Part shown: positions 1 to 33,871 of the stretch, piece by piece
Numbering within the stretch: the first letter of the stretch is position 1
Layout of the letters: each line of letters begins with the position of its first letter
Origin: Flavobacteriales bacterium
Lineage (GTDB): Bacteria > Bacteroidota > Bacteroidia > Flavobacteriales_D > Sanyastnellaceae
Reading direction: 5' to 3'
Assembly: GCA_002863125.1 (NCBI GenBank)
Contig: PKEB01000035.1
Coordinates: forward strand, 1 to 33,871
DNA: 33,871 bases
Position numbers and translations under genes: made by a program
Notes under the pieces: model-generated
What the model was told of the DNA's origin: nothing
What the model saw: the letters and a program-made list of their open reading frames with translations, nothing else
The model's database searches: none

Positions 1-633
1 ATTGTGGAAATCATGAACGAAGACGGCACGATGGCGCGTTTGCCCGAATGCCGGGAACTGGCGGACAAATTCAACTTGAAATTGGTTTCCATTGCCGACC
101 TGATTGAACACCGGCTTCAAAACGAGACCCTTATCGAGCGCGTCAAAGAGATGGAAATTCAAACCGCCTTTGGCCCTTTCACCGCCGTTGTATTTCGCCA
201 ATCCTCGAATGAAGTGGAACACGTGGCATTGGTCAAAGGGACGTGGGAAGAAAATGACGAGGTTCCGGTTCGCGTGCACAGCACGAGCATGCTTGGAGAT
301 GTCTTCCAGATCACCGACTTCGGTAAAGGCCCCATGCTCCACGCCGCGATGAAAAAGATGGATGACATTGGCTGTGGTGTTTTGGTGTACCTGAACAAGC
401 TGCGTCAAGGAGGAGGAATCCTCGATGAATTGACTGCTTACAAGCGCATCCAAGAAAGCGACCAGTCAGCCCCGGCACGAATGGACACCAAAGATTACGG
501 CATTGGCGCCCAAATCATCCGGCAACTTGGTGTGCGCAATTGCCACGTACTCACCAACACCGAACGCACCCTCGGTCCCATCGGATACGGTCTCACCATT
601 ACGAGGACATCCGGCCTCGACCTGCCGAAGTAA
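1..633 (+). CDS. ribB: RibB-type 3,4-dihydroxy-2-butanone 4-phosphate synthase with degenerate GTP cyclohydrolase II domain (3' part)
   Basis: The open frame runs from the window edge to TAA at 631-633, so the N-terminal half is missing. The first ~45 residues (VEIMNEDGTMARLPE...) are the tail of a DHBP synthase domain, which makes the four-carbon riboflavin precursor from ribulose 5-phosphate in the cytoplasm. The remaining ~165 residues keep the GTP cyclohydrolase II fold signature (VRVHS, GDVF, DYGIGAQI, LTNT, GYGL). They lack the zinc-ligand cysteines of active RibA: the family C-x10-C-x-C segment reads STSMLGDVFQITDFGKG. The QEGRG loop is also changed, to RQGGG. By family knowledge the C-terminal half is therefore probably not an active cyclohydrolase, as in many flavobacterial RibB proteins. 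A separate ribA would be needed elsewhere. Identity is firm; loss of activity is inference. Confidence 0.9.
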   Translation: MVEIMNEDGTMARLPECRELADKFNLKLVSIADLIEHRLQNETLIERVKEMEIQTAFGPFTAVVFRQSSNEVEHVALVKGTWEENDEVPVRVHSTSMLGDVFQITDFGKGPMLHAAMKKMDDIGCGVLVYLNKLRQGGGILDELTAYKRIQESDQSAPARMDTKDYGIGAQIIRQLGVRNCHVLTNTERTLGPIGYGLTITRTSGLDLPK

Positions 634-655
634 CATCACTAGATGCTCAAGCAAC

Positions 656-683
656 AAAAAAGGGACCGTTTTGGTCCCTTTTT
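656..683. terminator. Bidirectional rho-independent terminator between ribB and rpmE2
   Basis: A perfect inverted repeat pairs AGGGACC (661-667) with GGTCCCT (673-679) around a 5-base loop. It is flanked by A6 on the left and T5 on the right, so each strand ends in a U-tract. It lies between the convergent ribB (+) and rpmE2 (-) genes and can serve both. Confidence 0.85.
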
Positions 684-706
684 GATATGGTGAAGCGGCA
701 GTGCGC

Positions 707-985
707 TTAGCCTTCTTTCTTGTCCTCTCCCTTCTTGTCGAACTTGCCGTACTTCTGACGGAACTTATCAATTCGACCGGCTGTGTCCACAAATTGTGCT
801 TTGCCCGTGTAGAAAGGGTGCGACTTGTGGCTGACTTCCACCTTGACCAATGGGTACTCGTTTCCGTCTTCCCACTTAATGGTTTCTTTGGTTGCTGCAG
901 CCGAACGGCTCAAGAACGCGTAGTCGTTTGACATGTCTTTGAAAACAACCAAACGGTAGTTATCGGGGTGGATTCCTGGTTTCAT
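707..985 (-). CDS. rpmE2: 50S ribosomal protein L31 type B
   Basis: This 92-residue protein begins [19 protein letters not shown] and carries [14 protein letters not shown] near its middle, both typical of bL31. The CxxC zinc motifs of the type A protein are absent, so this is the zinc-independent type B form. It sits in the large ribosomal subunit at the intersubunit bridge. The C-terminus ([15 protein letters not shown]) is a charged tail. The gene stands alone, with its own promoter at 1015-1045 and a shared terminator at its 3' end. The 29-base distance from promoter box to ATG gives a short ordinary leader, unlike several leaderless candidates in this window. Confidence 0.95.
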
Positions 986-1014
986 AGCTCGTGTTGTAAT
1001 CCCTTAAGGGGCGG

Positions 1015-1045
1015 CAAAGATAGGTGACATGCCGGGAATTTCAAA
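1015..1045 (-). promoter_or_regulatory. rpmE2 promoter, Bacteroidota type
   Basis: On the minus strand a TTTG (1042-1045) is followed after 19 bases by TATCTTTG (1015-1022). This matches the Bacteroidota primary sigma consensus TTTG-N17-23-TAnnTTTG. Transcription would start around 1010, giving a leader of roughly 25 bases before the rpmE2 ATG at 985. Confidence 0.65.
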
Positions 1046-1183
1046 TACTTACACTTTTTAACGGCATCGTGTCAATAACGAATTCGTGTGGCGCGTTATC
1101 ACCTTGAAACCGGCCCGATGTTTGTTCTGGTTTTAAGTGAGTTTAGCGCAAGCTAAGCATCAAGTGATAATTTGGTTAAGTTG

Positions 1184-1211
1184 GTCCTGTCCCAGAACGC
1201 TGGGGCAGGAC
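1184..1211 (+). other. Strong GC-rich hairpin with T-rich tail; possible terminator of a small RNA
   Basis: GTCCTGTCCCAG (1184-1195) pairs with CTGGGGCAGGAC (1200-1211) through 12 positions, one of them a G-T wobble, around an AACG loop. TATTCTTTTAT follows. This is terminator-like on the + strand, but no + strand gene ends here, because the nearest upstream gene (rpmE2) runs away from it. It could end an unannotated small RNA starting within about 1050-1150, or be a 5' leader structure for the next gene. I recognise no known RNA family. Confidence 0.35.
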
Positions 1212-1325
1212 TATTCTTTTATCCCTACCCCATCCCTTCAAACACCCCACTTCGCCCACATCCGGGTGTTCGCAATTCCAGTGCCTCGCGAGCGAGGCCG
1301 TCGCACCATCGAATAGCTTGCTTGT

Positions 1326-2513
1326 GTGTTGAAGTCCTCTGCATACCTGCGGCTGTTGATCGGTCTTGTGCTTTTGCCGATGCTGGCTTTGGCTCCGCTG
1401 AAGAACGCCGGAATCGTTCAAGAACACGACCTCCCAGGCGACATGGATGCAGGAGAAACCCGAGTCGTTACATGGTCCCTGGATATATATGATTGCGAAG
1501 GATTCGCGCGGTTTCAAGTTCAATTTCCCGAAGGCATCGAAGCTACGGCCCTCGAAACCGCCGAAGCTTCATTCTCATTTGAAGGCGGAAAAGCCAAGTT
1601 CATCTGGATGGAGCTGCCTCCGAAAAATACCTTGGACGTCTCGCTTGAAGTTGCATCCAACTCCGATTTTCAAGGCGGATCGGTTACGCAGTGGTTCTCC
1701 TTCATTCGGGACGGGAGGCGCAAGGACGTGGAATTCGAACCCCACCACATCGCACGCAGGGTATCCGCGGTTTCCGAGCAACGGGGTTCCGCGCAAGACA
1801 TCGAGGTTCAGCGCTCATGGACGGCAACCACCAATCGAACCGGCACCATGAGCGTGACCATCCGAGGCTATGAGCCCGGTCAATTCCTGAAGCTCACCGA
1901 AACGCTCGGGGCGCACGGTGCTATTTCCGTTTTGGACGATGCAGACTGTGACATCCGGGATGCCTTTGATGACCAGTTGGTCTTCATTTGGCAAGCCGCA
2001 CCAAGCGCATCGGAAATGGTGGTGAAGTACACCCTGCGGGACGGCCGTCCGGAACAGGTGACGGGACGCGTTTCCACCATCCAGAACAACGCCGCCATCG
2101 AACGGACTGTTGAGGCGCTTCAACCTCCCGCACCGACGATACCAATGGCACCTACTGCATCGTCGAGCACACCACCATCAACTCCTCCCTTTGGACCCGA
2201 TCCAACTGAGCCCGCACCTGCTGGAGAAGATGTGGCTTTTCGCATACAGATTTTGGCCACACACGCCGCCGTCAGCAGCGAAGCCGTAAAACGCATTTAT
2301 GCCTACCCCGGAGAAGTCCGACACGAACAGCACGAAGCATGGCATAAATACACCACTGGCTACCACACCACCTACCGAGCCGCCCGTGACAATCGGGTGG
2401 ACTTGAACAGCAACCACGCGTTCCCTGGACCGTTCGTCACCGCCTACCGCAATGGGCAACGCATCACCGTCCAAGAAGCCCTCTTGGTCACCAAACAAAA
2501 TTGGATTCCCTAA
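1326..2513 (+). CDS. Secreted protein with C-terminal SPOR-like domain, function unknown
   Basis: The 395-residue product begins with a signal peptide (MLKSSAYLRLLIGLVLLPMLALA). Residues ~30-265 form a beta-rich region I do not recognise. A Pro/Ser/Thr-rich linker (~270-300) precedes a C-terminal segment (~305-395) starting VAFRIQILAT and containing PGPFVTAYRNGQ-type residues. That pattern resembles the SPOR-like peptidoglycan-binding domains of Bacteroidota proteins. This suggests an envelope protein anchored to denuded glycan, perhaps linked to division or wall growth; the role is inference. The start is GTG at 1326, with TTG at 1329 possible; a TAGCTTG box ends 5 bases upstream. Its stop overlaps the xerD start (TAATG), so the two genes are probably translationally coupled. 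Confidence 0.65.
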   Translation: MLKSSAYLRLLIGLVLLPMLALAPLKNAGIVQEHDLPGDMDAGETRVVTWSLDIYDCEGFARFQVQFPEGIEATALETAEASFSFEGGKAKFIWMELPPKNTLDVSLEVASNSDFQGGSVTQWFSFIRDGRRKDVEFEPHHIARRVSAVSEQRGSAQDIEVQRSWTATTNRTGTMSVTIRGYEPGQFLKLTETLGAHGAISVLDDADCDIRDAFDDQLVFIWQAAPSASEMVVKYTLRDGRPEQVTGRVSTIQNNAAIERTVEALQPPAPTIPMAPTASSSTPPSTPPFGPDPTEPAPAGEDVAFRIQILATHAAVSSEAVKRIYAYPGEVRHEQHEAWHKYTTGYHTTYRAARDNRVDLNSNHAFPGPFVTAYRNGQRITVQEALLVTKQNWIP

Positions 2514-3457
2514 TGAAGCGCAATTCATCAGATTGGAAATCGGCCATGAACGGCTATGAAACCTACCTCGCCCTAGAGCGCGGCTTAAGCGAAAACTCCA
2601 TAGTCGCTTACCTGCGCGATATCTCTAAATTTTGCAATTACTGCGTGCAAAACGAATCCGTTCAGGACCCGGGCTTGGTGCAAATGGAACACATTGAACG
2701 GTACCTAGGTTTCTTGTTTGATGAAGGTATCGCGCGCAACAGCCAGTCGCGCATGCTCTCAGGCATTCGCAGCTTCTGCAAATACCTCCGCGTCGAAAAC
2801 ATCATGGAGGGCAATCCAGTGGAATTGGTCGAAACGCCCAAACCTCAGCGGAAATTGCCCGACGTTTTGACCGTTGACGAAATCAGCGCCATCATCGGCG
2901 CCGTTGACCTTTCACGGCGGGAAGGAGTCCGCAATAAAGCGATGCTAGAAGTCCTCTACAGCTGTGGCTTGCGGGTGACGGAGTTGTGTGAATTGCAACT
3001 CTCCAAAGTGGATTTCATCGATCGCGTGGTGCAGGTTGTTGGGAAAGGAAACAAAGAGCGCATCGTGCCCATCGGCTCCACGGCCCTCGCCGCCATCGAT
3101 GATTACCTCGCGCAGTACCGCGCAGACATCATCCCGATGAAAGGCCACGAAGACACCTTGTTTCTCGGTAGGCAAGGACGCGGACTGAGCCGGCAGATGG
3201 CCTTTACGATGCTGCGCCGAGTCGCTATTCACGCCCAAGTGCGCAAGAATATCTCCCCGCACACCTTCCGGCACAGCTTCGCTACTCACCTCTTGGAGGC
3301 CGGAGCCGACTTGCGCGCGGTGCAGGAAATGCTGGGACACGCACAGATTGCCACCACGGAAATCTATACGCACCTCGATCGACGCTTCCTCCGAGACCAG
3401 ATCGACTCTTTCCACCCCAGGAGCGCACAAAAGCAGAAGCAAAAGACCACTTCATGA
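2513..3457 (+). CDS. xerD: XerC/XerD-family tyrosine recombinase
   Basis: The product is 314 residues from ATG 2513, which overlaps the stop of the previous gene by one base; an in-frame TTG at 2501 is less likely. It has an N-terminal SAM-like core-binding domain (~8-95) and a catalytic domain (~115-300). All catalytic residues are visible: R154 (CGLR), K178 (VGKGNKER), H250 and R253 (HTFRHSF), H276 (LGH) and Tyr285 (TTEIYTH). The length and motif set fit a housekeeping Xer recombinase that resolves chromosome dimers at dif during division, rather than a mobile-element integrase. No repeats or mobile genes flank it. Whether it is XerC or XerD cannot be settled from sequence alone. Its location behind a SPOR-like envelope gene is compatible with a division link. 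Confidence 0.85.
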   Translation: MKRNSSDWKSAMNGYETYLALERGLSENSIVAYLRDISKFCNYCVQNESVQDPGLVQMEHIERYLGFLFDEGIARNSQSRMLSGIRSFCKYLRVENIMEGNPVELVETPKPQRKLPDVLTVDEISAIIGAVDLSRREGVRNKAMLEVLYSCGLRVTELCELQLSKVDFIDRVVQVVGKGNKERIVPIGSTALAAIDDYLAQYRADIIPMKGHEDTLFLGRQGRGLSRQMAFTMLRRVAIHAQVRKNISPHTFRHSFATHLLEAGADLRAVQEMLGHAQIATTEIYTHLDRRFLRDQIDSFHPRSAQKQKQKTTS

Positions 3458-4332
3458 GGTTTGGCCTCCGTTCCGTGCTCGCCGCAGTACTGTGTGGGTG
3501 TTCGGCATGGTCCGCCACAGCGCAGCCAGGCGTTGAAGCTTCAACCCGTTGGTTCATCAGTGCAAACGGCGCGGATACGTTGGGCTACGACCTGTACATG
3601 CCCCATGCAGATACCCATCCCGGATGGGGCGTGGTGTTCCTGCATGGAGGGGGCTTTTTTACCGGTAGCCGCGACGGAACAGCATGTCAAGCCTACTGCA
3701 GGGCCCTCGCAGAACGAGGCATTGCCGTGGTGAGCATCGAGTACCGGCTGCGGCAAGTCGGAAAAGGATTTCACTGCGACGTCAGCATTCCGGACAAGCG
3801 TGAAGCTATACGCTGGGCTGCAGAAGATTTGATCGCAGCGATCGATGCGGTTGGCGGAAATTTTCCCAACGGGATCATAGCAGCGGGTTCTTCTGCCGGT
3901 GCAGAGGCGGTACTGGATGCCGTTTTTGCCCTTGGTGTACCCACTTTGAAGGCGGCAATCAGCCTTGCAGGCGGCGTGGAACCACCAGCAGCATGGCGGG
4001 ACACCCCCGTACTTGCCGCACACGGCACCTGCGACGCCCTTGTCCCCTACTGCATTGATCTCCATCATTATTGTCCGGCTGAGAGCGCTGGAGCCCTCCT
4101 ACTCGCCGGCGGAGGCGGGATGGCGCTGGCTGGCGCGCAAACGGAATTGCTGACAATCCAAAATGCCGGGCACGAAATCAGCGCGTCCCTCCTGACCGAC
4201 GCGCAATTCATTGAACGGTCTGTTGAGTTCATCAACGCCATCGTCACGCGTACCTTCGAACCCAGCACCACCACCATTCTTTCAAGCCAGCCATGCAGCC
4301 TACTTCAGCACCCCGCCTCCAACTGTCAATGA
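3454..4332 (+). CDS. Secreted alpha/beta hydrolase (esterase-like), cysteine-rich
   Basis: The product is 292 residues with an N-terminal signal peptide ending near ATAQ (residue 24). The alpha/beta-hydrolase catalytic set is visible: oxyanion HGGGF (64-68), nucleophile Ser147 in GSSAG, a probable acid Asp194 (GTCDAL) and His240 (NAGHE). The HGGG motif points to the carboxylesterase/hormone-sensitive-lipase group; the substrate is unknown. The mature part holds eight cysteines (78, 82, 108, 193, 200, 207, 281, 291), many for an exported hydrolase, and the next gene encodes an exported thioredoxin-like protein. The start ATG overlaps the xerD stop (ATGA), and the stop overlaps the next start in the same way. 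It could alternatively be a peptidase or feruloyl-esterase-like enzyme. Confidence 0.75.
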   Translation: MRFGLRSVLAAVLCGCSAWSATAQPGVEASTRWFISANGADTLGYDLYMPHADTHPGWGVVFLHGGGFFTGSRDGTACQAYCRALAERGIAVVSIEYRLRQVGKGFHCDVSIPDKREAIRWAAEDLIAAIDAVGGNFPNGIIAAGSSAGAEAVLDAVFALGVPTLKAAISLAGGVEPPAAWRDTPVLAAHGTCDALVPYCIDLHHYCPAESAGALLLAGGGGMALAGAQTELLTIQNAGHEISASLLTDAQFIERSVEFINAIVTRTFEPSTTTILSSQPCSLLQHPASNCQ

Positions 4333-4859
4333 TTCGTCTTTTGTCCATCGTGTGTTTCGCCTCGACAGTCCTCAATACGGCTTGGGCCCAGTACCCGCAT
4401 CCGGCGGATGAACGCGGCTATATTGTGCGCGTAGGCGATACTGTGCCGGACTTTCAGCTTGAATGCACGGACGGCTCCACCTACTCGCGAGCGTCCCTCC
4501 TTGGGACACCCTATGTGCTGCAGTTTACCGCCTCCTGGTGTGGCGTGTGCCGAAAAGAGATGCCTCACCTCGAAAAAGAAGTTTGGCAGCCGTTTGGCGG
4601 CGACCAGTTCGTTTTGCTGGGGGTCGACCTCGACGAACCGGCTGAAAAAGTGGCTGCATTCGCTGAGCAAATGGGCACGACCTACCCCATTGCACCCGAC
4701 CCGGAAGGTGCCTTATTTTATAAAATCGCCGGGCCCAAGTCAGGTGTTACCCGCAACGTTGTGGTGGATGAAACTGGCACAATTGTCTTCCTCACTCGCC
4801 TTTTCGAAGCGGAGGAATTCGAGGCGATGAAATCCGTGATTGAAGGCTTGCTTGATTAA
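4329..4859 (+). CDS. Secreted TlpA/ResA-like thioredoxin-family protein
   Basis: I place the start at ATG 4329, which overlaps the previous stop (ATGA) and is followed at once by a signal peptide (MIRLLSIVCFASTVLNTAWA). An upstream in-frame ATG at 4293 would bury that peptide behind 12 residues. The mature protein opens with a redoxin-type stretch (VGDTVPDFQL) and has a WCGVC active site (Cys71, Cys74). The length (176 residues), the insert after the active site and the GVTRNVVVDETG segment fit the TlpA/AhpC-TSA superfamily. It probably reduces or reshuffles disulfides in the periplasm. The adjacent cysteine-rich esterase is an obvious candidate client, by inference. The stop overlaps the convergent gluQ stop. 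Confidence 0.8.
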   Translation: MIRLLSIVCFASTVLNTAWAQYPHPADERGYIVRVGDTVPDFQLECTDGSTYSRASLLGTPYVLQFTASWCGVCRKEMPHLEKEVWQPFGGDQFVLLGVDLDEPAEKVAAFAEQMGTTYPIAPDPEGALFYKIAGPKSGVTRNVVVDETGTIVFLTRLFEAEEFEAMKSVIEGLLD

Positions 4860-5698
4860 AGCCCCTTACGGTCGCGCCAATGCGCTAGTGCCTCCGCCAA
4901 CATCGTCGTAGGCGACCCAGGCAAGGCCATTGGCAATCCCAAGTGCTCAAAAACAGCATTGAATGCCTCCGCAACGGGCACCTCGTCAACGGCTTGCGCG
5001 TGCGTCTGCTTGGACAATTTCCGCCCCCTGTCATCCACAGCCAGCGGCAGGTGGTGATAGCGCACCTCATCCCCGCCCAACGTGCGTTGCAAATGAAGGT
5101 GGGCCGCTGTAAACGGGGCGAGATCCGCACCTCGAACAACATCGGTAATACCGAGGTGCATGTCATCGACTACATTGGCCAGGTGATAGCTGTAGATCCC
5201 GTGCGCATTGCGTAGCCCGAAATCCCCCACTTCCGAGGACAGGTCCATTGACATCGTGCCTAAGCCACCGTCCTGCCAATCCACAGCTCCGGCTTCTACG
5301 GCGAACCGGACCGAGCGGGGTTCGACGTTGCTCGCCCCTTTGCACGTGCCCGGATAGATGGCGTGGCCCGCCAATTGCTTGCGTGTGCAGGCACAGGGAA
5401 AGGTCCGCTTCATGTCAACCAAAGCGGTCAATGCCTCCTCGTACGCGTCGAACCGATTGGACTGAAACAGCACATCACTATCCCATGCCAGTTCAAACCG
5501 TTCGAGGGTCTTCAAAATGGAATCAATGGAACCGGGTACGACCCGAGGACCATCGAGGTCATCGATGCGCAGGTGCCATTTTCCAGCGTGCACACGAGCA
5601 TCCAGCCATGAGCCGACAGCGGCTACCAATGAGCCAAAGTGAAGCGGCCCGGATGGCGTCGGTGCAAAACGTCCGATGTATGGCCGCGACTCAGTCAC
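4856..5698 (-). CDS. gluQ: Glutamyl-Q tRNA(Asp) synthetase
   Basis: The 280-residue product starts at GTG 5698. It has the class I synthetase HIGH-type motif SGPLHFGS (16-23) and a KLSKQ signature (227-231). A zinc site is visible as C102-x-C104 with Tyr115 and Cys119. The anticodon-binding half of full GluRS is missing, as expected for GluQRS, which attaches glutamate to queuosine in tRNA(Asp) in the cytoplasm. The gene begins inside the end of ettA with an 8-base overlap (GTGACTGA), so the two are probably co-transcribed and coupled. A role in queuosine modification implies tgt and queuosine synthesis or salvage elsewhere in the genome. Confidence 0.93.
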   Translation of the reverse strand: MTESRPYIGRFAPTPSGPLHFGSLVAAVGSWLDARVHAGKWHLRIDDLDGPRVVPGSIDSILKTLERFELAWDSDVLFQSNRFDAYEEALTALVDMKRTFPCACTRKQLAGHAIYPGTCKGASNVEPRSVRFAVEAGAVDWQDGGLGTMSMDLSSEVGDFGLRNAHGIYSYHLANVVDDMHLGITDVVRGADLAPFTAAHLHLQRTLGGDEVRYHHLPLAVDDRGRKLSKQTHAQAVDEVPVAEAFNAVFEHLGLPMALPGSPTTMLAEALAHWRDRKGL

Positions 5699-7379
5699 GC
5701 ACCAATTTTCGGTACTTCACGCGTTGTGGTCCTACATTGCCCAATCGCTTCTTGCGGTTCTCTTCGTACTCGCTGTAGGTCCCTTCAAACCAATACACCT
5801 GGCTGTCGCCCTCAAAGGCCAAAATGTGAGTACAAATGCGGTCGAGGAAATAGCGATCGTGGGAAATGACCACCGCACAACCCGCAAACGACTGGATGCC
5901 TTCCTCCAATGCGCGCAGGGTATCGACGTCGATGTCATTCGTCGGCTCGTCGAGCAGGAGGACGTTCGCTTCGGTTTTGAGGGTCATGGCGAGGTGCAGT
6001 CGGTTACGCTCACCACCGGAGAGCACGCCGCATTTCTTTTGTTGGTCGGCACCGTTGAAGTTGAAGCGGCTCACGTAGGCGCGGCTGTTGAAGAGCTTGC
6101 CACCGATCTCGAGTTGCTCATTGCCCCCGCTGATAACTTCCCAGACCGTTTTCTGCGGATCGATGTCCGCGTGGCGCTGGTCGACGTAGCCAATTTCCAC
6201 CGTCTCTCCAATGTTGAAGCTTCCCCCATCGGCTTGCTCTTCTCCCATGATCATGCGGAACAGCGTCGTCTTGCCCGCTCCGTTGGGACCAATGACCCCT
6301 ACGATGCCCGCTGGAGGCAAGTTGAAATCGAGGTTTTCAATCAGCAGTCGCTCACCAAATCCTTTCTGCAACTTGGTGGCCTCGATGACCGAATTACCCA
6401 AGCGCGGTCCGTTGGGGATGGGGATGGTCAAACGGGCTTCCTTTTCGTTGGTGTCCTCGGCCAACATCTGTTCGTAGTTGTTGACACGGGCTTTGTTCTT
6501 GGCGCGTCGCCCCTTAGGCGATTGGCGAACCCAGTCCAGCTCGCGTTCCAATTCCTTGCGGCGCTTGGATTCCTGCTTTTCCTCTTGGGCAAGGCGCTTC
6601 GACTTCTGCTCCAACCACGAGGCGTAATTGCCCTCGTAAGGAATGCCCTCGCCGCGGTCCAATTCCAAAATCCACTTGGCCACATTGTCGAGGAAGTAGC
6701 GGTCGTGCGTCACACACAGCACGGTGCCCGGATATTGTTCAAGGTGCTGTTCCAACCAGTCAATCGACTCCGCATCCAAGTGGTTGGTCGGCTCATCCAG
6801 CAGCAGCACGTCCGGTTGCTGAAGCAGCAAGCGGCACAGCGCAACGCGGCGGCGCTCACCCCCTGAAAGCACACCGATCTTGGTGTCATCCGGCGGGCAC
6901 CGTAAGGCGTCCATCGCGATGCTCAACTTGGTGTCGAGCTCCCAGGCGTTCAAGGCATCGATGCGGTCCTGAACTTCCGCCTGACGGTTGATCAACGCTT
7001 CCATTTTATCGGGACTGTTCAGGACCTCTTCGTCCATGAACTTGGCGTTGATTTCCTCGTACTCCTTAAGCACCTTGACAATCTCAGCTGTTCCTTCCTC
7101 AACGATTTCACGAACCGTCTTGGTTTCGTCCAACTCGGGTTCTTGGGAAAGGTACCCCACACTCAAGCCAGGCGACCAAGTAACGTCTCCTGTGTAGGCT
7201 TCATCGAGGCCCGCGATGATGCGCATGACCGTGGATTTACCGGCGCCGTTTGCACCGAGGATGCCAATCTTGGCTCCGTAGTAAAAGCCGAGGGTGACGT
7301 CTTTGAGGATTTGCTTACCAGCGGGGGTGACTTTGTTCACCCGGTGCATGCTGAAAATGACTTTTTTGTCGTCTGACAT
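5691..7379 (-). CDS. ettA: Energy-dependent translational throttle protein EttA (ABC-F ATPase)
   Basis: This 562-residue protein has two ABC cassettes and no membrane segments. Walker A motifs are GANGAGKS (42-49) and GPNGAGKT (364-371). LSGGE signatures lie at 171-175 and 453-457, each followed by DEPTN. Between the cassettes is a charged helical P-site tRNA interaction linker (~245-310) rich in Lys/Arg/Glu. Length and motif order match EttA, which binds the ribosomal E site and gates translation by ATP/ADP ratio. It is the first gene of a likely two-gene unit with gluQ. A weak promoter-like box lies 20 bases upstream (7400-7407). Confidence 0.94.
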   Translation of the reverse strand: MSDDKKVIFSMHRVNKVTPAGKQILKDVTLGFYYGAKIGILGANGAGKSTVMRIIAGLDEAYTGDVTWSPGLSVGYLSQEPELDETKTVREIVEEGTAEIVKVLKEYEEINAKFMDEEVLNSPDKMEALINRQAEVQDRIDALNAWELDTKLSIAMDALRCPPDDTKIGVLSGGERRRVALCRLLLQQPDVLLLDEPTNHLDAESIDWLEQHLEQYPGTVLCVTHDRYFLDNVAKWILELDRGEGIPYEGNYASWLEQKSKRLAQEEKQESKRRKELERELDWVRQSPKGRRAKNKARVNNYEQMLAEDTNEKEARLTIPIPNGPRLGNSVIEATKLQKGFGERLLIENLDFNLPPAGIVGVIGPNGAGKTTLFRMIMGEEQADGGSFNIGETVEIGYVDQRHADIDPQKTVWEVISGGNEQLEIGGKLFNSRAYVSRFNFNGADQQKKCGVLSGGERNRLHLAMTLKTEANVLLLDEPTNDIDVDTLRALEEGIQSFAGCAVVISHDRYFLDRICTHILAFEGDSQVYWFEGTYSEYEENRKKRLGNVGPQRVKYRKLVRD

Positions 7380-7399
7380 GGCAAGTGTTTGGTTTAGTG

Positions 7400-7407
7400 C
7401 AAGTATA
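7400..7407 (-). promoter_or_regulatory. Possible ettA -7 element
   Basis: On the minus strand the sequence reads TATACTTG, one mismatch from TAnnTTTG, 20 bases before the ettA ATG. No TTG element is visible at the right distance upstream, so support is weak. Confidence 0.3.
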
Positions 7408-7434
7408 CGGACGGTGCAGCTTTGAAGGCGAACC

Positions 7435-8688
7435 TCAGGCCTGAACGAGTTCCAAAACGGTGATCTCCGGTGGCATGCCCACCCGACCGTGGAATCCGAG
7501 CACGCCGAAGCCTCGATTCACGTGCAAGTACTGCTCACCCTCTCGGTACAGCCCTGCCCAACGGGGATAGCGCCATTTGCTCGGCGACCATTTGACACCG
7601 AGCCACGGGATTTCAATGCCGAACTGCATGCCGTGCGTGTGGCCACTGAGGGTGAGTTCGACCGGCGCTTTTCCGTCCATCACCTTTTCCTCCCAGTGCG
7701 TGGGATCGTGGCTCATCAATACCGTCGGCAAATCGTCGCATCCACTGCCCTGCATCGCCTTCACCAAATCGCCGTTCTTGCGAAAACCGCTCCCCCAATT
7801 CTCCACACCCAGCAAGACGAGTTCAGCGCCGTTTCGTTCAATGCGGTCGTGCTCGTTGAGCATGAGCTTGAACCCCATTTCGGCGTGGATTTCCTTCAGT
7901 CGTTCTCGGCTGGCTTCGCGCTCCCAATCCTCGAATGGACCGTAATCCGCATAGTCGTGGTTGCCCATGATGGAGTATTTGCCCAACGGAGCCTGCAGCG
8001 CCTTGAAGGCAGGAATCCACGCATCCGCCTCGTCCGCATGGATGTTCACGAGGTCACCTGTAAACAAAATCAAGTCCGGCTCGAGCGCATTGATGCCTTC
8101 CAACGCCTCGAGGACAGGCCGTGGCGTATCGGCAAAGCTCCCGAGGTGAGCGTCGGAAATCTGAACGATTCTCAAGCCGTCCAATCCTCGGGGAAGCCCC
8201 TTCATCGGGATGCTGACGCGTTCGGTACGAAAAGCGTATTTGCCCCACGTCACTCCATACAGAAAACTCAGAAACGTCGCTCCAGAAAGGGCCACACCCG
8301 TTCGGGTGAGAAAACTTTTCCGCGATATGGGACTGGAGGATTGTGTCATTTGATTGATCCCCCAAGCGGTGCCGCCCCGAAGGATTTCCAAGACCTCAAA
8401 CCCCGCCATCACCAGTTTGGGAACGAACACGACGAAAAACGAGACGGAAAGCGCAGACAACAACCGAGGGTGCGTTGCACGCCATGTAGGCCACATGAAA
8501 CCGTTGATGACAAAAGCCACCCAAATCACTACGACCAACAGCACCCACGACCGCTTGATGATGAGCCACGAAGGACTTTCACGCCATTGACGCGCCAGCA
8601 GCCTGAACGCCAACCATTCAATGGCCGACAACAGCGTGGCCATGAAAGCAAACATGAAAATCATAAAACCGATGGAAGGCATGGGCAA
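7435..8688 (-). CDS. Membrane-anchored calcineurin-like metallophosphoesterase
   Basis: This 417-residue protein has hydrophobic segments at about 7-28, 46-66 and 77-98 and a fourth at ~130-147. The fourth follows SRKSFL, which resembles a twin-arginine motif with one Arg replaced by Lys. A phosphoesterase domain (~165-410) carries the full metal-ligand set: SDAHLG (178-183), GDL (211-213), GNHD (242-245), SHDP (326-329) and GHTHG (349-353). The architecture matches the YkuE/YaeI-like group, whose members act on phospholipid or nucleotide-diphosphate substrates; the true substrate is not evident. The catalytic domain probably faces the periplasm. It lies between the ABC importer and ettA with 55- and 81-base gaps, so it may be transcribed separately. 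Confidence 0.85.
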   Translation of the reverse strand: MPMPSIGFMIFMFAFMATLLSAIEWLAFRLLARQWRESPSWLIIKRSWVLLVVVIWVAFVINGFMWPTWRATHPRLLSALSVSFFVVFVPKLVMAGFEVLEILRGGTAWGINQMTQSSSPISRKSFLTRTGVALSGATFLSFLYGVTWGKYAFRTERVSIPMKGLPRGLDGLRIVQISDAHLGSFADTPRPVLEALEGINALEPDLILFTGDLVNIHADEADAWIPAFKALQAPLGKYSIMGNHDYADYGPFEDWEREASRERLKEIHAEMGFKLMLNEHDRIERNGAELVLLGVENWGSGFRKNGDLVKAMQGSGCDDLPTVLMSHDPTHWEEKVMDGKAPVELTLSGHTHGMQFGIEIPWLGVKWSPSKWRYPRWAGLYREGEQYLHVNRGFGVLGFHGRVGMPPEITVLELVQA

Positions 8689-8714
8689 GCGTTGGTTCTC
8701 GGTGGAATGCGGTC

Positions 8715-8722
8715 CAAATTTA
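8715..8722 (-). promoter_or_regulatory. Possible -7 element for the metallophosphoesterase gene
   Basis: The minus strand reads TAAATTTG, a full match to TAnnTTTG, 26 bases before the ATG at 8688 and within the 81-base gap behind the ABC ATPase gene. No clear TTG element lies 17-23 bases upstream. Confidence 0.4.
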
Positions 8723-8769
8723 ACCGATGTCCCTCCTCTTAACTTCCGAAGGGCGCCAATGTTTTCAAA

Positions 8770-9462
8770 TCAACCTTGCATTCGTTCGGTCCATCCCTGC
8801 GGCGGTCCCGACGGATCGAGTGCCTTCACAGATTGCGCCGCAACGAGGTGAACCGAGGCCAGTTTCACGGCGCCGGCCAAGTGCTCATAATCGTGCGTAG
8901 CGAGGACGATCGTCGTGCCTTGAACGGCGACGTCCACGGCGTGCTTCCAGAAGGCCTTCCTGCTCGGCACGTCCAAAAATGCCGTCGGCTCGTCCATGAA
9001 GATCCACGGAGTCTCCTGCAGCACGGCGCGTGCGAACATGACCCGCTGCGCTTGTCCGTCGCTGAGGGCATCCATGCGTTGCTGCGCCCAGGCCGTTTCG
9101 CCGAACATCGCCAGGACTTCCGCTGCACGTGCCGTTGAGGATGACGCGAGGCCGAGCACTTCCTCCACGCGGAGCTGGCTGGTTCGAGGCGGCGTGCTTG
9201 CAACGAACGCCACGCGCTTCGCACGTTCAGCAGCTGACATGCTGTGGACGTTGTGACCGTTCAATGCGATGACGCCCCCTTGGATGGGCTGCAGCCCGGC
9301 CATGCTGCGCAAGAGCGAGCTCTTTCCCGCACCGTTCCGCCCGATGAGCAAGTGCAGGCCACCAACCGGAATCGATAGCTGCGCCGTGCGCAACACGAAT
9401 TCAGCGCCGTAGCGGATGTCCACATCCTTTGCCTCGAGTCGTTGGGAATTGGCCTCAGTCAT
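8770..9462 (-). CDS. ABC importer ATPase (FecE/BtuD-type)
   Basis: This 230-residue single-cassette ATPase has Walker A GRNGAGKS (about 41-48), the variant signature LSDGQ, Walker B WIFMDEPTAFLD and a switch histidine (ATHD). It would power the neighbouring FecCD permease at the cytoplasmic face of the inner membrane. Its start overlaps the permease stop by 8 bases (ATGACTGA). The gene order receptor-permease-ATPase is that of type II importers for iron-siderophore, heme or cobalamin. Substrate cannot be assigned from this subunit. Confidence 0.88.
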   Translation of the reverse strand: MTEANSQRLEAKDVDIRYGAEFVLRTAQLSIPVGGLHLLIGRNGAGKSSLLRSMAGLQPIQGGVIALNGHNVHSMSAAERAKRVAFVASTPPRTSQLRVEEVLGLASSSTARAAEVLAMFGETAWAQQRMDALSDGQAQRVMFARAVLQETPWIFMDEPTAFLDVPSRKAFWKHAVDVAVQGTTIVLATHDYEHLAGAVKLASVHLVAAQSVKALDPSGPPQGWTERMQG

Positions 9463-10435
9463 GCAATCGGTCAGTTTTGGAAATCAACACCCAAATCACC
9501 ATCGGCCCACCGATGAGTGAAAGCACCGCGTTCAGCGGCCAACCCTGTTCCATTCCGCCAAATCCTTTCACACCCCAGTCCGCTGCCAAGGCCAGAATGG
9601 CACCTGTCAGAGCCGTTAACGGAATCAGCACCCGATGGGACCGCTCCTTGGTCAGCAGGCGAACGACATGCGGTGTCGCCAATCCAAGGAACGCGACCGG
9701 TCCACACGCAGCCGTAATGCCACCCGTAAGCAAGCCTGCGAGGGCCACAATTCGCCACCGCAATGAACGGTTGTTCACGCCCATGCTCTGCGCAGTCAAG
9801 GGTCCGAGTGTCCACATGTCCAAATCGCGGTGCATGGTTCTGAGTACCAGTCCTGCGACGATCACCGCCGCGCACAGCCCAAGTGAAGTGGACAAGGAAC
9901 CGTGTCCAAACGTTCCCATGCCCCAAAACACAAATTGCTGCAGGGCGTCTTGTTGCGCCTCTGCCTGCAGCACCGTAATCATCGCTCCGACTACATAGTT
10001 CAGCATCAAACCGAAAATGAGCAACGCCGTGGCGGTTCGAAATCGGTGAGCGACAAACAAGACGAGGACAAGAACCAGTCCACTTCCCGCCATGGCTGCG
10101 GTCGCCGTCGCCCACCAACTTGAGGTCAATCCCACCAACACGAGAAGCGCCACGCCAAGTCCCGCTCCGGAGCTTACGCCCAGAACGGAGGGACCGGCGA
10201 GCGGATTGCCAAACCACGTTTGCAGCACAAGGCCACACAAACTCAATCCGGCGCCAGCGCCCACAGCAGCGAGAGCGCGTGGAATCCGCACGTGGAGTAA
10301 AATTTCACGATGCACTCCCTCGAGGGGTTCCAACACCGCTATATCCACCACCCCCCAAATCAGATGACTGAGTACCAAGGTTAGAAATACCCCGAAACCA
10401 AGGAGCCAATGCGAACGCCTCATGGGGCAAGCCAT
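9455..10435 (-). CDS. FecCD/BtuC-type ABC importer permease
   Basis: This 326-residue, very hydrophobic protein has about ten membrane segments. Family landmarks are visible: HVRIPRALAAVGAGAGLSLCG and GLVLQTWFGNPLAGPSVLG near the N-terminus, and a GPVAFLGLATPHVVRLL stretch that contacts the ATPase. It forms the inner-membrane channel for a chelate such as iron-siderophore, heme or cobalamin. It overlaps the upstream receptor gene by 16 bases and the downstream ATPase gene by 8, so the three subunits are probably co-translated. No TonB-dependent receptor lies nearby to indicate the ligand. Confidence 0.9.
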   Translation of the reverse strand: MACPMRRSHWLLGFGVFLTLVLSHLIWGVVDIAVLEPLEGVHREILLHVRIPRALAAVGAGAGLSLCGLVLQTWFGNPLAGPSVLGVSSGAGLGVALLVLVGLTSSWWATATAAMAGSGLVLVLVLFVAHRFRTATALLIFGLMLNYVVGAMITVLQAEAQQDALQQFVFWGMGTFGHGSLSTSLGLCAAVIVAGLVLRTMHRDLDMWTLGPLTAQSMGVNNRSLRWRIVALAGLLTGGITAACGPVAFLGLATPHVVRLLTKERSHRVLIPLTALTGAILALAADWGVKGFGGMEQGWPLNAVLSLIGGPMVIWVLISKTDRLHD

Positions 10436-11574
10436 TTAAAACACGGACTTTGGTCTCCCATTGCTCCATCGCCTTCACCGTAGAGCACGTGCCGCAGGTT
10501 GCGCAGCATGGCATCGGGGTGCGCTACCCACCAACCGAAATAATCACATGTCACCGCATTTGCGGCAAACACCTGACCGGAACTGGGAAGGATTTGAGCG
10601 TGATGGGGATTGGATTCAATCCAACGCGCCAACGTCAAGTTGACCGTGTCTGGCTCATACAGCACCAAACCCAGCGCATCCACCTCTCCGCGCATGGCAT
10701 ACAGAGCCTCCAAGGAAAGTTCCACGTTGCCCTGCCGCATTTCACCTGATAGCGCATAACGCGCTCCCGCATCCCGGAGCAATTGGGCCACAAAACTGCG
10801 CGAATTGGGCGCTGACCAAAGTCCTTGCTCCACACTCCCAGTCAATACCACAAGCGAGTCTTCGCGGGGCAGACCATGGGCTCGTGCGTGTACGTAGCGT
10901 GCAGCCACGCCGTCAAAAACACGGTTGGCTTCATCCAATGCGCTGTCGCTCACCAGCCATGCCAGCGCCTTCATCCACTCAGCCCGGCCGAGCGGACTGG
11001 GTTCATCGTATTCAAGGATGGGCACCACCGGCAGGTCGTTGGCCCACGTGACGCCTTCCAAGGGATTGCCGAAGGGGTAAATGCAGAAAGCCCGAAACGA
11101 AGCCATCAAGATGGCCTCGTGGTTCCATTCGGGGTTACCTCCGAAATCCAATACTTCGTTGCGAGCGATGCGCTTTGTGGCGGCTGTTGAGCGCACGTAA
11201 TCCAAGGATCCTCCACCCTTCCAATGGACGAGCATTGAATCCCACGGCTCCATAAGGGACACATGGGTCGTACTGAGCGTGGCAAGCCCCGCCTGGTGTT
11301 CAGCGAGTACAACCGGATCGTCCACGCCGTATGCATCGCCCATTAGCGCAGCCGAGTCGCGGTAAACCGTGGCCAAGATTTCATCATTCGCCGCAAGCAC
11401 CTCCAAGCAGCTCCCCTCGTTCAACGTCCGCCACCGAAACCGCTCCGCGTGGTCGGGCCACTCATACACCGCCCCTTGCTGCATCACAGAATCCTCGGGT
11501 TGAGAACACGCCGTGAGCGCAGCCAGACAAGCCATCGTGCACACCTGCGCAACAAGGGAATCAACCGAACGCAT
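10420..11574 (-). CDS. Substrate-binding lipoprotein of the FecCD-type ABC importer
   Basis: The 384-residue product has a lipoprotein signal (MRSVDSLVAQVCTMACLAALTAC) with lipobox LTAC and acceptor Cys23, so it should be lipid-anchored in the envelope. The body resembles periplasmic-binding-protein class III receptors of the FepB/BtuF group. The segment VPILEYDEPSPLGRAEWMK is characteristic of the Bacteroidota members. It begins a receptor-permease-ATPase operon. A perfect TACCTTTG box ends 3 bases before the ATG, which predicts an essentially leaderless transcript. The divergent carboxylase gene starts only 34 bases away. The ligand (ferric chelate, heme or cobalamin) is undetermined. Confidence 0.82.
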   Translation of the reverse strand: MRSVDSLVAQVCTMACLAALTACSQPEDSVMQQGAVYEWPDHAERFRWRTLNEGSCLEVLAANDEILATVYRDSAALMGDAYGVDDPVVLAEHQAGLATLSTTHVSLMEPWDSMLVHWKGGGSLDYVRSTAATKRIARNEVLDFGGNPEWNHEAILMASFRAFCIYPFGNPLEGVTWANDLPVVPILEYDEPSPLGRAEWMKALAWLVSDSALDEANRVFDGVAARYVHARAHGLPREDSLVVLTGSVEQGLWSAPNSRSFVAQLLRDAGARYALSGEMRQGNVELSLEALYAMRGEVDALGLVLYEPDTVNLTLARWIESNPHHAQILPSSGQVFAANAVTCDYFGWWVAHPDAMLRNLRHVLYGEGDGAMGDQSPCFKWLAP

Positions 11575-11577
11575 ACG

Positions 11578-11585
11578 ACAAAGGT
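11578..11585 (-). promoter_or_regulatory. -7 element of the ABC receptor gene, leaderless spacing
   Basis: The minus strand reads TACCTTTG, a perfect TAnnTTTG, separated from the ATG (11574) by only three bases (TCG... reading TCGT with the preceding T of the box region). The predicted start site falls on or next to the start codon. No TTG element is obvious at -33. Confidence 0.5.
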
Positions 11586-11596
11586 ACCTATCCCAT

Positions 11597-11604
11597 TAAC
11601 TTTA
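11597..11604 (+). promoter_or_regulatory. -7 element of the carboxylase gene, leaderless spacing
   Basis: TAACTTTA, one mismatch from TAnnTTTG, ends four bases before ATG 11609. Its expected -33 region overlaps the start codon of the divergent ABC receptor gene, so the two promoters are interlocked. Confidence 0.4.
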
Positions 11605-11608
11605 CCTT

Positions 11609-13252
11609 ATGCCCACTTCAATGAAAGACAAGCAACTCCAAGCCAATCGAAATGCCGACGCCATGCGCCTCGCGTGGTCCAGCATTCGGGATCAAATCGA
11701 AAAGGCCGCATTGGGCGGCGGACGCCAGCGGATTGAGAAAGAACACGCGAAAGGCAAATTAACCGCACGGGAACGCCTCGATCGCCTCTTCGATACCGGC
11801 TCGCGTCCCATCGAAATCGGGGCATTGGCTGGCGAAGGCATGTATGAACAAGAGGGCGGCTGCCCGGGAGGTGGTGTTGTCGTGCAGATGGGCCACGTTG
11901 AAGGCCGGTTGGTCATCGCCGTTGCCAACGATGCTACGGTGAAGGCTGGAGCCTGGTTCCCCATCACAGGAAAAAAGAACCTCAGGGCGCAAGAAATCGC
12001 CATGGAAAACCGCATTCCCATCATTTACTTGGTGGATAGCGCGGGCGTTTTCCTGCCGATGCAAAACGAAATTTTCCCTGACAAAGAGCATTTCGGTCGA
12101 ATTTTTCGGAACAATGCCCGGATGTCGTCCATGGGCATTCCACAAATTGCAGCCGTTATGGGGTCCTGTGTAGCCGGCGGAGCTTACCTGCCCATCATGA
12201 GCGACGAAGTCCTGATCGTCCGAAACACAGGCTCCATTTTCCTCGCGGGGAGTTACTTAGTCAAAGCCGCCATTGGTGAGGACATCGACAACGAAACCCT
12301 TGGCGGCGCCGAGACCCACGGCAGCATCAGCGGCGTGGCCGATTACGTGTGTGATGATGATGAGGATGCCTTGAAGAAAATCCGGCGCATCGTCAGCCAC
12401 CTGAAGGAGCCAACGGAGACAGCCGGGATTGCACGCGACCGTGCAAGCGATCCAGACGGCTCGAATATCTGCTCCGTCCTTCCAGCCGAACGGGCTCAAC
12501 CCTACGAGACGCGGGAGTTGATTGCGGCATTGGTTGACGCAGGGAGCTTCACGGAATACAAAAAAGACTACGGCAAAACCATCGTAACCGGTTACGCCAA
12601 AATTGACGGGTGGAGCGTAGGCATCGTCGCCAACCAGCGGCAACTCGTCAAGTCCAAGAAAGACGGCATGCAATTCGGCGGGGTCATCTACTCGGACAGC
12701 GCAGACAAAGCCGCGCGATTCATCATGAACTGCAACCAAAAGGGCGTTCCCCTGGTCTTTCTACAGGACGTCACCGGATTCATGGTGGGCTCCCGAAGCG
12801 AACACGGCGGCATCATCAAGGATGGCGCGAAAATGGTCAATGCGGTCGCCAACTCGACGGTCCCCAAATTCACCGTGGTCGTGGGCAACAGTTACGGCGC
12901 GGGGAATTACGCCATGTGCGGCAAAGCCTATGACCCGCGCCTCATCGTGGCCTGGCCTACAGCCAAAATCGCCGTTATGGGTGGAGACCAAGCAGCCAAA
13001 GTGCTGCAGCAAATCGAAGTGGCACGGCTGAAAAAGAACAGCGAGAAACAGGACGAAGCCACCCAAGATGCGCTGTACAACGCCATTTCCGAGCGTTACG
13101 AAGAACAAACCTCACCGGTCTATGCCGCAGCACGGCTTTGGGTAGATGCCATCATCGATCCAGAAGACACCCGCCACTGGATCAGCACGGGAATCAGCGC
13201 GGCCAACCACGCTCCTATGGCGCCCTTCAACGCCGGGGTCATTCAAACGTGA
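11609..13252 (+). CDS. Acyl-CoA carboxylase, carboxyltransferase (beta) subunit, methylcrotonyl-CoA carboxylase-like
   Basis: This 547-residue protein has two crotonase-fold halves. The N-terminal half holds VDSAGVFLP (142-150), FPDKEHFGRIF and the oxyanion segment MGSCVAGGAYLP (184-195). The C-terminal half holds DVTGFMVG (387-394) and GNSYGAGNYAMCG (426-438). The GRIFRNNARMS and LGGAETH segments match methylcrotonyl-/geranyl-CoA carboxylase beta more than propionyl-CoA carboxylase. It transfers the carboxyl group from carboxybiotin to an acyl-CoA, probably in leucine catabolism. The biotin carboxylase/carrier subunit is not adjacent. ATG 11621 (residue 5) is an alternative start. It converges on the HEAT-like gene with a one-base gap. 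Confidence 0.9.
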   Translation: MPTSMKDKQLQANRNADAMRLAWSSIRDQIEKAALGGGRQRIEKEHAKGKLTARERLDRLFDTGSRPIEIGALAGEGMYEQEGGCPGGGVVVQMGHVEGRLVIAVANDATVKAGAWFPITGKKNLRAQEIAMENRIPIIYLVDSAGVFLPMQNEIFPDKEHFGRIFRNNARMSSMGIPQIAAVMGSCVAGGAYLPIMSDEVLIVRNTGSIFLAGSYLVKAAIGEDIDNETLGGAETHGSISGVADYVCDDDEDALKKIRRIVSHLKEPTETAGIARDRASDPDGSNICSVLPAERAQPYETRELIAALVDAGSFTEYKKDYGKTIVTGYAKIDGWSVGIVANQRQLVKSKKDGMQFGGVIYSDSADKAARFIMNCNQKGVPLVFLQDVTGFMVGSRSEHGGIIKDGAKMVNAVANSTVPKFTVVVGNSYGAGNYAMCGKAYDPRLIVAWPTAKIAVMGGDQAAKVLQQIEVARLKKNSEKQDEATQDALYNAISERYEEQTSPVYAAARLWVDAIIDPEDTRHWISTGISAANHAPMAPFNAGVIQT

Positions 13253-13253
13253 A

Positions 13254-13763
13254 TTACTGAGCGCGTTCCAATCGCTGCAGTGCCTGCAACATGGATGCAT
13301 ACAGTGCGCTTCGCGGATCGTCCTTCGGGGTATCTTCGACCGCCCCTCGGACTGCAAGCAGAGCGTCCAGCAAAACCTGCTCATCCAACACCTGCTCCAA
13401 CTCTTCAATCCAGGTCAGGGCTTCCATCGCACATCGGAAGTCACCGTCCACTGCACACGTGACCACCACGCGTAAATCGTCCTCGGATTGGAATCCGCAG
13501 CTCCACAGGAAGCCAATGATGTCGGCCTGCTGGGATTGAAACGCCGGGTCGTCCAGCGCATCGGCCAACACGGCTGCGGCATCGGAAATCTTCAATGCAC
13601 CCAGCATATCAGCGATGGCCGCCCGGATGTCCTCTTCGGGGCGATCGCGAAAGGCCTCCAACAAGGGACGCACCCACTCCAACGTGCCACGTTCGCGCGC
13701 CTGCTCCAAGGCGCCAAGGACCACCTCGGGTTTGGGAGAAAAAAGGCCTTCAAATCCACTCAT
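13254..13763 (-). CDS. HEAT-repeat-like protein of unknown function
   Basis: This 169-residue, acidic, all-helical protein has no signal peptide or membrane segment. Helix pairs such as WVRPLLEAFRDRPEEDIRAA and IADMLGALKISDAAAVLADAL repeat with the spacing and Ala/Leu/Asp pattern of HEAT-type repeats, so it is probably a small cytoplasmic scaffold. It lies 14 bases downstream of the NUDIX gene on the same strand. A perfect TAATTTTG box sits in that gap, four bases before its ATG. It may therefore be read both from the NUDIX transcript and from its own leaderless one. I do not recognise a specific family. Confidence 0.65.
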   Translation of the reverse strand: MSGFEGLFSPKPEVVLGALEQARERGTLEWVRPLLEAFRDRPEEDIRAAIADMLGALKISDAAAVLADALDDPAFQSQQADIIGFLWSCGFQSEDDLRVVVTCAVDGDFRCAMEALTWIEELEQVLDEQVLLDALLAVRGAVEDTPKDDPRSALYASMLQALQRLERAQ

Positions 13764-13767
13764 GCAG

Positions 13768-13775
13768 CAAAATTA
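13768..13775 (-). promoter_or_regulatory. -7 element of the HEAT-like gene, leaderless spacing
   Basis: The minus strand reads TAATTTTG, a full match to TAnnTTTG, four bases before ATG 13763. It lies between the NUDIX stop and the HEAT-like start. Confidence 0.4.
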
Positions 13776-13777
13776 CG

Positions 13778-14431
13778 TCACACGCGTTCCACGGCCTCTC
13801 TCCACGCGAGGGCAAATTCCGTTAGCATGATGGCTGTCGCTCCCCAAATGACTTCGCCCTCCCAGGCATAAGCCGGTAAGGAAACCTTCACACCGGATTT
13901 GATTTCAATGGCATGCGGTTGCAGCGCATCGGGCGCGAGCAACGCCTCCACCGGGACGGTGAGCACCGCTGCCACCTCTGTGGGATCAACCTTCCATTGC
14001 GGTTGATGGTCTAAGCAGGCTACAAACGCCGTCACCACAAAACGACTCGGCGGAATGAAGCGCTCGGACAAGCCCGACACCACGTGAGATTGCCGCAAGT
14101 TCACGCCCATCTCTTCTTCAAATTCCCGCATCGCCGTATTGAATCGGTCCACATCCTCCTGCTCCACTTCCCCACCGGGAATGGAGATTTGACCGCTGTG
14201 CACACCCGGATATTCGGTGCGCTTCATCAGGGCTACGTGCCATTTCCCATCGATTGGAAACACGGGCAAGGCCACGGCAGCATGCCGCAATTTGACCCCT
14301 TGCGCTTCCGCCGCCTCAGGCGTTGGTCGTTGAAACGGCATCCGCTCATCGGTCTCGCGGCTGAAGGTCGCTCCGTGAACATGAAACGCCTTTCTCAAGG
14401 ACTCCGCTACGTCATACGCCGGCGATTGCAT
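13778..14431 (-). CDS. NUDIX hydrolase, probable CoA pyrophosphatase
   Basis: I start this at ATG 14431 (217 residues). The frame stays open to 14809, but that extension lies antisense to aat and is not protein-like. The NUDIX box is recognisable as GGEVEQEDVDRF followed by TAMREFEEEMGV, preceded by HSGQISIPGGE. That preceding motif is the hallmark of CoA diphosphatases (NUDT7/8-type), which hydrolyse CoA to 4'-phosphopantetheine and 3',5'-ADP. The family also carries an upstream LLPVF/KR..YPGVHSGQ segment, seen here as ALPVFP...KRTEYPGVHSGQ. A GACTTTTG box (14436-14443) precedes the ATG by four bases. The HEAT-like gene follows 14 bases downstream. Confidence 0.85.
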   Translation of the reverse strand: MQSPAYDVAESLRKAFHVHGATFSRETDERMPFQRPTPEAAEAQGVKLRHAAVALPVFPIDGKWHVALMKRTEYPGVHSGQISIPGGEVEQEDVDRFNTAMREFEEEMGVNLRQSHVVSGLSERFIPPSRFVVTAFVACLDHQPQWKVDPTEVAAVLTVPVEALLAPDALQPHAIEIKSGVKVSLPAYAWEGEVIWGATAIMLTEFALAWREAVERV

Positions 14432-14464
14432 GAGGCAAAAGTCAGACTTTTTCCATTTTGCCCC

Positions 14465-14472
14465 TACATTGG
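14465..14472 (+). promoter_or_regulatory. Possible aat -7 element
   Basis: TACATTGG, one mismatch from TAnnTTTG, lies 37 bases before the aat ATG within the 78-base divergent gap to the NUDIX gene. No convincing -33 partner is seen. Confidence 0.3.
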
Positions 14473-14509
14473 AGTACCCAAAGCCACCGCTGCGGTTCAC
14501 TTCATCACG

Positions 14510-15205
14510 ATGCAAAACGCTCCAAAAGTCGCCTTGCTGGACGAAACCATTGCCTTCCCTCCCATTGAGGAGGCATGGGAAGGCTTGCTCGCCATTGGAG
14601 GAGACTTGACAGAAGCTCGGCTGATTGCGGCCTATGAGCACGGCGTATTTCCGTGGTACGGTGAAAACGACCCCATCTTGTGGTGGGCACCGGAGGAACG
14701 TTCTGTGCTTTTCCTCGACAGCCTCCACATCGCTAAAAGCATGCGCAGCGTGCTCAACAGCAATCGATTCGAGCTGCGGATTGACACGGCCTTCGAACGC
14801 GTAATTCAAGCCTGTGCTGACGTGCGGAGTGCAACCGAAGGCACGTGGATTTCACAAGACATCATCGAAGCGTACATCCGATTGCACGACCTCGGACTTG
14901 CCCACTCGTTCGAGGCGTGGCGTGATGGCAAATTGGTCGGTGGACTCTATGGGGTATCCATCGGCTGCATGTTTTTTGGGGAAAGCATGTTCTCAGCAGA
15001 AAGCAACGCTTCAAAGTTTTGCTTTATTCAGCTGGTTGAATGGGCGAAAGCCAACGGCTACGGACCGATTGATTGCCAAATCAGCAATTCCCATTTGCTG
15101 TCCTTGGGCGCCGAAATCATTCCGCGGGAAGCGTATGCCAAGCTCCTTAGAACCTACTTGGCAGCGGGCAAAACCCGCAGGGGAAAGTGGACAATTCACA
15201 AGTAA
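14510..15205 (+). CDS. aat: Leucyl/phenylalanyl-tRNA--protein transferase
   Basis: The ATG at 14510 gives 231 residues, matching the usual length of Aat; upstream in-frame ATGs (14084 onward) fall inside the divergent NUDIX gene. Family motifs are in order: FPP, GLLAIGGDL (25-33), AYEHGVFPWY (41-50), LWWAPEERSVLF (57-68) and the active-site stretch GCMFFGESMFSAESNASK. Aat adds Leu or Phe to N-terminal Lys/Arg, feeding the N-degron route to ClpS/ClpAP in the cytoplasm. It is separated by 163 bases from the next + strand gene, so it is probably monocistronic. Confidence 0.93.
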   Translation: MQNAPKVALLDETIAFPPIEEAWEGLLAIGGDLTEARLIAAYEHGVFPWYGENDPILWWAPEERSVLFLDSLHIAKSMRSVLNSNRFELRIDTAFERVIQACADVRSATEGTWISQDIIEAYIRLHDLGLAHSFEAWRDGKLVGGLYGVSIGCMFFGESMFSAESNASKFCFIQLVEWAKANGYGPIDCQISNSHLLSLGAEIIPREAYAKLLRTYLAAGKTRRGKWTIHK

Positions 15206-15368
15206 TCCACAGAAATTCCGAAGTCGTTAACAATTCGTTCATATTTCTTCGGGTTTGATTTTCGGTTTGCTCGCGTGGTCTTCTAATTTGCTCCTGTATG
15301 GTACCAGTGACAAGGTTCCACTCACCAAATACGAATTCGCCACCCTAACCACCACCAAATCAATCGCT

Positions 15369-15638
15369 ATGGACAAGTACGATTACATGATCCTCGACAT
15401 CATTCAGACCTACAAGCAGGAACAACAAGCACACATTCGACTCGCTGTGCTCGAGCGTAACTTCTGGAAGCGGATTGAGGCCGATACAGATTTGAGCGTT
15501 GGTCAGGCGCGCATCGGAGAGCGCATTACAAATTTGTACCTTGATGGCATGCTTCAGAACAAAAACGGCTACACCCTCACCAAAAAAGGACGCGAGCAAT
15601 TGGCGCTTGCCCCTTGGAAGCAGAACGAATTGGTGTAA
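15369..15638 (+). CDS. Small winged-helix-like protein, function unknown
   Basis: From ATG 15369 the product is 89 residues (MDKYDYMILDIIQTYKQE...). The frame is open from 15255, but that upstream part is not protein-like. Helices followed by ITNLYLDGMLQNKNGYTLTKKGREQL resemble the recognition helix and wing of small winged-helix proteins, where 'YTLTKKG' is a common wing ending. It could bind DNA or act as a protein adaptor. A CTAATTTG box at 15283-15290 may be its promoter. A strong terminator follows 21 bases after the stop. Confidence 0.65.
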   Translation: MDKYDYMILDIIQTYKQEQQAHIRLAVLERNFWKRIEADTDLSVGQARIGERITNLYLDGMLQNKNGYTLTKKGREQLALAPWKQNELV

Positions 15639-15659
15639 GCCCTTTTACACTACCGCATT

Positions 15660-15688
15660 AAAAAAGGCCGGATGTCCGGCCTTTTTTA
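15660..15688. terminator. Rho-independent terminator
   Basis: GGCCGGA (15666-15672) pairs perfectly with TCCGGCC (15675-15681) around a TG loop. The stem extends through A6 and T6 flanks. It lies between the convergent small winged-helix gene (+) and the 47-residue gene (-), and the A-tract on the left and T-tract on the right let it act in both directions. Confidence 0.85.
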
Positions 15689-15708
15689 TTTGAATCCAAT
15701 GGATATGC

Positions 15709-15852
15709 TCATTCTTCGAGCACCTCCAGGTTGGGATACTTCTCTTTCCAGAATGCTAACTTTTCTTGATCACGCACAGTAATGACCGTTCGGCGATCCA
15801 ACCGCACTTTGATGTTGGGTTGTAATTCTTTTGCTCGCTTTTTTCGGGCCAT
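15709..15852 (-). CDS. Small basic protein (47 residues), function unknown
   Basis: From ATG 15852 the product is MARKKRAKELQPNIKVRLDR followed by a segment ending KYPNLEVLEE. The frame is open to 15912, but those residues (MFIRRRKEQLL...) lack a better start context. The N-terminus is strongly basic, with a mixed C-terminal half containing RTVITVRDQEKLAFWKEKYP. This could be a small nucleic-acid- or ribosome-associated protein; that is inference from charge only. Support is its position facing a strong terminator, the intact frame and protein-like composition. Confidence 0.5.
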   Translation of the reverse strand: MARKKRAKELQPNIKVRLDRRTVITVRDQEKLAFWKEKYPNLEVLEE

Positions 15853-16008
15853 GGTGCTGTGGTTTAGCTCGTTCGATGGAAGCAACTGTTCCTTCCTTCT
15901 ACGAATGAACACAGAATTCGACCAAAAAGTTGCCTTTGTGCAAAAAGATTGCTTGTGTGTTAAGGAATTTTACAAAAACCACTTAAAAACAGGGCAAGAT
16001 GGTTCGAC

Positions 16009-17322
16009 CTAAGCCGATTTTGCCGCTCTGCGCGCGAAAAATTGAATGTACAGGTAGCACACAATTGGCAAAACAAGCGCCACAGCGAATCCGCTTACAT
16101 CTGCCAGTGCCCCTACGGCAGGTGGAATGAAGGCCCCGCCGACGATAGCCGTACAGAGCACGCCGCTTCCCAGAGGTTTCAAATCGCCGAGTTCGCCAAT
16201 GCCCAACGTGAAGATGGTCGGGAACATGATACTATTGAACAGCCCGACCCCAATCAGGGCCAACAACGCTACCACACCCGATGTGGCGATGCTCAATGCA
16301 ATCAGGGCCACTGCGCCCAAAGCAAACAAAGCGAGCAGCCGACTCGGAGCGATTTTTTGCATCAGTGCAGATCCTACAAATCGACCAATCATCGCACCGC
16401 CCCAATAGAAGGTAAGCAAGGCGCCGATCAATCCTTTCGCATCCATACCCGCCAGTGTTTTACCGCTGATGCTCGCCGCTACGCTCGCCATTGACGCGAG
16501 CCAAGGCGTCTCACGAATGACTCCGTCAACGCCCAATTCCAACCCGTAGCCGACCATGTACGAGCCAATGGCCACCTCGGCCCCTACATAAACGAAAATC
16601 GCCACAGCCCCCATGCGCAAGGTCGTGTTGGACCAAACCTGCGCCATGCCGCCCGGGAGCTTTCCTCCCAGAATCCGGGGCAACTTGCTCAGGCCTATGA
16701 GCACCGCAAGCACCAAAAATCCCAAGGCCAAGAAAACGAATGGTCCTTGCACCGCAGCGGCTTCGCCCAATCGGTACGCCTCTAAATCCGCACTGCTCAA
16801 CGCAGCCTGTTCATCCGCCGTCAGGATTTGATCGCCGAGCAAGAAGCTGGCCGCAACAATGGGCGCTATGGTCGTACCCAATGAATTGAACGCCTGTGCC
16901 AGGTTGAGTCGACTCGAAGCGGTCTCAGGTGCACCCAAGACCGAGATGTACGGATTGGCAGCGACTTGAAGAATGGTAATACCACCAGCCACCACGAACA
17001 GTGCAAGCAAGAACAACACGTAGATCCGCGTCTCCGCTGCAGGGTAGAACAACAGGCAACCCAGTGCCGCCAATCCCAACCCAACCAAAATTCCCTTTTT
17101 GTAGCCGATGCGCTCGATGAGGTTTCCACCGGGTATGCTCAAGATGCCGTAGGCAGCAAACCAAGCGAACTGAACGAGGCCAGCTTGCAACAGGTTGAGT
17201 TCAAAAACATCTTTTAGGCGCGGGACAAAGGCATCCACCATGACGGTGATAAAGCCCCACATGAAGAAAAGCGTGGTGACAACGATGAACGGCCCACGGA
17301 ATGAAGAAGGGTTAGAGGTCAT
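16009..17322 (-). CDS. Sugar:H+ symporter of the FucP/GluP family (MFS)
   Basis: This 437-residue protein has 12 predicted membrane segments. The FucP-family signature is clear: LFFMWGFITVMVDAFVPRLKD at the N-terminus, then QVAANPYISVLGAPETASSR and LAQAFNSLGTTIAP in the middle. These features define the glucose/galactose or L-fucose permeases common in Bacteroidota. It would take up a neutral monosaccharide across the inner membrane; the exact sugar is not evident. No sugar catabolic gene is adjacent, and the next upstream gene on the strand is the large secreted protein, 39 bases away across a weak hairpin. A GTTATTTG box ends five bases before the ATG. Confidence 0.88.
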   Translation of the reverse strand: MTSNPSSFRGPFIVVTTLFFMWGFITVMVDAFVPRLKDVFELNLLQAGLVQFAWFAAYGILSIPGGNLIERIGYKKGILVGLGLAALGCLLFYPAAETRIYVLFLLALFVVAGGITILQVAANPYISVLGAPETASSRLNLAQAFNSLGTTIAPIVAASFLLGDQILTADEQAALSSADLEAYRLGEAAAVQGPFVFLALGFLVLAVLIGLSKLPRILGGKLPGGMAQVWSNTTLRMGAVAIFVYVGAEVAIGSYMVGYGLELGVDGVIRETPWLASMASVAASISGKTLAGMDAKGLIGALLTFYWGGAMIGRFVGSALMQKIAPSRLLALFALGAVALIALSIATSGVVALLALIGVGLFNSIMFPTIFTLGIGELGDLKPLGSGVLCTAIVGGAFIPPAVGALADVSGFAVALVLPIVCYLYIQFFARRAAKSA

Positions 17323-17361
17323 GCCGACAAATAACGGGAATTATCCCGAGCGACAGACTGC

Positions 17362-20300
17362 TTAGTGCATCAGCTGCAACGTGCCGGTGTACTCTTCAGC
17401 ATCCGTATTGTAGCCTTTCAAACGGATGATCCAATTGTAGATGCCGTTTTCGGCGTAGTGCGTGCCACCTTGAACGTCACCAATCCACACATCGTCCAAA
17501 TCCGTGCTGTGGAAAACGGTTTCACCCCAGCGGTTCATGATCCAGAGCTCGTAGTTCATGATTTGTGACCCCACCACTTTGAAGGCATCGTTGATGCCGT
17601 CGTTGTTCGGTGTAAAGGCCGTCGGCACGTACAACAAAACCGGACCGCGCACCACGGTGTACGCTTGATTGGTGCAGCCGACCCAACTGGTCACATCCAA
17701 GGTCACCGTATAGTCGCTCAAACCATCGAACACGTGGGTGGTAATCGCTTCATCGGATGAGTTGCCATCGCCAAAATCCCAGTCATACGAATAGGCACCT
17801 GGGAAAGGCTCTTCGGGCGAAGGAGTTGCCCGGAAGGTGTATTGATTCTCATCCGACTCTGACATGCTCGCCACGAAGTCGCTGAAGAGGTACTGGACTT
17901 CAATGTTGGTCGATGTGTCGATTTCTTCCCCGCAAATGTCTGTTGCAACGACCGGGTACACGGCCGATTGAAGCGGCGTGATGTATTGGACCGGACCGTA
18001 CGCATTGAGCGTTGGCCAGAAGTAAACAAAGCCTTCTTCACCGCCCATGGCCTCAACTTCCAGTGAGATGCCGTCACCGGCGCAAATCGTCGTCGACGGT
18101 GTTAAGTCGACGGACAACGGGATGTCTGGAATGTGGTACACCAACGAATCGTCGTCTGCACTGCCACAGCCGTCCGTCACGGCAACCGACACCGGAACTG
18201 TTCCATATGACTGCAGCGTGATATCCGACCCTTGATCGTACGGATCGCCGCTCACAAACCAATCGTAGGCGTAGTCCCCTGCGCCGCTGACGATTTCGAC
18301 GGGGATGTTGGTGAAATCTACGCAGCTCGCGTAGATGTCTGGCCCCAACTCCACCACCAAGGGCGGGTTATCAATCGTAACCAATGCACTGGCGGTGCCG
18401 CTTTGCCCACATCCGTCGTTGACATTGACTGAGAAGGTGGCACTTTCGCCTAACTGCACGTCAATGCTTGCGTCCGATTCGTTCATGTTGATTCCGTTCT
18501 GGAACCACGTGTATTGGTATCCTCCGCTGCCGCTGGTGACGTTCGCGGTGAGGTCAAACACCTCGGTGCACGGCCCAATCAAATCTTGCGGGAGACTGAC
18601 CTCAACATCCGGGGCGTCTACGATGATTTCGACGTTGGCCGATTCCGTTTGGCCGCAGTTGTCTGATACTTCCAGCACCAACGAAGCATCGGCACTGGTT
18701 TGCCAGTTGAGCGTCGCATCAAAGTCCAACCAGTTGTTGCCATTGAACCACGTGTAGAAGAACGGGCCTGTGCCATCCGCCGTGGCTGTAACGGTAAAGG
18801 GATCGTTGCACAGCACGTCAACGCTTTCCTCCACCGTGATTTCAATGGGCGGGATGTTGTATTCGACTTCAATGCTGTCCATCACTTCGAATCCGCACCC
18901 GTCTGTGAGGGTGATGAATACCTCGTCGGCCCCAACCCACGTGCTGAGGTCGAGCTGACTCGGGTCAAACCATGACCCCCACAAATTGTCTCCGTTCTGA
19001 TCGCTCCATTGGTATGCGTACACGCCGTCGCCACCTAAAGCGGTAGACGAAATGGTCGCAGTACCGTTGCACTCGAGTACCACCGGACCGGGGGTGGTGA
19101 TGTCGATTTCCAACGGCAGGAATTCGAGCACCTCAATCGCCACCTCCACATCGATGGGGTTCAACGCCAATTCGCACGTGTCTGCGACCGTCACAATGCA
19201 CGACCAGTCGTCATCCGGCGACAAGAGCAGCAGGGCTTCGTCATCGCCCTCTGGACAGGCCCAGTCAAACGTGTAATTTCCGTAACCACCGCTTACCACG
19301 GGGCCTACTTCGATTTCATCGCCTTGACAGATGGTCGTAGAAAAATCCGAAACCACAAACGGCGGCGGATCCTCGGCAACGTAGAACGTGAAGTAGGTTG
19401 TCAGGCCCCCACCGTTGCAGGCAGCCACGTTCTCAATTTGCATTTCCACCAACTCAGGCCCTTCATCAATGCCATCGATTTCCGCCACGAGATCAAATGA
19501 TACGATGCTCACGAATGGTTCAAACACCACGGAGTCGGGGAGCGGGAGCAAGCTGCCGTCGGGCTGGGGTTGACCGTAGTCGACGCCGTTCGTTGCCACG
19601 CTGTTGCCGTAGTCGATGTAAACCATCTCTTGAATCTCGAGGATGGTCTCAATGGGGCGTTCAAAAGTCAATGTCGCTTGACCGCAATCTTCATAAATGG
19701 TATTTGCCTCTGGCCCACCAACATCAATGGACAGGTTAATCTGAACAACGGCATTGGACTCAAACGAACCTTCTTCCAGAACCACAATGGATTCCAATGC
19801 TGTATCTGAACCATCGGCAATGGCCAATTTGATGTGGTACGTCTCACCACATTCCACAGGGTATTCAGCCTTGAACGGAACGGTGTAGCCATTGATGCAG
19901 ACATCCGTTCCACCTTGGTTGTCAACGTAGTATTCGGAATTGGTGCCTGAATTGACCGAAGAAATGGTAATGGGCAAGATGGGATCTGTCAAAGGCACAC
20001 CCGCGATGTTCACAGCACCGTCCGGAAAGCCCGCTGGGCTGTCGTAGGGCCCAGTGATTCCAGGACCGCTCAGGAAGAAGGCGAAGACATCGTTGTACTG
20101 CGTGTTGATCCATGTCTCGTATTCATCCGAGCCAAACACATAGTTGAAACTCACCGTATCCCCCGCTGCTACAAAATCAAATTCCAACACACACCCGTCA
20201 TTTACCGAGTTGACGGAGAATGATTCTCCGATCATACCAGGTACGGAGTTCGCAATGTCCAAGAGGTCTGGATCACTGAAACCCGTACCGAGGCATCCAT

Positions 20301-20598
20301 CACAAGCCAAAAAATCAGTTGGACATTCCAAGTTCTCGGCCACATCACAGCTCAGAACGAGCCCCGAACTGATGGAGAACACATCGTCACCGCCGGTCAG
20401 GTAGCCCAATTGGTTGGTGCCGCCTTGGTAGGTGATGTTCGACGCTTGGATACCGCTTCCCAGGAGGATGTCGTTAACGTATTCCTCCAGTGTCAATCCC
20501 GTCTCGACTTCAAGTTGGGCCTGGGTTTCGTTGACAAAACCAAACAATGACACCATTAAAAGCAGTGCCGCAGAAAATGCTTGGAAAAAACGGTTCAT
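17362..20598 (-). CDS. Secreted multidomain protein with choice-of-anchor-L-like, Ig-like and PKD domains and a CHU_C (T9SS type B) C-terminal domain
   Basis: The 1078-residue product has a signal peptide (1-28). A choice-of-anchor-L-like domain follows (~30-285; FNYVFGSDEYETW, VNIAGVPL), with a beta-domain at ~285-410. Six Ig-like units, roughly 416-900, each hold a Cys pair: 424/475, 510/568, 597/648, 677/730, 759/811 and 839/889; most end D-x-C-G. A PKD-like domain has WDFGDG (940-945). The last 88 residues (from VPTAFTPNNDGINDAF) are the gliding-motility-associated CHU_C domain, the type B sorting signal for type IX secretion. The protein is acidic and likely displayed or released at the surface as an adhesin-like molecule. 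Its partner function is unknown. Confidence 0.85.
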   Translation of the reverse strand: MNRFFQAFSAALLLMVSLFGFVNETQAQLEVETGLTLEEYVNDILLGSGIQASNITYQGGTNQLGYLTGGDDVFSISSGLVLSCDVAENLECPTDFLACDGCLGTGFSDPDLLDIANSVPGMIGESFSVNSVNDGCVLEFDFVAAGDTVSFNYVFGSDEYETWINTQYNDVFAFFLSGPGITGPYDSPAGFPDGAVNIAGVPLTDPILPITISSVNSGTNSEYYVDNQGGTDVCINGYTVPFKAEYPVECGETYHIKLAIADGSDTALESIVVLEEGSFESNAVVQINLSIDVGGPEANTIYEDCGQATLTFERPIETILEIQEMVYIDYGNSVATNGVDYGQPQPDGSLLPLPDSVVFEPFVSIVSFDLVAEIDGIDEGPELVEMQIENVAACNGGGLTTYFTFYVAEDPPPFVVSDFSTTICQGDEIEVGPVVSGGYGNYTFDWACPEGDDEALLLLSPDDDWSCIVTVADTCELALNPIDVEVAIEVLEFLPLEIDITTPGPVVLECNGTATISSTALGGDGVYAYQWSDQNGDNLWGSWFDPSQLDLSTWVGADEVFITLTDGCGFEVMDSIEVEYNIPPIEITVEESVDVLCNDPFTVTATADGTGPFFYTWFNGNNWLDFDATLNWQTSADASLVLEVSDNCGQTESANVEIIVDAPDVEVSLPQDLIGPCTEVFDLTANVTSGSGGYQYTWFQNGINMNESDASIDVQLGESATFSVNVNDGCGQSGTASALVTIDNPPLVVELGPDIYASCVDFTNIPVEIVSGAGDYAYDWFVSGDPYDQGSDITLQSYGTVPVSVAVTDGCGSADDDSLVYHIPDIPLSVDLTPSTTICAGDGISLEVEAMGGEEGFVYFWPTLNAYGPVQYITPLQSAVYPVVATDICGEEIDTSTNIEVQYLFSDFVASMSESDENQYTFRATPSPEEPFPGAYSYDWDFGDGNSSDEAITTHVFDGLSDYTVTLDVTSWVGCTNQAYTVVRGPVLLYVPTAFTPNNDGINDAFKVVGSQIMNYELWIMNRWGETVFHSTDLDDVWIGDVQGGTHYAENGIYNWIIRLKGYNTDAEEYTGTLQLMH

Positions 20599-20695
20599 AC
20601 GGTGTTTGTTCTAGGTACTGTAATGATACTACCAAAAGAGCAAACCACAATGAACCCCGAGAGGTTGCATGCGTTCCGTCGCAGCGGGGGATGTT

Positions 20696-21199
20696 TTAGT
20701 GGCGGAAGGCCGACAGCTGCGCACTTAGCTTGCGACGCGCATGGAAAATGCGGCTCTTCACCGTGCCCATCGGGATGCCCAATTCCTCGGCAATTTCATC
20801 GTAGTGAAATCCCTCCATGAACATGTTGAATGGCACCTTAAACTCGGGCTTGAGGTCATCGATGGCCCCGCGGATATCTTGCTCGTTAATTACGGTGGTT
20901 ACCGTATCCGATTGCATCGATCCTGAATTCAAGTAGAACTGGTTGTCTGTGGTATCCAGAATGGTGTTCTGGAATTTCTTGCGCTTGTAGTTGTTGATGA
21001 AGATGTTGCGCATGATGGTGTACAACCATCCTTTGATGTTCGTACCCTCTTTAAAATTGTTCTGGTACCGCAATGCCTTCACCATGGTATCTTGAATGAG
21101 GTCTTCTGCATCTTGCGAATCTCGCGTAAAACCAATGGCAAATCCCTTCAGAAACTGCCGATTCGCGACCAATAGTGCGTTGAATTCGAGTGTGCTCAT
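20696..21199 (-). CDS. ECF-type RNA polymerase sigma factor
   Basis: This 167-residue sigma-70 family protein has only regions 2 and 4. Region 2 includes DAEDLIQDTMVKAL (30-43) and the -10-binding stretch KGWLYTIMRNIFINNYKR (56-73). Region 4 has YDEIAEELGIPMGTVKSRIFHARRKL (133-158), a helix-turn-helix for the -35 element. The length and the Bacteroidota-type NIFINNYKRKK segment fit RpoE-like ECF factors. No anti-sigma gene or membrane partner follows. It is instead preceded on the same strand by a CarH-like MerR regulator, with a repeat-rich 144-base gap between. This suggests it is controlled by that regulator at the transcription level. Confidence 0.9.
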   Translation of the reverse strand: MSTLEFNALLVANRQFLKGFAIGFTRDSQDAEDLIQDTMVKALRYQNNFKEGTNIKGWLYTIMRNIFINNYKRKKFQNTILDTTDNQFYLNSGSMQSDTVTTVINEQDIRGAIDDLKPEFKVPFNMFMEGFHYDEIAEELGIPMGTVKSRIFHARRKLSAQLSAFRH

Positions 21200-21203
21200 G
21201 ACC

Positions 21204-21291
21204 TTTTGTTTAAAGTTTCAAGGCAAAGATTAAACAAAATCTCCTTGAATCCAAGGTTTTGTTCAACTTTTAGTCAAAATCTTTAAACAAT
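21204..21291. repeat. Four copies of a TTKTTYAA-like motif in alternating orientation upstream of the ECF sigma gene
   Basis: Copies lie at 21204-21213 (TTTTGTTTAA, + sense), 21230-21239 (TTAAACAAAA, inverted), 21257-21266 (TTTTGTTCAA, + sense) and 21282-21291 (TTTAAACAAT, inverted). Centres are about 24-27 bases apart. The outer two extend to an 8-base inverted pair, GTTTAAAG (21208-21215) and CTTTAAAC (21281-21288). They bracket the candidate sigma promoter. They are plausible operators for the upstream MerR regulator, by position only. Confidence 0.5.
21224..21254 (-). promoter_or_regulatory. Candidate promoter of the ECF sigma gene
   Basis: On the minus strand TTG (21252-21254) is followed after 20 bases by AATCTTTG (21224-21231), one mismatch from TAnnTTTG. 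The box is 24 bases before the ATG at 21199. One repeat copy (21230-21239) overlaps the box edge and another (21257-21266) abuts the TTG element, so a bound regulator would compete with or reposition polymerase. Confidence 0.45.
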
Positions 21292-21343
21292 TTTGGAAAT
21301 GAGCCGTTGAAAAGCTAGCACTGAACGTGCCTCGCTCGAAACA

Positions 21344-22246
21344 TCAAGCCTCGGCAAACAGCAGGCCAGCAAGGCTTGCGCCGTCCGTAACGGTCGTCAC
21401 TCTTTCTTTTCCTCCTACCCCTTCGAACACCTTACCGCCAAGGAGGAATTGATTTTCAGTACCGGCGAATTCCGATTCAATCAGTTCGACATAATCTGCA
21501 GCCTCCGACGAGGAGGGGTGCGTCGTGCAGTACGAAACGAATACGGCGTTCGGGAATTGATCGCCCACAGTAATCAAATCGTTGAAGGGGACGCTGGCGC
21601 CCAGAAAGATGCTTTTCAATCCATTCGCCCTGCACAAGAAATGGATGAATAGCAAGCTGATGTCGTGGATTTCACGCTCAGGCAAGTAGAGCACAATGGG
21701 CGGATGGTCTTCCCGCACCGGGATGTCTGCAACCGAGACCGCCGCATGCAACTCTTGCCGCATCAAATGGCTGATGAAATGTTCTTGAGCCGGACAGATG
21801 GCGTTGGTCAACCACAATACGCCAATCTGTGACAAAAACGGCAGGAACACGTCCAACACCGTTCCGTCCAATCCATGGTCTTTGGAATACTCTTCAACCA
21901 CTTTTTTGAAGAGCGTTTCATCGTAGTTGAGCATGCTCAACTTGAATTGGCTGATAACGGCACTGAGTCCTCCCTCCTCCATTTGCATGTCCCGGACCTT
22001 CTCAATCAAGGCTTCGTTGGAAAGTTGAGCCACTTTGGAAATTTTTCCGCCGTGTTCAATCAAGTAGCCTACGTTCAGCAGTTTCTTCAGGTCTTCACCG
22101 CTGTAATAACGAATGTTGGTCGCCGTTCGCTTGGGAACCAGCAAGCGGTAGCGTTGCTCCCAGGCACGAATTGTATGGGACTTGATGCCTGTGAAATGCT
22201 CCAAGTCCTTGATTGAGAATTGCTGTGCTATTCCTCTTTCCTTCAT
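21344..22246 (-). CDS. MerR-family regulator with cobalamin-binding photoreceptor-type domain (CarH/LitR-like)
   Basis: The 300-residue product starts with a MerR winged helix (9-75; FSIKDLEHFTGIKSHTIRAW). A helical-bundle domain (~95-170) has the W-x9-EH motif of CarH light sensors (Trp145, Glu155, His156). A Rossmann B12-binding domain (~183-300) has E-x-H (Glu192, His194), where His194 matches the lower axial cobalamin ligand. Ser238 and GG (270-271) are at family spacing. The Gly three residues after that His is Ser197 here. By family knowledge, such proteins bind adenosylcobalamin and repress as tetramers in the dark, and light releases them. The ECF sigma gene lies 144 bases downstream, the usual partner in Bacteroidota light-response loci. 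Confidence 0.88.
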   Translation of the reverse strand: MKERGIAQQFSIKDLEHFTGIKSHTIRAWEQRYRLLVPKRTATNIRYYSGEDLKKLLNVGYLIEHGGKISKVAQLSNEALIEKVRDMQMEEGGLSAVISQFKLSMLNYDETLFKKVVEEYSKDHGLDGTVLDVFLPFLSQIGVLWLTNAICPAQEHFISHLMRQELHAAVSVADIPVREDHPPIVLYLPEREIHDISLLFIHFLCRANGLKSIFLGASVPFNDLITVGDQFPNAVFVSYCTTHPSSSEAADYVELIESEFAGTENQFLLGGKVFEGVGGKERVTTVTDGASLAGLLFAEA

Positions 22247-22278
22247 AATCCGCTCTTCCCTTCGCTCGTTTTACTGAC

Positions 22279-22286
22279 TACCTTTA
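22279..22286 (+). promoter_or_regulatory. Possible -7 element of the GlmU-like gene
   Basis: TACCTTTA, one mismatch from TAnnTTTG, lies in the 59-base divergent gap to the MerR gene. The predicted start near 22291 gives a leader of about 15 bases before ATG 22306. No TTG element is clear upstream. Confidence 0.35.
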
Positions 22287-22305
22287 CCGTATTACGTTCC
22301 ACATC

Positions 22306-23463
22306 ATGTCACACCTCGCCTTCTTCTCGGATGACCATTGGAAACATTTTTATCCCCTTGGCCCTTCCCATGCACATGGTGAATTGCGCACTGGTGCGCT
22401 GAAACTCAGTGAATGGTGGTCCAGAGAAGCAAGTTGCTTCTTTCAAAAAACCGAACAAGAAACCAAGGCAAAAGTTCTCAACCTCCTAAAAACCGGAAAA
22501 CTCAACGATCGTTGGATTCCGTCGGAGAATGCGTTTAAAATTCTAGCTGGCCTCGAACCTGGCCAGTCCCTTTACGCCGAGGGCACACTTTTGTTTCAGG
22601 AAAGTTCAACGAAAGAGGCCCGGCGTGTGAACGTTACCATGGACGGACTCGAGCTTGTCCCGCATACCACGGCCCTGTTCAGCCGATTGGATGCCTGGTT
22701 GTCCAGCCAAGCAGAGCACCTTGTCGCCGCTTGGGACCTCGCTGCGCCCAATGTGCCTGAACATGTAACGCTTTTGGGGCCGTCGGACCAGATTTGGATC
22801 CACCCTTCGGCAAAACTCACGGCATGCACCTTAAACGCGACGTCAGGGCCCATCTTCATAGGACCCGACGTGGAAATCCAAGAAGGGACGCACATCCGTG
22901 GTTCATTCGCTGTTGGTGAGGCAACCGTCATCAAAATGGGATCGCGTATTTACGGTCCAACGTCCATCGGTCCGAATTGCCGCATCGGCGGTGAAGTATC
23001 GAATTGTGCCTTCCTGGGATACAGCAACAAGGGACACGATGGATTTTTGGGCAATTCCGTGATCGGCAAATGGTGCAACCTCGGCGCCGACACCAATTCC
23101 AGCAACCTCAAAAGCAATTACAGCGAAGTGCGGCTGTGGGATGAAGCGACAGGCACCGAAGTCGATAGCGGACTGCAGTTTTGTGGCGTGCTGATGGGCG
23201 ACCACAGCAAATGCGGCATCAACACCATGTTCAACACAGGAACAATCGTCGGAACTGGCTGCAACATCTTCGGAGGCGGGTTTCAACCGAAGCACATTCC
23301 TCCTTTCGCTTGGGGCGGAAACGACACGTGGGACTTGCATGCCTTTGAAAAATTCATCGCCACCGCCCAACGCGTCATGGAACGCCGGGGAGCAACGTTG
23401 AGTGAAGAAGAAATTAGTCAATGGCGCACACAACATGAGGCTGCCCGCACTCGTTTCGATTGA
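22306..23463 (+). CDS. GlmU-like sugar nucleotidyltransferase family protein with left-handed beta-helix
   Basis: This 385-residue protein belongs to the Bacteroidota GlmU-like family. The C-terminal two-thirds (~160-345) is a hexapeptide-repeat beta-helix, with IFIGPDVEIQEGTHIRG and RIYGPTSIGPNCRIGGE. The family stretch GYSNKGHDGFLGNSVIGKW and NLGADTNSSNLKSNY follows. The N-terminal part corresponds to the nucleotidyltransferase-like domain. There, the usual family opening (LFDD...LLPLTFTRPVAE...R.G) reads FFSDDHWKHFYPLGPSHAHGELRTG, so the TRP motif is not preserved. It may act on a sugar-1-phosphate or acyl donor for envelope polymers, or have lost nucleotidyl transfer. It is divergent from the MerR gene and upstream of lon with a 93-base gap. 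Confidence 0.8.
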   Translation: MSHLAFFSDDHWKHFYPLGPSHAHGELRTGALKLSEWWSREASCFFQKTEQETKAKVLNLLKTGKLNDRWIPSENAFKILAGLEPGQSLYAEGTLLFQESSTKEARRVNVTMDGLELVPHTTALFSRLDAWLSSQAEHLVAAWDLAAPNVPEHVTLLGPSDQIWIHPSAKLTACTLNATSGPIFIGPDVEIQEGTHIRGSFAVGEATVIKMGSRIYGPTSIGPNCRIGGEVSNCAFLGYSNKGHDGFLGNSVIGKWCNLGADTNSSNLKSNYSEVRLWDEATGTEVDSGLQFCGVLMGDHSKCGINTMFNTGTIVGTGCNIFGGGFQPKHIPPFAWGGNDTWDLHAFEKFIATAQRVMERRGATLSEEEISQWRTQHEAARTRFD

Positions 23464-23490
23464 GCACACCTGACAACTTCTGCTGACACA

Positions 23491-23520
23491 TTGTCCGGAT
23501 TCGCCGTGGCATGGGATTTG
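23491..23520 (+). promoter_or_regulatory. Weak lon promoter candidate
   Basis: TTG (23491-23493) is followed after 19 bases by GGGATTTG (23513-23520). The TTTG part of the -7 element matches but TA does not. The leader would be about 32 bases. This is the only candidate in the 93-base gap. Confidence 0.25.
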
Positions 23521-23556
23521 TCCTAAAGACGGAGATTAAGAAAGACCAGGCAACAC

Positions 23557-25983
23557 ATGTTTGAAGACCAACACGACGAAGAAGGATGGGGATTGAGTGA
23601 TGCCCAAGACCACGAGTTCATACCGCTGATCTCAGCTGAAGATGAGGAGGCGATGCAAAAAGAGGAGGTGCCCGAGGCCCTCCCGCTGCTGTCCTTGCGT
23701 AATACGGTATTGTTCCCTGGTGTGGTTATACCGATAACGGTTGGCCGGGACCGGTCCATCCGCCTGGTCAAGGAAGCCCACAAGCTCGAGCACCGCATTG
23801 GTGTCGTGAGTCAGAAAAACGACGACATTGAAATCCCCAACGGCGAGGACCTCAACGAAGTCGGAACCGTCGCGAAGGTCATCAAGATGTTGCGCATGCC
23901 CGATGGCAGCAACACGGTCATCCTCCAAGGCCAAAAGCGATTCAAGTGGACGGAAATCGTTCAAGAGGAACCGTACATGAAAGCTCGCGTCGTTGAGTAC
24001 GACACGGAAAACCTTCCACCCAAAGACGAAGAGCACGAAGCGCTGATGCAGAGTTTGAAGGAGCTCGCCGTCGAGATCATTCAACTCAGCCCGAACATTC
24101 CTTCCGAAGCCGGTTTTGCCATCAAAAGCATCGAGAGCTTGACCTTCCTGGTCAATTTCATCGGTTCCAACATGAACGCTCCGGTGAAAGAAAAGCAGGC
24201 ACTGCTCGAAGTGGCGGGCATCAAGGCCCGCGCAGGCCGGGTATTGGAATTGCTCAACAAGGAAAAGCAGATGCTCTCACTCAAGCGCGACATCCAGACC
24301 AAGGTCAAGGGCGAACTCGATCAGCAGCAACGCGAGTATTTTCTCAATCAGCAGCTGAAGCAAATCCAAGAAGAACTCGGCAACAACCCCCAAGCACAGG
24401 AAGTCGCCGAGCGCAAGTTGCGCGCTGAATCCATGGACTGGCCGGCGCACGCCAAGGAGGCGTTTGACAAAGAAATCCTCAAGCTGGAGCGCATGAATTC
24501 CCAGAGTGCGGAATACAGTGTGCAGGCCAACTACGTCGACTTGATGCTGGATTTGCCTTGGGAAAAGAAATCCCTCGACAACTTCGACCTTCACCACGCA
24601 CAAGCTGTGCTTGACGAAGACCACTACGGCCTCGAAAAGGTGAAGGAACGCATCATTGAACACCTCGCCGTTCTGAAGATTAAAGGCGACCTCAAGGCCC
24701 CCATCATTTGCTTGTACGGTCCTCCGGGCGTCGGAAAGACGTCACTAGGACGCAGCATTGCCAAGGCCCTCGGTCGTGAATACGTGCGGATGAGCCTGGG
24801 TGGGCTGCGCGATGAAGCGGAAATCCGCGGGCACCGCAAAACGTACATCGGCGCCATGCCCGGTCGCATCCTGCAGAACTTGAAAAAGGCCGGCACGTCC
24901 AATCCGCTTTTCGTGCTGGACGAAATCGACAAACTCGGTCGCGACCACCACGGCGACCCGTCGAGCGCCATGCTTGAAGTCCTGGATCCGGAACAGAACA
25001 GCGCTTTCCATGACAACTACCTCGACCTCGATTACGACTTGAGCAACGTCATGTTCATCGCTACGTGCAACAGCCTCGCCTCCATTCAGCCGGCCCTTCG
25101 CGACCGCATGGAGATCATCGAAGTCACCGGTTACACGGTGGAGGAAAAGGTCCAGATTGCCAAGCGCCATCTGGTGCCCAAGCACCTCACCGAGACCGGC
25201 ATCACGTCGAAGCAACTCAAACTTCCGGTGAAGACCATCGAGACCGTGGTTGAACAATACACCTCAGAAAGCGGCGTGCGTGGCTTGGAAAAACGCATCG
25301 GTAAACTCGTGCGCAACCGAGCGAAGGAACTCGCCCTCGAAGAGGAATTCACGGTTGAAGTCACCGCTGACCAGCTTCCCGACGTCCTCGGTCCCTCCCG
25401 CGAAAAAGACCGCTACCAAGGCAACGACACACCGGGGGTTGTCACCGGGCTCGCCTGGACTCCGCACGGTGGAGACATCCTATTCATTGAAACATCCCTC
25501 ACGAAAGGCAACGGCAAACTGACCCTAACCGGAAACTTGGGAGACGTCATGAAGGAAAGTGCCATCATCGCGCTTGAATACATCAAGTCTCACGCGGAAG
25601 AACTCGGCTTGGACGCCGACGAATTGAACAAGCGCAATGTGCACCTGCACGTACCGCAGGGTGCAATCCCCAAAGACGGCCCGAGTGCGGGCATCACGAT
25701 GGTCTCGGCGATGGTCTCGGCCTTCACCCGACGCAAAATCCGCAAAGCGGTTGCGATGACCGGTGAAATCACCTTGCGCGGTCAGGTACTGCCAGTTGGG
25801 GGCATCAAGGAAAAAATCCTTGCCGCAAAACGCGCCGGAATCAAAGAAATCATCCTCTGCGAGCGCAACCGCCAAGACATCGACGAGATCGACGCGCGGT
25901 ACCTCAAAGGGCTTACCTTCACTTTCGTTTCGGACATCATGGAAGTGGTGAACCGAGCCGTGTTGCAAACCAAAGTCGGGTAA
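23557..25983 (+). CDS. lon: ATP-dependent Lon protease
   Basis: This 808-residue protein has the full LonA layout. The N-terminal substrate domain (~40-245; LPLLSLRNTVLFPGVVIPI) is followed by a coiled linker (~245-330). The AAA+ module has Walker A GPPGVGKT (388-395) and Walker B LFVLDEID (451-458). The protease domain has the dyad Ser710 (KDGPSAG) and Lys753 (GGIKEK), 43 residues apart as in E. coli Lon. It degrades misfolded and regulatory proteins in the cytoplasm. An acidic ~30-residue N-terminal extension precedes the conserved part. It is the first gene of a tightly spaced series (porQ starts 2 bases after its stop). Confidence 0.96.
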   Translation: MFEDQHDEEGWGLSDAQDHEFIPLISAEDEEAMQKEEVPEALPLLSLRNTVLFPGVVIPITVGRDRSIRLVKEAHKLEHRIGVVSQKNDDIEIPNGEDLNEVGTVAKVIKMLRMPDGSNTVILQGQKRFKWTEIVQEEPYMKARVVEYDTENLPPKDEEHEALMQSLKELAVEIIQLSPNIPSEAGFAIKSIESLTFLVNFIGSNMNAPVKEKQALLEVAGIKARAGRVLELLNKEKQMLSLKRDIQTKVKGELDQQQREYFLNQQLKQIQEELGNNPQAQEVAERKLRAESMDWPAHAKEAFDKEILKLERMNSQSAEYSVQANYVDLMLDLPWEKKSLDNFDLHHAQAVLDEDHYGLEKVKERIIEHLAVLKIKGDLKAPIICLYGPPGVGKTSLGRSIAKALGREYVRMSLGGLRDEAEIRGHRKTYIGAMPGRILQNLKKAGTSNPLFVLDEIDKLGRDHHGDPSSAMLEVLDPEQNSAFHDNYLDLDYDLSNVMFIATCNSLASIQPALRDRMEIIEVTGYTVEEKVQIAKRHLVPKHLTETGITSKQLKLPVKTIETVVEQYTSESGVRGLEKRIGKLVRNRAKELALEEEFTVEVTADQLPDVLGPSREKDRYQGNDTPGVVTGLAWTPHGGDILFIETSLTKGNGKLTLTGNLGDVMKESAIIALEYIKSHAEELGLDADELNKRNVHLHVPQGAIPKDGPSAGITMVSAMVSAFTRRKIRKAVAMTGEITLRGQVLPVGGIKEKILAAKRAGIKEIILCERNRQDIDEIDARYLKGLTFTFVSDIMEVVNRAVLQTKVG

Positions 25984-25985
25984 CC

Positions 25986-27023
25986 ATGAAATGCATTCGT
26001 GCCACCGTACTCACGCTCGTCACATTCCTAGGTGCGCATTCGGGATATGGCCAAGACCAGGAATCGCTCATCTTCGAATTGGCCGGAGATGCTCGGGGGG
26101 CAGCGTTGGGCGGAGCGGTGATGGCCGACCTTGATTCGGATGTTCACGGAGCTGGACTGAATCCGTGCCTCATCGATACGGCACGCCAGGGAGATATCAG
26201 CATTGACTACGTCGACTATTTCGCCGGTATGGGCATGACGGCGGTCAACTACCAACTGAAGCCGAAGGGCCGGTGGGACATGCAGCTCGGAAGCCGCTTC
26301 ATGAACCTCGGGACGTTCTCCGGATACGACGCTGCCGGCAACCCGACCCAAGACTTTCAGGGAGGTGATCAGATGATCTATTTCGGCACCTGCCGTGCGA
26401 TCGACTCCGTCTGGACATGTGGCGCGCAAGGCTTCATCGGAAGCCGCCACTTGAACCGCGAAGTTGCCGGATGGGCGGGCTTGGAAGCATTCGTGCACGC
26501 CCGATGGGTGGCGAAGCGGCTCGCCGTGGGCATGGCCGTTACCGGTGCGGGCTACCAGTGGGGACTGAAAGGCTCCCAACCAACAGGTGCGTTGCCATAC
26601 AACGTGCAAGTGGCCTTGACCAAAGGCTTCAACAACGCCCCTTTCCGCATCTACTTGAAAGCACAGCATTTGCAAACCTGGGACCTCGCCCCGCCCGGCA
26701 CCTACGACGACACCATCGATCCCATCACCCAAGAAGTCGTCACAAACTCCACGTTCAAATTCGGGGATCAGTTGATGCGCCACGTCACCATCGGAACTGC
26801 ATTGTCCGCTGGAGAAACCATGGAAATTTGGTTTGGTTTCGATTACCGCCGGCGCACCGAGCTCATGGCTACGGACCGAATCAATGGCAATGGGTTTTCG
26901 TTTGGAACCCAGTTTCAGTTCGGAAAATTCGGCGTGCGCATCGGCCGTTCGCGGTATCACTTTGCCGGTGCTTCGACCCACATTGGAATCCGCTTCAATC
27001 CGCGGCAATTTGGGCGCTCATAA
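25986..27023 (+). CDS. porQ: Type IX secretion system protein PorQ
   Basis: This 345-residue protein has a signal peptide (1-22, ending GYGQ). It has a PorV/PorQ-like beta-barrel character with alternating aromatic strands and a C-terminal IGIRFNPRQF. The opening of the mature part (LAGDARGAALGGAVMADLDSD, then NPCLID) matches the PorQ family. PorQ is an outer-membrane component of the type IX secretion system that helps attach cargo. The position between lon and cmk supports the call, since porQ-cmk adjacency recurs in Bacteroidota by my recollection. The window also contains a CHU_C cargo protein that needs this system. Confidence 0.8.
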   Translation: MKCIRATVLTLVTFLGAHSGYGQDQESLIFELAGDARGAALGGAVMADLDSDVHGAGLNPCLIDTARQGDISIDYVDYFAGMGMTAVNYQLKPKGRWDMQLGSRFMNLGTFSGYDAAGNPTQDFQGGDQMIYFGTCRAIDSVWTCGAQGFIGSRHLNREVAGWAGLEAFVHARWVAKRLAVGMAVTGAGYQWGLKGSQPTGALPYNVQVALTKGFNNAPFRIYLKAQHLQTWDLAPPGTYDDTIDPITQEVVTNSTFKFGDQLMRHVTIGTALSAGETMEIWFGFDYRRRTELMATDRINGNGFSFGTQFQFGKFGVRIGRSRYHFAGASTHIGIRFNPRQFGRS

Positions 27024-27038
27024 TCGGTTTACTTGCGT

Positions 27039-27046
27039 TAAATTGC
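27039..27046 (+). promoter_or_regulatory. Possible internal promoter before cmk
   Basis: TAAATTGC resembles TAnnTTTG with an imperfect 3' end, 7 bases before the cmk ATG at 27054. It lies in the 30-base gap after porQ. It may add a near-leaderless cmk transcript to read-through from lon-porQ. Confidence 0.25.
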
Positions 27047-27053
27047 ATCCCCG

Positions 27054-27752
27054 ATGGAACAGCGTAAAATCAACATTGCAATCGACGGCCATTCTTCAGC
27101 CGGCAAGAGCACGATGGCCAAAGCGCTGGCCAAGGAGTTGAATTTTGTCTACGTCGACACCGGCGCGATGTACCGAGCTGCGACGCTTTTTTGCATCAAG
27201 GAACGGCTGGTGGAAGGCAATGAAATCGATTCCAAAAAAATCGACCACGCCGTGGACCGCATGTACATTGGCTTCAAGTACAATCCTAAAACGGAACAAC
27301 CCGAAGTGCACTTGGGTGGAGCGAATGTCGAGGAGGAAATCCGTTCCTTGGAAGTAGCGAAAAAAGTAAGCCTAGTCGCCGCCATTCCCCGCATTCGCCA
27401 CAAGCTGGTGGAATTGCAACAGCGCATGGCTGAAACCGGAGGGGTCATCATGGACGGCCGCGACATAGGAACCGTGGTCATGCCCGATGCAGAATTGAAG
27501 TTTTTCATCACGGCCGACCCCCAAGTGCGTGCTGCCCGACGCGTGGACCAACTGAAGGAAACGAATCCCGAGGCGAAATTTGACGATGTGCTCAACAACC
27601 TCGTCGAACGCGACCGAATTGATTCGAGCCGAGCGGTAAGCCCCTTGCGCCAAGCTGACGATGCCATCGTTCTCGACAACAGCCATTTGACCCACGAAGA
27701 ACAGTTCCAGTTCTTGTTGGTGCATGCGCGCAAAGCGATGGCGGGCGAATGA
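27054..27752 (+). CDS. cmk: Cytidylate kinase
   Basis: This 232-residue kinase converts CMP/dCMP to the diphosphate in the cytoplasm. The P-loop is GHSSAGKS (12-19). VYVDTGAMYRA forms the nucleotide-binding region and IMDGRDIGTVVMP is the family's strongly conserved block. The lid segment has RAARRVDQL and ERDRIDSSRAVSPL. The length matches bacterial Cmk. The ATG lies 30 bases after porQ, and the stop overlaps the start of the next gene (ATGA), so cmk is probably part of the lon-porQ-cmk-GH3-bshA transcription unit. Confidence 0.95.
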   Translation: MEQRKINIAIDGHSSAGKSTMAKALAKELNFVYVDTGAMYRAATLFCIKERLVEGNEIDSKKIDHAVDRMYIGFKYNPKTEQPEVHLGGANVEEEIRSLEVAKKVSLVAAIPRIRHKLVELQQRMAETGGVIMDGRDIGTVVMPDAELKFFITADPQVRAARRVDQLKETNPEAKFDDVLNNLVERDRIDSSRAVSPLRQADDAIVLDNSHLTHEEQFQFLLVHARKAMAGE

Positions 27753-30691
27753 GATGGAACCTCTTGGCCGCTGCGTTTGCTAGCGCCTTATTCCAATTTT
27801 CCACGCCCTCATTCGGACAAGCGAAGCTGCCTGATTTTCTCGACGAGCCTCACACAGCCTATGCCGATTCAGTATTGGCCACCTTGACATTGCGTGAGCA
27901 AATCGCTCAATTGCTCATGCCACCCATTTATGCCCATGCTACGCGTGAGAACTGGGACGAGATGGAACGCTGGGTCGAAACCCATCAGTTGGGCGGCGTC
28001 ATCGCCATGCAAGGCGCACCTGCGCCCTACGCGGAGCGATTGCGTCGATTGCAAGACCGCGCTCAGATTCCACTACTGGTATCCACTGATGCCGAGTGGG
28101 GCTTGGGCATGCGCATCGATTCAACGCGTTCGTGGCCGCGCGCCTTGACCTTCGGCGCCGCCAATGACACGGCCCTCACGCGCGCCTTTGGCCGTGAGGT
28201 CGGACAATCATTGCAGGCCATGGGCATGCACGTCAACTTCGCTCCAGTGGTGGATGTCAACAGCAACCCGGCCAACCCCGTCATCGGCAGTCGGTCGTTC
28301 GGAAGCAGCACCGAATTGGCTGGGGTCTTGGGGAGCGCCTACTCCAAGGGCCTTCAAGATGTCGGAGTGCTCGCAACAGCCAAGCACTTCCCTGGACACG
28401 GCGACACGGACGCCGACTCGCACTATGCCTTGCCCATCATCCGACACGATCGGAGTCGGCTAGATTCCATCGAGCTCGCTCCATTCCGAACGTTGATCGA
28501 GGAAGGCGCGGGCGCTATTATGGCCGCGCACTTGTACATCCCTTCGCTCGACTCTACACCCAACCAACCCTCCACCCTGAGCCGCTCCATCGTTCAAGGC
28601 ATTTTGCGCGATGAATTGGGCTTTGAAGGCTTGGTGTTCACCGACGCCATGACCATGAAGGGCTTCACGTCCTTCACCCAAACTTCCACGCCCCACACGG
28701 ATGCATTGCTCGCTGGAAACGACGTGTTGCTTTTCCCGGGTGAACCCGCTGCAACGCTGGATGAGATCGAAGGACAGGTCCGCGCCGGACGATTGGATTC
28801 CGTGCTCATCGCGGACAAATGCCGCCGGGTGTTGGCCGCTAAATCTTGGACACAAGCCGCCCAAGCGCCGAAAGGCCAGTGGGACAGCAGCGCGGCCGAA
28901 GCACTGCACCGACAAGTCATCAGCAAGGCACTCACGGCCGTCAAAAACAACGCCCCCGGACTTCCTTTCGGTGCGCACGTGCGGCGCGTGAAACAGGTTT
29001 TCGTGGGATTCGACCCGGGTGAGATGGAAACTAGCAGCGGGCTCATTCAATCCATCTTGGGCTCCAAGGCTGAAGTCAACGGGGCCGCCTTGACCAAGGA
29101 GGCATTCGAGTCCGCGGGCATGAGCCAACTGGACGAAGCGTTGAGCAGCGAGCCCGACTGGGTGGTGCTGCACATTGGCGGTACGTCGCACCGGGCTGCG
29201 AAAGGGCACGGGGTGTCGGACGCGGCCATCGACAAGATTGCCAAGTGCGCTGCGCAAGCGCACAAGCGCAACGTGCCTTTTGCATTGGTCATTTACGGCA
29301 GTCCTTACCTGCTCAATCGCTTGCCTGCGGCCATCGCCTTGAGCGACGCGGTCATTGTCGCGTACCAGGATGACAGCCGCACCGTGGGAGCGGTAGCGAA
29401 TGCTTTGACTGGTGCCGGTCCCGCAGGCGGTCACTTGCCGGTCGCCACCGAACATTTCCCATTGGGCCATGGAATGCCCTGGATGGGACGAATGCGGTTG
29501 GGGTTTTCTGCCACGTCCATCGCGACGGCTGCCACCATTGACAGCATCGTCATCGACGCCATCGATGGAGGAGCCATGCCAGGATGCCGCGTGGTGGTCG
29601 CGCATGAAGGCTCCATCGTTCACGACGGCATCTATGGAACATTGGACGGGGAACAGCCGGTGCAGGCAGGCACGGTTTACGATCTCGCGAGCATCACCAA
29701 AATTGCCGCCTCCACCCTGTCCCTGATGCGCCTTGAAGAGGAAGGCAGAATCGCACTCAACGCCAGCCTCGACACCTACCTCCCCGAACTCGAGGGCACG
29801 GACATGGGGAGCCGGCAACTGCGGGACGTGCTGTCCCACCGCGCGGGGCTTCAATCGTGGATTCCGTTCTACTTGGCGGCCCTGGAAGACAGCACTGCCT
29901 TTTCGCCGGTGCGCACAGAGGTTCATCCGGAACGCATTTCCGACGCGTGCTTCATGCGACCGGCCTGGCGCGATTCCATTTGGGACCGCATTGTGGCTTC
30001 TGAAGTAGATACCGTGGGCACACACCGCTACAGCGACTTGGGGTATTACGCCATTCAACGCATCATCGAAGGGCTTACCGGCCAAGGCCTTGATCCCTAT
30101 ACGGCCGAGCAATTTTACACCCCGGCACACTGGTCCAGCCTCGGGTTCAAGCCCGCGAAAACCACCGCTGCTTCGATTGCCCCAACCGAGGTGGACACCT
30201 TATTTCGCCGGTGCACCGTTCAAGGAGATGTGCACGACCCCGGCGCGGCGATGTTGGGCGGTGTTTGCGGACACGCGGGGCTGTTTGGAAATGCCTACGA
30301 TGTGGCCCGGCTGATGTACATGCTGCGGATGGGAGGGACGTATGGCGGCGTGGATTTCTTTCAACCGGAAACCATTCAAGCGTGGACCCAACGCGTGGAT
30401 CCCGACCCGGATCACCGAAAGGCCTGCGGCTTTGACCGCCCGGCCAACGAACCGGACGCGGGTCCAACCTGCGATGAAGTCAGTGAGTCGAGCTTCGGTC
30501 ATTCGGGGTTCACTGGAACGCTGGCTTGGGCGGATCCCGACCACGACATAGTTTTTGTGTTTTTGAGCAACCGCACCTTCCCTTCGGCTGAAAACCGAAA
30601 GCTCATTGATTGGGACGTTCGAACCAAAGTGCAACACCAAGTGTATAAAGCGTACGGGATTCCATCCCGTTTCAAGAGCGAATTGGAATGA
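27749..30691 (+). CDS. Fusion of GH3 beta-N-acetylglucosaminidase (NagZ-like) and serine beta-lactamase-fold domain
   Basis: This 980-residue exported protein has a signal peptide ending near SFGQ (24). The GH3 half (~35-400) has the NagZ hallmark KHFPGHGDTDADSH (212-225) and nucleophile Asp299 (VFTDAMTM). A Rossmann-like linker (~410-590) follows. The C-terminal half (~595-965) is a class C beta-lactamase/esterase-type domain with SITK (648-651), YSD (761-763), the DPGAAMLGGVCGHAGLFG block (830-847) and HSGFTG (918-923). Together it could cleave GlcNAc from muropeptides and act on a peptide or ester bond in envelope material. This architecture is known in Bacteroidota; the second activity is unproven. 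Start and stop both overlap neighbours by 4 bases. Confidence 0.88.
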   Translation: MRWNLLAAAFASALFQFSTPSFGQAKLPDFLDEPHTAYADSVLATLTLREQIAQLLMPPIYAHATRENWDEMERWVETHQLGGVIAMQGAPAPYAERLRRLQDRAQIPLLVSTDAEWGLGMRIDSTRSWPRALTFGAANDTALTRAFGREVGQSLQAMGMHVNFAPVVDVNSNPANPVIGSRSFGSSTELAGVLGSAYSKGLQDVGVLATAKHFPGHGDTDADSHYALPIIRHDRSRLDSIELAPFRTLIEEGAGAIMAAHLYIPSLDSTPNQPSTLSRSIVQGILRDELGFEGLVFTDAMTMKGFTSFTQTSTPHTDALLAGNDVLLFPGEPAATLDEIEGQVRAGRLDSVLIADKCRRVLAAKSWTQAAQAPKGQWDSSAAEALHRQVISKALTAVKNNAPGLPFGAHVRRVKQVFVGFDPGEMETSSGLIQSILGSKAEVNGAALTKEAFESAGMSQLDEALSSEPDWVVLHIGGTSHRAAKGHGVSDAAIDKIAKCAAQAHKRNVPFALVIYGSPYLLNRLPAAIALSDAVIVAYQDDSRTVGAVANALTGAGPAGGHLPVATEHFPLGHGMPWMGRMRLGFSATSIATAATIDSIVIDAIDGGAMPGCRVVVAHEGSIVHDGIYGTLDGEQPVQAGTVYDLASITKIAASTLSLMRLEEEGRIALNASLDTYLPELEGTDMGSRQLRDVLSHRAGLQSWIPFYLAALEDSTAFSPVRTEVHPERISDACFMRPAWRDSIWDRIVASEVDTVGTHRYSDLGYYAIQRIIEGLTGQGLDPYTAEQFYTPAHWSSLGFKPAKTTAASIAPTEVDTLFRRCTVQGDVHDPGAAMLGGVCGHAGLFGNAYDVARLMYMLRMGGTYGGVDFFQPETIQAWTQRVDPDPDHRKACGFDRPANEPDAGPTCDEVSESSFGHSGFTGTLAWADPDHDIVFVFLSNRTFPSAENRKLIDWDVRTKVQHQVYKAYGIPSRFKSELE

Positions 30692-31818
30692 AGAACCTGC
30701 GCATTGGCTTTGTGTGTTACCCCACGTTCGGGGGGTCCGGTGTGGTCGCCACTGAATTGGGCAAGGCCCTCGCGGACAAGGGGCACGAGCTCCATTTCAT
30801 CACGTACAGCGCTCCCGCGCGTATGGGGAGTTTGAAAAAAAACCTCTACTACCACGAGGTACGTGTCAGCGACTACCCGCTCTTCGATTACCAGCCGTAT
30901 GAACTGGTCTTGGCCTCGAAGATGGTCGAAGTGGCCAAAACCCATGACCTCGACCTGCTCCATGTACACTACGCCATTCCCCACGCGAGTGCCGCCATCA
31001 CCGCGCGTGATATCCTGGCCAAGGAAGGAATCAACTTGCCCATTGTCACGACGCTCCATGGAACGGACATCACCCTGCTCGGGAAAGACCCCGCATTCGA
31101 ACCGGTCATTGCCCACGCCATCAACGAATCCAATGCGGTGACGGCGGTATCGCACAGCCTCAAAAGCGACACGCTCGAATTATTCGGGGTTGATCGAGAA
31201 ATCGAGGTCATCCACAACTTCATCTGCCCTTCCCATTTTGAACGGGACGCCGACGAACAGTTCCGTCGATCTGCAGCCCCTAATGGCGAACCGATCATCA
31301 CACACATTTCGAATTTTCGACCGGTCAAGCGCGTTAAAGATGTGGTTGATGTGTTTGCAGCGGTTCGTTCGAAGCAACCGGCAAAATTGCTGCTCGTTGG
31401 CGACGGCCCTGAGCGATCGCGCGCCGAGAAACGCGCCGAAGACCGGGGTGTGCGAGCGGATGTCGTGAGCATCGGTAAAATCAAAAATCCCATTGAACCG
31501 TTGCTCGTCAGTGACTTGTTTTTGCTGCCGTCAGAAACAGAAAGCTTTGGCCTCTCCGCACTGGAAGCCCTTGCTGCGGGCGTGCCCGTAGTCGCCTCCG
31601 ATGCCGGCGGACTGCCCGAGGTTGTGGAACACGGGGTCAGCGGATACCTCGCGGCGGTTGGCGACGTGGAAGCCATGGGGCGTCACGCGCATGCCTTGCT
31701 CGACAACCCCGATCAACACGCTGCATTCAGGGCAGCTGCACAAGCCCGCGTTCAGGAATTTCACGTCATGAAAATCTTGCCGCATTACGAGGCCATCTAC
31801 CACCGGCTCACCCCGTAA
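30688..31818 (+). CDS. bshA: N-acetyl-alpha-D-glucosaminyl L-malate synthase BshA
   Basis: This 376-residue GT4-family glycosyltransferase shows diagnostic BshA motifs: CYPTFGGSGVVATELG (10-25), HVHYAIPHA (92-100) and TTLHGTDITLLG (121-132). It also has the E-x7-E nucleotide-sugar motif (Glu285, Glu293) in ETESFGLSALEALAAG. It joins GlcNAc from UDP-GlcNAc to L-malate, the first step of bacillithiol, a low-molecular-weight thiol used by many Bacteroidota. It overlaps the GH3 fusion gene by 4 bases (ATGA). bshB and bshC are not in the window. Confidence 0.94.
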   Translation: MKNLRIGFVCYPTFGGSGVVATELGKALADKGHELHFITYSAPARMGSLKKNLYYHEVRVSDYPLFDYQPYELVLASKMVEVAKTHDLDLLHVHYAIPHASAAITARDILAKEGINLPIVTTLHGTDITLLGKDPAFEPVIAHAINESNAVTAVSHSLKSDTLELFGVDREIEVIHNFICPSHFERDADEQFRRSAAPNGEPIITHISNFRPVKRVKDVVDVFAAVRSKQPAKLLLVGDGPERSRAEKRAEDRGVRADVVSIGKIKNPIEPLLVSDLFLLPSETESFGLSALEALAAGVPVVASDAGGLPEVVEHGVSGYLAAVGDVEAMGRHAHALLDNPDQHAAFRAAAQARVQEFHVMKILPHYEAIYHRLTP

Positions 31819-31828
31819 ATCCCATCGC

Positions 31829-32386
31829 ATGCCATCGTCTACCGTTCAATCCATTGGAGACCGCATCACCTATGCATGGCACGAGGATGCGTTGACCATC
31901 ATCATCGACCAGGCCATTCCACGCAGCCAGCGACTGATGCTCGAAGGCTGGTTTTTGGCTTGGTTGGGCGTAGGCGGAGCTACGGCCATGGAGATGGCCG
32001 GCGCCACAGGGAGTGACCGCACCTTCTTCCTCGTGTTCATGGCTTTCTGGGTGTTTTTTGCGTTCAGGGTGCTCAAGGTCATTTTGTGGCGGCGAATCGG
32101 AAGGGAAATGGTTCGCATCACGGCGGAAGGGATGAGTGTCAAAAACGCCTTCAATGACCTCGGCCACGCGCGCTTCTTCATCAAGGACAACATCAAGAAA
32201 ATGGAGGTCGTACAACGCGACCCGACCAAGTTCATGCAAAACCTCGATCAGAGCTTTTGGATAATGGGCGGTGACTCCCTCCAGTTCACCTACCTCCGAG
32301 GACGCTTTGTGCTGGGCAAGCAACTCGACAACAAATCCGCTGCGCAACTCGCCAAGCTTATTGACAAGGGACTGAGGAAGTTTTGA
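31829..32386 (+). CDS. Small membrane protein with two helices and PH-like tail, function unknown
   Basis: This 185-residue protein starts 10 bases after bshA on the same strand. An N-terminal cytoplasmic segment (~1-36) precedes two adjacent membrane helices (~38-58 and ~65-88), then a soluble part (~95-185). That part has alternating strands (REMVRITAEGMSVKNAF, FFIKDNIKKMEVVQRD, DSLQFTYLRGRFVLG) and a final helix (SAAQLAKLIDKGL). The pattern resembles bacterial PH-like domains on membrane hairpins. It has no cysteines, so a thiol role is unlikely despite the bshA neighbourhood. I do not recognise a named family. Confidence 0.7.
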   Translation: MPSSTVQSIGDRITYAWHEDALTIIIDQAIPRSQRLMLEGWFLAWLGVGGATAMEMAGATGSDRTFFLVFMAFWVFFAFRVLKVILWRRIGREMVRITAEGMSVKNAFNDLGHARFFIKDNIKKMEVVQRDPTKFMQNLDQSFWIMGGDSLQFTYLRGRFVLGKQLDNKSAAQLAKLIDKGLRKF

Positions 32387-32396
32387 CGCCGCTGAA

Positions 32397-32825
32397 TTAT
32401 TTAAAAATAATTGACTCCAGCACGGACATGTAGCCCCGGACACCAAGGCCGCTGACGCCCCCTGCGCAGACTTCGCGCACGAGTGAAGTCTTGCGGAATT
32501 CCTCGCGGGCCTCAGGATGCGATATGTGAACCTCGTACACGGGTGCATCCACTGCCGCAATCGCGTCGCGTATGGCGACGCTGGTGTGGGTGTACCCGCC
32601 GGGGTTGATCAAGATGGCATCGGCATCAAATCCGTTTGCTTGAATGGCATCGATGAGTTCGCCTTCGACATTGGATTGAAAACAGATGACTTCCACGCCA
32701 TGCGCCTGCCCGAAAGCAACCCAACTCGCCTCCAAGTCCTCCAGGGTTTGATGGCCGTACACACCAGGCTCCCGAGTGCCCAACAAGTTCAAGTTGGGCC
32801 CATTCAATATGGCAATGCGCTTCAC
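32397..32825 (-). CDS. aroQ: Type II 3-dehydroquinate dehydratase
   Basis: This 142-residue enzyme dehydrates 3-dehydroquinate to 3-dehydroshikimate in the shikimate pathway. Key residues are visible: NGPNLNLLGTREPGVYG (8-24) with Arg18 and catalytic Tyr23, Asn74 and His80 (INPGGYTHTS), His100 (EVHIS) and Arg111 (EEFR). Length matches the dodecameric type II family. The start is GTG at 32825, four bases after a perfect TAACTTTG promoter box, predicting a leaderless GTG-initiated mRNA. It lies 9 bases after the transporter stop on the same strand and converges on the small membrane protein gene with a 10-base gap. Confidence 0.95.
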   Translation of the reverse strand: MKRIAILNGPNLNLLGTREPGVYGHQTLEDLEASWVAFGQAHGVEVICFQSNVEGELIDAIQANGFDADAILINPGGYTHTSVAIRDAIAAVDAPVYEVHISHPEAREEFRKTSLVREVCAGGVSGLGVRGYMSVLESIIFK

Positions 32826-32829
32826 ACGA

Positions 32830-32863
32830 CAAAGTTAGAGGAACTCCAACCACTCCGGCAAAA
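32830..32863 (-). promoter_or_regulatory. aroQ promoter with leaderless spacing
   Basis: On the minus strand TTTTG (32859-32863) is followed after 21 bases by TAACTTTG (32830-32837), a full match to the Bacteroidota consensus. The box ends four bases before the GTG start. It overlaps the last codons and stop of the upstream transporter gene, so aroQ can be transcribed independently of it. Confidence 0.55.
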
Positions 32864-33871
32864 CCCACACACCCCAAACCCATGCGAGCACGGCCGCGAT
32901 CACATTCAACACCAATCCCACCGAAGCCATTTCCCTGATGGTAATGCGTTGGCTACCAAAAATGATGGCATTGGGGGGCGTCGCCATGGGAAGCATGAAG
33001 GCACAGCTACTTGCAATCGTCACCGGAATGACGAGCAGCATCGGATTTACGCCCCACTCCAATGCAATTTGCCCCACAATGGGCACCATGACGACGGTCA
33101 ACGCCAAGTTGCTCATGACCTCCGTCAACAACAGGGCAACCCCGGCAAAAAGCAACACCAGTAACCCTTGGCTAACTCCATCCCAACTGGCAAGGGCCTG
33201 GGCTACCATGGTCAAGACCTCTGCCTCTGCCAGTGCTTTGGCCAAGGTGAGGCCTCCGCCGAACAACAACAGAATGTCCCACGGTAAGTTGCGGGTATCG
33301 CGCCACGTCAACAATCGCTCGGAGTGACGGTCAGAACTGGGTATCAAAAAGAGCCCGACACCTGCCGCCATGGCAATTGTGGTGTCGTTGATTTCCAACC
33401 CCGTCCAATCGACCAACCAACGGCGTCCGACCCACAGCAGTCCCGTGATGGCGAATACCACTGCCACCCGGCGCTCCGCGAGCTTCCAAGGTCCCAAAGC
33501 AGCGAGTTCATCTCTGATTTCATCGTGGCCCTGGCTCAGGCTGCCGTGGGCAACCGGCGTCAACACCCGGGTCAACAACCCATAAACGACGAAGAGCATC
33601 AGCAGCGAAAACGGCAGCGCCATCAGCGTCCATTCCAAAAACGGAACCTCGAGGTTGAATTGGTCTTGGAGCACCCCGGCCATGGCCACGTTGGGCGGTG
33701 TTCCGATCAAGGTTGCAATGCCGCCAAGGTTTGCCGAATAGGCGGTCCCCAACAATAAGGCCAACGCGAAATTGGGGTGGGCCTTGGCATCGACCTTGTG
33801 CAAAACCGAGAGGGCGATGGGGAGCATCATGAGCGTGGTCGCCGTGTTGGAAATCCACATACTGAGCACCG
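32835..33871 (-). CDS. DASS/SLC13-family sodium:anion symporter (3' part)
   Basis: The frame is open to the right window edge, so the N-terminal part is missing; about 345 residues are visible. The protein is highly hydrophobic with two inverted-repeat landmarks of the divalent anion:Na+ symporter family. The first is SMWISNTATTLMMLP, with the SNT sodium-site motif, at the visible start. The second is LTEVMSNLALTVVMVP, with ATPPNAIIFGS, near the end. It would import a dicarboxylate, sulfate or phosphate-like anion with sodium across the inner membrane. The second motif reads SNLAL rather than SNTAT, a variation that could affect sodium binding or specificity. Substrate is unresolved. Confidence 0.88.
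   Translation of the reverse strand, partial: VLSMWISNTATTLMMLPIALSVLHKVDAKAHPNFALALLLGTAYSANLGGIATLIGTPPNVAMAGVLQDQFNLEVPFLEWTLMALPFSLLMLFVVYGLLTRVLTPVAHGSLSQGHDEIRDELAALGPWKLAERRVAVVFAITGLLWVGRRWLVDWTGLEINDTTIAMAAGVGLFLIPSSDRHSERLLTWRDTRNLPWDILLLFGGGLTLAKALAEAEVLTMVAQALASWDGVSQGLLVLLFAGVALLLTEVMSNLALTVVMVPIVGQIALEWGVNPMLLVIPVTIASSCAFMLPMATPPNAIIFGSQRITIREMASVGLVLNVIAAVLAWVWGVWVLPEWLEFL

Follow-up and report, generated by a model that had tools for sequence, protein, structure and literature searches.

What does a regulator of the presumed B12- and light-sensing type control when no output gene lies beside it? The question is raised by a whole contig of 33,871 nucleotides (C25, positions 1-33871), called the window here, from a Flavobacteriales genome of 2.27 Mb which is 98.7 percent complete and distributed over 35 contigs. 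The initial annotation of the window had described a CarH/LitR-like MerR gene followed on the same strand by a gene for an ECF sigma factor, without output genes nearby, and had proposed that the pair governs a dispersed light or B12 regulon. The absence of outputs holds locally; genome-wide it does not, as probable outputs are located on other contigs, where a search for crtI/crtB and phr found crtI, crtB and a photolyase/cryptochrome gene. Two DNA motifs, placed at the sigma gene, at a proteorhodopsin gene and at crtI, crtB and the photolyase/cryptochrome gene, lend support to such a dispersed regulon; the notion of a pair without outputs was rejected, since both motifs mark candidate targets elsewhere in the genome.

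The reading that we favour, with reasonable confidence, is a two-tier circuit responding to light and B12, in which the MerR protein would repress the sigma and proteorhodopsin genes directly and the sigma factor would in turn drive carotenoid and photorepair genes. Four alternatives, each of which exchanges one step of this model and which are not mutually exclusive, are weighed where the evidence touches them.

Gene pair, neighbourhood and regulator protein

Both frames of the pair are open, with merR first and a spacer of 144 bp before the sigma gene (Table 1), and the identification of a CarH/LitR-like MerR protein with a same-strand ECF sigma factor is borne out by the open frames, Pfam domains and PDB matches. 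The sigma protein matches sigma-70 region 2 (3e-15) and region 4 (8e-12) in Pfam while region 3 is absent, and it is therefore of the ECF type. The neighbours named by the initial annotation, a T9SS cargo gene and a GlmU-like gene, proved to be correctly assigned, the first as a choice-of-anchor-L gene and the second through TIGR03991 (340.8 bits vs a cut-off of 225.3).

Table 1. Genes and candidate regulatory elements at the merR-sigma locus, in positions of the window
Feature	Position	Strand	Basis
CarH/LitR-like MerR regulator of 300 aa, with HTH, helical cap and a probable Rossmann-type B12-binding domain	21344..22246	-	Pfam, PDB matches, model
ECF sigma factor, 167 aa, regions 2 and 4	20696..21199	-	Pfam
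GlmU-like gene, divergent from merR; conserved neighbour, thought to be outside the system	22306..23463	+	TIGR03991
Choice-of-anchor-L T9SS cargo gene; conserved neighbour on the downstream side of sigma, thought to be outside the system	17362..20598	-	
Operator-like palindrome O1, TTGTTTAA-N16-TTGAACAA	21259..21290	-	sequence
Operator-like palindrome O2, TTGTTTAA-N16-TTAAACAA; 6 bp separate its end from the sigma start codon	21206..21237	-	sequence
TAATCTTTG inside O2, resembling a Bacteroidota -7 element (TAnnTTTG) but with one base more	21224..21232	-	inference
TTGG, possible -33 element, 18 bp before TAATCTTTG	21251..21254	-	inference

Counting its own, 55 of 60 related genomes encode a relative of the MerR protein; among named records the closest is Flavobacteriales bacterium UBA6969, with a MerR identity of 96 percent. 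Among 65 sources, which comprise the window plus 64 loci retrieved through their similarity to MerR, the MerR frame was full enough in 62 and a sigma relative was found in 45, the missing copies often falling at contig ends. The merR gene, sigma and scannable sequence after merR occur together in 44 loci, window included, so that the pairing is not a matter of chance. Furthermore, the order of the divergent GlmU-like gene, merR, sigma and the choice-of-anchor-L gene is conserved in the window's lineage, and the neighbourhood is therefore normal there, not odd; the GlmU-like cluster is present in 37 of the 65 sources, and glmU/lon is the usual site of the pair in its own family. The expectation that such pairs sit beside carotenoid genes describes other families of the order, where merR and/or sigma lie directly upstream of crtI and are found inside the fetched 1.5 kb at nine of ten crtI loci. 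It does not describe the window's own family, where neither gene was found inside the fetched 1.5 kb of crtI at any of 20 loci (17 of the genus and three others), a count which leaves out one weak, unrelated sigma match (L132).

In the MerR protein, the HTH (MerR_1, 4e-13, 49.7 bits) and the helical cap (B12-binding_2, 8e-8, 32.8 bits) score over their Pfam cut-offs. The Rossmann B12-binding domain (PF02310, 13.6 bits) is below its cut-off, and the top Foldseek matches of the AlphaFold2 model (pLDDT 88.3, 37-row alignment) are CarH and CarH-like chains; the best 50 of 94 matches at E <= 0.001 comprise TtCarH, a light-responsive Chloracidobacterium MerR protein and one photocobilin. The best PDB sequence relatives are those of T. 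thermophilus CarH (3e-20). By sequence and predicted fold, the protein is a member of the CarH/LitR branch.

The W-x9-EH motif (W145/E155/H156) and axial H194 reported by the initial annotation were recovered by alignment, where W145, E155, H156 and H194 correspond to TtCarH W131, E141, H142 and H177. A set of 49 MerR loci was collected independently of peptide patterns, with several genomes appearing twice; W145 and H156 are kept in all of them and E155 in 48, and E192 and H194 are kept in all 48 loci that reach that far. A further position had been overlooked: TtCarH His132, the upper ligand of the light state, corresponds to Leu146 in the window, and histidine occupies it in none of the 49 loci (Leu 36, Gln 9, Met 3, Lys 1). 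As a correction, ExHxxG reads ExHxxS in the window's protein. Three of the four elements of the SignatureFinder light signature (GxxW, EH, GxxH, GxxxP) are present, GxxH failing through replacement of its Gly by Arg191, and Gly occurs in only 15 of 48 MerR loci; all four elements are kept in crt-linked relatives such as L150. The NCBIfam CarH equivalog NF052513 gives 85.8 bits vs a cut-off of 400. Since His132, GxxH and a score at that cut-off are all missing, the protein is named CarH/LitR-like rather than CarH. The His132-position histidine was also absent from a table of 57 sequences (window included, each at least 270 aa), whose loci were pattern-selected, so that the table was replaced by the 49-locus set. 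An invariant Cys151-Pro152 was rejected: its count over the 57 sequences is circular, because the loci had been fetched with peptide patterns including CPAQEHFI, and in the pattern-free loci Cys is found in 35 of 49, the others having Asn, Asp, Thr, Ser or Met.

A cobalamin adenosyltransferase is encoded in the genome, where two further proteins (open frames of 684 and 1138 aa) pass the B12-binding cut-off, so a supply of adenosylcobalamin is plausible in this organism. In excerpts of PMC10442372, His132 ligation is tied to the disassembly of TtCarH, and H132A TtCarH is mostly tetrameric in light in one study, whereas an older study cited there saw disassembly. The impaired mutant, the lack of His at the His132 position in all 49 loci and the loss of GxxH in the window's lineage could indicate that the MerR protein binds the same operators and controls the same genes with its photoswitch lost, sensing B12 status, redox or another signal. 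We consider this unlikely, as the remaining adenosyl- and cobalt-contacting residues are kept, the targets described below resemble light genes (proteorhodopsin, crt, photolyase, folE) and CtMerR, with Arg at the His132 position, still passes from tetramer to monomer in light, according to the available text of PMC11796333. If the protein is a photoreceptor, as we prefer to think, the absence of His132 would imply another light-state chemistry.

Palindromes at the sigma and proteorhodopsin genes

The spacer between merR and sigma holds two palindromes of consensus TTGTTTAA-N16-TTRAACAA, which lie at a distance of 53 bp from each other and are conserved in different families. In a scan of 230 nt after merR, at least two such sites at <=2 mismatches were found in 28 of the 44 merR-sigma loci, one in nine and none in seven, and the spacing of the paired sites is 53 in 24 of the 28 loci, 52 in two and 54 in two. 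The Bacteroidota -7 consensus with which the element inside O2 is compared in Table 1 is TAnnTTTG as quoted in a passage of PMC3587595. In the own genome, the operator pattern at <=1 mismatch has three sites and the reversed pattern none; two of the sites are those at sigma and the third is upstream of proteorhodopsin. Own-genome matches at 2-3 mismatches were rejected as background, because the reversed pattern gives 40/39 vs 25/26.

The third site lies on contig C19, 69 bp upstream of a 237-aa gene of the bacteriorhodopsin family (PF01036, 3e-38; no NCBIfam match at 1e-10). The D-T-E pump residues of proton-pumping proteorhodopsins, D-x3-T-x6-E, are present in its sequence. Proteorhodopsin relatives occur in 33 of the 60 genomes, own included, and in 19 of 22 within the genus; the 33 matched genomes yielded 30 loci, reduced to 29 when one with too little upstream sequence (L168) was dropped. 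The operator is found upstream of proteorhodopsin in nine of the 29 at <=1 mismatch and in 15 at <=2, where 0.2 would be expected; dinucleotide shuffles give 0.0007 (<=1) and 0.0066 (<=2 mismatches) per region, and the reversed pattern occurs in 0 of 29 at <=2 mismatches. At this latter threshold, the operator is borne by 10 of 17 regions in the genus and by 5 of 12 outside it, and is absent from 14 of the 29, while one genus subclade has it in none of its four scanned regions (G007, G011, G014, G020). The link to proteorhodopsin therefore holds for about half of the cases, not for all.

Judging from these placements, it is likely that the MerR protein binds the palindrome and controls both sigma and proteorhodopsin. 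Members of the MerR family are often activators, and the protein could be a classical one, occupying its sites at sigma and proteorhodopsin in either state and remodelling the promoter when activated; a palindrome 69 bp upstream of the proteorhodopsin start codon is not clearly over the promoter, which would suit such a mode. O2, on the other hand, covers the -7-like element and ends just before the sigma start codon, as expected for a repressor. The characterised CarH proteins are repressors according to the accessible part of PMC9304148, and activation seems to us quite unlikely. Repression would thus remain the preferred mode. Among the open-access matches listed, a set which leaves subscription papers largely outside, no earlier link of CarH, LitR, MerR or light regulation to proteorhodopsin was found, and a passage of the Dokdonia PRO95 paper says of proteorhodopsin regulation in flavobacteria that "further work is needed" (PMC3587595).

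Across the 60 genomes, own included, the operator pattern at <=1 mismatch has 176 sites vs 41 for the reversed pattern, so that part of the 176 is background. In the 22 genus genomes there are 48 sites vs 6 reversed at the same threshold, and 39 of the 48 are at merR-sigma or proteorhodopsin in the loci examined; some genomes with a MerR match have no site at <=1 mismatch (G029, G034, G055). The 41 reversed matches, together with an operator role that is predicted from sequence, give some room to the idea that the palindromes serve a different transcription factor, the adjoining MerR being a passenger. This is very unlikely in our view: many families have the site between merR and sigma, it also occurs where merR itself begins (L195, L208, L236), and the 55 genomes with a MerR match have 166 sites vs 35 reversed, whereas the five without have 10 vs 6.

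In other families, the operator sits between merR and sigma-crtI, or faces a wider set of genes. Twenty stretches were hand-picked among the matches listed, mostly at 0-mismatch sites, and take in every listed 0-mismatch site not already placed at merR, sigma, crtI or proteorhodopsin. The genes facing sites in these families include merR, sigma, crtI, dxs (1-deoxyxylulose-5-phosphate synthase), folE (GTP cyclohydrolase I), a short-chain dehydrogenase and a DUF2805 gene with a photolyase-like frame beside it. Eleven genes with a fasciclin domain (FAS1) also face operator sites, in two cases with a photolyase-like gene in divergent orientation. Thirty further loci, unpicked and one per genome (L187-L216), gave ECF sigma 11 times (L190, L192, L200, L202, L204, L205, L206, L208, L209, L212, L214), FAS1 five times, proteorhodopsin twice, and merR, crtI, DXS, DUF2805 and DUF4397 once each, the remaining seven sites being inside or at frames without assignment (L188, L189, L191, L194, L196, L198, L213). 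AstaP of algae is described in parts of PMC7477208 and PMC10147662 as a FAS1 carotenoid carrier of photooxidative stress, so the bacterial FAS1 targets may, by analogy, be carotenoproteins. Less obvious genes facing sites are those for DUF4397, PKD/GEVED, a TonB receptor and an RpoD-like sigma factor, and a frame without assignment.

A second motif and the proposed circuit

That the operator acts directly on crtI or the photolyases of the window's genome was rejected. No operator at <=3 mismatches was found in the fetched own-genome loci L108-L111, and in 20 crtI upstream regions (16 of the 17 genus loci and four others) the best match has 4 to 7 mismatches. Most crtI upstream regions of the genus share another motif with fixed spacing, TGAACAA-N14-TTGTT-N8-ATG, which was read off crtI before being tested. 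Its first part, TGAACAA-N14-TTGTT, has two exact copies in the own genome, at crtI and at the photolyase/cryptochrome gene on contig C8. At <=1 mismatch this form without ATG is not clearly enriched (14 matches vs 9 reversed); with ATG at +8, exactly three sites are found vs 0 reversed, the third being crtB.

The 22 genus genomes hold 39 sites of the full motif vs 3 reversed, counts which are not independent because the genomes are related by descent. Of these, 28 are at crtI (17), crtB (6) and the orthologue of the C8 photolyase/cryptochrome gene (5), the assignment of one crtI and three crtB resting on position. Five more belong to a recurrent family without Pfam match, of which three members were translated and two placed by site similarity, and six to other sites, one opening a short crtI-like frame. 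An SRPBCC label for the recurrent family (L262, L266, L275) is unsupported, L275 being without Pfam match. Outside the genus, the motif was found in loose form in only one of 13 crtI loci, and crtI there in most cases comes shortly after sigma.

With its fixed spacing and GAAC-type upstream half, the motif suits an ECF promoter, in which case transcription would start on the start codon or close to it. The gene content, together with the linkage of sigma and crtI in sister families, points to the neighbouring sigma factor as the presumed reader of the motif. As the attribution rests on these two arguments, and as TTGAACAA resembles an operator half, the motif might instead be read by another sigma factor or be a variant arrangement of MerR half-sites, leaving the crt and photolyase genes outside this sigma; we regard this as somewhat doubtful, since the fixed N14 and N8-ATG spacing with its GAAC-type half suits a promoter better, and so does the fact that the copies at crtB and the photolyase gene have lost the symmetry of the half-sites.

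With the neighbouring sigma as the preferred reader, the circuit can be assembled from elements that are solid, namely the gene pair, the residues of the regulator, their conservation and both DNA motifs with their positions. The CarH/LitR-like MerR protein, probably an AdoCbl-bound oligomer in the dark, would bind the palindromes; the two which cover the probable sigma promoter would block it, and the single one upstream of the proteorhodopsin gene would control that gene. Light, or a lack of B12, would release the MerR protein, allowing the ECF sigma factor and proteorhodopsin to be made, and the sigma factor would start transcription from TGAACAA-N14-TTGTT, which is separated by 8 bp from the start codons of crtI, crtB and the photolyase/cryptochrome gene. 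Dark repression and the role of AdoCbl and light as the signal are presumed. In the sister families merR, operator, sigma and crtI are together, and the operator would therefore act on sigma and crtI as a unit. Within the genus of the window, pair and crt cluster are separate and the operators are kept; crtI, crtB and the photolyase/cryptochrome gene appear to be reached via sigma, whereas proteorhodopsin, as its upstream sequence suggests, carries the operator itself.

A wider proposal, which we hold in even balance, is that a Flavobacteriales branch of B12 photoreceptors without His132 controls proteorhodopsin directly, that the crt and photorepair genes of the genus are controlled via the ECF sigma factor and its defined promoter, and that the supply of B12 gates phototrophy. 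For the control of flavobacterial proteorhodopsin, the analysis offers a candidate regulator and, in a single genome, three DNA sites, together with a sigma factor and its candidate promoter. Many marine bacteria must take up vitamin B12 and, if the circuit is true, phototrophy would be tied to this vitamin.

Relation to known systems

Like CarH of Thermus thermophilus and LitR of Bacillus megaterium, the window's protein combines a MerR HTH, a helical cap and a probable Rossmann domain with W-x9-EH and the lower axial His, and is linked to carotenoid genes, here in sister families. Unlike TtCarH, it is without a His132 equivalent, has lost GxxH, is paired with an ECF sigma factor and has proteorhodopsin as a probable target. 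LitR-LitS of Streptomyces coelicolor likewise places a B12-type MerR beside an ECF sigma factor, in light-induced carotenogenesis, in another phylum and with no proteorhodopsin.

The operators also differ, those of TtCarH and BmCarH being tandem 11-bp direct repeats in the text available of PMC9304148, whereas the N16 palindromes found here are doubled, 53 bp apart. The same excerpts describe CarA of Myxococcus xanthus, a B12-independent CarH paralogue which works through the antirepressor CarS, and in whose operator of ~55 bp two dimers occupy a pair of inverted repeats, the first upstream of the promoter and the second covering it. By analogy of layout, the doubled inverted repeat at sigma recalls this CarA operator more than the TtCarH direct repeats, and it is the nearest known design, although the repeat sequence and the phylum differ.

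CtMerR of Chloracidobacterium thermophilum (PDB 8jbs/8jbt), as portrayed in parts of PMC11796333, is a light-responsive B12 MerR protein which, like that of the window, is without a His132 equivalent (Arg), with 14 percent identity to the window's protein in the Foldseek alignment. The class II LitR proteins PplR / PmlR of Pseudomonas have light-induced targets that overlap with the candidate targets described here, i.e. photolyase, folE, a cryptochrome-like gene and a short-chain dehydrogenase, and differ from it in acting with a LOV photoreceptor (PMC9758184, in the passages available). Finally, flavobacterial MerR genes before crtI have been noted in genome announcements, in the portions at hand of those for Sediminicola YIK13 (PMC4732338) and Flavobacterium TH167 (PMC5887021), which mention no link to an operator, a sigma factor or a rhodopsin, and these genes are probably the same crt-linked arrangement as that of the sister families.

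Predicted operator copies at sigma factor and fasciclin genes

The predicted operator, an N16 palindrome, was also detected in duplicate upstream of an RpoD-like sigma gene, the two copies being spaced by 54 bp, and the encoded protein comprises regions 1.2 to 4. A published account describes a second RpoD in Dokdonia genomes, the promoter of which is given there as unknown (PMC3587595). Furthermore, 11 FAS1 (fasciclin) genes, belonging to genera and families other than those of the window, face the operator, and their products are possibly light-induced carotenoid-binding proteins. In the own genome, the CrtID-type desaturase of the crt cluster scores above its NCBIfam cut-off.

Features and their coordinates in the window and in loci fetched from the own or related genomes (L-numbers)
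Feature	Location	Remarks
Doubled operator (predicted)	L217:2341-2426 (genome G052, contig C49)	Upstream of RpoD-like sigma gene
FAS1 genes facing operator	L207, L211, L215, L216, L220, L221, L225, L226, L228, L232, L234	
crt cluster, own genome	L108:5783-10774	CrtID-type desaturase, crtB, NUDIX (idi-like), second desaturase-like gene
GH3 glycosidase and beta-lactamase-type (serine hydrolase) domain fusion	Window 27749-30691	
BshA, bacillithiol synthesis	Window 30688-31818	TIGR03999, 527.7 bits
Fucose permease family transporter	Window 16009-17322	TIGR00885, barely above cut-off

Upstream regions of proteorhodopsin

By eye, a TGTTCTCAGGACAC-like stretch is kept in much of the genus between the operator and the proteorhodopsin start codon (L157-L174), and a weaker form is visible upstream of proteorhodopsin in the genus subclade devoid of the operator. 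This stretch may be a second regulator site.

MerR branches around the B12 pocket

The position of residue 151 in the window's MerR regulator (P0001, window 21344-22246) is occupied by Cys in the glmU/lon-type MerR loci, whereas many crt-linked relatives carry Asn, Asp, Thr, Ser or Met, and these relatives more often retain GxxH, part of the CarH/LitR light signature. The two branches therefore differ around the B12 pocket.
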